Part shown: positions 1 through 34,200 of the stretch, piece after piece
Numbering within the stretch: the first letter of the stretch is position 1
Layout of the letters: every line of letters begins with the position of its first letter
Source: a virus
DNA length: 34,200 nucleotides
Direction: 5' to 3' (one strand)
IMG/VR virus record: IMGVR_UViG_3300036832_001210
Coordinates: 1-34,200 of that record
Program-made: the position numbers and the translations under genes
Notes under the pieces: generated by a model
What the model was told of the DNA's origin: nothing
The model's database searches: none
The model's input: only the letters and a program-made list of their open reading frames with translations

Positions 1-32
1 CAGCCTCCATCAAGACTACGGTGCGCCTTCAT
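1..32 (-). CDS. 5' fragment of an unidentified gene, cut by the left window edge
   Basis: An ATG at 30-32 shares its T with the TGA stop of the next gene (TGATG overlap), the junction style used throughout this phage. Only ten codons are inside the window, beginning MKAHRSLDGG. It is the next gene in the leftward transcription unit. Nothing can be said about function. Confidence 0.4.
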   Translation of the reverse strand, partial: MKAHRSLDGG

Positions 33-223
33 CAAACTCGTGACCTCTTATTACTTTGCTTATCAAGGCACTTGGCAAAAGCATATAATGGATAAAGCGC
101 AGCCCCATCCTCGTCCGTTTCAAAAATCCCGTTTTCGTCTACCACAACATGAAGCGGTTTGACGCCGTCCTGTGTAAACTTATGATAACCGGGCGAAGTT
201 TTTTCATACATTTGCCAACGCAT
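32..223 (-). CDS. Small hypothetical phage protein (63 aa)
   Basis: A 63-aa hydrophilic, soluble-looking protein with no signal peptide or membrane segment. The start is well supported: a GAGGAG Shine-Dalgarno sequence lies 8 nt before the ATG and overlaps the stop region of the preceding spike-like gene. The middle contains a DENGIFETDEDG stretch rich in acidic residues. It follows the beta-helix gene by 12 nt and is clearly co-transcribed. I do not recognise a family. Its position directly after a tail-spike-like gene would fit a small chaperone or accessory protein, but that is only inference from context. Confidence 0.6.
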   Translation of the reverse strand: MRWQMYEKTSPGYHKFTQDGVKPLHVVVDENGIFETDEDGAALYPLYAFAKCLDKQSNKRSRV

Positions 224-235
224 TCAGATACTCCT

Positions 236-2461
236 CTAAGGTGCAACCACGCCTTGATTCATAATAAACTCGGCTGACATTATCCACGGTTGATCTACCG
301 GCGACGATGCCATTTGCGGAGCAGCATTAGCCCCAAAGAATGCAGCGGGGTCAGGCAGTGTCAAACTGCTATCCGCTCCACAACCGCCGGGAATAGGGCC
401 GCCACCAGTGTCGCAGGTTACGCCCGATGGCGTAATAGTCCTCAGCCCTGCAGTACGAAGATCAATGAATGCAGAATAGAATGATGTCGTCCCCGCTGGA
501 ACAACGGTGTTTTCAACCATGTTGAATTTAAGAGGATTGGTCGATCCCGTATAGGCTTGAGTCACGTTGAATTTGATACTGGTGACTGTTCCGAAAACAA
601 GATGTTGATCTAGCGAACTGCTATTTGTGTATGTCCGCTTTGAATAGGAATACATCGGAGTGTTAGGAGGGGCGCCCGCAAAATCAACCGCGTCCACAAC
701 ACCTGTACATCCCGAGCAGGTCCATTTCGGTTGCTGGACAAGAAGATTTGCCTTGCCGCTGGTAAGCGGCATGGTTGGAAATCCACCCGGCATCGTTGTT
801 GCAATATGGGTGCCGGCAGAATCTTGTGTTACACCCGTGACTTGAAACGCCGGCATTTGAGCATTAAGAATGCCGTGCCAAAATAGATTTGTGCCGGGTA
901 CGGCCCATCTGTATGAGTTGTTCTGAAGTTGACCAGCCCCGGTATAGACTGAGCCACTAAAGGTCGTACCCTGAAGATCGATATGGGTGCTATCGACCAC
1001 AGTAATGACATATACCGCATTCGAATTAGGGCCGCTGGAAAATACATTGCTTACAGCTGTAAGCACGTTGTTATTCCAGCCTGTAGTATTAGGCGATACG
1101 GTGAGGCGAACGAGCCCAGAGCCATTGTTTGCAATGGCTGTGACATTGACAAAATCCGGAGCGCTCATCACGCCACCGCTAAAATTGAAATAATTATTAA
1201 CCCCCGCGCCAAGTTGATCTTCGACAAAGCCCGTTCCAGAAACGCCTACTGTTATTTTACAATTTGTACAGGTCGTAGAATCACCACGACCATAGGCTAT
1301 CGGACCAACTGTGAAGCTAGTGAGCGTTGAATTGTAAATGTTAGCGACCTTCGGCGTGCCATTAATGTTCATTGCAGAATTGGAAACTATCATACGATTT
1401 ACCGACGAACTCTGGGTCGTGATCCGAAATGCGGTCACAGAGTTCAATGTGTAGCTATCGATAATTTTATCGACTTCGATATCGCAATTGGTCATCACCG
1501 CATTGATGATAGTGAAACTGCCGTTTTGTGAAGGAATAAGGCAGTTCGCTCCAGTAACGGTTATATCTCGAAAGATTGCAGAGCGCCCAGCGCCACCAGT
1601 TTGATTATTGACTTGATCGATTGTGATGCCCCGAATGTCGAGTTGACTATCCCAAGATGGATCAAGTGCGTAGATAGTTGCCGGGCCTCCGGGATCAGCC
1701 TCGACAGCATCCCCTGAATTGTAATTCGGCCATGTTGATAAGTAGGTGTTGGTGAGAGCAGACCCCAACGCGATCTGCCCCGTTGTTGCACAATTCGATG
1801 TAGACGAAATTTGGACGTAATCGAAATAATGCGGGTTAGGAGGAAATCCATAGGGAGAGTTGAACTGCGATTGAAGATCGAATCCTGTCACCACAGCCCA
1901 TCGGCCGGCGATAAAACGAGAACATTTTGTCGTGTCCAGAACAGTGACAGATGTTGCTCCCGAGGAAACTGTCGCAATTCTTGCACTGCATCCGCTTGGA
2001 TCGGAAAGTCCCTTATGACAGATACCTAAGCCACCAAATTGAAAACTGGCTCCGGTGGATAGGTTGTTATTCGAAAGCGTAGCTCCATAGCCCATCAAGC
2101 GAAGATTCTTCACCCCATTGGCAAAATTTGTGCTGTTCGTACCCGTAATGAACATGCACTTTCCACTGACGCGCAACTCAATCAATTGAGCATTGGTGTT
2201 GGTCGTGGTGGCTTTGGCCCAAGTGTTAAAGGCTTGAAAGGCAGGCGTATCATCGGCAACGCCGTTACAGGTAGCCGCTGGACTGGCGCATGTTCCTGCA
2301 TCCAATCCGGTCGCAACTCCGGTATTGATATTGCAAGTCGTGGTTGCCGCTGGTGTACTGACTCCTCGCGTCCACGCCCCACAAAGACGAGGTGGAGACA
2401 AGGCCAAAAGTATCATGATCAGTATCCGCATTTCCATTACGCCACCACCACCACTTGCCAT
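236..2461 (-). CDS. Exported tail-spike-like / right-handed beta-helix protein
   Basis: About 741 aa. Near the N-terminus is a hydrophobic signal-like segment (MEMRILIMILLALSPP, then a likely cleavage after CGA). This is followed by CNGVADDTPAFQAFNTWA, the 'DG-aDDT-Ai-A' opening typical of pectate-lyase-fold phage tail spikes. Asn/Thr/Gly-rich repeats follow through the body, as expected of a beta-helix, and the C-terminal 200 residues look like a separate beta-rich domain. Such proteins bind or depolymerise surface polysaccharide. The ATG at 2461 sits directly after the upstream stop; an internal ATG at 2437 (MEMRIL) puts the signal peptide at the true N-terminus and may be the real start. 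The oddity is the export signal, because ordinary tail spikes are assembled in the cytoplasm. No catalytic residues can be assigned by eye. Confidence 0.7.
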   Translation of the reverse strand: MASGGGGVMEMRILIMILLALSPPRLCGAWTRGVSTPAATTTCNINTGVATGLDAGTCASPAATCNGVADDTPAFQAFNTWAKATTTNTNAQLIELRVSGKCMFITGTNSTNFANGVKNLRLMGYGATLSNNNLSTGASFQFGGLGICHKGLSDPSGCSARIATVSSGATSVTVLDTTKCSRFIAGRWAVVTGFDLQSQFNSPYGFPPNPHYFDYVQISSTSNCATTGQIALGSALTNTYLSTWPNYNSGDAVEADPGGPATIYALDPSWDSQLDIRGITIDQVNNQTGGAGRSAIFRDITVTGANCLIPSQNGSFTIINAVMTNCDIEVDKIIDSYTLNSVTAFRITTQSSSVNRMIVSNSAMNINGTPKVANIYNSTLTSFTVGPIAYGRGDSTTCTNCKITVGVSGTGFVEDQLGAGVNNYFNFSGGVMSAPDFVNVTAIANNGSGLVRLTVSPNTTGWNNNVLTAVSNVFSSGPNSNAVYVITVVDSTHIDLQGTTFSGSVYTGAGQLQNNSYRWAVPGTNLFWHGILNAQMPAFQVTGVTQDSAGTHIATTMPGGFPTMPLTSGKANLLVQQPKWTCSGCTGVVDAVDFAGAPPNTPMYSYSKRTYTNSSSLDQHLVFGTVTSIKFNVTQAYTGSTNPLKFNMVENTVVPAGTTSFYSAFIDLRTAGLRTITPSGVTCDTGGGPIPGGCGADSSLTLPDPAAFFGANAAPQMASSPVDQPWIMSAEFIMNQGVVAP

Positions 2462-3223
2462 TCATGAGACCTTGAATGATCCCATTTTAACCGACCAGCC
2501 GCTTGACCCGCTAAGTGTCCAAGTCGGATTAGCTGCCGCTGCGGAAGTCTGGATCAGATAGGCCAAGCCGCCGCCCATATTATTTCCGGAAGAAGCCGTA
2601 TGAGTAACATCGACAATGGTAAAGCCACCACTGACGGATGATGCACCAATCGTATCTGCATCGTTGCCGACGAATGTTATTACAAGTTCACTGCCGACCG
2701 ATGGTGTGATGCTGGTTGACGCGGCGGAAGAACCACTGGCTCCGTTGTTCTCGCTTTGCTGATCTGCAGGCGAAGCAGCGCCCCCCGAAAAAGCTGCAAA
2801 TGTTTGAGCCGTATATATGCTGGTTCCAGTCAGGGAGGCGGTATGGCCGGTGCCGACACTGGTGGGAACAGAATAATAAACGATACATTTAGCGTTTCCG
2901 CCACCCGCGGTAGCGGTCAGCGAGTTCCAGCTATTTCCCTTGCTGTCGGAAATGGTTAAGCCGGACCCTCCGGTGTAGTAGGACACCCCAAGGATAAGAA
3001 GCCCAGCCCCGGTAGTGTTTATTGCGTTGCTGTTCCCTCCATTGGCTCCGATGGGTACGTTCGTCGAGCCTGCAAGAAACGAAAACGTGCCGCCACCGCC
3101 GCCAGATGCGGGTTTGCCGAGCCCGGCGCCAGTCATCGGCACCTGTGCACGAACAATGGCAGGTGCAGCCACTGTTAATCCACCGGCAATAAACAATCTG
3201 CGACTTGGCCGAATAATCTTCAT
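2462..3223 (-). CDS. Exported beta-rich, Gly/Ser-rich protein with twin-arginine-like signal
   Basis: A 253-aa protein. The N-terminus MKIIRPSRRLFIAGG, followed by a hydrophobic stretch and AxA-type site (IVRAQ), looks like a Tat signal (S-R-R-x-F). The mature part is Gly/Ser/Thr-rich with alternating hydrophobic strands and no cysteine-rich motif, the composition of a jelly-roll or adhesin-like structural domain. It lies between two other exported proteins in a tight leftward operon, and its stop is followed immediately by the ATG of the spike-like gene. No strong Shine-Dalgarno sequence is visible before its ATG. Role unknown; a virion decoration or surface-exposed adhesin is a guess from composition. 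Confidence 0.65.
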   Translation of the reverse strand: MKIIRPSRRLFIAGGLTVAAPAIVRAQVPMTGAGLGKPASGGGGGTFSFLAGSTNVPIGANGGNSNAINTTGAGLLILGVSYYTGGSGLTISDSKGNSWNSLTATAGGGNAKCIVYYSVPTSVGTGHTASLTGTSIYTAQTFAAFSGGAASPADQQSENNGASGSSAASTSITPSVGSELVITFVGNDADTIGASSVSGGFTIVDVTHTASSGNNMGGGLAYLIQTSAAAANPTWTLSGSSGWSVKMGSFKVS

Positions 3224-3229
3224 GCTAGA

Positions 3230-3958
3230 TCACTGCTGGACATACGTTATGTTTCCGGCAAGCGCCGTCGTGCCGGACTGGATCAAGCAAAGACCGTGGC
3301 CCGCGGTGGTGGTCCGAGCTACGGATGCGCCGCCATTACCGAAGGTGAGACCGCCATTAGCGGCAAGGGACATACCATTAGCCGCTGTGGTGCTGCCAAT
3401 CGCGGCAACGGGCGTGCCAGTAGTACAGGTCGCGCCGGTACCACCCACAAGATTGATGGTGGCAGCAGCAGCAGCGATCACCGAGAACGAACAGACATAA
3501 ACCTGCAGAACACCGGACGGCGCAACGAGTTGCGTGTTGCCAGCTGAGTTTCCGAACGCGATATTAACCTTGGTCGCTTGCGTGCAAGGGTCGTTGCTGG
3601 TGAAGCCGATAACGAAAGTACCAGCCGGGATCGGCGCGCCGGTATTGGTCGCAATAGTTGCGAGAGACGCGATTTCAGTGGATTGATTTGCGGAGGTAGC
3701 GCCTCCCGTGGGCACCGTGGCCATCGATACCGGCTGGGTCGTGGTCCCCGTTGGATCAATCCGTAACGGAGCGCCAGCAGTGCCAACAGCCGCGCCGGTC
3801 GAATCAACCAGCGACGAAATCGGCACGCAGACAACACTTGTGCAGACATTCGGATTCTTGAACGTGATCGTGGCGCCCGTGGCATCCTTGCCGCTCCAGT
3901 CAGCAAGGGCCGGTGATGCCGCGCAGACAACTGCTAGAAGAACGAGAATCTTGCGCAT
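3230..3958 (-). CDS. Exported hypothetical protein, phage fibre-like
   Basis: A 242-aa protein with a standard Sec signal peptide (MRKILVLLAVVCAASPALA, then DWSG). It has Cys pairs at CTSVVC and downstream, and long Ala/Thr/Gly-rich segments of the kind found in phage fibres and neck-attached proteins. The motif GKDATGATITFKN near the mature N-terminus and GAPLRIDPTG further on recall small tail-fibre-associated phage proteins I have seen without assigned function. A good Shine-Dalgarno (AAGGAGGG) precedes the ATG. It belongs to the block of consecutive exported proteins. Function unknown. Confidence 0.65.
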   Translation of the reverse strand: MRKILVLLAVVCAASPALADWSGKDATGATITFKNPNVCTSVVCVPISSLVDSTGAAVGTAGAPLRIDPTGTTTQPVSMATVPTGGATSANQSTEIASLATIATNTGAPIPAGTFVIGFTSNDPCTQATKVNIAFGNSAGNTQLVAPSGVLQVYVCSFSVIAAAAATINLVGGTGATCTTGTPVAAIGSTTAANGMSLAANGGLTFGNGGASVARTTTAGHGLCLIQSGTTALAGNITYVQQ

Positions 3959-3969
3959 TGTGACCCTCC

Positions 3970-4164
3970 TTATGGCATCACCGCAGCGGTAATTGCGACA
4001 TTGCTACAAACCGAGAAATCCATCTGACCAGTCGGGTTTCCCGGCGAGCACGCTGGAGGTACCGCCTTCATCCCCGGCCCGGGAAAAAATGTGATGCCCA
4101 TCTGCGCGTCGGCGGCCCCGGCAAATAGGCTCATAACCGCGGCAATAATAACCAGCATCCTCAT
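3970..4164 (-). CDS. Small exported protein (64 aa)
   Basis: A 64-aa protein with a signal peptide (MRMLVIIAAVMSLFAGAADA, cleavage before QMG). The mature part is only about 44 residues, with two cysteines (PPACSPG and FSVCSN) that could form a disulfide after export. The start codon overlaps the stop of the upstream gene as ATGA, implying translational coupling. No recognisable family. Confidence 0.6.
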   Translation of the reverse strand: MRMLVIIAAVMSLFAGAADAQMGITFFPGPGMKAVPPACSPGNPTGQMDFSVCSNVAITAAVMP

Positions 4165-4940
4165 CGCACCACCCTCCAGTTCAGGGTGATGGCACCCGGC
4201 GTAATAGAGCTTGACGTATTGTTGCAGACTCTGAAGTTGACGTTGCCCGCAGTCGGATAGCCGATAATCGTCAGCATGCCCGTGGTCAAAGGAATATAGC
4301 CAGTGACCGCAGTTGGGTCGCTATTGAAAGACGCCGTTACGACGTCGGTGGTGGCGACGTTAGTCGCGACGACCGTCACTGCCGCCGCACAGGCGGCCGA
4401 AGCGATTGCTCCAGTGCCGAGCACTGCCGTCCCGCCGGCAATAGTCGAAGTCACACCGCCGGCAGCGGACAGTGTAGTACCGAGCGCTGTCGCCACCCCG
4501 GTACCGAGACCGGATATGCCGGCAACCGGCAAGCCGGTGGCGTTGGTGAGGGTGCCGGACGATGGGGTGCCAAGTACACCACCATTGACAACAAACGCAC
4601 CAGCGGTGCCCGTATTGACGCCCAGAGCCGTTGCAACGCCGGTCCCCGGGACGACCGTAGCCAGCCCACCGAACGTCACACCACCGGTCTTGGTACACGT
4701 CACTGCGCCGACACCAGTAGCCGTGCAGTCGCTGCTCATCAGGCCATAGACGTAGGCCGCCACCTGCGTCGCCGTACACTTGCGATCGAGCGTACCTCCA
4801 GTCTGGGCGCAGTACAGCAGATCAGTGCCGGCAAGAGCACCGCCGGCAGTCATGGATGGGACCGAAGTATCCACCGCCAAAGCCGGCGACACCAACCCGA
4901 GTAAGCCGAGGAGCAATGCTCCAGTCAGAAGACGACGCAT
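4161..4940 (-). CDS. Exported tail-fibre-like repeat protein
   Basis: A 259-aa protein, with start chosen at the ATG preceded by AGGAGGG at 7 nt and overlapping the upstream stop (TGATG). The signal peptide is MRRLLTGALLLGLLGLVSPALA. The central part contains GTPSSGTLTNATGLP and repeated GTGVATALG units, the hallmark low-complexity repeats of phage side-fibre proteins. Near the start are LLYCAQTGG and a CTATQVAAYV segment, also seen in phage fibre proteins. The fibre resemblance is from pattern memory and the export signal is seen directly. Possibly a trimeric fibre exposed on virions or displayed on the host surface. Confidence 0.65.
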   Translation of the reverse strand: MRRLLTGALLLGLLGLVSPALAVDTSVPSMTAGGALAGTDLLYCAQTGGTLDRKCTATQVAAYVYGLMSSDCTATGVGAVTCTKTGGVTFGGLATVVPGTGVATALGVNTGTAGAFVVNGGVLGTPSSGTLTNATGLPVAGISGLGTGVATALGTTLSAAGGVTSTIAGGTAVLGTGAIASAACAAAVTVVATNVATTDVVTASFNSDPTAVTGYIPLTTGMLTIIGYPTAGNVNFRVCNNTSSSITPGAITLNWRVVR

Positions 4941-5158
4941 CAGCACCCTCCTGCCCTGCAAATTTTGCTCACACCGTCGACCATCAGAATGTGGGAGGTG
5001 CCGTCAACCATCAGGATTTTGCCGGTGGGTTGCGGGATGACGATACCCTTGCCGCCCAGCCCGCCCAGCTGGCCCAGCGTACCCAGCTTGCCGAGCTTTG
5101 CATGAACTCCGACAACCGACAGGGAAATCAGGATGATCACTATGATGGCCCGTTTCAT
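4940..5158 (-). CDS. Small exported Gly/Leu-rich peptide (72 aa)
   Basis: A 72-aa protein with signal sequence MKRAIIVIILISLSVVGVHA. The mature chain begins with a K-L-G-x-L-G repeat (KLGKLGTLGQLGGLGGKG), followed by a near-duplicate unit KILMVDGTSH / ILMVDGVSK and ending CRAGGC. The ATG overlaps the preceding stop as ATGA. The internal repeat and terminal cysteines suggest a small folded, perhaps disulfide-bonded, exported peptide. No known family. Confidence 0.55.
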   Translation of the reverse strand: MKRAIIVIILISLSVVGVHAKLGKLGTLGQLGGLGGKGIVIPQPTGKILMVDGTSHILMVDGVSKICRAGGC

Positions 5159-5511
5159 GGACCTGTCACCACCGAGACCTTATTGCCAGAGACCACTCCG
5201 AAATATTCGACCGTCGCGGCCGACATCGGCATATTGGTGCCGACCACCGCGGTGGGATTGGCACCGAACACGATGGTGCATTGGATGTCGCACCACATCC
5301 GCACAAAGCGCGTGCTGCCAGCAAAGGCTGCTGATTGCGTGGCGCCAGCGGTAAAGTCAACCACCTGATCAACCTGCCCCGGTTCCTTGGCAATCTGCGG
5401 CGTATCACCTTGCGCCTGAGTGCCGAGCGCGGAATATTCCCTGATGTACAGCTTCGATGCGAAGGCGTCCGTCGTCAGCATGGCGAGGACCAGAGCGAGA
5501 ATCATCCTCAT
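5155..5511 (-). CDS. Exported small virion-like protein (118 aa)
   Basis: A 118-aa protein with signal peptide MRMILALVLAMLTTDAFA. The C-terminal half (TRFVRMWCDIQCTIVFG, TNMPMSAATVEYFGV, GNKVSVV) matches the pattern of small beta-sandwich phage structural proteins, where a cytoplasmic version usually reads as 'IRI-D-C-v-fG-nPtA...EYFgV-pGdkvsVi'. Here that domain is joined to an export signal, which is unusual. A strong Shine-Dalgarno (GGGAAGGGG) precedes the ATG. This is the first gene of the exported block when read in the direction of transcription. Family resemblance is from memory and unverified. Confidence 0.6.
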   Translation of the reverse strand: MRMILALVLAMLTTDAFASKLYIREYSALGTQAQGDTPQIAKEPGQVDQVVDFTAGATQSAAFAGSTRFVRMWCDIQCTIVFGANPTAVVGTNMPMSAATVEYFGVVSGNKVSVVTGP

Positions 5512-5582
5512 TATGGTGCCCCTTCCCTTTTTGTGGTCGACTGCTGTTTACCTCATATCTGCAGGATAGTCATTCCTTCAGA

Positions 5583-6038
5583 TCAGAAGGCCTTCAGCTG
5601 GTCGATCGGAATGTGAACCATCCACTCCTCGTCGTAAGGATCGCCGCGATCGTAGCGTCCACCGCACTTCACCTCACGCTCCGCTGGATAGCATAGATCA
5701 CCATAGGCAAACCTGCCGCACCTGAAGCCGGCCGCGAAGAACACCGGGATGTCGTCGACATTCCACAGCTCGTATGCGGCCCGCACCTTGTTCTGCGAGA
5801 TGAACAGCGTGTTGTAATGACCGAAATTGTGAGACCTGAATTTGGCCTCGAACCGCAGCAACACAACGCCATCAGGATCGACCGCATTGTAGTCGATGCT
5901 GTAGCCATCAACCGTACGCTTCACCGGATGTAGGGGTCGCGGCCAACGAGGTGTGACTGGCCAGTGCTCGCAAAATCTTTTTGCGATAATCTGCTCGCGC
6001 TGCCGATCGCTGATGGTTTCGTACCATTGCCGTGTCAC
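5583..6038 (-). CDS. Possible PD-(D/E)XK-type nuclease-fold protein (151 aa, GTG start)
   Basis: The GTG at 6036-6038 overlaps the stop of the upstream gene and begins (M)TRQWYETISDRQ. A longer frame exists upstream but is out of keeping with the tight overlaps. The core GYSIDYNAVDPDGVVLL followed by RFEAKFR has the order acidic - hydrophobic strand - E-x-K expected of the restriction-endonuclease-like fold, seen in phage resolvases, MRR-like enzymes and VRR-NUC proteins. The C-terminal part has CGRFAYGDLCYP and a closing EEWMVHIPIDQL. Nuclease activity is inferred from this motif alone; an antirestriction or dead nuclease role is equally possible. Confidence 0.5.
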   Translation of the reverse strand: MTRQWYETISDRQREQIIAKRFCEHWPVTPRWPRPLHPVKRTVDGYSIDYNAVDPDGVVLLRFEAKFRSHNFGHYNTLFISQNKVRAAYELWNVDDIPVFFAAGFRCGRFAYGDLCYPAEREVKCGGRYDRGDPYDEEWMVHIPIDQLKAF

Positions 6039-6241
6039 GCAACGCCCGCCTGAATGAACAGCGGCAGCTCCTCCTGTTTCACCAGCTTGCGATAGTCCTC
6101 GGCGATTTCCTCCATCGTCATGATCTGGTCTCTGGCCAGCTGAGCATCCATTCTCTTTGCCGCCACGCGCCGCGGATAGACATAGCGGCGATAACTGAGT
6201 TCGCGCTCGATGCACTTCAGTTTGTCTTGGTTGCTGATCAT
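6035..6241 (-). CDS. Small helical phage protein (68 aa)
   Basis: A 68-aa, charged, helix-rich protein with the pattern ERELSYRRYVYPRRVA followed by MTMEEIAEDYRKL. This pattern is common in small uncharacterised phage proteins that pair an 'R-R-x-Y-P' segment with a C-terminal helix. Its ATG overlaps the stop of the preceding small membrane protein (ATGA) and its own stop overlaps the GTG of the nuclease-like gene. It may be a distant relative of the protein at 7634-7849 (RELRYVTRILAAEK, EILVAEQM), suggesting local duplication. Function unknown. Confidence 0.6.
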   Translation of the reverse strand: MISNQDKLKCIERELSYRRYVYPRRVAAKRMDAQLARDQIMTMEEIAEDYRKLVKQEELPLFIQAGVA

Positions 6242-6339
6242 GCTTCCCCGGCCTTATCCTTGTTTATTGCCCACGTTATGTAGAGCACTGCCACCGTCCA
6301 AGTGACTATGATGGTGATGGTGAAAATCAGCATTGTCAT
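6238..6339 (-). CDS. Small single-pass membrane peptide (33 aa)
   Basis: A 33-codon frame reading MTMLIFTITIIVTWTVAVL and ending NKDKAGEA. It is almost entirely one transmembrane helix with a charged C-terminal tail. Both ends overlap neighbours by ATGA junctions (start in the zinc-ribbon gene stop, stop in the start of the 68-aa gene), strong evidence that it is translated. The second ATG two codons in has the better spacing from the GGGAAGA ribosome-binding site. It could be a small membrane effector; no family is recognised. Confidence 0.5.
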   Translation of the reverse strand: MTMLIFTITIIVTWTVAVLYITWAINKDKAGEA

Positions 6340-6515
6340 TCTTCCCGCTGCGCTTTGTCAGATCGCGCATTCCAGTTTTTGAACGCCAACTCTTCCCGGC
6401 TAGACATACCGCCGCAAGCGTTACAATGCGGGCATCGCACCCAAGCTTCTCCCATCGCCTTGGTTAGTTCGGCAACGTCAGCCCCACAGAACGGGCACGG
6501 TAATAGTTTGCTCAT
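6336..6515 (-). CDS. Zinc-ribbon protein, Lar/restriction-alleviation type (59 aa)
   Basis: A 59-aa protein opening MSKLLPCPFCGADVAEL, with a second knuckle VRCPHCNACGG around residues 27-36 and a C-terminal ELAFKNWNAR. The 'LLPCPFCG...aCp.C.a.g......A...WN.R' layout is that of Lar-like phage proteins (restriction alleviation family), usually 55-70 aa. Four cysteines, C7, C10, C28 and C31, are the likely zinc ligands. ATGA overlaps at both ends place it firmly in the operon. A role in modulating host restriction is known for Lar of Rac prophage; here it is only inference. Confidence 0.65.
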   Translation of the reverse strand: MSKLLPCPFCGADVAELTKAMGEAWVRCPHCNACGGMSSREELAFKNWNARSDKAQREE

Positions 6516-6790
6516 GCTTCCCCGGCCAATAGCTTTAGGGCTTCCCGAATGAGCTCAGGGTTGGCGTAGATCATAATTGTGTTTCGCTTGCGGGTTTTAG
6601 GTGGCTTACGCTCCGCGGACTTCGCAGCACGACAGAGAATATCGGCAACCGTCTCGCTGCCACGGACATGACAGCGATGAAAGGCGTACTGATGATAGCG
6701 GTCGCGAAGATCATAGCGGATGGTGTTGATCTTCTGCCGCTTCAGGTCAGCCTCTGCGGCTTGGATGAGGTTCTGTGGCTTGAGGCTCAT
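6512..6790 (-). CDS. Hypothetical basic protein (92 aa)
   Basis: A 92-aa protein starting MSLKPQNLIQAAEADLK. The ATG at 6790 overlaps the TGA of the upstream gene (ATGA) and is preferred over the in-frame Met seven codons earlier. The C-terminal half contains ILCRAAKSAERKPPKTRKRNT, a very basic stretch, then a helix (NPELIREALKLLAGEA). Possibly nucleic-acid binding from charge alone. No family recognised. Confidence 0.55.
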   Translation of the reverse strand: MSLKPQNLIQAAEADLKRQKINTIRYDLRDRYHQYAFHRCHVRGSETVADILCRAAKSAERKPPKTRKRNTIMIYANPELIREALKLLAGEA

Positions 6791-7062
6791 TTCTTTTTCT
6801 TTCGATACCAAGTGCGCCGGCTGACGCCTTCAGCTTCCCACGGTTTGCCTTCGACGGTCGGCGGCCGACCACCTTTCTGTTTTTCAGTGACCACCTTCGT
6901 CCGCTCTTCAAGACGCCAAAGACTATTCGTAAATCCTCCAGCCTTCAAATTGCGCGGACCCTTCGGCGGCTTCGGCCCGGCTGTCTTCTTGGCAAACCTG
7001 CCGGGATGCTTACCCTCACGCTGAGCTCTCAGTTGCGCTTCCTTGGGACCAATGGCTACCAT
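6787..7062 (-). CDS. Basic DNA-binding-like protein with C-terminal HTH-type tail (91 aa)
   Basis: Start at ATG 7060-7062 (MVAIGPKEAQLR), 9 nt after a GGAGG ribosome-binding site. The C-terminus GGRPPTVEGKPWEAEGVSR continuing RTWYRKKKK is the 'rGRP-p-...kPWea.GvSRRTWYRr' signature of small helix-turn-helix modules found at the ends of phage and plasmid proteins. The whole protein is strongly basic. Four copies of a TTTTGTGYCA-like repeat lie in its leader, which may be regulatory. DNA binding is inferred; the target is unknown. Confidence 0.6.
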   Translation of the reverse strand: MVAIGPKEAQLRAQREGKHPGRFAKKTAGPKPPKGPRNLKAGGFTNSLWRLEERTKVVTEKQKGGRPPTVEGKPWEAEGVSRRTWYRKKKK

Positions 7063-7117
7063 GACACAAAACCTCCGTGGCACAATACTGGCACAAAACC
7101 CCGTTTGGCACAAAACC
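7062..7117 (-). repeat. Four short direct repeats in the leader of the 91-aa HTH-type gene
   Basis: Reading leftward, the gap between the stop of the 183-aa gene and the next ATG holds GGTTTTGTGCCA twice exactly (7106-7117 and 7089-7100), a partial TATTGTGCCA (7078-7087) and GGTTTTGTGTCA overlapping the start codon (7062-7073). Spacings are about 11-17 bp. They surround the ribosome-binding site and could bind a protein at the DNA or RNA level, possibly the gene's own product. Confidence 0.45.
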
Positions 7118-7668
7118 TATCCGCCAGTCTTAATAGGCTTGTACTCGATCGGAATCGGCGCATTGCGCTCGCGCTCGTCCATCTCTTCCATCAGCAGCTG
7201 CAGGATGGCGGTCTGATTGGCGCCAGTCTGGCCGATGATGTTGGTAGCCTGCAGCTTGGGATGGATGTAGCCGGCGACTTTGAAGGCGAACTCGCCCATC
7301 TTGTCTAAGAGCCGTTCGGCTTCACGCTCGGCATGCTCGCAAAGCGCAGTATTCTCAGGCGTCGGCGGCCTCTGCGACAGCTCCTCGATAACGTCCAGCC
7401 AGTCGCGATAGGCCTGCAGATTGTGCCACATACCGAGCAGCAACGCCTCTTTGGGCGTGGTGTCCTCGACCTCGCCGCTGTAGCCGGCAATCAGGCGGCT
7501 GATCTGGATACGGCGCTCGACAACGACCGGGTCATTGCCATGCGGTCCAGCCTTGCGACCGGCCTCCCGCATGATCTCTCGTGGCGATTCGTGAACCCGT
7601 GAGCCCGCTGGCTTTGCTGGCCGCTTGCGGGCATTACCGCGACGCTCGCCTTTTTTGCTTCCGCTCAC
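7117..7668 (-). CDS. Hypothetical phage protein (183 aa)
   Basis: A 183-aa protein with a basic, disordered N-terminus (GERRGNARKRPAKPAGSRV) and a helical remainder: PVVVERRIQISRLIAGYSGE, a central helix pair with LLGMWHNLQAYRDWLD, and AFKVAGYIHPKLQATNI near the C-terminus. The size and layout (basic N-terminal tail, compact helical domain) could fit a small terminase subunit or another DNA-packaging accessory, but no large terminase is next to it, so this remains speculation. Its 3' end is followed by the repeat-containing leader. Confidence 0.55.
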   Translation of the reverse strand: MSGSKKGERRGNARKRPAKPAGSRVHESPREIMREAGRKAGPHGNDPVVVERRIQISRLIAGYSGEVEDTTPKEALLLGMWHNLQAYRDWLDVIEELSQRPPTPENTALCEHAEREAERLLDKMGEFAFKVAGYIHPKLQATNIIGQTGANQTAILQLLMEEMDERERNAPIPIEYKPIKTGG

Positions 7669-7849
7669 GCATTTGCTCCGCTACTAGAATCTCGAGTGAT
7701 AGCACTTGGTTATCAGCTTTCTCAGCTGCCAGTATCCGGGTGACATAGCGCAATTCACGCTGGCGGTAACTGAGCAGCATCAACTGGGCCCTGACAGCCA
7801 TTTTCTCATACCGCAGCACTTTAGTTGCCAGCTCGTTTGTGTACCGCAA
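7634..7849 (-). CDS. Small helical, coiled-coil-like protein (about 71 aa, start uncertain)
   Basis: Frame with a TTG start at 7849 behind GGGAGAG, reading (M)RYTNELATKVLRYEKMAV and continuing as one long charged helix. Alternative starts are ATG 7897, which lacks a ribosome-binding site and overlaps the upstream gene by 77 bp, and ATG 7801. Its C-terminus (QMRERKQKRRAS) is very basic and overlaps the start of the 183-aa gene by 35 bp. The segment RELRYVTRILAAEK resembles the protein at 6035-6241. Coding is likely from composition and operon position, but the exact start is not settled. Confidence 0.45.
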   Translation of the reverse strand: MRYTNELATKVLRYEKMAVRAQLMLLSYRQRELRYVTRILAAEKADNQVLSLEILVAEQMRERKQKRRASR

Positions 7850-8099
7850 TTGTCTCTCCCGCTGGAGTTGTCGACATTCGCGTTGTGATCTTGGCACGGG
7901 CGGAGGCCGGCTCGAGGATAGCCGAAGCTACCGCCCTGCGAGCCCTCGCATGTTCCTTGGGATGGAGGTAGTTCTCGATCGCTGCACGCACGGTGATTGC
8001 CGCGGCAGTGATGACGTCCCAGCGCTCCGAGGCGGTCAGCTGGCCATCGTCGCCCTTTACCTGAATGGTGATTACGATGTTAACCCTGCTCTTCAGCAC
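7821..8099 (-). CDS. Hypothetical protein (92 aa, GTG start)
   Basis: A GTG start at 8097-8099 follows AGGAGAAGCAA, a clear ribosome-binding site. The protein begins with a beta-strand-like VNIVITIQVKGDDG, has a helix AAITVRAAIENYLHPKEH and an Ala/Arg-rich C-terminal part. It is soluble with no membrane segment. It lies in a compact leftward operon of small accessory genes. No family recognised. Confidence 0.55.
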   Translation of the reverse strand: MLKSRVNIVITIQVKGDDGQLTASERWDVITAAAITVRAAIENYLHPKEHARARRAVASAILEPASARAKITTRMSTTPAGETIAVHKRAGN

Positions 8100-8108
8100 T
8101 TGCTTCTC

Positions 8109-8327
8109 CTAGTGGGTTGTCTGGGATTCGATCGAGCCGGTTTGCTGCAGCTCATCCACGATTTGCAGCAGCACTTTTGCCAACGGCAGCATGTCCGCAG
8201 GCGCAACCGACATGATGGCGAAACACTCGTCTCGCTTGTCCAGCAGCTCGATGTGATAGTGGTCGCAGCCGGGGCAAACGTAGCCGTGCCAGCCTATGGC
8301 CAGCTGCGGCTCAGTGTTTGAAGCCAT
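8109..8327 (-). CDS. Small zinc-binding-like protein (72 aa)
   Basis: Start at ATG 8325-8327, 6 nt after GGGAGG and inside the last codons of the upstream gene. The sequence GWHGYVCPGCDHYHIELL contains C-x2-C followed by D-H-x-H, a plausible metal site often seen in tiny phage proteins. The rest is a helical C-terminus (MLPLAKVLLQIVDELQQ). Structural zinc binding is inferred; the function is unknown. Confidence 0.6.
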   Translation of the reverse strand: MASNTEPQLAIGWHGYVCPGCDHYHIELLDKRDECFAIMSVAPADMLPLAKVLLQIVDELQQTGSIESQTTH

Positions 8328-8604
8328 TGATTGCCTCCCTGACGCCATCCTGTATGGCCTGATTGCCGGCGACGCGACGGCCAAAATCGATGATGTCGCG
8401 GTGGATGCTGTCGAGCACATCGGTCAATGGCGCATTCTGATCGATGCCAATGTCCACCCCTCCAGTAATGATGCCGAAGCAGGCGACGAAGCCATATACG
8501 AACGAGACTTCATCAGGCGGAGGCTCACCGATCTTGCGCTGCGTCTTCACCGCGACTTCGAAGCATTTGTCGATATTGTTTCGCAGATCATAATTGTCCG
8601 GCAT
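8311..8604 (-). CDS. Hypothetical protein (97 aa)
   Basis: Start chosen at ATG 8602-8604 (MPDNYDLRNNIDKCF), 6 nt after GGAG; an upstream in-frame ATG at 8616 has no ribosome-binding site. A mixed alpha/beta, soluble protein containing SFVYGFVACFGIITGGVDIG and a C-terminal helix. Its 3' end carries the ribosome-binding site of the next gene. No family recognised. Confidence 0.55.
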   Translation of the reverse strand: MPDNYDLRNNIDKCFEVAVKTQRKIGEPPPDEVSFVYGFVACFGIITGGVDIGIDQNAPLTDVLDSIHRDIIDFGRRVAGNQAIQDGVREAINGFKH

Positions 8605-8628
8605 CTGGCTCTCCATTCATGTTTTCGG

Positions 8629-8991
8629 TCAAACCAAAGTCGATGGCGGCAATGGTATCGGTTCTTCTAGGCTTTTCCATAAATGTAAGCAGTACGGATG
8701 ATGATTAACGTAGGTCGATTTCGGCGGATGCAGCTGCATCACGGCCTCTTCTTCGTCCCAGAACAGGTCTTTGACGAAGCACATCTCGGTCCAGTTCGGC
8801 ATCCGCCGGTTGATTGAAACCGAGACATGCTCCCAGCCAAATTTCGAATCGGTACCGGAGGACATAATCACCAGCTCACAGCCGCATGGACCCTGTATCC
8901 GGAATGCACCGTGACGCTCATCGGGCTGGCTTTCATAAGGGCCATAGCGAAGACGGCCATTCTCCAGCGATGCGGAAAGCTGCGATTTCAT
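8629..8991 (-). CDS. DUF7694-like phage protein (120 aa)
   Basis: Start at MKSQLSASLENGR (ATG 8989-8991), close to the stop of the upstream gene. The core CGCELVIMSSGTDSKFGWEH, then VSINRRMPNWTEMCFVKDLF and WDEEEAVMQLHPPKSTYVN, ending HHPYCLHLWKS, matches a widespread small phage protein ('W.EM..vK..FW..ee.v.Q.Hp...yvn.hp.cLHlW') of unknown function that I associate with DUF7694. The resemblance is strong over about 80 residues. The role in phage biology is not known. Confidence 0.75.
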   Translation of the reverse strand: MKSQLSASLENGRLRYGPYESQPDERHGAFRIQGPCGCELVIMSSGTDSKFGWEHVSVSINRRMPNWTEMCFVKDLFWDEEEAVMQLHPPKSTYVNHHPYCLHLWKSLEEPIPLPPSTLV

Positions 8992-8995
8992 GGGC

Positions 8996-9250
8996 TCACA
9001 TCCATGGCTGTTCCTCGCCCTCGATCTTGAGCTCTTCCGGCCATGCCGGCAAGACACCGTGCTTCGTGCGCCAGTCATCGACCAGCCACAGGAATCGGCA
9101 GAGCAGGAGCGCCGGCTCCTCTTCCGCCTCAAGGCGACGAACGCGCGTTTCGTTGTTGCGATCACTGCCAACATAACCTAGCAGCAGCGCAAACTGGGTG
9201 CGGGTGAGCTCGAACTTTTTCCGGTACTCGTGGATGTCATCACCGGTCAT
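8996..9250 (-). CDS. HTH-like regulator candidate (84 aa)
   Basis: An 84-aa protein whose N-terminal half, YRKKFELTRTQFALLLGY, resembles the first helices of Cro/XRE-type helix-turn-helix proteins ('r..l.ltr.eFA.llGy'). RVRRLEAEEEPALLLCRFLW then supplies a further helix. The recognition helix is not clearly canonical, so this may be a degenerate or specialised HTH. It overlaps neighbouring genes by 4 nt (upstream side) and is only 5 nt from the DUF7694-like gene. Autonomous regulatory function is inferred. Confidence 0.5.
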   Translation of the reverse strand: MTGDDIHEYRKKFELTRTQFALLLGYVGSDRNNETRVRRLEAEEEPALLLCRFLWLVDDWRTKHGVLPAWPEELKIEGEEQPWM

Positions 9251-9465
9251 GCGAGATTCCCTTTTGCTTCACCAATCATCATGCGATGGCAATCGACCTT
9301 GCGGGCGAAGATGTGCAGCGCATTGGCTCGATCGGAGCCCAGATGGGTGAGACACACCTGCGTCGGGTCAGAGACGATACTGAAGACCAGCGTATAGCCG
9401 CCGCGGCTTTCCCGCAGCGACATTCGCAGGCCGCCGACAACCACTGTCCACAGATTGACGCTCAT
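9247..9465 (-). CDS. Hypothetical protein (72 aa)
   Basis: The start is the ATG at 9463-9465 (MSVNLWTVVVGGLRMSL), which overlaps the upstream TGA and lies 6 nt after AGGGG. Another in-frame ATG two codons earlier is too close to that site. The sequence is beta-rich (YTLVFSIVSDPTQVCLTHLG), then a helix (NALHIFARKVDCHRMMIGEA). No family recognised. Confidence 0.5.
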   Translation of the reverse strand: MSVNLWTVVVGGLRMSLRESRGGYTLVFSIVSDPTQVCLTHLGSDRANALHIFARKVDCHRMMIGEAKGNLA

Positions 9466-9707
9466 ATCCATCCCCTCACAACGGCATAGAGAACCCACCT
9501 ATCGTAGCCGGTAGGAAACAGACCCATCGAACGAAACAACGTCTCGTATTGATAGATTTGACGGGCCAGATAGAGCGAACGAACATGCCGAACGCCCCAT
9601 ATCCGATAATACCATGCGGCTGCCGGCGGCAGGCTCCAGTGATGGAACTCGCCGTCCGCCAACCACTTCCTGTCTTCATCCGTCCGGATGTAAGGGGCGA
9701 TCATCAT
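9462..9707 (-). CDS. Hypothetical protein (81 aa)
   Basis: ATG at 9705-9707 overlaps the upstream stop (ATGA). The product begins MIAPYIRTDEDRKWLADGEF and contains aromatic-rich WYYRIWGVRHVRSLYLARQI. An earlier in-frame extension is rejected because it would lie across two other genes. Soluble, no signal. No recognisable family. Confidence 0.5.
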   Translation of the reverse strand: MMIAPYIRTDEDRKWLADGEFHHWSLPPAAAWYYRIWGVRHVRSLYLARQIYQYETLFRSMGLFPTGYDRWVLYAVVRGWI

Positions 9708-9889
9708 TTTTTCTCTGGGTTGCGCATCAGCTCGTTGAGCGGCTTGGCGTTGGCGAACGTCACGGTCGCAATGCCGCGCTCGTTCAGCCGGAACAGCATG
9801 CCGGTGAGATCGAGCTCGTCCGGATAGAGCGGGCCTTTGACCACGCTCCGTCCGTCGAGATAGTCGATCGTGACCCACATCGCGGCCAT
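9704..9889 (-). CDS. Hypothetical protein (61 aa)
   Basis: ATG at 9887-9889 overlaps the preceding stop (TGATG). The product MAAMWVTIDYLDGRSVVKG continues with a beta-rich core ending in FANAKPLNELMRNPEKK. The size suggests a single small beta domain. It is part of a chain of overlapping small genes and has no recognisable family. Confidence 0.5.
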   Translation of the reverse strand: MAAMWVTIDYLDGRSVVKGPLYPDELDLTGMLFRLNERGIATVTFANAKPLNELMRNPEKK

Positions 9890-10107
9890 CAGGGCAGACT
9901 CAGAGCGTCGACCTTGGCACCCGCGGTGTCGATATAGCTGCAGGCCTTTTCCCAAGCATGGGCGGCGCCCTTGTCGCCCCAGTTGGAACGGAGATGCTCG
10001 GCCTTCTCGCTGGCGATGTCCGAGAGCATCGACAGCACACAGTATAGGCCGTGGCGGTCGATCATCGCCTCGAGCTCCGGAAGGTCGTCCTTGCTGGTCT
10101 TGCTCAT
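9889..10107 (-). CDS. Small helical phage protein (72 aa)
   Basis: A 72-aa, all-helical protein: ELEAMIDRHGLYCVLSMLSD, then IASEKAEHLRSNWGDKGAA and AWEKACSYIDTAGAK. The 'D..GL..VL..LS.IA.eKAeHlr.nW.D...A..W....' pattern is a familiar small phage protein of unknown role. ATGA overlap with the upstream gene. Function unknown. Confidence 0.6.
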   Translation of the reverse strand: MSKTSKDDLPELEAMIDRHGLYCVLSMLSDIASEKAEHLRSNWGDKGAAHAWEKACSYIDTAGAKVDALSLP

Positions 10108-10394
10108 GCTGCCTCCTTGACGGCTTTGCCGTTGCGGGCGACGACGCGCACGGTCTGCGTCTCGGTCACCTTGGTATTCGCGGTGATGAATTGACGCGAC
10201 AGGTGCTCGCGCACGGCGGCCATGTCGAGCGTCTCGCGCTCGGAGGTGCTGACAGTAGCGCGGAACACTTCGCCCTCATAGGCACCGTCGCCGGCATCCT
10301 TGAGCGCATCCTTGATGGCCTTCGCCTGCTTCTCAAGGTCGGCAATTTCGGCGAGGAGGTAGCCAAGGCGGTCGATCTGAAGATTGTTGGACAT
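10104..10394 (-). CDS. Coiled-coil phage protein (96 aa)
   Basis: A 96-aa protein with an N-terminal coiled coil (YLLAEIADLEKQAKAIKDAL) and a C-terminal strand-rich part (TETQTVRVVARNGKAV). The middle, GEVFRATVSTSERETLDM followed by AAVREHLS, resembles small phage proteins near recombination genes, but I cannot assign a family. It starts behind GGAGCATCACC, the near-constant Shine-Dalgarno leader of this phage. Its leader contains the first copy of the GNRA-hairpin element (10422-10461), so its expression may be controlled by that structure. Confidence 0.6.
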   Translation of the reverse strand: MSNNLQIDRLGYLLAEIADLEKQAKAIKDALKDAGDGAYEGEVFRATVSTSERETLDMAAVREHLSRQFITANTKVTETQTVRVVARNGKAVKEAA

Positions 10395-10421
10395 GGTGTG
10401 ATGCTCCGGAGGCGGGATGCC

Positions 10422-10461
10422 CCTCTAATGCCCCAAGCCCGGTAGCCTTGCGGCGCCGGGC
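10422..10461 (-). ncRNA. GNRA-hairpin leader element, copy 1
   Basis: On the leftward transcript: outer stem GCCCGG/CCGGGC (10456-10461 with 10437-10442), one unpaired C on the 5' side, inner stem GCC/GGC, GCAA tetraloop, TA bulge on the 3' side, then the tail TTGGGGCATTAGAGG. It lies 28 nt before the start of the 96-aa gene. The same architecture occurs at 14093, 15271 and 15467. Confidence 0.65.
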
Positions 10462-10482
10462 AGGAGGCGATATGCCTAAATT

Positions 10483-10626
10483 CTAGAACTTTGCGACGTA
10501 GTTGCTGGCGGCGAGAACTGCCTTGGCGTAGCTGGAGAAGATGAGCCCGGAACGCTCGACAACGTTTTCGCCATCCCAGAGTATCCACTCGAATTTGCCT
10601 GCGTTGCTCCAGACGGTGACGGTCAT
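10483..10626 (-). CDS. Small hypothetical protein (47 aa)
   Basis: A 47-aa protein, MTVTVWSNAGKFEWILWDGE continuing NVVERSGLIFSSYAKA, ending in NYVAKF. It begins directly after the sequence AGGAGCATCAC, and a complete promoter-hairpin cassette lies upstream, so expression is very likely. A small beta domain; no family recognised. Confidence 0.65.
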   Translation of the reverse strand: MTVTVWSNAGKFEWILWDGENVVERSGLIFSSYAKAVLAASNYVAKF

Positions 10627-10640
10627 GTGATGCTCCTAAA

Positions 10641-10657
10641 CGAGCCCCAATGGCTCG
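10641..10657 (-). promoter_or_regulatory. 5'-terminal mRNA hairpin (copy A)
   Basis: On the transcript: CGAGCC-ATTGG-GGCTCG, a 6-bp stem with a 5-nt loop. It starts 8 nt after the -10 hexamer, that is at the expected transcription start, and lies 15 nt upstream of the ATG of the 47-aa gene, just before AGGAGCATCAC. Confidence 0.7.
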
Positions 10658-10665
10658 ACCCCCGT

Positions 10666-10706
10666 GTTGTCTCATATCCCGCGGAATAGGTCAACAGCTC
10701 GTTGAC
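10666..10706 (-). promoter_or_regulatory. Promoter with overlapping 17-bp operator (copy A)
   Basis: The dyad GTCAAC-AGCTC-GTTGAC occupies 10690-10706. Its left half supplies a leftward -35 TTGACC (10689-10694), followed by 17 bp and the -10 GACAAC (10666-10671), with a conserved TATGA just before it. A repressor bound to the dyad would cover the -35. It drives the 47-aa gene and probably genes further left. Confidence 0.65.
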
Positions 10707-10725
10707 CAGATATCCCCAGCATGCT

Positions 10726-10974
10726 TCACAGCTGGTTGACAATACCTTCGGCGATCGTCTCGAGCTCGGCCGCCACCTGCCGTAGGCGTTTAATGCGGTC
10801 GCTATGCTCTTCCATAGCCTTGTTGATCGAGCCGCCCTGATAGTCCCGGGCATTCGGCCAGACGCGCCCAGCGGCCTCTATGGCCCGGGAAACGGCCTGC
10901 TTGGCGTCGATGTAGGTCTCGAGCAACTCGGACGGCATGGTGCCAGTCAGCTTGCTGACGCGAGGTATTTCCAT
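10726..10974 (-). CDS. Helical hypothetical protein (82 aa)
   Basis: Start at MEIPRVSKLTGTMPSELLET (ATG 10972-10974) directly after GGAGCATCAC. The product is helical with two amphipathic segments (SRAIEAAGRVW and DRIKRLRQVAAELETIA) and looks like a small coiled-coil protein. Its end is adjacent to an operator half-site and the promoter of the next gene. No family recognised. Confidence 0.6.
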   Translation of the reverse strand: MEIPRVSKLTGTMPSELLETYIDAKQAVSRAIEAAGRVWPNARDYQGGSINKAMEEHSDRIKRLRQVAAELETIAEGIVNQL

Positions 10975-11005
10975 GTGATGCTCCTGTTCGAGGGGAAAGA
11001 GGGGT

Positions 11006-11029
11006 GGGGCGCCCCCGTAGGGACGCCCC
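11006..11029 (-). terminator. Very stable hairpin with UACG loop between genes
   Basis: A 10-bp stem GGGGCGTCCC / GGGGCGCCCC (one wobble pair) closes a TACG tetraloop. With its C-G closing pair this is the cUACGg type, an exceptionally stable RNA loop. It begins 7 nt after the stop of the DUF6011-like gene. There is no U-run after it, so it may act as an mRNA 3'-end stabiliser or processing barrier rather than an intrinsic terminator. Confidence 0.5.
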
Positions 11030-11035
11030 GGCGCG

Positions 11036-11923
11036 CTACCATCCGAACTTTTGCGCGCAGATCGGGCCAATACCGCGGTTCTTCCACTCCGACCGCAGCG
11101 TCGCGTTGCAAACACAACATACGCCAGTGGTCTGGCCGTAGACCTTGGCTGCTTCGGCCGGGTCGGCAACGAACGCCAGCACCTTGGCCTGCTGCTCGGC
11201 CGAGCAAACCTGCTGAGCGACAAACCGGCCGCCAGCAATCTTGCCCAGATACTCCTCGCCGTCCTTGACGTACAAGGCGCCGGGATTCTTGCTCGTCGCC
11301 TTGGCCGGGCTGATCGTGATGCCCCCGATCGTGATCTTGGGCGTCTTCCGGGTCAGACCGTTCGCGGCGATATAGGCGGCAGCCGTGTCGAAAGCCGCCT
11401 TCAACCGATCAACGCCCTCAGATGCCACCTGCGGCGCGTTCTGCTGGCGCTGGGTGCGTTCCTGAGCGCGGACGGTGTCACGGTCCACGCAGCGCTGGAC
11501 CGCAGCCAGCTGGCCTTCCGTCAGGCTGCCAAAGCGGGCGACTGCTTCACGCAGCTTAGCGGCGAAGTCAAAGCTGTCGGCCTTGGCGACAATCCAAGCC
11601 GCGGCGACCGGCTGAGCGGCAGCGAAGTCATCCCAAGCCGTGGCAGCGGCAGCCACCTTGCGGTCAGCGGCGCGCTCGCGATTCGCGACGCGAGCCTCCG
11701 GGGAAGTCTTGAAGGTCTTGCGGCCGGCGCCACGGCAGGCGAAGCAGGCACCCCAGCGGGTCTGGCCAGAGCCGCGACACTTGTGGCACGTCTGGACGTA
11801 CTCGGGGGCAGTGACCTTGGCGACGTACTCACGGGCGGCCGGACGATCGACCACGGCGGTCGTACGTACCGGGCCGGTGTCGCCGGTAAACAAGTTCTCC
11901 AAGGTGTCGTTGAAGTCAGGCAT
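11036..11923 (-). CDS. DnaJ-type zinc-knuckle + DUF6011-like protein (295 aa)
   Basis: The start is ATG 11921-11923 (MPDFNDTLENLF), 6 nt after GGAG. Domains: an N-terminal two-knuckle zinc module CHKCRGSGQTRWGACFACRG around residues 45-65, as in DnaJ cysteine-rich repeats; a helical Ala-rich middle; a strand-rich segment (KITIGGITISPAK) with YVKDGEEYLGKIAGGRF; and a C-terminal DUF6011-type finger CCVCNATLRSEWKNRGIGP followed by ICAQKFGW. The last motif, 'C.CgR.L....S...GiGP.Ca..', is frequent in phage and plasmid proteins linked to DNA metabolism. It begins a transcription unit with its own promoter, operator and 5' hairpin. Nucleic-acid binding is likely; the precise job is unknown. Confidence 0.7.
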   Translation of the reverse strand: MPDFNDTLENLFTGDTGPVRTTAVVDRPAAREYVAKVTAPEYVQTCHKCRGSGQTRWGACFACRGAGRKTFKTSPEARVANRERAADRKVAAAATAWDDFAAAQPVAAAWIVAKADSFDFAAKLREAVARFGSLTEGQLAAVQRCVDRDTVRAQERTQRQQNAPQVASEGVDRLKAAFDTAAAYIAANGLTRKTPKITIGGITISPAKATSKNPGALYVKDGEEYLGKIAGGRFVAQQVCSAEQQAKVLAFVADPAEAAKVYGQTTGVCCVCNATLRSEWKNRGIGPICAQKFGW

Positions 11924-11936
11924 GAAAATCTCCAAT

Positions 11937-11953
11937 CGAGCCCCAATGGCTCA
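11937..11953 (-). promoter_or_regulatory. 5'-terminal mRNA hairpin (copy B)
   Basis: On the transcript: TGAGCC-ATTGG-GGCTCG, with a wobble closing pair. It starts 7 nt after the -10 hexamer GACAAG and is followed by TTGGAG and the ATG of the DUF6011-like gene. Confidence 0.65.
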
Positions 11954-11960
11954 GAGCAGT

Positions 11961-12001
11961 CTTGTCTCATATCCGGCGCGCCCTGTCAACACGACGTTGA
12001 C
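11961..12001 (-). promoter_or_regulatory. Promoter with overlapping 17-bp operator (copy B)
   Basis: Dyad GTCAAC-ACGAC-GTTGAC at 11985-12001. Leftward -35 TTGACA (11984-11989), a 17-bp spacer, -10 GACAAG (11961-11966) preceded by the same TATGA as copies A and E. Drives the DUF6011-like gene. Confidence 0.65.
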
Positions 12002-12152
12002 CTCTATGAACAAGTTCTTTGGCAGCCTGCCGATTAACCGGCTTAATATGCCGGGTGCTGCGATCGGCCGATCTGATCTTTCCGACCCAGAAGCGCGCTT
12101 CATGCGCAGCGGCGTCGCACTCTTGACGTCGCTGCTGCTTGCTCCGTTTCAT
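11967..12152 (-). CDS. Small basic protein (61 aa), coupled to a leader peptide
   Basis: ATG at 12150-12152 overlaps the stop of a 15-codon leader frame (ATGA). The product MKRSKQQRRQECDAAAHEAR, then FWVGKIRSADRSTRH, is very basic and Arg-rich, suggesting nucleic-acid or ribosome binding. Its C-terminus runs into the promoter of the next transcription unit: its stop lies within the spacer between -35 and -10. No own ribosome-binding site is visible, so translation probably depends on the leader. No family recognised. Confidence 0.5.
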   Translation of the reverse strand: MKRSKQQRRQECDAAAHEARFWVGKIRSADRSTRHIKPVNRQAAKELVHRGQRRVDRARRI

Positions 12153-12196
12153 AGGGTCACGATGATGTGGTAGCGGGTGGAGCGGCTGTAGGACAT
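12149..12196 (-). CDS. 15-residue leader peptide
   Basis: A 15-codon frame, MSYSRSTRYHIIVTL, directly behind GGAGAATCAC and the 5' hairpin of promoter C. It therefore owns the only good ribosome-binding site of the unit. Its stop overlaps the ATG of the 61-aa basic protein, so it can act as a coupling or regulatory leader. Confidence 0.45.
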   Translation of the reverse strand: MSYSRSTRYHIIVTL

Positions 12197-12210
12197 GTGA
12201 TTCTCCGGGT

Positions 12211-12227
12211 CGAGCCCCAATGGCTCG
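12211..12227 (-). promoter_or_regulatory. 5'-terminal mRNA hairpin (copy C)
   Basis: CGAGCC-ATTGG-GGCTCG on the leftward transcript, 8 nt after -10 CATATG and just before CCGGAGAATCAC-ATG. Confidence 0.7.
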
Positions 12228-12235
12228 TGGGAGTA

Positions 12236-12276
12236 CATATGGGCGCTCCGGAGACGGATGCCAACACTGCGTTGAC
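12236..12276 (-). promoter_or_regulatory. Promoter with overlapping operator (copy C)
   Basis: Dyad GCCAAC-ACTGC-GTTGAC at 12260-12276 (one mismatch to consensus). Leftward -35 TTGGCA (12259-12264), 17 bp, -10 CATATG (12236-12241), the best -10 of the set. Drives the 15-aa leader and the 61-aa basic protein. Confidence 0.65.
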
Positions 12277-12302
12277 ACCCGCCGCCGTTAGTCACGCAAA
12301 CG

Positions 12303-12665
12303 TCAGGGGGTGACGTTGGTGAAACCAATTCCGACGCCCGCACCAACATTGGTGCTGTTGCCGGCAGTGATTGCCGCACCGTTGCCGATGCTGAACGCAC
12401 CGGAAGCGGAGTTGCTCTGGCCGGCACTTGCGCCGACACCAGCCGACAGACCACCGGCCGGAGTGGCAACGGCAAAGCCGGAGCCGAGGCTGGTGTTGTG
12501 GCCGGTCGCCACGCTTCCCGCCGCCGCCGTACCCGCAGTGAGCGAGCCAGCGTTGGTGGTCACATGGCCGAAATTAAACCCCGTTCCGACCGCGAGGGTG
12601 CTATCGGCTTGCGCCGAGAACGCCGTCAATGCCAAGATCGAGGCACTTAGCAACAGTTTCTTCAT
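12303..12665 (-). CDS. Exported Gly/Ala-rich protein (120 aa)
   Basis: Signal peptide MKKLLLSASILALTAFSAQA, cleavage before DSTL. The mature part is a repetitive Gly/Ala/Ser/Thr/Asn chain (ASGAFSIGNGAAITAGN, GAGVGIGF) with the alternating pattern of a beta-solenoid or adhesin-like surface protein. A Shine-Dalgarno (AGAGGAG) precedes the ATG. It follows the larger exported protein at 12734-13546 and is expressed within the early region, away from the virion genes. This suggests modification of the infected cell's envelope rather than a virion part, but that is inference. Confidence 0.65.
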   Translation of the reverse strand: MKKLLLSASILALTAFSAQADSTLAVGTGFNFGHVTTNAGSLTAGTAAAGSVATGHNTSLGSGFAVATPAGGLSAGVGASAGQSNSASGAFSIGNGAAITAGNSTNVGAGVGIGFTNVTP

Positions 12666-12694
12666 TCCGTACTCCTCTTAAGCTGCCCAGAAAC

Positions 12695-12727
12695 CACGCC
12701 CGCACGCGGCAGCATCGTCCGGGCGTG
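12695..12727 (-). promoter_or_regulatory. Hairpin in the gap between two exported-protein genes
   Basis: An 8-bp perfect stem CACGCCCG / CGGGCGTG closes a 17-nt loop. It lies between the stop at 12734 and the ATG at 12665. No U-run follows, so it is more likely a translation- or stability-related structure than an intrinsic terminator. Confidence 0.45.
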
Positions 12728-12733
12728 TCCGAA

Positions 12734-13546
12734 TCACTGATTGCTGCCCGCATCCACCGAGGCTGCCTTCGCGCCGTCCGCGGGCGGCGGGTCGACCTTC
12801 AGTCTGGTCGGCACCGGCTTTGGCTTCGACGACGTGACATGCGCCGTCACCACCTTCACCGATCGCTCACCAGCCCATCGCACGCAGTGCTGGGCCGCCG
12901 CGTCATAGTCGTTGCAGAGGTGCTCGCGCTGATTACGGCCGTCGACCAGCATGACAGGAACGTGCCTGCCAGTCGGTTCGGCAGACGCGAACGTGCTGAT
13001 GGGCGGACCAGCGAGCGGCGCCGGATAGCCATAGCCAACCGGTGCCACCACAGGCACGTATTGCACGCAGACCTCTGGCATCGCTCTTGCGATGTCGGGG
13101 TTGAGGCACAGACGCGCGACGGCAGCCTTCTTGAGGCCCATGCTCCATAAGGTTCTGGCATCGAGCCGTGCGGCGCAGCCGGGGTCAGGGACGGTCGTTC
13201 CAAAACTGAGACCGGTGCCCACGAAAGACCCACCGCCGGAAACGCTCCCAAGACACGTCTCCAATCCGGCCGCGGCGAGCCCGGGCGAGAAAACACTCGG
13301 GACGTTGCGGATGGTAGAGGTGCCTGTCTGATTGATGGTCTGGACGGCGGGAGTGCCGGCGACATTCACCGTGGCGGACGGATTACCGCCAGTGCCGCCC
13401 TGCCCAGAGATGGCAACAGCCTTGGAAGACGAGGCCGAGCTCGAATTGGCAATGCCGGTGCCAACCCCTATTGCCGTGTTGTCACCTGCGATCGCAGGCA
13501 CAGTTGTAACCACCGCGAGAATCGCGGCTAGCGTAATCCTGTTCAT
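12734..13546 (-). CDS. Exported protein with conserved double-cysteine core (270 aa)
   Basis: Start at MNRITLAAILAVVTTVPAIA (ATG 13544-13546) behind AGGGGAA; the signal peptide ends before GDNT. A Ser/Gly-rich linker is followed by LETCLGSVSGGGSFVGTGLS, then TVPDPGCAARLDARTLWSMG, RLCLNPDIARAMPEVCVQY and a proline-rich C-terminus with HLCNDYDAAAQHCVRWAG. The 'CLGS..G.....G.g.S.G.T..D..C..RLDAR.L..MG...aA..RLC.....r.AMP.vC' core is one I have seen in secreted proteins of phages of Gram-negative bacteria, without known function. Several Cys pairs could form disulfides in the periplasm. An envelope-acting role (exclusion, lysis aid, receptor masking) is possible but unproven. Confidence 0.65.
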   Translation of the reverse strand: MNRITLAAILAVVTTVPAIAGDNTAIGVGTGIANSSSASSSKAVAISGQGGTGGNPSATVNVAGTPAVQTINQTGTSTIRNVPSVFSPGLAAAGLETCLGSVSGGGSFVGTGLSFGTTVPDPGCAARLDARTLWSMGLKKAAVARLCLNPDIARAMPEVCVQYVPVVAPVGYGYPAPLAGPPISTFASAEPTGRHVPVMLVDGRNQREHLCNDYDAAAQHCVRWAGERSVKVVTAHVTSSKPKPVPTRLKVDPPPADGAKAASVDAGSNQ

Positions 13547-13580
13547 TTTGATAAGTTCCCCTGTGTTAAACCGGTTGAAG

Positions 13581-13840
13581 TTAGCGGCGGTCGGGAGGAC
13601 TAGTCCCGGCCGCCGCTTTTGCGGGTGTTGTTTCCGACCGCCGACACCGCCCGCTGGTCGACGTCGCAGCCTGACGCTCTCGCTCGATAGCGGCGCCACC
13701 CCTGCGCTGGGCTAGCCCCGAATCATTAAAAAGCCTCGACGCAAACACTCTCATGCCGCATGTGTCACAGTAAAGAGGCCGCGTGCCATGATTAATATTT
13801 TCGGAAAGAGTGTGGCATTTAGGCCAGTGTGAATGCTCAT
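13581..13840 (-). pseudogene. Possible frameshifted zinc-ribbon gene
   Basis: The ATG at 13838-13840 follows AGAGCATCAC, the phage's standard leader, but its own frame gives only 29 codons (MSIHTGLNATLFPKILIM...). In the neighbouring frame, the same DNA reads HSHWPKCHTLSENINHGTRP followed by LYCDTCGMRVFASRL, a plausible H/C-x-C ... C-x2-C zinc ribbon that runs to a stop at 13581. The ribbon frame has no start codon between promoter and motif. A one-base shift just after codon 4 would join leader and ribbon. It may be a pseudogene, a sequencing error, or recoding. Confidence 0.35.
13583..13617 (+). terminator. Strong hairpin with T-run on the plus strand
   Basis: A 14-bp stem (13583-13596 pairing with 13604-13617, one wobble) has a 7-nt loop and is followed by TTT on the plus strand. 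It looks like an intrinsic terminator facing rightward, opposite to the genes here. On the leftward transcript it is simply a very stable hairpin in the leader of the 270-aa gene. Confidence 0.45.
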
Positions 13841-13857
13841 GTGATGCTCTGATTCGT

Positions 13858-13898
13858 TTGTAGCCGTGGTCACGATATCGTGTCAATAGAAAGTTGAC
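13858..13898 (-). promoter_or_regulatory. Promoter with overlapping operator (copy D)
   Basis: Dyad GTCAAT-AGAAA-GTTGAC at 13882-13898 (one mismatch). Leftward -35 TTGACA (13881-13886), 17 bp, -10 CTACAA (13858-13863). There is no CGAGCC hairpin here; the leader AGAGCATCAC-ATG begins about 8 nt after the -10. Confidence 0.55.
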
Positions 13899-13930
13899 CC
13901 TCCCGGTGGCGAGACCGGAAGGGTCGAAGG

Positions 13931-14062
13931 TCAGTAACAGTAGGTATTGCAGACACGCTGACTGCCGTAGGTGTTACAGGTCGTATTGCAGTATCCGGCC
14001 TTGGCCGGAATCGCTGTGGCCAACAGCGACAGCGCAGCGATCGCGAAAATAAACGCCTTCAT
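13931..14062 (-). CDS. Exported cysteine-rich micropeptide (43 aa)
   Basis: A 43-aa protein with signal peptide MKAFIFAIAALSLLATAIPAKA and a mature peptide of about 21 residues, GYCNTTCNTYGSQRVCNTYC plus Y. It has four cysteines arranged as two C-N-T-x-C units, suggesting two disulfides once in the periplasm. GGAGG lies upstream (GGAGGAACAG-ATG). Its leader carries GNRA-hairpin copy 2. Too short for the usual gene finders, but signal peptide, ribosome-binding site and cysteine symmetry argue for a real product. Function unknown; envelope-active toxin-like or exclusion peptides are possibilities. Confidence 0.6.
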   Translation of the reverse strand: MKAFIFAIAALSLLATAIPAKAGYCNTTCNTYGSQRVCNTYCY

Positions 14063-14086
14063 CTGTTCCTCCATGGGGACCATCCC

Positions 14087-14127
14087 CACTACCTTGTGCC
14101 CGGTAGGGTTTCCCCGCCGGGCACAAG
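14087..14127 (-). ncRNA. GNRA-hairpin leader element, copy 2
   Basis: On the transcript: stem CTTGTGCCCGG / CCGGGCACAAG (11 bp, 14117-14127 with 14093-14103), an unpaired C, inner stem GGG/CCC, GAAA tetraloop and a TA bulge. The 3' tail GTAGTGG keeps part of the tail of the other copies (AGGYAGTRG). It lies between the DUF932-like stop and the start of the Cys-rich micropeptide; the stem is longer than in copies 1, 3 and 4. Confidence 0.65.
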
Positions 14128-14142
14128 GGCTATTGTGGAGGC

Positions 14143-15225
14143 TCAGGCGGCTTCTGCCAAACGCTTCCAGCCATCCTTGGGCAGCTCGATCACCTGTGCA
14201 CCGATGCGCTCCAGCTCGGTGGCTCGGTCATAGTCCTCGACGTCCTGAGACAGCCGGGTGACGGCGTTATAGAGACCGAACCGGTTCAGGTCGCCACCCT
14301 CGATCAGGTGCTTCAGCACGCCTTTGCCTTCGCCATCGGTGAGGCCCAGCTTCTTGGTCGACAGCGAGACGAACTTGACGACGTCATCCGCCTCGATCTT
14401 GTCCTGCTGAGTGCCTTCGATCTTGTCGACCAGCGCATCGAACTTGGCGCGCTCGAATGCGCCACGAACGACGTCCCTGACGGTCGACCAGAGCGCGGCA
14501 TTGTTCAGCCGCTTGCTCTTGTCCGAGAGCAGCGCATAGAGCTCACCTTCGGCAATCGACTGCCGGCCGCCGACGTGGGTGCGACGCAACGAGCGCTCGG
14601 CGAACGAGGCAAGGTTCGAGCACCAGCTGTCGTAGACGCCACCTTCGATGGCCAGCCTGCCCATGCCCACTTCGCTGTTAGAGATGGTGATGGCGGGGCT
14701 GGTGACGCGGACGATCGTGTGACCTCCATCGCCAAACCGGGCACCGGTTTTCGCCAGCTTACGGCTGACCTTCTTGTCCACGGCCTTAATGTAGAGCCTG
14801 CGCTCCGTGATCTCGCTCGACATGATGTCGAGACCAAGGTCCAGCAGCACGGGAAGAACAGCCTCAGCCAAGTCCTCGTTCTCCATGTCCGGATTGAACT
14901 TGTCCGACAGGAAGGCACGAGCGTTGCCGTCGAGCGTCCGTACCATGCGCGGAGCAGGGTACTTGCGGAACCACTCGTTGACATTGTTGGCGAGCAGAGC
15001 CGGAACTTCCTTGAGCATCCGGTCATAGTACTGTTTGGGTATTTCGGTGTGAACGGCAATCTGGCTATGAGCGATGCCATTGACGCCGAACGAGTGATCA
15101 CCGATGTCAAGCTTAAGCCCATCGGTGAGGGTGAGGTTCTTGGTTGATGCCACAAGGTCTTGCTTCGCGTTGGCACGACGCTCGATCTCGGCGGCGAGTT
15201 CGGTGAGGGTCTTTCCGGCCTTCAT
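14143..15225 (-). CDS. DUF932-like phage protein (360 aa)
   Basis: Start at MKAGKTLTELAAEIERRANA (ATG 15223-15225) after GGGAGCATCACTAC. The features FGVNGIAHSQIAVHTEIPK, YYDRMLKEVPALLANNVNEW, RMVRTLDGNARAFLSDKFNP and the repeated late motif GGVYDSWCSNLASFAE match the DUF932/phage-plasmid-like family (usually 300-400 aa). Its members occur next to replication and recombination genes. The exact activity is unknown; DNA-related functions have been proposed from context. Two tandem GNRA-hairpin elements and a CGAGAC hairpin lie in its 340-nt leader, the most elaborate leader in the window, which suggests tightly controlled expression. Confidence 0.8.
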   Translation of the reverse strand: MKAGKTLTELAAEIERRANAKQDLVASTKNLTLTDGLKLDIGDHSFGVNGIAHSQIAVHTEIPKQYYDRMLKEVPALLANNVNEWFRKYPAPRMVRTLDGNARAFLSDKFNPDMENEDLAEAVLPVLLDLGLDIMSSEITERRLYIKAVDKKVSRKLAKTGARFGDGGHTIVRVTSPAITISNSEVGMGRLAIEGGVYDSWCSNLASFAERSLRRTHVGGRQSIAEGELYALLSDKSKRLNNAALWSTVRDVVRGAFERAKFDALVDKIEGTQQDKIEADDVVKFVSLSTKKLGLTDGEGKGVLKHLIEGGDLNRFGLYNAVTRLSQDVEDYDRATELERIGAQVIELPKDGWKRLAEAA

Positions 15226-15251
15226 GTAGTGATGCTCCCTTAGGGGTTGGT

Positions 15252-15268
15252 CGAGACCCAATGTCTCG
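15252..15268 (-). promoter_or_regulatory. mRNA hairpin (copy D, covarying stem)
   Basis: CGAGAC-ATTGG-GTCTCG on the transcript. Compared with the CGAGCC/GGCTCG copies, the fifth base pair has changed on both sides (C-G to A-T), keeping the pairing and the loop. It sits 27 nt upstream of the DUF932-like ATG and directly after GNRA copy 4. Confidence 0.7.
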
Positions 15269-15270
15269 GC

Positions 15271-15312
15271 CTTCTATTGCCTCAAGGCCGGTGAGGGTTG
15301 CCCCTGCCGGCC
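15271..15312 (-). ncRNA. GNRA-hairpin leader element, copy 4
   Basis: On the transcript: outer stem GGCCGG / CCGGCC (15307-15312 with 15286-15291), CA on the 5' side, inner stem GGG/CCC, GCAA tetraloop, TCA bulge, then tail TTGAGGCAATAGAAG. The outer stem differs from the others by a compensatory C-G to G-C change. Confidence 0.7.
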
Positions 15313-15466
15313 GTGAGGTCTGCGATCTATGCTGCAACAGTGGTCGTAACGGCCCGCAGAGGCCTGCCACACTACGTTCTCGCTTATCCCTAGCGTCGGG
15401 GTACTCCCGATATTTCTCAGCGATACGCGCGCCTTTTGGGCCAGAATCTTACGCCGCATAGATGGT

Positions 15467-15508
15467 CTTCTACTGCCTCAAGCCCGGTAGCTGTTTCCAG
15501 CGCCGGGC
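15467..15508 (-). ncRNA. GNRA-hairpin leader element, copy 3
   Basis: On the transcript: outer stem GCCCGG / CCGGGC (15503-15508 with 15482-15487), unpaired G/C position, inner stem GCTG/CAGC, GAAA tetraloop, TA bulge, tail TTGAGGCAGTAGAAG. The tail differs from copy 4 at one base. It stands about 155 nt upstream of copy 4 in the same leader. Confidence 0.7.
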
Positions 15509-15566
15509 GTAAGGTGGGATTATTTCCTCAGTCTTCGTGGGCTCCTCGCCCCTGAGTAACTCATCC

Positions 15567-15764
15567 TCAGCAGAACGTCTCGATGCGCTCTGCATTCTTG
15601 GCGATAAAGACGTGGGCCTGCTCCACAGTCTCGAACTTCACTGCCACTTTGTGAGTGGTCTCACGGATGACACCACTCGCTTGCACCTGCTGACGCACCC
15701 GCACGATGCGGAAAGGCCAGCGGCTCTTAGGATTGGTGCGTCGGACGATGTGCTTGACAGTCAT
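15567..15764 (-). CDS. Small beta-rich protein (65 aa)
   Basis: Start at MTVKHIVRRTNPKSRWPFRI (ATG 15762-15764), behind GGGAGGATTGC. The sequence alternates strands (RVRQQVQASGV, HKVAVKFETVEQAHVFIAK) and ends with a helix, ERIETFC; the layout is that of a small single-domain phage protein. Downstream is the DUF932-like leader, upstream a long structured leader with a CGAGCC hairpin. No family recognised. Confidence 0.6.
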   Translation of the reverse strand: MTVKHIVRRTNPKSRWPFRIVRVRQQVQASGVIRETTHKVAVKFETVEQAHVFIAKNAERIETFC

Positions 15765-16027
15765 GCAATCCTCCCAGTTGATCGAGCCCCGATGGCTCGA
15801 CATCAGTAGAATGGGGCGGCCTCAAACACCTGCGGCTTCTGGTCCGGTTGCCCGGTAGCTGGACCGCAGGCGGGTAGGATGTTATCGCCCCGCTTAACCC
15901 TATCGTAGTCGGCGGCTGGAAAGCGAGAGTTCGAAACCGGCTATCTCAGTGGCTGCGCGGGTTGCTGTAGAAGCAGTGGCCGTCTCACCTATTCTGCGCT
16001 CTGGTATCTCGCCTTCCAACGACCGGG
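15765..16027 (-). promoter_or_regulatory. 263-nt leader with several hairpins upstream of the 65-aa gene
   Basis: Between promoter E and the ATG at 15764 lies an unusually long leader. It includes a hairpin with stem CCTGCGG/CCGCAGG and inner GGTCC/GGACC (15829-15870) followed by TTTGAGGC, which looks like a diverged fifth relative of the GNRA element. Near its 3' end is a CGAGCC-ATCGG-GGCTCG hairpin (15783-15799). No convincing gene is inside. Confidence 0.5.
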
Positions 16028-16068
16028 TTTATCTCATAACCCGGCCGCCGTGTCAACAGGGTGTTGAC
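16028..16068 (-). promoter_or_regulatory. Promoter with overlapping operator (copy E)
   Basis: Dyad GTCAAC-AGGGT-GTTGAC at 16052-16068. Leftward -35 TTGACA (16051-16056), 17 bp, -10 GATAAA (16028-16033), with TATGA just before the -10 as in copies A and B. The -10 region also lies in a 7-bp inverted repeat (CCGGGTT / AACCCGG). Confidence 0.65.
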
Positions 16069-16440
16069 CTAGGCAATCTCTTTCTCAGATGCCTGTGGAA
16101 AAAAGTGTGACGCTTCCGGTGCGTCCTTTTTGTTCCACTGGTCGAACCTTTCGTTGCCATCCGGACAGAGCTCATCCAGCTTGGCATGGATTTCCTTCGT
16201 GCCATCGTCGGCCCGGAGCGTGTGTACCGGCACCCATTTGTTATCGCAGACCGGTAAGCCGCTATCGGTAAGCCACCCGCGATAGTGCCAGATCGGATGC
16301 TCCTCGATCTTGCATCTCTTGCGTGGCGCCGGTTTCGCGTAATGCCACTTGATCGACCCCCTGCCGGTCTCAATCCAGACCGGGATGAGACGCGCATCGC
16401 AGAGGGTGACTTCCAGACCGAACCGTGTATAGATAGCCAT
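16069..16440 (-). CDS. Hypothetical protein (123 aa)
   Basis: Start MAIYTRFGLEVTLCDARLIP at 16438-16440 behind AAAGGAAGTAGCA. The product is strand-rich and Trp-rich (IPVWIETGRGSIKWHY, HPIWHYRGWLTDSGLP, NKWVPVHTL), ending with a charged helix. This looks like a small beta domain that may recognise a ligand or nucleic acid. Its stop abuts operator E. No family recognised. Confidence 0.6.
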   Translation of the reverse strand: MAIYTRFGLEVTLCDARLIPVWIETGRGSIKWHYAKPAPRKRCKIEEHPIWHYRGWLTDSGLPVCDNKWVPVHTLRADDGTKEIHAKLDELCPDGNERFDQWNKKDAPEASHFFPQASEKEIA

Positions 16441-16469
16441 TGCTACTTCCTTTCGTTTTGGGTGAGACT

Positions 16470-16499
16470 GGCCCCGGGCAGTTGCTGCTGTCCGGGGCC
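16470..16499 (+). terminator. Hairpin with downstream T-rich run on the plus strand
   Basis: Stem GGCCCCGG / CCGGGGCC with an inner GCAG/CTGC pairing, followed on the plus strand by GTTTGTTTTATT. It faces opposite to the genes. On the leftward transcript it is a leader hairpin between the 57-aa and 123-aa genes. Confidence 0.4.
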
Positions 16500-16506
16500 G
16501 TTTGTT

Positions 16507-16680
16507 TTATTCGACGACGGTTAGTTTCTGGTTGTCACCACACCAATCGCATCCTCGGTCGGTGCAGCGCCGATAGCCAAACCTCATTCTGTCCTTGAGG
16601 TCAGTCTGGCTATGACAAACCAGCTCGTGGACATCACCCTCGTTCCAGACGTGGAACGCTGGCGCTTCCTTCGTGTACAT
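16507..16680 (-). CDS. Small zinc-binding-like protein (57 aa)
   Basis: A 57-aa protein, MYTKEAPAFHVWNEGDVHEL, then VCHSQTDLKDRMRFGYRRC and TDRGCDWCGDNQ, with cysteines at C22, C41, C46 and C49 in a pattern that could bind zinc. AGAGGTGAACAG precedes the ATG. It is the only gene downstream of promoter F on this side. No family recognised. Confidence 0.55.
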   Translation of the reverse strand: MYTKEAPAFHVWNEGDVHELVCHSQTDLKDRMRFGYRRCTDRGCDWCGDNQKLTVVE

Positions 16681-16739
16681 CTGTTCACCTCTTCAAACAG
16701 CCCGCCGCACACCATGCGCGACGTGGGGAGCAGTATAAC

Positions 16740-16928
16740 ATAGTGGCTTTTCTGATTTTCCGGTTTTGACCACTTATCCCCATGTGCGGTCGCTGCGGCA
16801 CAGGCGTTTCTTTCATTTTAAAAAAGTGTTAGGACTGGAAAACAAGGGGTCAACGATGCATTGACTCAACACATCACACTCGAGAAACTCAACATCGACG
16901 CTGTGGATAACTATTTTGAGCCTATGTT
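16740..16928. other. Candidate replication origin region
   Basis: A perfect DnaA box in reverse orientation (TGTGGATAA, 16902-16910), a one-mismatch box TTATCCCCA (16774-16782) and an A/T-rich stretch around 16811-16826 lie between the helicase-side genes and the 57-aa gene. Operator F is inside. A second perfect box TTATCCACA occurs at 20877-20885, at the other end of the helicase-primase block. Origin function is inferred. Confidence 0.35.
16825..16865 (-). promoter_or_regulatory. Promoter with overlapping operator (copy F)
   Basis: Dyad GTCAAC-GATGC-ATTGAC at 16849-16865 (one mismatch). Leftward -35 TTGACC (16848-16853), 17 bp, -10 AACACT (16825-16830). It would transcribe the 57-aa gene and those beyond. 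There is no CGAGCC hairpin after it. Confidence 0.5.
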
Positions 16929-18011
16929 TTAAGGGACTCGATGCCCGACTTCATAGTCATGGGTGACGAACCCGAGGCTGGTATCGCCGCGCTGATGCTC
17001 GGCTATCCATAGTTGCCGACCACGGCAATTGATGCAGCACATCTCTTCATCGTACACATGCTCACACAGCACCGACAGTGGATGTCGCCAATCATTGCGC
17101 CAATGCCCGCGCACCTGATGCGCGCGTCGTCGCAACAACACTGCACTTTTGGCAATAAGCCTGCGAAACTGCGTTTCAGGCACCGTCAGATGCACTATCG
17201 AATGCTTGAGAAATTTTTTGTAGTTGCCGCGTGCCATGTAGCCGCGGCTCGGCTCAACAGTCGTGATCTTCACCGGCAGATCATTGATGGTGGCGAGCAG
17301 CGCCCACAAGTCCCTGATCGGCATGCGTGGTAAGAGAACTGGATAATTGTCTGGATTGTGTTTTGTGGCACCGACCATCCATCTAAGCATGTCATCCGAT
17401 GTTTCCCAACTGAATGTGCTTGTCCAACCAAGCTGAGATGACTCATAACCTTCCATCTGAGCCATCCACTCGGCACCCATAATACGATCACCAGCCTGCA
17501 GCACCTGATACATCTCCCACATCAATGGTGAATCGTCGGAGCACCATTGAATGCTGAGTGGATGCGTAAAGGCGTTGCCATGCAGCTTTGAACTTGTCCT
17601 GATCTCGGTCGCCTTGAATGCCGTCTCGACCTTTTCATGCTGTTCAATCAACCAGCCATATCGGAGGGGCTCCTTGCCGTTGATATCGGCAATCTTCAAT
17701 GACCCAATTTCTTTCGATCGCACAAAATACCCGGAGGCAAACTCGAACTCAATCCACGTCAGTTTGTGTGGCAGCCGCGCCATCCGCCGCGCGTTTTCCA
17801 GCATGATCGATTGCTTTTTTCGATTGCCACGCCAGAAAGTGATCGATAGATCGGCGAGATACTTGCTCATCGGCACATCGAGCACAAACTTTCTGGCATA
17901 CGCGATTCGTTCCAAGAACCGGCAAATTTCCGGCTTCTGTCGATAAGGACTGGCTTTGTCTAGCGCAGTCATAAGCACAGCATCAGCTAAAGTCGGAGGA
18001 TTTTTCTTCAT
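16929..18011 (-). CDS. Hypothetical phage protein, large (360 aa)
   Basis: Start at MKKNPPTLADAVLMTALDKA (ATG 18009-18011), overlapping the stop of the helicase gene (ATGA), so the two are translationally linked. A mostly alpha-helical N-terminal half (PYRQKPEICRFLERIAYARK, TWIEFEFASGYFVRSKE) is followed by a Trp/Met-rich centre (LMWEMYQVLQAGDRIMGAEW). The C-terminal part has CCINCRGRQLWI, possibly a metal knuckle, near the end. It sits at the end of the helicase-primase unit. I recall homologue-like proteins in alphaproteobacterial phages only as 'hypothetical'. A role in replication is inferred from its coupling to the helicase. Confidence 0.6.
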   Translation of the reverse strand: MKKNPPTLADAVLMTALDKASPYRQKPEICRFLERIAYARKFVLDVPMSKYLADLSITFWRGNRKKQSIMLENARRMARLPHKLTWIEFEFASGYFVRSKEIGSLKIADINGKEPLRYGWLIEQHEKVETAFKATEIRTSSKLHGNAFTHPLSIQWCSDDSPLMWEMYQVLQAGDRIMGAEWMAQMEGYESSQLGWTSTFSWETSDDMLRWMVGATKHNPDNYPVLLPRMPIRDLWALLATINDLPVKITTVEPSRGYMARGNYKKFLKHSIVHLTVPETQFRRLIAKSAVLLRRRAHQVRGHWRNDWRHPLSVLCEHVYDEEMCCINCRGRQLWIAEHQRGDTSLGFVTHDYEVGHRVP

Positions 18012-19480
18012 GGCGCAAACCGCTGCTTCGACCTCGCCCACGCTATCTGTCCGCGCTTAATCCAGTTCGCTGTCGTTGTGGATATCTCCTCCGCAGCTGC
18101 TATCCGATCGACCGACCCCCATGCTGGCCAGCGCTTATATTTTTCCCGATACTGCGCCAGCACCCACTTGGTGGTTTTGCCGTGCAGCTGGGCATACGCC
18201 TTGAGCTCGGCGAGAAACACCGCCGGATTTATCTCATCCTTGGCCTTGCGCTTGCGTTCCAATTCCTGCAGCTCTCCCGCGGTCGGCTCGATCTTGTTGT
18301 GCGCCACCGCCACGAATGAGCATACCGGGCATTTTGCCATCCCGGGTGCTTTCATGAAATGACAGCTCGGGCATTCCTTTGGCAGCCGAATCCTGTCCGT
18401 CGCCGTGTGCGTCTTGTCATCACCATTCGCCAGCGTGGTATGATGGACGTCGATGTCGGTCACAAACCCCAGACGCAAGTGATTGTCCGAATGATCGAGG
18501 ACGAGACAGTGGTCCTTGCCCGGCGCCGTGCGCAAACCTCTGCCGACGATCTGCACAAACAGGATTTCCGACTTGGTCGGCCGGCACATGCTGATGCAGC
18601 GCACATCCCAGTCGATACCAGTCGTCAGTGTGCCAATATTTACCACCACCTCGATCGAGCCATCATGGAAGCCTCGCTTGATTGCGCTGCGGTCGATCGA
18701 AGTTGTGTAGGCGTCCTGATAAGCGACTTTGACGCCGCGCTCGCGGTAGCTATGTTCCAGATGCTTGCCATGCGCACGATCGACCGCGAAGCATAACGTA
18801 GGACGGCCACGACCATGCTCCAACCATGTCTCGACTGCATCTGCCACCAACGTCTTGTTCTGCATACGCTCCGACAGCTCATCGACCACATAGTCGCCCT
18901 GCGAGGTCTTAACACCTTCCAGATCAGGATGTGATGGGGCAAACACCTTGAAGTCAGACAATAGGCCCCGATCGATCAGCTCCTGCGTTGTCGAGGCCTG
19001 TATCAGCTTGCGGAAATAATTGCCGAGCCCGCGGCGCCATGGCGTTGCCGATAGCCCGATGATCGGCTTCGTGGCCCACTCTGGCGAACGCATCCACTTT
19101 CCATAGAAGTCAAACCACTTGTGAACCTCGTCGATGATCACGACATCGGCCTCCGGCATATCCCGCTTTTGGAGCGTCTGCACCGACGCCACCTGCACCG
19201 GCATGCAGCCATCGGTCTGCCGATGATTCGCCTGCATCACCCCGACATCGGTGATACCCTGACCAGCAAACATCTCTACTGTCTGATCGACCAGAGAGAT
19301 AGCAGGCACCGTGAATAGCACCTTCTTGCCCTTGCGGCGGGCACTGGCGACGACTTCCGCGGCCAGCACTGTCTTGCCGAAACCAGTCGGCGCCTGCATC
19401 ACGATGTGCCAGAGCCCCCCCAGCATAGCTTCCCGCATCGTATTAATAGCTTCACTCTGGTCGGGTCTCAGCGCTCGCAT
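18008..19480 (-). CDS. SF2 DEAD/DEAH-type helicase (490 aa)
   Basis: Start at MRALRPDQSEAIN (ATG 19478-19480), 6 nt after GGGAGGAAAGTG. Motifs in order: Q-like RPDQ; Walker A APTGFGKT (30-37); motif Ia; DEVH (117-120); SATPW; then VVVNIGTLTTGIDW (motif V) and QIVGRGLR (motif VI) around residue 310. A Zn knuckle CPSCHFMKAPGMAKCPVC follows in the C-terminal third, then a basic tail. This is the layout of phage SF2 helicases that unwind DNA during replication or recombination. The C-terminus RIAAAEEISTTTANWIKRG looks like a short HTH, which may add DNA binding. It overlaps the primase stop. Confidence 0.85.
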   Translation of the reverse strand: MRALRPDQSEAINTMREAMLGGLWHIVMQAPTGFGKTVLAAEVVASARRKGKKVLFTVPAISLVDQTVEMFAGQGITDVGVMQANHRQTDGCMPVQVASVQTLQKRDMPEADVVIIDEVHKWFDFYGKWMRSPEWATKPIIGLSATPWRRGLGNYFRKLIQASTTQELIDRGLLSDFKVFAPSHPDLEGVKTSQGDYVVDELSERMQNKTLVADAVETWLEHGRGRPTLCFAVDRAHGKHLEHSYRERGVKVAYQDAYTTSIDRSAIKRGFHDGSIEVVVNIGTLTTGIDWDVRCISMCRPTKSEILFVQIVGRGLRTAPGKDHCLVLDHSDNHLRLGFVTDIDVHHTTLANGDDKTHTATDRIRLPKECPSCHFMKAPGMAKCPVCSFVAVAHNKIEPTAGELQELERKRKAKDEINPAVFLAELKAYAQLHGKTTKWVLAQYREKYKRWPAWGSVDRIAAAEEISTTTANWIKRGQIAWARSKQRFAP

Positions 19481-20388
19481 CACTTTCCTCCCTGTTGTTG
19501 TAAAACGTCGTTCCAGTCCTGCCCCACGAGGCTGGGTATCCGCACCTCGGCAGTACGCCCCTCGCTCACCAGACGATGAGCAAGATCATAGGCGGCCTTC
19601 TGGCCAGCGAAGTTCTGATCATTGTCGCCGAAAACAACGATGTGCTTTGCGATCTTGGGCGGCTTCCACTTCACCAAAAACGGTGTTCCGGTCGTGGCCC
19701 ACACCGGCATCTTCCACAGCATCGCCGCACTCAGGGCCGTCTCAATGCCCTCCGCCACGCCCATGGTCTCAGCCGGCGGAGCCAGCCGAATTGCGCCACC
19801 ACTGGGAACGGGAATGCCGAAAACGAACTTCCGAACCTTGTGGCCGTCTTCCGTCAGGTAAGTGCGATGCACCGTGTCAGGTGCCCTTCCCCCCGGAGAC
19901 CTAAATCGAGCGACGATCGCAGTCGAAGCCTTCTGCCACCTCAAGGCCTGATGCGACCATGGGCCGACAAGACCGCGGCTGCGCAGATAGAGGTCTGCCT
20001 CATCGCCGGGCGCAATAAGCTCGGCATTCGTATGCCATGCCAGCCACAGCCGGCTGGCGCATTCCTCCGGACTCAGCTGCTGTTCTTTAGTCACGGGGAT
20101 GCCCCTACCGATGACCGAATCAACTTCGTTGGCAGCTCGTCTGAAATCCCAGCCCTTGAGCTGCATCAGGAGCTGCATGCCGGTACCGCCGCCACAGACG
20201 TTGCAGATGTAGCCGCCGTCCGCACGCCAGTCGGTCCACCGGTATCGATCGATGCCGGCATTGCAGAGCGGGCATGGCTGATGCTTTCGTTTGTTGAGCA
20301 GCCCGGGCTCGACACCCAATGCCGTCAGGATGCCCTCCCATCGACCACGCGCACTTTCGATCGTTTTCTCTCGTCGGTTGTTCATCAT
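19480..20388 (-). CDS. DNA primase with Zn-finger and Toprim domains (302 aa)
   Basis: A 302-aa protein. The N-terminal CHC2-like finger has C39-P-L-C42 and C62-N-V-C65 around RYRWTDWRADGGYICNVCGG, the phage primase/helicase zinc-binding type. A central linker region with LYLRSRGL is followed by a Toprim domain: GVAEGIETALSAAML (acidic E motif, about 211-222), then HIVVFGDNDQNFAGQKAAYD (the D-x-D motif). The short length compared with T7 gp4 shows that the helicase is a separate protein, encoded next door. It makes RNA primers at the replication fork. The first ATG or the next codon may be the start. Confidence 0.85.
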   Translation of the reverse strand: MMNNRREKTIESARGRWEGILTALGVEPGLLNKRKHQPCPLCNAGIDRYRWTDWRADGGYICNVCGGGTGMQLLMQLKGWDFRRAANEVDSVIGRGIPVTKEQQLSPEECASRLWLAWHTNAELIAPGDEADLYLRSRGLVGPWSHQALRWQKASTAIVARFRSPGGRAPDTVHRTYLTEDGHKVRKFVFGIPVPSGGAIRLAPPAETMGVAEGIETALSAAMLWKMPVWATTGTPFLVKWKPPKIAKHIVVFGDNDQNFAGQKAAYDLAHRLVSEGRTAEVRIPSLVGQDWNDVLQQQGGK

Positions 20389-20876
20389 CCATTTTCTCTC
20401 GCCAGTTGCAGGCGCCCTTTCTTTAAAACAATTAAGAATCTTTCCTCTGATACAGGTCTTTCTTTCTACCCAACCCAGTCACCCTTACCCTCCAGAGGCC
20501 CCGGCTGATTCAAGACAGCCGGGCACGTTCACCGCCGAGGCGATGCTGCGTATTCTGGTGGTATGGGTGACCGGGTCGCGGAGCGCTTCCACGTCCCTGA
20601 CGATTCGTTTTGCCCAGCGTTCGTCAGCTTTCGCTCAGTCTACTGGCGAAACTGGAACCGGGGGTTGCTTTTGCGGGGGAGTTGTACTATTTCAGTGAGA
20701 TACAACTGGGGACCGCGTCCATCGGTTTCAGTTTCAGAGAGGGTCAGACGCTATCAACGTCTGGCCCTTTCGCATTTTCAGAATGCCGACGAGTCGTCGA
20801 TCGTGCAAGCTGAATCGTCATCGAACTGTAAAAAATCTGACTCCGCGTCAACACGTTACCTTCTGTCGTGTTGAAG
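20389..20876. other. 488-bp gap without a convincing gene
   Basis: Contains two hairpins: CCCGGCTG/CAGCCGGG at 20500-20523, and GGGTCAGACG/CGTCTGGCCC at 20741-20767 followed on the plus strand by TTTCGCATTTT (terminator-like, rightward). It also has an operator half-site (GTTGAC on the minus strand, 20847-20852) with a weak -35, and its right edge abuts a DnaA box. Frames here lack ribosome-binding sites and cross the terminator, so I do not call them. Confidence 0.5.
20741..20767 (+). terminator. Terminator-like hairpin facing right
   Basis: 10-bp stem with one wobble, 7-nt loop CTATCAA, followed by CCCTTTCGCATTTTC on the plus strand. No rightward gene precedes it convincingly, so it may stop antisense transcription or belong to an unrecognised short RNA. 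Confidence 0.45.
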
Positions 20877-21497
20877 TTATCCACAGCCACCAGATGTTGA
20901 CTTGCGATCGAACTTCGTCGCCTCGAGGCCCCTAACAGTCCATCCCCGCCGGCTCTGCCGGCCGAACAAGTCGAGCCGCGGGCCGGCGCAATACTCCTCG
21001 ATGCGTCCGTAGACGTCCTCAGGCTTCCGTGAGTGCTCGCGGACAGGCACCATGATGATCTGGCGTACTGACTTGGAAAGCCGCTCCGGCGAGCCCCTGC
21101 GGCCCAGCAAACAGTATTCTGCGTTCTGCCGGGTCGAATGCCCCAGTCCCATGAAGGCAATGGCATCGTCGATGTAGCCTATCCACTGCGGATGCCAGCT
21201 GCGGTTCAGCTTGACCCAGACAAAGGCAATGGCGGTAGGCTGAAAGCCCCACGCCCGCATGATCGGAACATGGGCACCGGCAGCCATGAACGGCCCGGTC
21301 ACCCAGAAGAACAGGTGGCAGTCCGGCGCCGCATGAGCCACGACCGGCAACCGAGCGATATCCCTGAGTGACATACAGGCGTAGTGGTTTTGCGCGCTAC
21401 GGTCCTCGCCAGCCTTCGACCAATTCTCGAACCGCCAAGGAGCGTCGGCATGAATGCAGCGGAAATGAAGGTAAGGGAGTTCATCAAGCAGCGTCAC
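20877..21497 (-). CDS. MT-A70-family DNA adenine methyltransferase (206 aa, GTG start)
   Basis: The GTG at 21495-21497 overlaps the resolvase stop (GTGA) and is preceded by GGGAAG; the longer upstream frame is rejected. The catalytic motif is DAPW (residues 18-21), a variant of the family's DPPW. The rest includes LFFWVTGPFMAAGAHVPIMR, AIAFVWVKLNRSW and FMGLGHSTRQNAEYCLLGRR, the last containing the F-x-G-x-G AdoMet-binding pattern, and a late REHSRKPEDVYGRIEEYC. Family length is about 200 aa. It likely methylates adenine in phage DNA, perhaps to escape restriction. The D-A-P-W variation is common in phage members and probably active. The DnaA box at 20877 overlaps its stop. Confidence 0.85.
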   Translation of the reverse strand: MTLLDELPYLHFRCIHADAPWRFENWSKAGEDRSAQNHYACMSLRDIARLPVVAHAAPDCHLFFWVTGPFMAAGAHVPIMRAWGFQPTAIAFVWVKLNRSWHPQWIGYIDDAIAFMGLGHSTRQNAEYCLLGRRGSPERLSKSVRQIIMVPVREHSRKPEDVYGRIEEYCAGPRLDLFGRQSRRGWTVRGLEATKFDRKSTSGGCG

Positions 21498-21982
21498 CAG
21501 TTCTTCCCGACCGGCGGCCGGTCTCCCCACCATGCGATCAGCATGGCTTCCGCCCGCTGATGATCTTTCTTGCGCTTCAAGATATCGCACGTCGCTGGGA
21601 ATAGCTCAAGCGCCAGCTTCCGCGATGCTTCCTTCTTTCCGCCAGCCAGCTCAAAATAGCCTTTCCAAACCTTAGGCTCGACCAACTCCAGATCGCGCAC
21701 GACCAGCCGGCTCACTGCCCTGATCATGCCAATGGCCACGCCAAACCGGAATGCGCCGACAACGCCCTCTCGCGGCAGGGAATGGACATTTTCCATAATG
21801 ATGCGGTGCGGCCTCATCGACCGCAACCAAGTTAGCAATGCATAGGAATCGAGCTGGCGCCGTTTGCCCTCCCGTAATGTCGGGAGATCGATGATCTCCG
21901 CAAAACGCGAGGGCAATCCTATGCCACCTATACGCAGTGCCGCTGCTGCTCCAGAAATTCCCGGGTCGATGCCGATGATCAT
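21494..21982 (-). CDS. RuvC-like Holliday-junction resolvase (162 aa)
   Basis: Classic RuvC fold signatures: N-terminal MIIGIDPGISGAAAAL with catalytic D6, RIIMENVHS with E64, and a C-terminal KKDHQRAEAMLIAWWG with D140 and E145. A phage-type short form, with an RNase-H-like active site that cuts branched DNA, removing junctions before packaging or during recombination. It overlaps the start of the methylase (GTGA) and ends the coupling chain from the GapR-like gene. Confidence is high because all four acidic residues are in order. Confidence 0.9.
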   Translation of the reverse strand: MIIGIDPGISGAAAALRIGGIGLPSRFAEIIDLPTLREGKRRQLDSYALLTWLRSMRPHRIIMENVHSLPREGVVGAFRFGVAIGMIRAVSRLVVRDLELVEPKVWKGYFELAGGKKEASRKLALELFPATCDILKRKKDHQRAEAMLIAWWGDRPPVGKNW

Positions 21983-22632
21983 GCCGCCTCGGGCGGACCG
22001 GCCTTCTTGTTGAACAGCGGTTGCGCCTCCGCCTGCTTCTTCTTCGCCTGCTGCGCCTTGAACTGGCTGCGGGTCATTGGCACTCCAGATGTCGGCGGTT
22101 GCTCCATCGGCAAGGTCGGCTTGATGCCTTGCGCCAGCTGCTCCTGATGCTCGTGGAAGCCGCGCATGTAGGCCTCATACCCTTCCGTACCCGGCGCATA
22201 GAGCGGCTCCGCGGCCCTATTCTCCCGGCTCGCCTCCTCGCCATCAAAATAGGCCTGCGCCTCGAGGTCATGCTCGTCGGCCTGCACGAACAGGTCGAGC
22301 TGCTTGCCGAGGCTGAAACCCAACCATTTGGCAACGGTCATATCCCGGGCGATGAGCGCCTTGATCTGCCTCTCGCCAGTCTGCGTCTTCAGCTTGAACG
22401 CGGTGTCAAAGTCGCGCTGCAGGAAACCATCCGACTTCGCCGACTTGTACCCGTTGCGAAGGTTGGCTTGCGCGCGCGCCGCCTGTTCTTTGAACTTCGC
22501 AATCGCGGGAAGATGGTGATCGAGGAATAGCGCCTTACTCTCCGAATTGACCCGGTCGCCCCCGCGGCGCACCGCTATGTCCTTCTGGGCTTTGGGCTTC
22601 CTAACGGGTTTAGATTTCTTTTTCCGGGGCAT
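21979..22632 (-). CDS. Helical DNA-associated protein, GapR-like in layout (217 aa)
   Basis: Start chosen at MPRKKKSKPVRKPKAQKD (ATG 22630-22632) 7 nt after GGAG; an ATG two codons earlier is too close to that site. A very basic N-terminus is followed by helices LPAIAKFKEQAARAQANLRN and GYKSAKSDGFLQRDFDTAFK, then LKTQTGERQIKALIAR. The order and spacing resemble GapR/DUF2312 nucleoid proteins of alphaproteobacteria ('...A.a..GfD...lr.i...r'), but this is similarity by eye. The C-terminal half is Gln/Glu/Pro-rich and probably disordered. It is translationally coupled to the resolvase. DNA binding is plausible; overtwist sensing is unproven. Confidence 0.55.
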   Translation of the reverse strand: MPRKKKSKPVRKPKAQKDIAVRRGGDRVNSESKALFLDHHLPAIAKFKEQAARAQANLRNGYKSAKSDGFLQRDFDTAFKLKTQTGERQIKALIARDMTVAKWLGFSLGKQLDLFVQADEHDLEAQAYFDGEEASRENRAAEPLYAPGTEGYEAYMRGFHEHQEQLAQGIKPTLPMEQPPTSGVPMTRSQFKAQQAKKKQAEAQPLFNKKAGPPEAA

Positions 22633-22667
22633 GCACATTCTCCTCTGATCTTGACCATGGATAGGTA

Positions 22668-22705
22668 GGGGTCGGCTGTAAATTTGGAGACCAACAGCCG
22701 ACCCC
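22668..22705 (-). terminator. 12-bp perfect hairpin downstream of the HTH gene
   Basis: GGGGTCGGCTGT / ACAGCCGACCCC with a 14-nt loop that can pair further (TTGG/CCAA). It lies between the HTH gene and the GapR-like gene. There is no U-run after it on the leftward strand, so it may act as a processing or stability element, or as a partial terminator that limits read-through from the HTH promoter. Confidence 0.5.
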
Positions 22706-22711
22706 CGTATC

Positions 22712-22751
22712 GCGGCTTTGCAGGACCGGGGGCGGTGGAAGACAAAGCCGC
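22712..22751 (-). terminator. 9-bp hairpin directly after the HTH stop codon
   Basis: GCGGCTTTG / CAAAGCCGC with a 22-nt G-rich loop, beginning 2 nt after the stop of the HTH gene. Together with the 22668-22705 hairpin it separates the regulator from the replication genes. Confidence 0.45.
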
Positions 22752-22753
22752 AA

Positions 22754-22993
22754 TTACGCGAAATCTGATGGTCTCAGATCAGCCTTAGCAAAGCCAGTGG
22801 CTTCTGAAAGTTTCTTGACGTGTTTGAGCGGTATCTCTTGCCACCGGGTGATCGCCTGCTTCGAAATGCCAAGTATCTTCGCGATACGCATTCTGGTGTA
22901 GCCGAGTTTAAGCAACTGCTGATAGGCCTCAGCGTCAGTCAACACAACTCTCGGCGGAACAGGTTTCCGTTTTCGTTTCTGTTTCTTTGCCAT
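22754..22993 (-). CDS. HTH transcriptional regulator, Cro/YdaS-like (79 aa)
   Basis: A 79-aa basic protein: a KKQKRKRKPVPP tail, then YQQLLKLGYTRMRIAKILGI with SKQAITRWQEIPLKHVKKLS, a clean helix-turn-helix of the Cro/YdaS kind with recognition helix ISKQAITRW. The ending ATGFAKADLRPSDFA is typical of this group. AAGAGGGG lies just before the ATG. The gene is divergent from the rightward operon, with the operator GTCAAC-CGGCT-GTTGAC (23010-23026) in the 94-bp gap. By position it is the best candidate to bind the seven dyads of this window. Whether it is a CI-type maintenance or Cro-type lytic regulator cannot be told. Confidence 0.85.
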   Translation of the reverse strand: MAKKQKRKRKPVPPRVVLTDAEAYQQLLKLGYTRMRIAKILGISKQAITRWQEIPLKHVKKLSEATGFAKADLRPSDFA

Positions 22994-23009
22994 AATCCCC
23001 TCTTATCAT

Positions 23010-23050
23010 GTCAACCGGCTGTTGACAACAGGCTTCAAACCTGCGCATAA
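23010..23050 (+). promoter_or_regulatory. Divergent operator and rightward early promoter (copy G)
   Basis: Dyad GTCAAC-CGGCT-GTTGAC at 23010-23026. Its right half forms the -35 TTGACA (23022-23027); after 17 bp comes -10 GCATAA (23045-23050). The transcript starts near 23058 at the CGAGCC hairpin. The left half can act as a leftward -35 (TTGTCA) for the HTH gene, with a weak TAAGAG -10 after 17 bp; that would put the start of transcription almost at the HTH ATG. Confidence 0.7.
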
Positions 23051-23058
23051 ACACCCCA

Positions 23059-23075
23059 CGAGCCAGAGGGGCTCG
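23059..23075 (+). promoter_or_regulatory. 5'-terminal mRNA hairpin (rightward copy F)
   Basis: CGAGCC-AGAGG-GGCTCG starts 8 nt after -10 GCATAA and is followed by ATGGAGCATCAC and the ATG at 23088. The same cassette as on the leftward strand, with a different loop. Confidence 0.7.
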
Positions 23076-23087
23076 ATGGAGCATCAC

Positions 23088-23267
23088 ATGATCGTCGAGA
23101 CGTCTGCCAACAAGTTCTACCGCGTCTGGGAGACCAACCATCCCGAGCTGCAGCACCTCTGGTACGGCCAAGCCGTCAAATGGCGCAATGGCCACTGGAT
23201 CAACAAAGCCACCAAGCACGTCGAGCTCGTCCGCAAGGCCGGCTGCCGTGTAGTGGAGGCCGCATGA
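23088..23267 (+). CDS. First gene of the rightward early operon (59 aa, hypothetical)
   Basis: Start at MIVETSANKFYRVWETNHPE directly behind GGAGCATCAC; a longer upstream frame is rejected because it would begin before the transcript. The product is Trp/His-rich (LQHLWYGQAVKWRNGHWINK), ending in a helix. It resembles small DNA- or protein-binding phage adaptors in size only. The first gene after the HTH switch is often a Cro-, N- or anti-host factor, but no motif proves this. Confidence 0.6.
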   Translation: MIVETSANKFYRVWETNHPELQHLWYGQAVKWRNGHWINKATKHVELVRKAGCRVVEAA

Positions 23268-23383
23268 CCGTCCACTACTTCCACGCCATAATCGACTGCC
23301 CGGCATTCGTTGCCTACATCAGCAACGAACTGCCGTGGGCACCATCCTCCTGCTTCTGGCTTATCCCCGGACAGGGGGGCTGA
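23264..23383 (+). CDS. Small hypothetical protein (39 aa)
   Basis: ATG at 23264 overlaps the previous stop (ATGA). The peptide MTVHYFHAIIDCPAFVAYIS continues NELPWAPSSCFWLIPG. Aromatic- and proline-rich, not a clear membrane protein. Coding status rests on the coupled start and operon position. Confidence 0.45.
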   Translation: MTVHYFHAIIDCPAFVAYISNELPWAPSSCFWLIPGQGG

Positions 23384-23384
23384 C

Positions 23385-23483
23385 ATGCGACGCATGTTTG
23401 AAGACGCCGCCATCAGTCTCGTCGAGGGTGCTTGCTTCGTTGTCATCTTCGGCGCCATCCTCTGGCTCATCGCCGTTATCTGA
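23385..23483 (+). CDS. Small single-pass membrane peptide (32 aa)
   Basis: ATG 1 nt after the previous stop. The peptide MRRMFEDAAISLVEGACFVV continues IFGAILWLIAVI and is mostly one transmembrane helix with a basic N-terminus. A typical phage micro-membrane protein; candidate roles include superinfection exclusion or lysis timing, none proven. Confidence 0.5.
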   Translation: MRRMFEDAAISLVEGACFVVIFGAILWLIAVI

Positions 23484-23496
23484 AAGGATTGCAGAC

Positions 23497-24402
23497 ATGT
23501 CTGAAGCCCTAAACCCGCGCGCCGTTGTTGGCGACAATCTTGGCGTCGACCAAGCGCAGATTGTCAACGACCGCCTTTCCCTCGACTACGCCGAATCGGC
23601 AAAGACCCTGCAACAGCTTCGCTCTGAGGCTGCCGTCCTGAAGGGCGTCAAAGTCACCTCCGATGAAGAGGCAGTTGCCCGCGGCAGCGTGATCAAGCAA
23701 TTCCGCGACCTCGACAACCGGCTCGAGGCCTTCAGGGAAGCGGAGAAACAGCCGTTCCTGCGTGGCGGCAACGCCGTCGACAACTTCTTCTTTGACATGC
23801 GTGACCAGATCGCCCGGCGCAAGAAGGGTGACCGCTCGGTCAAACCGGGTGACGCCGACATCCTGCAAGCCGATATCGACGAATGGCAGAACGCCAAGAT
23901 AGCCGCCGAGCGCGCCCGGCTGGAGCAAGAACGGCTGGAAGCTGCCCGGCTTGCCCGGGAGCATGCTACAGCCCTGCGCAAGGCCCAAGAGGCCGCCGAT
24001 GAAGCAGCCCGAGCTGCGGCGCGCGCCCGCTCACGCGTGGCACAACAAGCCAAGACACAGATCGCAATGGATATGGCCGATCGGGAAGCTGACGCCAAGG
24101 CAGCGGCTGACCTAGCGGCAGAGCAGGCTGAAGAAGCCCGGCTGGCGACGCTGGTCAGACCAGCCGACATCAGCCGGGTGCGCGGCAACGATGCCCAAGG
24201 CGGAGGCGTCATGCTCACCACCGCACGCGAAGGTTATGCAATGGTGGTCGATCGTGACTTGCTCGATGTCCAAAGCTTGGCGCCATACCTCACGACCTTC
24301 GAACTCGAAAAGGCCCTGCGGGCTTGGGCAAAAGCGAACGGCTATCAAAAGCAAATGGCCGGCGCCGAGATCGGCTTCCGCAACAAGGGAGTCACCCGGT
24401 GA
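23497..24402 (+). CDS. Coiled-coil protein upstream of the recombination genes (301 aa)
   Basis: Start at MSEALNPRAVVGDNLGVDQA after AAAGGATTGCAGAC. Residues 120-230 form a long Ala/Glu/Arg-rich coiled coil (AERARLEQERLEAARLAREH and similar). The ends look globular: TLQQLRSEAAVLKGV at the front and LLDVQSLAPYLTTFELEKAL at the back. Phage operons encoding ERF-type annealing proteins often contain such a coiled-coil partner, whose function is not well described. It overlaps the next gene's GTG. Likely a recombination or DNA-binding accessory; uncertain. Confidence 0.6.
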   Translation: MSEALNPRAVVGDNLGVDQAQIVNDRLSLDYAESAKTLQQLRSEAAVLKGVKVTSDEEAVARGSVIKQFRDLDNRLEAFREAEKQPFLRGGNAVDNFFFDMRDQIARRKKGDRSVKPGDADILQADIDEWQNAKIAAERARLEQERLEAARLAREHATALRKAQEAADEAARAAARARSRVAQQAKTQIAMDMADREADAKAAADLAAEQAEEARLATLVRPADISRVRGNDAQGGGVMLTTAREGYAMVVDRDLLDVQSLAPYLTTFELEKALRAWAKANGYQKQMAGAEIGFRNKGVTR

Positions 24403-24614
24403 GGTTTTATCTCGTCCGCAAAATCGAGCAAGCTGGCGTCAGCGTCGGCCGTGAATGGTATTCCATCAAGGAAATCGCAGACAAAGAAGCCGCCCGATGG
24501 CGTGATGAAGATGCCGGTCTGGATGCTACCGTCGAATTGGTCAACGTCGACCGAACGAGGGATGGCATCTTGAACCTACTCCGTCGCTTCGCCTCTCATC
24601 CAGACAACGGATGA
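24399..24614 (+). CDS. Hypothetical protein (71 aa, GTG start)
   Basis: GTG at 24399-24401 overlaps the stop of the previous gene. The product (M)RFYLVRKIEQAGVSVGREW continues YSIKEIADKEAARWRDEDA and ends LLRRFASHPDNG. A small soluble alpha/beta protein. No family recognised. Confidence 0.55.
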   Translation: MRFYLVRKIEQAGVSVGREWYSIKEIADKEAARWRDEDAGLDATVELVNVDRTRDGILNLLRRFASHPDNG

Positions 24615-24617
24615 CGG

Positions 24618-24845
24618 ATGCAGAATTTGACATACGCGCCTTGGCCGCACTCAGGACAATCTCATCTCAACTATTTTCAAAGGTGTAAATCTGGTTTCGA
24701 GGAATGGGAAATGAGCACAGAGGATAGAAAACGCTGGCTCATGACTTACCGAGTATGTGGAAGGAGATGGGTAACCAAGGGGCACTACGCTGCCGTGCTG
24801 TACGATCGACAGCACGCCACACACAAACCATGGGTGGAAGAATGA
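24618..24845 (+). CDS. Hypothetical protein (75 aa)
   Basis: ATG 3 nt after the previous stop. The protein MQNLTYAPWPHSGQSHLNYF continues QRCKSGFEEWEMSTEDRKRW and ends HKPWVEE. Trp/Arg-rich, soluble. No clear ribosome-binding site is visible, so it probably depends on coupling. No family recognised. Confidence 0.45.
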   Translation: MQNLTYAPWPHSGQSHLNYFQRCKSGFEEWEMSTEDRKRWLMTYRVCGRRWVTKGHYAAVLYDRQHATHKPWVEE

Positions 24846-24919
24846 CAAAACGAGAAAAGCACGAGCTGTTTCGCTTCATCTTGCTAGTAATCAGCCTGAT
24901 GATGTCGGGGAAGCCATGA
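24842..24919 (+). CDS. Tiny membrane peptide (25 aa)
   Basis: An ATGA overlap at both ends links it to the 75-aa and 167-aa genes. The peptide MTKREKHELFRFILLVISLM ends MSGKP, a basic N-terminus followed by one hydrophobic helix. Translation is suggested by the overlaps only. Confidence 0.4.
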   Translation: MTKREKHELFRFILLVISLMMSGKP

Positions 24920-25419
24920 AACGCCCCTATGTGCCACTCAAAGTTCGGCTTGCCGTACTCGAACGGCAGGCCTTTGTCGATCGCATGTTCGAGAACGAAG
25001 AGGAAAGACAGCTGGCACGCGAGTGGTATGAGCTATGCTGCGACGAATACACCACCCGCGGCAAAATCAACTGGTTGCTGAACATCCTGTTTTTCGGCAT
25101 GAAGGCAGAGCTCGATCACGACCCGGCATTATCGCTGCGCAAACGCCGCAATGGACGCCTTGTCCCGGCTGCCAATAATCCGCGCTACTTGATTTATCGC
25201 GAAAAGGACCACCATCTGCAGAAGACGGTTGGTCGCAAGCCCGGCGCCGAGCGCACCGTTACCACCAAGGGGTCGGATGCATGGCTCAGCAAAAAATTCC
25301 GGAAACTGGCGAGCCCGAAAGAATCGAAATCGAAGATACCGGCCCGCCCATTCGCAGGGCGCAAACGGCCTCTCCGTACTCGGTCATCATTTGCGACGCC
25401 TGCGGCAAAGGGTTCTTGA
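24916..25419 (+). CDS. Hypothetical basic protein (167 aa)
   Basis: Start MKRPYVPLKVRLAVLERQAF overlaps the preceding stop (ATGA). The N-terminal half is helical (EEERQLAREWYELCCDEYTT), then NNPRYLIYREKDHHLQKTVG, a segment with adjacent H-H that slightly recalls an HNH or NUMOD-like motif. The C-terminal 60 residues are Lys/Arg/Ser-rich. The last 139 bp also encode the start of the next gene in another frame. DNA binding is plausible from charge; no family is certain. Confidence 0.5.
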   Translation: MKRPYVPLKVRLAVLERQAFVDRMFENEEERQLAREWYELCCDEYTTRGKINWLLNILFFGMKAELDHDPALSLRKRRNGRLVPAANNPRYLIYREKDHHLQKTVGRKPGAERTVTTKGSDAWLSKKFRKLASPKESKSKIPARPFAGRKRPLRTRSSFATPAAKGS

Positions 25420-25598
25420 GGTGGATTACCGGCGGAGTAGATTCGGACCCCGTCTGGCGCGTTCTGAGTTACCCAGTTGACGGCGGCATGTGCGGCGGCG
25501 CCCTCGTCGTGAAAAGCCGTCCGGAAGCAATGGAAATCGCAGACAGATTTGAACAGATAGGAGCATCAGAATGGCTAAAAGGGCAGCGAAGGCCGTAG
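25281..25598 (+). CDS. Small cysteine-containing protein overlapping the previous gene (105 aa)
   Basis: ATG at 25281, inside the 3' end of the 167-aa gene in another frame (139-bp overlap). The protein has VIICDACGKGFLRWITGG and DGGMCGGALVVKSRPEAM, giving a Cys pair and a further Cys that may bind metal. The first 35 residues are charged and probably disordered, so the real start may be later, although no good alternative start is seen. It ends 27 nt inside the ERF gene, whose ribosome-binding site GGAGCATCA it contains. Confidence 0.5.
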   Translation: MAQQKIPETGEPERIEIEDTGPPIRRAQTASPYSVIICDACGKGFLRWITGGVDSDPVWRVLSYPVDGGMCGGALVVKSRPEAMEIADRFEQIGASEWLKGQRRP

Positions 25599-26497
25599 CA
25601 CCGCGCACACATCCGATCAGCAAAGAACAGCTCGCGAAGGCCATACCTCCGACCCAAGCCATAGTGCCGGCGCCGGTCGTAATGATGGACAGCACATCGA
25701 AGATTATCGATGCGATCATCCGCGCCGCCGCCGACCCGAAAGTCGATCTCGAGAAGATGAAGGGTCTGATAGCGATGCGCGATCATATGCAGGCAATGGC
25801 CGCCAAGATCGCCTATGACGAGAATCTGGCGCTGATGCAGGCCGAGTTGCCAGTCATCCCTCGCCGCGGCCTGATCGAGATTCTGAAAAAGGATGCCGCG
25901 GGAGACCGCACCGGGCCGCTCCAGCAGTCGACCCCTTATGCGCTGTGGGAAGACATCGCGGAACAGATCAGACCAATCCTGAAGAAGTATGGCTTCTCGC
26001 TTTCATTCCGCACGCCACACGACCCATCCGGCAAGATCAGCGTCACCGGCATTCTCGCGCGCGGCGGCCATCGCGAAGAGACCACGCTGCCATTCCAGCA
26101 TGATTCGACAGGGTCAAAAAATGCTGCGCAGGCCATCGTCTCAGCCGTCAGCTATGGCAAGCGCACGGTCGCCGGCATGTTGCTCAACATCATCACTCGC
26201 GGCGAGGATGACGATGGCAAAGGCACAGGCAATTCTCGTTCAATTAACGAGACCCAGCTCGCCGAGCTGATTATGCTGGCGGATGAGGCCGGCGCCGACA
26301 AGCAGCGCTTCTGCAACATGATGAAGGTCGCCAGCCTCGATGCCATCCCGGCGCTGCGGTTCGCGGAAGCCAAGGCACAGCTGGAGCGCAAGCTGCGGGA
26401 CAAGAAGGCTCGCGTCGCGGCTGCCAAGACAAAGATGGGCGCCTCCGACTTCCCCGGCGACAAGCCGATGCCAAAGCGGGAAGACCATGTCCGTTAG
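25571..26497 (+). CDS. erf: ERF-family single-strand annealing recombinase (308 aa)
   Basis: Start MAKRAAKAVAPRTHPISKEQ behind AGGAGCATCAGA. The central MKGLIAMRDHMQAMAAKIAYDE region, RGLIEILKKDAAGDRT and YALWEDIAEQIRPILKKYGF, then LSFRTPHDPSGKISVTGIL, fit the ERF superfamily of phage annealing proteins: the family's 'f......a......f..ky.Y......i...i.p.l.k.Gl' core, with the late QAIVSAVSYGKRTVAGMLLN helix. Members anneal complementary single strands and work with an exonuclease, encoded directly downstream here. The C-terminal tail is basic. Confidence is high from pattern and pairing. Confidence 0.85.
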   Translation: MAKRAAKAVAPRTHPISKEQLAKAIPPTQAIVPAPVVMMDSTSKIIDAIIRAAADPKVDLEKMKGLIAMRDHMQAMAAKIAYDENLALMQAELPVIPRRGLIEILKKDAAGDRTGPLQQSTPYALWEDIAEQIRPILKKYGFSLSFRTPHDPSGKISVTGILARGGHREETTLPFQHDSTGSKNAAQAIVSAVSYGKRTVAGMLLNIITRGEDDDGKGTGNSRSINETQLAELIMLADEAGADKQRFCNMMKVASLDAIPALRFAEAKAQLERKLRDKKARVAAAKTKMGASDFPGDKPMPKREDHVR

Positions 26498-27116
26498 ATA
26501 CGAGATCATCGATTGCGAGCAGGGCTCGCCGGAATGGTTCGAGGCGCGTCGGGGCATCCCGACCGCCAGCCGCTTCGCTGCAGTCATGGCTCAGGGTAAG
26601 GGCGGGGAAGACAGCAAAACCCGCTACAAATACATGAAGCAGCTGGCCGCCGAGATTCACACTGGCGAGCCCATTAAGACCTACAGCAATGACAGGATGG
26701 AGCTCGGCAAACAGCATGAGCCAGAATTACGCAGCCAGTATTTGTATGAGCGCGACGACATCGATATCGTGAAGGTCGGCTTCATGAAAATGAACCGGCT
26801 CCTGTGCGCCACCGGCTGCAGCCCGGACGGACTGATCGGAGAGGATGGATTAGTCGAGTTCAAGTCGGCCGAGCCGCATCTTCTGATCGATATCCTGAGC
26901 TCCGGACACGCCCCGCCTACCGCCATGGCACAGATACAGGGACAGCTCTGGATTAGCGGGCGTCAGTGGTGTGACCTTGTCATAGGCTGGCCCAAGATGC
27001 CGCTGTCGATCACGCGCATCAGGGCGAGCGACACCTATATCGCTCCGCTCGCCATGGCGGTGAAGGCCTTCAACAACGAACTGGCAGATATGGTGGCGTG
27101 GCTGAAGAGGTTATAG
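26487..27116 (+). CDS. YqaJ-type 5'-3' exonuclease / recombination nuclease (209 aa)
   Basis: Start MSVRYEIIDCEQGSPEWFEA (ATG 26487) overlaps the ERF stop by 11 nt, behind GCGGGAAG. It has the YqaJ opening G-S-P-E-W-F-E-A-R-R-G-I-P-T-A-S, then NDRMELGKQHEPELRSQYL, and the catalytic CSPDGLIGEDGLVEFKSAEP with D, E and K of the PD-(D/E)XK site. Length matches the family. Phage YqaJ enzymes resect double-stranded ends so that the ERF protein can load. The ERF-exonuclease pair forms a complete Red-like recombination module. Confidence 0.9.
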   Translation: MSVRYEIIDCEQGSPEWFEARRGIPTASRFAAVMAQGKGGEDSKTRYKYMKQLAAEIHTGEPIKTYSNDRMELGKQHEPELRSQYLYERDDIDIVKVGFMKMNRLLCATGCSPDGLIGEDGLVEFKSAEPHLLIDILSSGHAPPTAMAQIQGQLWISGRQWCDLVIGWPKMPLSITRIRASDTYIAPLAMAVKAFNNELADMVAWLKRL

Positions 27117-27632
27117 ATGCAGCGCAGGCCAATCAGGGTTGTCTGGAATGGCGTGGCATTCATGCCGGAAGTCAATGAGCTGCACTATTGCCAGCACTGG
27201 TTCGGTGCCGGCGAGGTGTTCGTCATCGACCCGGAGCAGGAACGCGACATGAACAGCCACAGGCATTATTTCGCCCAGCTGAAAGAGGCGTGGAATAATC
27301 TGCCGGAAAAGCTAATGACCAAGTATCCGACCGAGGAAATATTCCGCAAGAAGCTGCTGATCGAATGCGGCTATTTTCATATGAGCGAGATGGTCTGCGA
27401 TACCGCACGCGATGCCGCTACTCAGGCTGCCTTCATGGCTCCTGACGACCCCAGTATGACGATCGTCGTTCGCGGACGGGTCATCGTGAAATATGTGGCC
27501 AAGTCGCAGTCCACAGCGGCCATGGACAAGGAGGAGTTTCAGAAGTCGAAGTGGGACGTACTCAATATGGCCTCCAGCCTGATCGGGGTGACAGCAAAGC
27601 AGCTAGAGAAGAACGCCGGGAGAAGCGCATGA
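27117..27632 (+). CDS. Hypothetical phage protein, DUF1367-like pattern (171 aa)
   Basis: ATG directly after the exonuclease stop. RRPIRVVWNGVAFMPEVNEL, then MNSHRHYFAQLKEAWNNLPE and KWDVLNMASSLIGVTAKQLE. The 'R..R.yFA.l..aw.nlPe' stretch and N-terminal 'W.G..f.P' recall DUF1367-type phage proteins found beside recombination genes, but confidence is modest. It ends in an ATGA overlap with the next gene. A role in recombination or single-strand binding is inferred from position. Confidence 0.5.
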   Translation: MQRRPIRVVWNGVAFMPEVNELHYCQHWFGAGEVFVIDPEQERDMNSHRHYFAQLKEAWNNLPEKLMTKYPTEEIFRKKLLIECGYFHMSEMVCDTARDAATQAAFMAPDDPSMTIVVRGRVIVKYVAKSQSTAAMDKEEFQKSKWDVLNMASSLIGVTAKQLEKNAGRSA

Positions 27633-28033
27633 CCGAGCGGGTGCCGCTGCCGGCCGATCTCGTCAGCATCATCAAGGCCATCATCAATCAGGACAGGCGC
27701 GAACGCCGGGCTGCCGGATTTAGATACCAGTCGCGGCATCTGGCGGACCGCCTCGCCGAGCATTTCGGATTGAGCATCCATACCCTGCGATCAATCAAGG
27801 AACGCAAGCGACGCCGCCACGTCTGGGCGCTCGATAGGTTCCGCGGCCTGACTGTCGCCCCAGAGCGTCTGGCAGCCATCAGGATGCGTTTGGAGCGTAG
27901 GCGCTATCTTGCAGCCCGGAAGACTGGAATCGCATCCAGCGAGGCTCCGCCGACCGGGAAACAGCCTGCTACCTCAGAAGCACCGCTGGAATCTGGATTG
28001 GATACTGGACCAGCACCTCGTCGTCGGTCTTGA
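27629..28033 (+). CDS. Basic HTH-like protein, last gene of the rightward operon (134 aa)
   Basis: Start MTERVPLPADLVSIIKAIIN overlaps the previous stop (ATGA). FRYQSRHLADRLAEHFGLSI, then HTLRSIKERKRRRHVWALDR, resembles a helix-turn-helix followed by a basic wing, so DNA binding is likely. The C-terminal 30 residues are Pro/Ser/Gly-rich, and its last 65 bp overlap the 3' end of the convergent endolysin gene. No terminator is seen at this junction. It could be a late-gene activator given its place at the end of the early operon and next to late genes, but no evidence shows this. Confidence 0.5.
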   Translation: MTERVPLPADLVSIIKAIINQDRRERRAAGFRYQSRHLADRLAEHFGLSIHTLRSIKERKRRRHVWALDRFRGLTVAPERLAAIRMRLERRRYLAARKTGIASSEAPPTGKQPATSEAPLESGLDTGPAPRRRS

Positions 28034-28919
28034 TGCCAAGTGCGTCCAAGAGGCCGGGCGACAGGTCGGCGACACGGTCGGTATCATCGTGTGGCCCCCA
28101 GTCCGCCGGCCACGCCAGAACCCTCCGGCCCGTCTTCGGCGCCTTGACCAGCGCCATCTTGTCGGCATCATCGAGCATGGTTTTCGGGGTGACCGCATAG
28201 TCCCAGCGGCAGGCGACGTAGTACATGGCAGGGTCGAGCCGGCGCGCCAGACCGGTAGTGCCCGGCGGCTGCTGATCGAGAAACAGATGCGGCGCCTGAT
28301 CATAGTTGTAGATGAAGGCCAGCCCCTCGTCCTCGCTGACACCCATATCGTCCGGACCGCCAAACCAGCTGCACTTGCCAGAGAAACTTACGCCCTCGGC
28401 CACGTCCGTCTGCAGCCCGACCATTGCGATCGCCTTGCAGATTGCCTCGAAATTGTTCTGATAGGCCTCGACGTCGGCCTCAGAGTCCACGAAGCAAATT
28501 TCCAGCAATATGCTCGGTTCGTCGGTACCGTTCAGGAATGCCAAATTCGTCTTGTACTTTGCTCCGCGATTGATCAAGCCGCCAGCTTTCGCGATCGCCG
28601 CCGACACACGCGACGCCAGACCTTCCTGCGTCAGGTAGAGCACTTCAGTCCCGACCGGCTCATCAGTCTGCTCATAGGCGTTGAAATGCACCGAGACGTC
28701 AACATCACGGTCCTGCGCATTGTGGAAATTTATGATGGTGTCGAGATTCTCGCTCTGGGTCTGCGAGGTATCGTCGTAGAACTCGAGCACGTTATGCCCG
28801 ACCTTGCGCAACCAGTCGGCAACGGCCGGCACCACTTTTCTCGCCTCTTCGACCTCATCGATGATGCCGGAGGCACCCCTGATCAGCAGCCCATGGCCTG
28901 CCGAGATCACGATTCTCAT
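27969..28919 (-). CDS. Endolysin: zinc N-acetylmuramoyl-L-alanine amidase (316 aa)
   Basis: The N-terminal 170 aa are an Amidase_3-type domain: MRIVISAGHG with zinc ligand H9, an acidic DEVEEA with E22 or E24 as second ligand, VDVSVHFNA with H78, and SILLEICFVDS with catalytic E140. The remaining 140 aa (QTDVAEGVSFSGKCSWFGGP, MALVKAPKTG, LSPGLLDALGIKTDDEVLVQ) do not match a usual peptidoglycan-binding domain. They contain a segment resembling phage 'structural lysozyme' tails and may bind another wall component. A good GGAG precedes the ATG. It cuts the amide bond between MurNAc and the peptide stem during lysis. Confidence 0.85.
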   Translation of the reverse strand: MRIVISAGHGLLIRGASGIIDEVEEARKVVPAVADWLRKVGHNVLEFYDDTSQTQSENLDTIINFHNAQDRDVDVSVHFNAYEQTDEPVGTEVLYLTQEGLASRVSAAIAKAGGLINRGAKYKTNLAFLNGTDEPSILLEICFVDSEADVEAYQNNFEAICKAIAMVGLQTDVAEGVSFSGKCSWFGGPDDMGVSEDEGLAFIYNYDQAPHLFLDQQPPGTTGLARRLDPAMYYVACRWDYAVTPKTMLDDADKMALVKAPKTGRRVLAWPADWGPHDDTDRVADLSPGLLDALGIKTDDEVLVQYPIQIPAVLLR

Positions 28920-28937
28920 TTACGCTTCTCCGCTTGG

Positions 28938-30161
28938 TTATGAGCTGCAAAATTCTACGATGCTGACGACACCAACAGCGCCGTTTCCACCAGAAGCACC
29001 AGTTGTTGCAATAGCAAATGATATGCCGCCATTTCCTCCAGCCCCATAGCCATTGCCGTTGCTGCCGTTGGCATTGCCCGCGCCCCCAAGACTGAGAGCA
29101 GTACCCTGCCCGCCCCAAGGACCGGCACCGCCCTGTGCTTGGACAACATTTGAGTTAAGATTGGAGTTCTGCAAAGGACCAGCCCGTCCGCCATTTCCCG
29201 CGTCAACGATATCACCAGTGCCAACGCTCACGTTAATTCCGCCAGCACCGCCGCCACCTCCACCCCCAAGGGCTCCTCCTTTGGCGATACAAAGCGTACC
29301 GACAGAGCTATCGCCACCAGCCGTTCCGTTGTTAGCGGCTCCTGCCGCGCCGCCATTTCCCCCAGCACCCACTGTGACGGTCTGAGATGCGCCAATAATA
29401 GCCGCTGAAGCAAGTAGCCGCGCATAACCACCTGCAGCACCGCTGCCTGCTCCCAAACCATTACCTGTTCCAGAAGCAGCTACCCCTCCACCGCCTCCAC
29501 CGCCGCCCACACATTCGATGGTGCAGTAGATCATATTGGCGGTTGGCGTGTATGTTGCCGTTCCGCTGGTGAATATCTGTTTGTGAACACTCTTCACCGT
29601 GCCCGCTTCGGCAGCCTGAGCACGCGTTTTTTCTACACCGACAGCTCCGTCAGCATAAGCCGTAGTTGCGAGCTGCGTCGTGTTGTTGAGCGCAGCTGCC
29701 GTGGGTGCCGCTGGGATACCCGTGAACGTCGGCGAAGCCAGTAATGCATAGCCGCTGATGCTGGCACCCACCGGAATCGTCACAGTGCCCGTGAACGTCG
29801 GAGATGCTAACGGCGCCTTGAGGGCAAGAGCCGTATTAACGGCGCCTGAGAGTGTCGAGACGGCGCTGTCAGCATATGCCGTAGTTGCAATCTGTGTGCT
29901 GTTGTTGAGTGCTGCAGCTGTCGGTGCTGTCGGAATGCCGTTGAAGGTTGCGGTGCCGTTGAAGGCTGCCGGACCGTTGAAGGTTGCGGTGCCGGTGAAG
30001 GTCGGCGAGTTCGACGGAGCCCACGCGGTATCGACAGGATGGATGTGATCTTCGTGAGCCCATCTAATGCTGGCACCAACGGTCGCATTGCCGTTCGCTA
30101 AAGGCGGCAGGATGCCCGGCTCACCCGGAGTTGGAAACAGTTCAGTTTCAACAATCGGCAT
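28938..30161 (-). CDS. Glycine-rich tail fibre / receptor-binding protein (407 aa)
   Basis: Start at MPIVETELFPTPGEPGIL (ATG 30159-30161), overlapping the previous gene by 14 nt. The N-terminal 45 residues include RWAHEDHIHP, the 'hub' motif common in phage side-fibre starts. Then come SPTFTGTATFNGPAAFNG-type repeats and two copies of IPTAPTAAALNN-type units, ending with a long Gly-rich domain (QIFTSGTATYTPTANMI, then GGGGGG-type runs and GAGGNGG blocks). Gly-rich polyproline-II-like domains form the receptor-binding tips of T4 gp38- and S16-type adhesins. It very likely determines host attachment. Neighbours: endolysin downstream, small proteins upstream. Confidence 0.75.
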   Translation of the reverse strand: MPIVETELFPTPGEPGILPPLANGNATVGASIRWAHEDHIHPVDTAWAPSNSPTFTGTATFNGPAAFNGTATFNGIPTAPTAAALNNSTQIATTAYADSAVSTLSGAVNTALALKAPLASPTFTGTVTIPVGASISGYALLASPTFTGIPAAPTAAALNNTTQLATTAYADGAVGVEKTRAQAAEAGTVKSVHKQIFTSGTATYTPTANMIYCTIECVGGGGGGGGVAASGTGNGLGAGSGAAGGYARLLASAAIIGASQTVTVGAGGNGGAAGAANNGTAGGDSSVGTLCIAKGGALGGGGGGGAGGINVSVGTGDIVDAGNGGRAGPLQNSNLNSNVVQAQGGAGPWGGQGTALSLGGAGNANGSNGNGYGAGGNGGISFAIATTGASGGNGAVGVVSIVEFCSS

Positions 30162-30372
30162 CAATGTGCCTGTCTACTGCGTGCTTCTCTATTGCAAGAC
30201 GATGCCATTCCCGCAGCGGCAACACGATGACATGACCGCCGACATTGATGCCGATCGAGCCCTCCCTCGTCACATGGATAGAGTCGGCATAAGCGGTGTC
30301 GCCATTGACGTCCTTAGGCCCGCGCCACAGCTCACGATCGGTGTTTTCCCATGGGCCGCTTGTATCGCTCAT
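30148..30372 (-). CDS. Small hypothetical protein (74 aa)
   Basis: Start at MSDTSGPWENTDRELWRGP (ATG 30370-30372), overlapping the stop of the membrane protein gene (ATGA); a four-codon upstream extension is rejected. A beta-rich protein (GSIGINVGGHVIVLPLREWH) with an acidic N-terminus. It sits between a membrane protein and the fibre gene. Possibly a fibre-associated chaperone or lysis accessory; no family recognised. Confidence 0.55.
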   Translation of the reverse strand: MSDTSGPWENTDRELWRGPKDVNGDTAYADSIHVTREGSIGINVGGHVIVLPLREWHRLAIEKHAVDRHIDADC

Positions 30373-30563
30373 TTGCCGTCGCACTTCTCTATCAGATGGG
30401 TAATCAGGGCGTCACGACGCTCGCCGGCCTTGCCCACGCCGTTGAACACATAGACCGCCCAGCCCAGAAACATCAGGTTGACGATAATGAGAGCAAAAGC
30501 GAGCGGCTGGCCTTTAAGATTCTCACCGACTGTGCCGACGATCTGCTTGATGGTCTCGACCAT
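30369..30563 (-). CDS. Small membrane protein, holin candidate (64 aa)
   Basis: A 64-aa protein with one clear transmembrane helix (LAFALIIVNLMFLGWAVYVF), a short N-terminal amphipathic part (MVETIKQIVGTVGENLKG) and a charged C-terminal tail (RRDALITHLIEKCDGK). The size and topology would suit a class III holin or a spanin-like accessory. It lies in the same leftward unit as the endolysin, two genes away. Holin function is inferred; a single helix without the usual dual-start motif makes it less than certain. Confidence 0.55.
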   Translation of the reverse strand: MVETIKQIVGTVGENLKGQPLAFALIIVNLMFLGWAVYVFNGVGKAGERRDALITHLIEKCDGK

Positions 30564-30574
30564 GGCATCACCTC

Positions 30575-31678
30575 TTACAGCACCCTCAGAAGATAGGTCA
30601 CAGCAATGTTTGGCGGCACTTTGGGAACTGCCGCTGGCGAGGCATTTGTAAAGGTCGTACTGATCGAATTGCTGGCACTGGAGGTAAACGCACCAACAAC
30701 GGGAGACGATATAACAGTAAAAGATGAACCCGACCCGACAAAGTCCGTGGCAGTGCCGCTTGCGGTAACGGCACCTGCGGGCGAAGTAACACTGATCGAC
30801 TGCGTAGCGTTGCTAGACGTGTGTGTCGGAAGGTTAGTACTTCCGAGCGTGACGCTTTCGAGGCCATTGACACAACTATTGCCGACCACTGTCATCACAG
30901 TGCCGCAGCCGGTCGCGGCACTGGTTAGACGGTTTATGGGAGTGCCGCCGAGGTTGTCGAGCGCCACCAGCGTGCGCCCGCGCAGATCGAGCACCGCAAA
31001 ATTGCCGGCCGAGCAGCCACCGGGAGCTGGCGAACCGAGCACGGCCCAATAGGCCGCATAGGTCGTGGTGGAAATGCACTGACCGGCAGGAAGGATATAA
31101 CTTGGACTTGGAGAAGTAGTGCCGGTATAGGGTATGAGACCTCCGAGCGGCACCAATGACGGATAGTTGTAGAAGTTGCGCAGTACCCAAGCGCTGCTTC
31201 CCAAACTGAACTTCATCGAATATGGCACGCCTGCAACCAGCGTTCCGGATGGAATTGCGCCAGTCGAACCCTGAATGGCATAGGCAGTGCCGGCATCTGT
31301 CGACAGTGTCGGGTTGGTGCCGTTCGTCACGTTCAGCGTGACCGAGATCAGCTGGCCGTCATTTGGTGTCGGAGTCGGAAAGCCCTGATTGGTCGTAACC
31401 GTATAAGCGACCGGACCGCCTGCCGTCGTCAATGAACCGGAGGTGTCAGCAGCCTGCTCGGCCAGCCGCGCCATCATCGCGCGCGCGCTGTCGTTCACCG
31501 CCGATGGCGACATGCCCTCCGACCAGTTGATCGACGCATCAGCCGTCGCATTGTTGGTGGCGGTCTTGCTCCACTGCCAGAATGCCGCCTTCGCCGTCTC
31601 AATGCTGACCTGAGCTCCGAGTGCCGCTACGAAAAACAGGACGGTAAGGCCGACGAAGTTGAGTATTCGCTTCTTCAT
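30575..31678 (-). CDS. Tail-collar-domain fibre protein with N-terminal signal-like segment (367 aa)
   Basis: After an N-terminal hydrophobic segment (MKKRILNFVGLTVLFFVAAL, then an AKAA site), the sequence FWQWSKTATNNATADASINW and EGMSPSAVNDSARAMMARLA is the well-known opening of tail proteins of alphaproteobacterial phages. The C-terminal part has GGLIPYTG and FAVLDLRGRTLVALDNLGG, the collar-domain signature of short tail fibres, and ends in a beta-rich YLLRVL. The signal-like N-terminus on an otherwise standard fibre is unusual and parallels the exported block at the left end. The start overlaps the upstream gene stop. It is likely part of the adsorption apparatus. Confidence 0.75.
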   Translation of the reverse strand: MKKRILNFVGLTVLFFVAALGAQVSIETAKAAFWQWSKTATNNATADASINWSEGMSPSAVNDSARAMMARLAEQAADTSGSLTTAGGPVAYTVTTNQGFPTPTPNDGQLISVTLNVTNGTNPTLSTDAGTAYAIQGSTGAIPSGTLVAGVPYSMKFSLGSSAWVLRNFYNYPSLVPLGGLIPYTGTTSPSPSYILPAGQCISTTTYAAYWAVLGSPAPGGCSAGNFAVLDLRGRTLVALDNLGGTPINRLTSAATGCGTVMTVVGNSCVNGLESVTLGSTNLPTHTSSNATQSISVTSPAGAVTASGTATDFVGSGSSFTVISSPVVGAFTSSASNSISTTFTNASPAAVPKVPPNIAVTYLLRVL

Positions 31679-32583
31679 GGCGTTGTCCCCGTAGCGGGAG
31701 GCTGAGTTTGATTGGTGAGCGGCTGATTGATCATCGCTTGCGCGTACTGTCTCGCGCGCAGCATCGCTGGCGTCACTGCTGACGGAAATTGTATTGGCTG
31801 CAGTGGCGGAGGTGCGTTCGCCTGCTGCTGTGTCTGAAGCATCTTCGCGATGCCTGCCAGTGCATTCGTCGAATCACCATCACCCGTACTCGGTGTCACG
31901 GCTGATGCCTGTGTGGTCGATGTGCCAGCTGGTCCGGCAACGGCACCGCCAGAACCGCCGCCCCCGCCTCCATCTCCGCCTCCACTGGTACCCGCCACGC
32001 TCGGAGCATTAGGGTCATAGGGAAGCCCGGCGCGGCGCGCGATCTCACGACCCCATCCTGCTTCGAACGATTGCGGTGTCTGCGGCCCGCTCATGCCGGG
32101 ATAGGGATTGCCGCCGACATTGGTCATGGTGCCATTCTGATAGAAGCCACGACCCTGCTGATGCATCATGTAGGTCTCGGTCGGTGTTGGAGCGCGGCCA
32201 TACTTGTTTTGGAACCATGAATTGTTGTCTGCTGCCAGATTGGCGGCAGCCTGCGCGTTGTCCATGGCGTTGTAGATGTTGCCGGAGCCGTGGGTCGCCC
32301 ACTCCGAGCCGGCGCCGCGTGAGCCGATTTGATACAGCCCCTTGTATTGCGTCGACCGGTTGGCGTTGCTTCCCGGATTAAGGCTGCTCTCGATTTGTGC
32401 GATCGCCCTCCAAGTCGGGACATCCATCCCGGCCTTGCCGGCAGTGGCTCGAATGGCGGCGTCGACATCACCGGCCGAGGGAGCCGCCGTATTGCCGCCA
32501 GACTGACGGCTCACAACAGCTGCCGCGGCTTCCGGAGAGTAGCCCTGCGCAACCAATTGCCGTATCTGACTCAGAGCATCCAT
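31675..32583 (-). CDS. Virion-type lytic transglycosylase (302 aa)
   Basis: The N-terminal MDALSQIRQLVAQGYSPEAA is followed by an SLT domain: RAIAQIESSLNPGSNANRST with catalytic E65, YKGLYQIG with the typical 'GLyQi' strand, NAQAAANLAADN, ETYMMHQQG. From about residue 195 the protein becomes Gly/Ser/Thr- and then Gln/Pro-rich and disordered, ending LTNQTQPPATG. Such proteins ride inside the virion and open the peptidoglycan during DNA entry. Its start codon forms a CATG with a possible rightward ATG. Sits next to the large virion protein, as in podovirus-like internal-protein clusters. Confidence 0.8.
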   Translation of the reverse strand: MDALSQIRQLVAQGYSPEAAAAVVSRQSGGNTAAPSAGDVDAAIRATAGKAGMDVPTWRAIAQIESSLNPGSNANRSTQYKGLYQIGSRGAGSEWATHGSGNIYNAMDNAQAAANLAADNNSWFQNKYGRAPTPTETYMMHQQGRGFYQNGTMTNVGGNPYPGMSGPQTPQSFEAGWGREIARRAGLPYDPNAPSVAGTSGGGDGGGGGGSGGAVAGPAGTSTTQASAVTPSTGDGDSTNALAGIAKMLQTQQQANAPPPLQPIQFPSAVTPAMLRARQYAQAMINQPLTNQTQPPATGTTP

Positions 32584-32749
32584 GCGTCAAGCCCTCTTCT
32601 TCGTCATCCTCATCCTCGGCATCACCCTGATGCATATCTGGCATCATTTCGTGACTTATTTTGTCACGACCTTCGGCAACGTGGCTGGCCTCACCGCAAT
32701 CGCCGGTCTCATCCTTCTCGGTTTTGTCCTTGACCCCTATTGCGATTAA
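32582..32749 (+). CDS. Possible rightward two-helix membrane protein (55 aa)
   Basis: A plus-strand frame MRQALFFVILILGITLMHIW, then a loop and GLTAIAGLILLGFVLDPYCD: two predicted transmembrane helices. Its start shares a CATG with the transglycosylase start and its stop overlaps the stop of the next leftward gene. No good ribosome-binding site is visible and it opposes all neighbours, so it may be a shadow of an acidic leftward reading. I list it because it fills the only gap of this region and has clear membrane topology. Confidence 0.3.
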   Translation: MRQALFFVILILGITLMHIWHHFVTYFVTTFGNVAGLTAIAGLILLGFVLDPYCD

Positions 32750-34200
32750 CGATTCTCCTGCTGCGTCAGCAGCGGAGCGGCAAACGCGCCGACAGCCTGC
32801 GGCGCGCGGACTGGTGCTAATGGTCGCCGTCCCAAGAATAACTGCTCCGCTCGCTGAGCCGAGCGTCGTGCTGCGAGTTGCTCACCAATGCGTTCTCTGG
32901 CGCTGGCTAATGCTTCACCAGCCAATAGACCCGGAAGATGACCATGCGCGAGACCGATCATCCTGAGCAGGTTTCTCGTCATCATCTTGATTCCCTGCTT
33001 CGCAATCGCCGCGCCAGTATAGCCCGAACCGCTGACGTTCGTGCTGCCCGGGATAGGCACGATTTGCAAGTGAGCGTTGGCAATGTCTCGCATTATCCCG
33101 AGCTCACTCGACGAGTACAGATTACGCGCCAGATCAGTGCTGAGAAATTTCGCGATATTCTGCCCGGTCTTCTGATGCTCCCATGGCAGCATGCCTTCCG
33201 GTGCCTGAGAGATACGACTGAACATACTTGCCTTGAGCGCTCCGAGATTTTCCGGCGTCAATCGCTGTCGCAGCTCAGTCGCGATATTGCCGCCCTGCTG
33301 GCCGGTCAGGGCTGAGAGCAGCTGGTCCCCCGTCGTCGAAGGACTAGAGAGTTGTGCGATCTTAGCCTCGATGGTGCCGGGCTGTGGCGGCACATCCTGA
33401 ACCCCGCGCAGATTATCAGCATGTTGTTGCAGCCGCGCCTGCTCCCCTGCATCCAAGATCGCGCCGGCATGACGCTGATTGCCAAGGAAAGTATCCATGC
33501 GCTGCGCCTGCTTGATGGGCGGGATAGGCTCAGCGCCCGGTGGCGCTTCCGTCAAATGCGAGATCAGCCCACGCTTGATTGAATTCCATTCCGGGCTATT
33601 GGCGCCAAACACGTTGTCGCGGAGATGATTGAGGATTGGCACCGCATTCTCGTTAGCTGCCGGATTGTCCGGCGTTCCCATCAGCGTCCGCATGATCTTT
33701 TCCGGGCTCATTTCCTGTCCCGGATATTTGCCGACCACGTTCTCCATGAAATTTCCGACTTGATCGCCCGGTCCGCGCCGCGAGAAAGTCGCCCGTTCAT
33801 CCGCATGTGCCGCACGCGCCGCCTGTCGCGTCGCGATGACGTCAGCTGGATTGCCGGTCAGCAGCCCACCGGGCCGGGTAGCCGTCGCCTGCTCCCACGC
33901 ATCGAAGGCATCCATCACGCGACCGACCGCGCGCACATCCTCCCAGTTGCCGCCGGGCATGCGTGCCGCCTCGCCAGCGCGACGGCGCTGGATCACCAGT
34001 TGCTTGCGCACCTGCTCCATATCAGCGGGCGTGATCGGACGATTGCCGCGCGCGGCGTCATTGGTAAAGCGCAGCTGTGCGATTTCCTGATCGATGGTAT
34101 CAAGCGCTGCAGATGCCTGTGGCGTCACACCCGGACTGATGCGAACCCGCGCATCCCCGGGCAGATTATTCAATGCATCGCGGATGGTGGCCCCGGCATT
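32746..34200 (-). CDS. Large internal virion protein, 3' part (start beyond the window)
   Basis: The frame is open to the right edge (AGATIRDALNNLPGDARV...), so only the last 485 or so residues are seen. It is a long, mostly alpha-helical, Arg/Ala/Gln-rich protein (QVRKQLVIQRRRAGEAARM, MDTFLGNQRHAGAILDAGEQ, ELRQRLTPENLGALKASMFS). Late in the sequence comes SSSELGIMRDIANAHLQIVP and a hydrophobic helix (GIKMMTRNLLRMIGLAHGHL). The layout resembles large ejected internal virion or tape-measure-like proteins next to a transglycosylase. Exact class cannot be set without the missing N-terminus. Confidence 0.65.
   Translation of the reverse strand, partial: NAGATIRDALNNLPGDARVRISPGVTPQASAALDTIDQEIAQLRFTNDAARGNRPITPADMEQVRKQLVIQRRRAGEAARMPGGNWEDVRAVGRVMDAFDAWEQATATRPGGLLTGNPADVIATRQAARAAHADERATFSRRGPGDQVGNFMENVVGKYPGQEMSPEKIMRTLMGTPDNPAANENAVPILNHLRDNVFGANSPEWNSIKRGLISHLTEAPPGAEPIPPIKQAQRMDTFLGNQRHAGAILDAGEQARLQQHADNLRGVQDVPPQPGTIEAKIAQLSSPSTTGDQLLSALTGQQGGNIATELRQRLTPENLGALKASMFSRISQAPEGMLPWEHQKTGQNIAKFLSTDLARNLYSSSELGIMRDIANAHLQIVPIPGSTNVSGSGYTGAAIAKQGIKMMTRNLLRMIGLAHGHLPGLLAGEALASARERIGEQLAARRSAQRAEQLFLGRRPLAPVRAPQAVGAFAAPLLTQQENR

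Follow-up and report, generated by a model that had tools for sequence, protein, structure and literature searches.

Export signals and paired cysteines suggest that a lineage of tailed phages builds fibre- and spike-like proteins outside the host cytoplasm

Eleven proteins of a tailed phage, including a tail fibre and the products of seven consecutive genes, carry N-terminal leaders resembling export signals. The window analysed is an entire IMG/VR virus record, linear, of 34,200 bases and probably a fragment. Export is the simplest reading of the leaders, the cysteines and the conservation of these proteins, and is very probable. We consider it slightly better than an even chance that they are adhesins and appendages exported by the host, with disulfide bonds formed in the periplasm and the fibre mounted on virions at lysis. 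More tentatively, and at not quite an even chance, we propose that in a virulent tailed-phage lineage the receptor-binding appendages, and perhaps some surface proteins next to the capsid as well, are made outside the cytoplasm and added at lysis to virions complete in every other respect. The exported-fibre trait is common to a lineage of uncultivated phages and is not unique to the window.

A first-pass annotation had described seven consecutive genes with N-terminal signals, one of them twin-arginine-like, and at least eleven exported products in all. Indeed, the seven open reading frames are present, lie on the minus strand in a tight series with -22 (overlap) to +11 nt (gap) between neighbours, and have signal scores of 12.2-16.6; protein 2462 carries the Tat motif SRRLFIAGG, recognised by inspection (SRRxFLK-like, before a moderate h-region). 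The count of eleven (the seven block genes plus 12303, 12734, 13931 and 30575) holds after correction of several starts: 4161 begins at ATG 4940 behind AGGAGG and not at TTG 4961, 12734 at internal ATG 13546, 13931 at internal ATG 14062, and the signal of 236 scores 12.1 from internal ATG 2431 versus 9.8 from 2461. With shuffled N-termini, 2.5% of genes still pass, which gives a probability of about 5e-8 for at least 11 among 51 genes. These scores come from a home-made scorer of n-, h- and c-regions plus AXA motif, which gives 11.4-14 for known Escherichia coli Sec substrates and <2 for LacI and DnaK, and which in annotated gene sets also flags some membrane proteins and the cytoplasmic BioD (10.5). 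By this scorer the leaders have the positive n-region, hydrophobic h-region and AXA-like c-region of Sec substrates of signal peptidase I; by inspection, all eleven end AXA-like and none has a lipobox. Since the scorer is home-made, the evolutionary evidence is the main support for export. Pfam gave no match for ten proteins scanned, PHROG matches were limited to 12734 and 30575 among the proteins scanned, and no close DNA relative of the window was found among phage isolates. Promoter and terminator scans of the seven-gene cassette returned weak consensus matches and nothing more.

Table 1. Exported proteins and neighbouring gene products in the window (SP, signal peptide).
Feature	Position	Strand	Remarks
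Small exported protein, 118 aa	5155..5511	-	SP MRMILALVLAMLTTDAFA, followed by SKLYIREY; SP score 14
Exported 72-aa protein	4940..5158	-	SP MKRAIIVIILISLSVVGVHA; SP score 16.1
Exported fibre-like protein	4161..4940	-	SP MRRLLTGALLLGLLGLVSPALA; LGTPSSGTLTNATGLP repeat; 6 Cys
Exported 64-aa protein	3970..4164	-	SP MRMLVIIAAVMSLFAGAADA; one Cys pair
Exported 242-aa protein	3230..3958	-	SP MRKILVLLAVVCAASPALA, followed by DWSGK; 6 Cys
Tat-type exported protein, 253 aa	2462..3223	-	RPSRRLFIAGGLTVAAPAIVRAQ; 1 Cys
Exported spike-like protein (proposed beta-helix), 731 aa	236..2431	-	from ATG 2431; about 16 Cys
Early-region exported protein	12303..12665	-	SP MKKLLLSASILALTAFSAQA; no Cys; exported homologue G001_54
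Early-region exported protein	12734..13546	-	SP MNRITLAAILAVVTTVPAIAG; phrog_20531
Small exported protein, early region	13931..14062	-	SP MKAFIFAIAALSLLATAIPAKA
N-acetylmuramoyl-L-alanine amidase	27969..28919	-	PF01520, 2.4e-22; likely endolysin
Second tail fibre, no signal	28938..30161	-	tail-fibre PHROGs, Gly_rich_2; SP score 2.7
Tail fibre with signal peptide	30575..31678	-	collar-like C-terminal half; Cys 201/222/258/269
Signal peptide of fibre 30575, residues 1-31	31586..31678	-	MKKRILNFVGLTVLFFVAALGAQVSIETAKA; absent from 61/73 distinct homologues
Lytic transglycosylase adjoining fibre 30575, no signal	31675..32583	-	likely virion-associated

The cassette is conserved in related phages: it is collinear with the all-signal cassette of genome G006 and partly with those of G008, G010 and L162, the protein bodies being variable. 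Among the individual proteins, (i) the homologue of 4940 (G006_64) occupies the same position in the relative's cassette, (ii) 4161 has an exported homologue (G006_63) and a signal-less one (G018_56) with no cysteine at the aligned positions, (iii) 3970 resembles two small exported proteins (G006_62 and L162:6228-6422), (iv) 3230 has exported homologues (G006_61 and G010_78), and domains related to it recur in G005_46, a giant fibre with no signal, and (v) spike 236 has three exported homologues (G008_25, 52%; G010_80, 44%; G006_59, 30%). An N-terminus related to that of 2462 is encoded at L243, on the same contig as L162, and the corresponding motif of a relative (G008_33) reads SRRSFLKG; a scan with the 2462 protein matched one contig, and a scan with the 5155 protein matched none. 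Orthologues of 5155 without signal start MAKLYV or MALLYV and have only the second cysteine of its C74/C78 pair; the signal-bearing version has gained a partner for this ancestral lone cysteine. Early-region protein 12734 has exported homologues in three further genomes (G001, G003 and G005). The view of the block as exported fibre- and spike-like proteins is thus upheld as regards export, through cysteine gain, parity (below) and conservation. The beta-helix of spike 236 stands as a proposal: its predicted structure is beta-rich at low confidence (4 alignment rows, pLDDT 41) and too poor for cysteine pairing.

The clearest evolutionary record is that of fibre 30575. It matches phrog_30879 in its N-terminal domain and phrog_9116, and the tail fibre of Bradyrhizobium phage ppBeUSDA76-2 aligns to 91% of it at 35% identity, so that homology to a tail fibre extends over most of the protein. 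A scan of viral contigs found homologues at 80 loci, with 72 distinct sequences; with the window, 12 of these 73 fibres bear a leader and 61 do not, and those with a leader group in a single clade (SH-aLRT 99). The leader ends directly before the predicted mature N-terminus AFWQWS, which opens the conserved fibre domain (residues 32-80), and leader-less relatives start M-A-F-W-S-W-S or similar; cleavage would therefore leave a nearly ancestral fibre N-terminus. This domain is the most conserved part of the protein, with a pairwise identity of 0.69 in fibres with leader and 0.73 in those without. A search for an alternative cytoplasmic start found none with a Shine-Dalgarno sequence in the stretch from the leader to the fibre domain; most fibres have an ATG within the domain (EGM), whose ribosome site is not conserved. 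All 12 leader-bearing fibres have 4-6 cysteines, versus mostly 0-1 and in a few cases 2-4 in leader-less fibres (at least four cysteines: Fisher 7e-13, related sequences being treated as independent). Leader-bearing fibres have a cysteine at 201 in 12/12, at 222 in 11/12, at 258 in 12/12 and at 269 in 11/11 cases (one gap). None of the 61 leader-less fibres has one at any of these positions; there, position 201 is mostly Ala, 222 Asp and 269 a gap. The leader was gained once in this family, so that its co-occurrence with the cysteines represents a single evolutionary event. The predicted fibre structure (11 alignment rows, pLDDT 46) did not have the quality needed to measure Cys-Cys distances, and PDB sequence searches gave nothing usable. 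A signal-less contrast is found inside the same operon, namely the second fibre 28938.

The association of leaders with cysteines recurs elsewhere. In the fibre-2 family (query G008_48), seven leader-bearing members have 1.45 Cys per 100 aa, versus 0.24 in 52 leader-less members, and in the 4161 family the densities are 1.12 and 0.33, respectively. In the capsid-adjacent family (G008_60), with 0 or 2 cysteines under a leader and 0 to 7 without, density is no different and parity alone differs. Among 64 cysteine-containing leader-bearing proteins, a set from which proteins with a second membrane segment or a lipobox were left out, 57 have an even number of cysteines (p 4e-11), versus 41% of non-signal proteins of the same phages; after clustering at 30%, 23 of 29 are even. 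A wider set, drawn from 342 viral loci, shows even counts in 62 of its 77 leader-bearing clusters, versus 37% of 595 without signal (p 3e-8; both p-values ignore remaining kinship). Even parity would be expected from disulfide bonding in an oxidising compartment, that is, the periplasm. In the window, exceptions to paired cysteines are the Tat protein 2462, with one, and 12303, with none. An improbable alternative is that the leaders do not work as export signals and serve, uncleaved, to anchor the proteins in the membrane or to assist assembly, the proteins staying with the virion or the membrane. The tendency of the home-made predictor to flag some inner-membrane proteins as well leaves room for it; against it stand the n-h-c structure with AXA-like ends directly before the mature domain, the gain and even parity of cysteines that follow the leader in several families, and the exclusion of proteins with a further membrane segment from the parity counts.

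If these proteins are exported, their destination is the next question. The first-pass annotation had spoken of a phage-encoded secretome directed to the envelope or outside; export holds, and the destination may be wrong. The fibre is single copy per genome (27 records), and its gene lies in the virion module, adjoining the transglycosylase and DNA-ejection genes, in the same slot that the signal-less fibre takes in relatives. The retained fibre domain, the single copy and the virion slot suggest that the exported proteins are virion components, exported first and mounted afterwards. The main alternative, plausible though less probable, is that the exported proteins function in the envelope or extracellularly without belonging to the virion: they could mask receptors from within, exclude superinfecting phages or keep progeny off debris, and spike 236 could cut surface polysaccharide. 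The position of the exported block apart from the fibre slot, its small proteins with no obvious virion role, the exported genes of the early region (12303-14062) and the exported exclusion proteins of virulent phages, such as T5 Llp, are in keeping with such a role. It fits poorly with fibre 30575, which keeps its strongly conserved N-terminal domain and, in single copy, replaces the signal-less fibre in the virion operon, and with window leaders that have no lipobox. An Llp-like exclusion lipoprotein was considered as a candidate and rejected, the cleavage-site lipobox cysteine being absent from the eleven leaders.

For virion parts made outside the cytoplasm, we infer the following course of processing, disulfide pairing and virion attachment, with its timing. 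The host Sec system (Tat for 2462) would carry the block proteins and the fibre across the inner membrane, where signal peptidase would remove the leader and the mature proteins would form disulfides in the periplasm. Folded fibres and spikes would build up in the envelope as the lytic cycle proceeds and be mounted on virions once the lysis proteins open the cell. The proposed timing, most likely at lysis, is based on an analogy with phages P22 and T4, to whose particles tailspikes and fibres, respectively, can be attached in vitro. Since a search for phage-borne Thioredoxin_4/DsbA-like oxidase or signal peptidase genes found none, the machinery is assumed to be that of the host.

Genome records were compared for nine phages whose fibre has a leader and nine whose fibre has none. 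The share of leader-bearing genes is 6-18% in the exported-fibre phages, versus 0-2.5% in eight integrase-carrying relatives; the remaining phage, G017, combines a leader-less fibre and no integrase with 6% leader-bearing genes, which encode other exported proteins. In G008, which encodes a major capsid protein (phrog_334, PF13252) and a portal (phrog_156), two leader-bearing genes lie beside the capsid gene, as they do in relatives. A test for faster divergence of the exported proteins than of other orthologues gave no significant difference. Integrase (PF00589) and resolvase (PF00239) were absent from ten signal-bearing phages, five of them >60 kb, and eight of the nine phages whose fibre has no leader do carry an integrase, in seven of them with a score exceeding the curated cut-off, a contrast (Fisher 1e-4) confounded by kinship and incomplete records. 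The leader-bearing soil phages are apparently virulent. It is thus very improbable that the cassette consists of lysogenic-conversion genes altering the lysogen surface, like lambda lom and bor. The location of lom in the tail-fibre region, with an export signal, speaks for such a function; the distribution of integrase speaks against it, as do bacterial genomes, chiefly of Bradyrhizobium and Bartonella, whose 80 homologues show no clear leader (borderline scores occur in two, L324 from a Hyphomicrobiales MAG and L380). These genera suggest that the host is probably a member of the Hyphomicrobiales. Classification as a lysogenic-conversion gene, which presupposes a temperate phage, was rejected; the window is probably a fragment, and larger relatives also have no integrase. 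In the comparison as a whole, the signal architecture, the exact placement of the leader, the joint gain of cysteines, the conservation of the cassette and the absence of integrase are supported by the sequences.

Assembly of tailed phages is held to take place in the cytoplasm, whose reducing conditions are believed to preclude fibres stabilised by disulfides, and we know of no place in textbook tailed-phage assembly for receptor-binding parts made outside it. If the proposal is true, part of tailed-virion assembly occurs in another compartment. With fibres, spikes and their associated small proteins passing through Sec and Tat, the range of possible receptor-binding proteins would be wider, infection would be linked to the secretion and Dsb machinery of the host, and virion completion during lysis would become a testable question. 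Furthermore, a leader combined with an even number of cysteines could serve as a simple sequence signature for finding further systems in viromes. In a search of the open-access literature, no description of a tailed phage with exported fibres came up, which is weak evidence of novelty. The target proteins of phage DGRs are stated to be without signal peptides (PMC6199706).

The first-pass annotation had seen no obvious counterpart in well-studied tailed phages. Partial ones exist in lambda Lom, Bor and Rz1 and in pIII of filamentous phages, and the lineage itself shares the trait. The lambda proteins are likewise phage-encoded and exported, with lom in the tail-fibre region; however, each is an isolated envelope protein, serving either the lysogen or lysis, with no fibres and no cassette. 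T5 Llp, an exported exclusion protein of a virulent phage, is the model for an envelope role, but it is a small lipoprotein, whereas the window proteins have no lipobox and several are fibre-like. The pIII of M13 and fd is an adsorption protein with a cleavable Sec signal and is disulfide-bonded in the periplasm, as proposed here. It differs in being membrane-anchored and mounted during extrusion, whereas the phages described here are tailed and encode a probable endolysin; Pfam and PHROG searches gave no match of the scanned window proteins to filamentous-phage proteins. The nearest relatives are the signal-less fibres of Bradyrhizobium prophages and related phages (e.g. ppBeUSDA76-2), which share the N-terminal domain phrog_30879, the place in gene order, a similar length and a tail-collar-like C-terminal half, but have no signal and no cysteine at the four positions, and mostly occur with an integrase.

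The genes for the leader-bearing pair adjoining the major capsid gene of the related phage G008 have orthologues in other phages. Where two such phages match at 98-99% identity in their capsid proteins, the leader-bearing proteins have diverged strongly and match at just 37-69%. Faster divergence of exported proteins in general was tested and was not significant. The exported proteins of the early region (window 12303-14062) are rich in alanine/glycine and have homologues in G001, G003 and G005, one of them (12734) matching phrog_20531. A counterpart of the antisense small ORF is also found in G003.

Features located in the window and in related loci
Feature	Position	Strand	Remarks
Small ORF with membrane segment	window 32582-32749	+	antisense, between structural genes
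G008_60	L189:965-1438		leader-bearing, adjoins major capsid gene
G008_61	L189:1499-1873		leader-bearing, adjoins major capsid gene
Tat-type leader SRRSFLKG	L187:19262-19795		small protein close to a cassette
Tat-type leader SRRFFMKL	L162:2141-2392		small protein close to a cassette

Two relatives encode giant fibres without a leader, namely G001_28 (1651 aa) and G005_46 (2392 aa) (in L176 and L180-L181), and the latter contains only 2 cysteines in total, despite domains related to the exported protein 3230 and to G008_27. Distant leader-less homologues of the window tail fibre (30575) are present in Bartonella, Mesorhizobium and Rhizobium genomes (L366-L403), some of which carry several copies.

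Finally, the GC content is 48-50% across the spike-like gene 236 (window 1-3000) versus 53-64% in the rest of the window, a pattern like that of a recently acquired receptor-binding gene.

Follow-up and report, generated by a model that had tools for sequence, protein, structure and literature searches.

In the early RNA of phage T7, RNase III sites stand between genes as irregular hairpins located between a stop codon and the next ribosome site, several of them per transcript; we know of no conserved linker and second hairpin in these sites. The put RNAs of phage HK022 are made up of two neighbouring stems, lie near promoters and occur in two copies, and their partner is the host RNA polymerase, not a phage protein. 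The manA and wcaG motifs of cyanophages are described, in the parts of the report on which we draw, as structured RNAs in 5′ UTRs that are tied to metabolic genes (PMC2864571). In Cluster K mycobacteriophages, the 13-bp SAS lies at the ribosome site; changes in the 17-bp inverted repeats of the ESAS give little support to RNA pairing, and the authors, in the sections of the paper used here, favour DNA-binding sites (PMC3203893). Similar motifs are known in Microbacterium phages from the excerpts used here (PMC7302621), and a further source, likewise used in part, bears on the comparison with SAS/ESAS (PMC12699233).

Here we describe a structured RNA family that has not been listed before and that recurs in phages of Bradyrhizobium. 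The stretch of DNA analysed, which we call the window, comprises positions 1 to 34,200 (34,200 nucleotides) of IMG/VR virus record IMGVR_UViG_3300036832_001210. The locus in question, 15226–15566, is the exact 341-nt gap between a DUF932-like gene (14143–15225, minus strand) and the stop codon of a 64-amino-acid ORF ending at 15567, and the whole arrangement of gene, leader and hairpins is carried on the minus strand. The original prediction placed two copies of one RNA element in this leader, about 155 nt apart. Both copies are real and on the minus strand, where each is matched by R1, a covariance model built from 27 copies with three window copies included, and the spacing is right, the P1 hairpins being 157 nt apart as measured. 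The features of the window are:

15476–15514, minus strand: P1 hairpin of the upstream copy of the pair (R1 match 15459–15528, 66.5 bits; z −6.05), made up of CCUUA/UGAGG, a 6-bp GC stem, a C/UA internal loop and a GAAA loop, with consensus covariation
15274–15459, minus strand: 61-amino-acid ORF between both copies, a doubtful gene, its stop being a UAG in the linker of the second copy
15280–15318, minus strand: P1 hairpin of the downstream copy, directly 5′ of the DUF932-like gene (R1 match 15263–15332, 54.0 bits; z −5.60), with a GCAA loop
15249–15271, minus strand: P2 hairpin of the downstream copy, identical with the CGAGAC hairpin (z −2.18); P2 is general in the family
15223–15241, minus strand: Shine-Dalgarno sequence AAGGGAG, spacer and ATG of the DUF932-like gene, as read from the sequence
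14143–15225, minus strand: DUF932-like gene (phrog_1362), 360 amino acids, a family-level match via relatives
14092–14128, minus strand: P1 hairpin of the third copy (model match 14075–14142, 44.1 bits, outside the R1 seed)
14075–14087, minus strand: P2 hairpin of the third copy (GGGGAUGGUCCCC), followed by GGAGG and the start of a 43-amino-acid secreted-type peptide
10431–10467, minus strand: P1 hairpin of the fourth copy, with a GCAA loop (model match 10414–10481, 65.4 bits; z −2.69, 4/200 shuffles)
10409–10425, minus strand: P2 hairpin of the fourth copy, followed by CGGAGC and ATG

A search of the window with R1 thus returns four copies (66.5, 65.4, 54.0 and 44.1 bits), the next best match reaching 10.8 bits; three of the four were in R1's own seed, and the one at 14075–14142 was not. 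The stop codon of the DUF932-like gene lies directly 5′ of that match, and the fourth copy stands 5′ of a 96-amino-acid ORF (10104–10394). None of 200 dinucleotide shuffles was as stable as either P1 hairpin of the pair. The predicted CGAGAC hairpin holds up as well (6/200 shuffles), with AAGGGAG and then ATG after it. The computed accessibility of the ribosome site is mixed across the four window copies, not uniformly open. A scan of 13900–16200 gave no minus-strand terminator-like site at the P1 or P2 hairpins of the three copies it covers, and an intrinsic terminator (a GC hairpin with a U run) was rejected on that basis. As a separate observation, related small secreted-type peptides containing cysteine follow the element both in the window (13931–14062, minus strand) and in the virus locus L162, downstream of 527–594.

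The unit follows a specific order: the upstream stop codon, about 14 nt, P1, a 5-nt linker, a variable P2, a Shine-Dalgarno sequence and a start codon. P1 comprises about 15 bp with the C/UA internal loop, and the conserved linker reads C-R-N-Y-A. From the first 27 copies, RNAalifold recovered the same helix unaided. In the larger alignment A4 (93 copies, 92 distinct, from which L164, a near-duplicate of L163, and L230, a near-duplicate of L226 and L233, are omitted), compensatory change on both sides is seen in 12 of 13 base pairs, the paired fraction of cells is 95.4% (79.8% in shuffles), and the covariation score of 0.491 was reached by none of 500 shuffles, figures to be read with the fact that A4 was aligned to the model and so leans towards it. 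Sliding the partners lowers the score to 0.065–0.129, and the eight strongest coupled column pairs all lie within P1, including a third apical pair that is absent from the model. Furthermore, G-U cells outnumber A-C cells by approximately 95 to 18, which points to the coding-strand RNA as the working form; an element acting at the DNA level was rejected on these counts. Several unpaired positions are conserved as well (C27 99%, G72 94%, A54 93%, C67 90%, A71 87% and U53 85%), and the tetraloop is mostly GNRA, with UUCG in its place in one copy (L268). The original prediction of a genuine recurring RNA structure just 5′ of genes is therefore borne out beyond chance by helix recovery, R1 matches and covariation, and the family and its anatomy can be taken as established.

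The family is present in 36 virus records besides the window, with up to five copies per record. A pattern derived from the window copies matched 32 stretches of the viral collection, and two variant patterns matched 7 and 23. Seven of the 32 loci (L146, L150, L152, L161, L167, L171 and L174), which by eye had no paired flanks, were removed before alignment A2 was made; a first pattern, TTGAGGCANTAGAAG, was too loose, with matches in at least 120 stretches of that collection, and contributed no loci to the analysis. By prescribing the CCGG arms and TTGRGGC, the seed pattern itself selected for conservation of these columns in A2, a constraint of which the later, model-driven copies of A4 are free. 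All 24 pattern-found records searched have R1 matches, as do all 12 further ones; since the pattern served to find these records, the proportions are not frequencies. A pattern of this type gave two matches when applied to 84,980 genomes of bacteria and archaea. One lies in a Bradyrhizobium elkanii contig of genome G041 and is the same locus as virus record G025, such that the two counts overlap; the other (L179) lies, by eye, inside a coding frame and was set aside. B. elkanii WSM2783 (contig NZ_AXAP01000067.1, L178) is an example of a laboratory strain with a carrier prophage or phage contig.

Within a set of Bradyrhizobium genomes, R1 finds the element in 18 of 265. A second model, R2, gives 3/248 in a family sample, 1/347 for the order, 1/337 for the class and 1/349 for the phylum; the query genome is one of the matches in each sample, leaving two further genomes in the family and none beyond it in order, class or phylum. 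From genus to phylum, each genome in these searches was scored on 14 to 20 candidates. Prophages or mobile elements account for at least some of the genome loci: one has a terminase nearby, another an integrase-type arm-binding domain, and one genome region has several protein families in common with the virus records. Among the genomes searched, then, the element is nearly restricted to phages and prophages of Bradyrhizobium and its relatives. Two loci of the Bradyrhizobium set (L254, 8208–9101, and L257, 5038–7640) show the element near a gene for a CAP12/Pycsar TIR effector and a restriction-modification pair of the BsuBI/PstI type, possible defence cargo.

Comparison with described RNAs and phages did not assign the element to a known family. 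Rfam release 15 gives no match in the window at gathering score; at E values up to 5, the sole match there is Proteo-phage-1 (13617–13712, minus strand, 30.8 bits against a cut-off of 42, E 0.072). In five carriers, Rfam gives ten matches, all below gathering score and none at the listed element copies, and a known Rfam family was rejected on the lack of any match at gathering score in the window and these five. Likewise, BLASTN of single copies against GenBank phages returned no match or short pieces at chance level, megablast of 10 kb of the window against phages returned no match, and a literature search, mostly outside subscription journals, did not find the family in print.

The position of the element between genes is as specific as its fold. 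The upstream gene's stop codon falls at −3 to +1 of the model start, some 14 nt before P1, in approximately 69 of 93 copies, and a start codon lies 5–50 nt past the model in approximately 81 of 93. These are approximate, as are the pair, downstream-family, G-U/A-C and P2 counts, because the start codon was chosen by an ad hoc scoring rule, which for the copy at 10414–10481 took a 43-amino-acid frame (+116) and not the 96-amino-acid ORF (+19). A promoter would hardly fit between the preceding gene and P1, which starts only about 14 nt after the stop codon. Within a carrier phage, some genes lack the element.

P2 is variable in sequence and starts mostly at or just after G72. When 79 distinct linkers were folded, the mean z was −1.31, with 50 below −1 and 24 below −2. 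A P2 of at least 6 bp that ends 13–19 nt before the start codon is present in 39 of 79, whereas 60 shuffling rounds gave 4.0 on average and never more than 9; the count for a P2 of at least 4 bp (67/79) is not very telling, given that shuffled linkers average 51/79. A minority of copies have a weak P2 or none, 12 of the 79 linkers falling short of even 4 bp. Where P2 is present (67 linkers), the median distance from its 3′ end to the start codon is 16 nt, and it thereby ends immediately 5′ of the Shine-Dalgarno sequence. The CGAGAC hairpin of the window is hence no second structure family stacked on the first, as had been proposed: it is P2, which follows P1 in most copies of the family.

It is informative to examine the window pair in light of the other pairs. 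Among 39 pairs of neighbours on the same strand, 38 are separated by a clear gene (counts approximate), and the stop codon of that gene is usually about 14 nt before the next P1. The one exception is the window's own pair, the closest of the 39, with 126 nt between model matches and no structure beyond chance in that spacer (z −0.30). Two copies in one untranslated leader are therefore not a conserved arrangement, being found in 1 of 39 pairs, and the suggestion that they form a tandem aptamer fails on this ground. The window pair is also the least typical in its context, with an upstream stop at −38 for one copy and none for the other. Even the term leader needs correction, for the 61-amino-acid ORF lies inside it and starts right after the first copy. 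For this ORF the codon score over the first 42 codons is 0.03, intermediate between the values for pieces of this phage read in a coding frame (0.40, sd 0.19) and in a wrong frame (−0.33, sd 0.21), and no relative occurs in the collected loci; it may be either a tiny orphan gene or the remnant of one. In view of this doubtful ORF between the closest copies, the pair is best read not as one double sensor but as two ordinary modules with a tiny or decayed gene between them, and throughout the family the copies have the appearance of a regular module for the gaps between genes, not of a paired sensor.

The genes that follow the element have little in common. The 89 downstream proteins called fall into approximately 76 families, the largest of four members, and are mostly small proteins of unknown function. 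The label "DUF932-like" holds at the family level, in that two of eight aligned relatives match PF06067 (best E 1.1e-11); the window protein itself has no Pfam match. A link between element and gene is not supported: the original prediction named related phages that keep the gene and lack the element as the finding that would speak against it, and this is what is seen, in that none of the 16 searched records with the gene, chosen only for the gene and representing 16 of 22 gene-bearing loci, carries the element. A gene-specific leader was rejected on these records and on the diversity of the downstream families. The element does stand 5′ of DUF932-family genes in two other loci, L148 (E 1.8e-29) and L169 (marginal, E 0.0065), and the family of the window protein resembles the L169 protein in profile comparison (probability 95); with 76 downstream families, this recurrence may be chance. 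The RNA fold is under selection, exactly placed and independent of the gene that follows.

Other structured-looking leaders occur near these genes. In the window, a second and longer one (15800–15925, minus strand) lies before the 64-amino-acid ORF and reads ACGATAGGGTTAAGC...GCGATAACATCCTACC...GCAGGTGTTTGAGGCCGCC, with no Rfam match; a pattern made from it matched only virus records L006 and L007, in which a near-identical sequence stands directly before the DUF932-like gene. L009 and L017 have another conserved leader of about 120 nt in common just before that gene, GACTGACTGCCC...GACAATACCGCACTAAATC, and phages with the DUF932-like gene seem to swap structured leaders. Moreover, a GAGCC...GGCTC hairpin (repeat families D6 and D15) lies right before ribosome sites at 10638–10656, 11934–11952, 12208–12226 and 15780–15798 (all minus strand), three of these hairpins having upstream a copy of D2, a promoter-like repeat that contains TTGAC and occurs three times; in many relatives, the DUF932-like gene likewise follows a hairpin similar to this one.

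From this anatomy we infer, with a probability of roughly 45%, that each copy is an intercistronic cis-acting RNA module of the phage mRNA that insulates neighbouring genes and makes their starts independent. The reach of a terminating ribosome and that of an initiating one are close to the distances of the element from the stop and start codons, and the module accordingly fits the stretch that neither covers. Lying between a ribosome that terminates upstream and one that initiates downstream, it would stay folded while both genes are translated, could block run-on or reinitiation from the preceding gene, and would mark a separate start for the following one; small interchangeable genes strung on one transcript might in this way be expressed alike. 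That several unpaired bases are conserved suggests that a trans-acting factor recognises the RNA. No protein family is common to more than 9 of 26 carriers examined, at partial sequence coverage, so that a phage-encoded partner common to all is not seen; together with the near confinement of hosts to Bradyrhizobium and close relatives, this makes a host factor more likely than a phage factor, and the module would probably act through one. One can go further and imagine, as a possible rather than a probable extension, a plug-in start module in which one fold, cut to fit between ribosomes, is read by a Bradyrhizobium host factor (the ribosome, a nuclease or an RNA-binding protein) and provides insulated starts for arbitrary small genes strung on one transcript in many unrelated phages. 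If true, this would amount to RNA-level genetic punctuation of a new kind.

The same placement would also suit a site at which the RNA is cut, and this is the main rival to the insulator reading, since the same location is expected of it. A host nuclease, either of the RNase III type acting in P1 or one cutting the single-stranded linker, would divide the polycistronic mRNA so that each gene has its own message, protected by a hairpin at the 5′ or 3′ end, as in the early RNA of phage T7. The position between stop (69/93) and Shine-Dalgarno sequence or start (81/93), a P1 of about 15 bp with an internal loop, the conserved linker between two hairpins and the common host group of the carriers are all consistent with such processing. 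It is the strict length of P1 and the conservation of unpaired C27, A54 and G72 that fit less well, because a nuclease for double strands is not known to need as much, and we consider a processing site somewhat unlikely. The same unpaired bases, and the several copies per genome before unrelated genes, might instead mean that a regulator encoded by the phage binds here and turns many genes on or off together, as a post-transcriptional regulon. This is clearly unlikely given that no protein family reaches beyond 9 of 26 carriers (partial sequence), and the replacement of GNRA by UUCG in one copy speaks against recognition of the loop.

That copies flank single and highly varied genes invites the thought of a mobile or recombination element, a DNA hairpin marking the boundaries of gene cassettes. 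Yet the approximate counts of 95 G-U and 18 A-C cells speak for coding-strand RNA and not DNA, and copies are hardly more alike within a record (0.71) than between records (0.66), making this very unlikely. Two adjacent stems, near specificity to phages and the absence of a phage partner among the carriers examined recall the put RNAs, and antitermination through RNA polymerase could be proposed; an element that acts on a moving polymerase has no need of placement by stop and start codons, however, and this one is tied to both and repeats every few hundred nucleotides in one string of genes, leaving this explanation a very slim chance. The original prediction of a tandem riboswitch or aptamer for the DUF932-like gene does account for two conserved structures in one gap, but it is largely refuted and by now hardly tenable: 1 of 39 neighbouring pairs (approximate count) is without a clear gene between the copies, about 76 downstream families show no shared pathway of the kind expected of a riboswitch, no Rfam family matches, and the element is in 0 of 16 searched records with the gene.

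Returning to the insulator reading and to the systems described at the outset, the element resembles the T7 RNase III sites in placing hairpins between a stop codon and the next ribosome site and differs from them, as far as they are known, in its conserved linker and P2. It shares two neighbouring stems with the put RNAs of HK022, in contrast to which it occurs in up to five copies per record and between genes. The manA and wcaG motifs are likewise structured RNAs in phage 5′ UTRs, although the portion of the report used here does not mention repetition through one phage genome (PMC2864571). What the present analysis adds to these is a structured RNA family that is well supported, covariation being seen in 12 of 13 pairs over 93 aligned copies, and that has no Rfam match in the scanned stretches; its placement to within a few nucleotides of stop and start leads to a clear, testable prediction on whether and how ribosomes cross from one phage gene to the next.

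SAS/ESAS is the closest known system in its placement. As far as the sections of the sources used here describe it, that signal also comes in many copies per phage, in one orientation and right before the start codons of unrelated genes, in the non-structural part of the genome and confined to a phage group, with a proposed role in translation initiation. The start-codon feature is found here in 81 of 93 copies, before 89 proteins of 76 families (counts approximate). Nonetheless, the Bradyrhizobium-phage element shows strong covariation of its pairs, unlike ESAS; R1 has no match in the searched stretches of phages Anaya and AnnaSerena, and the 13-bp SAS, GGGATAGGAGCCC, has a single match with two mismatches in the window (15539–15551, minus strand), not at a start codon, where 0.69 is expected by chance. 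Identity with SAS/ESAS was rejected on these three grounds. The element is start-associated without being a member of that group, and it offers a way into the question, raised by SAS/ESAS, of why in some phages one repeated signal should mark the starts of many unrelated small genes.
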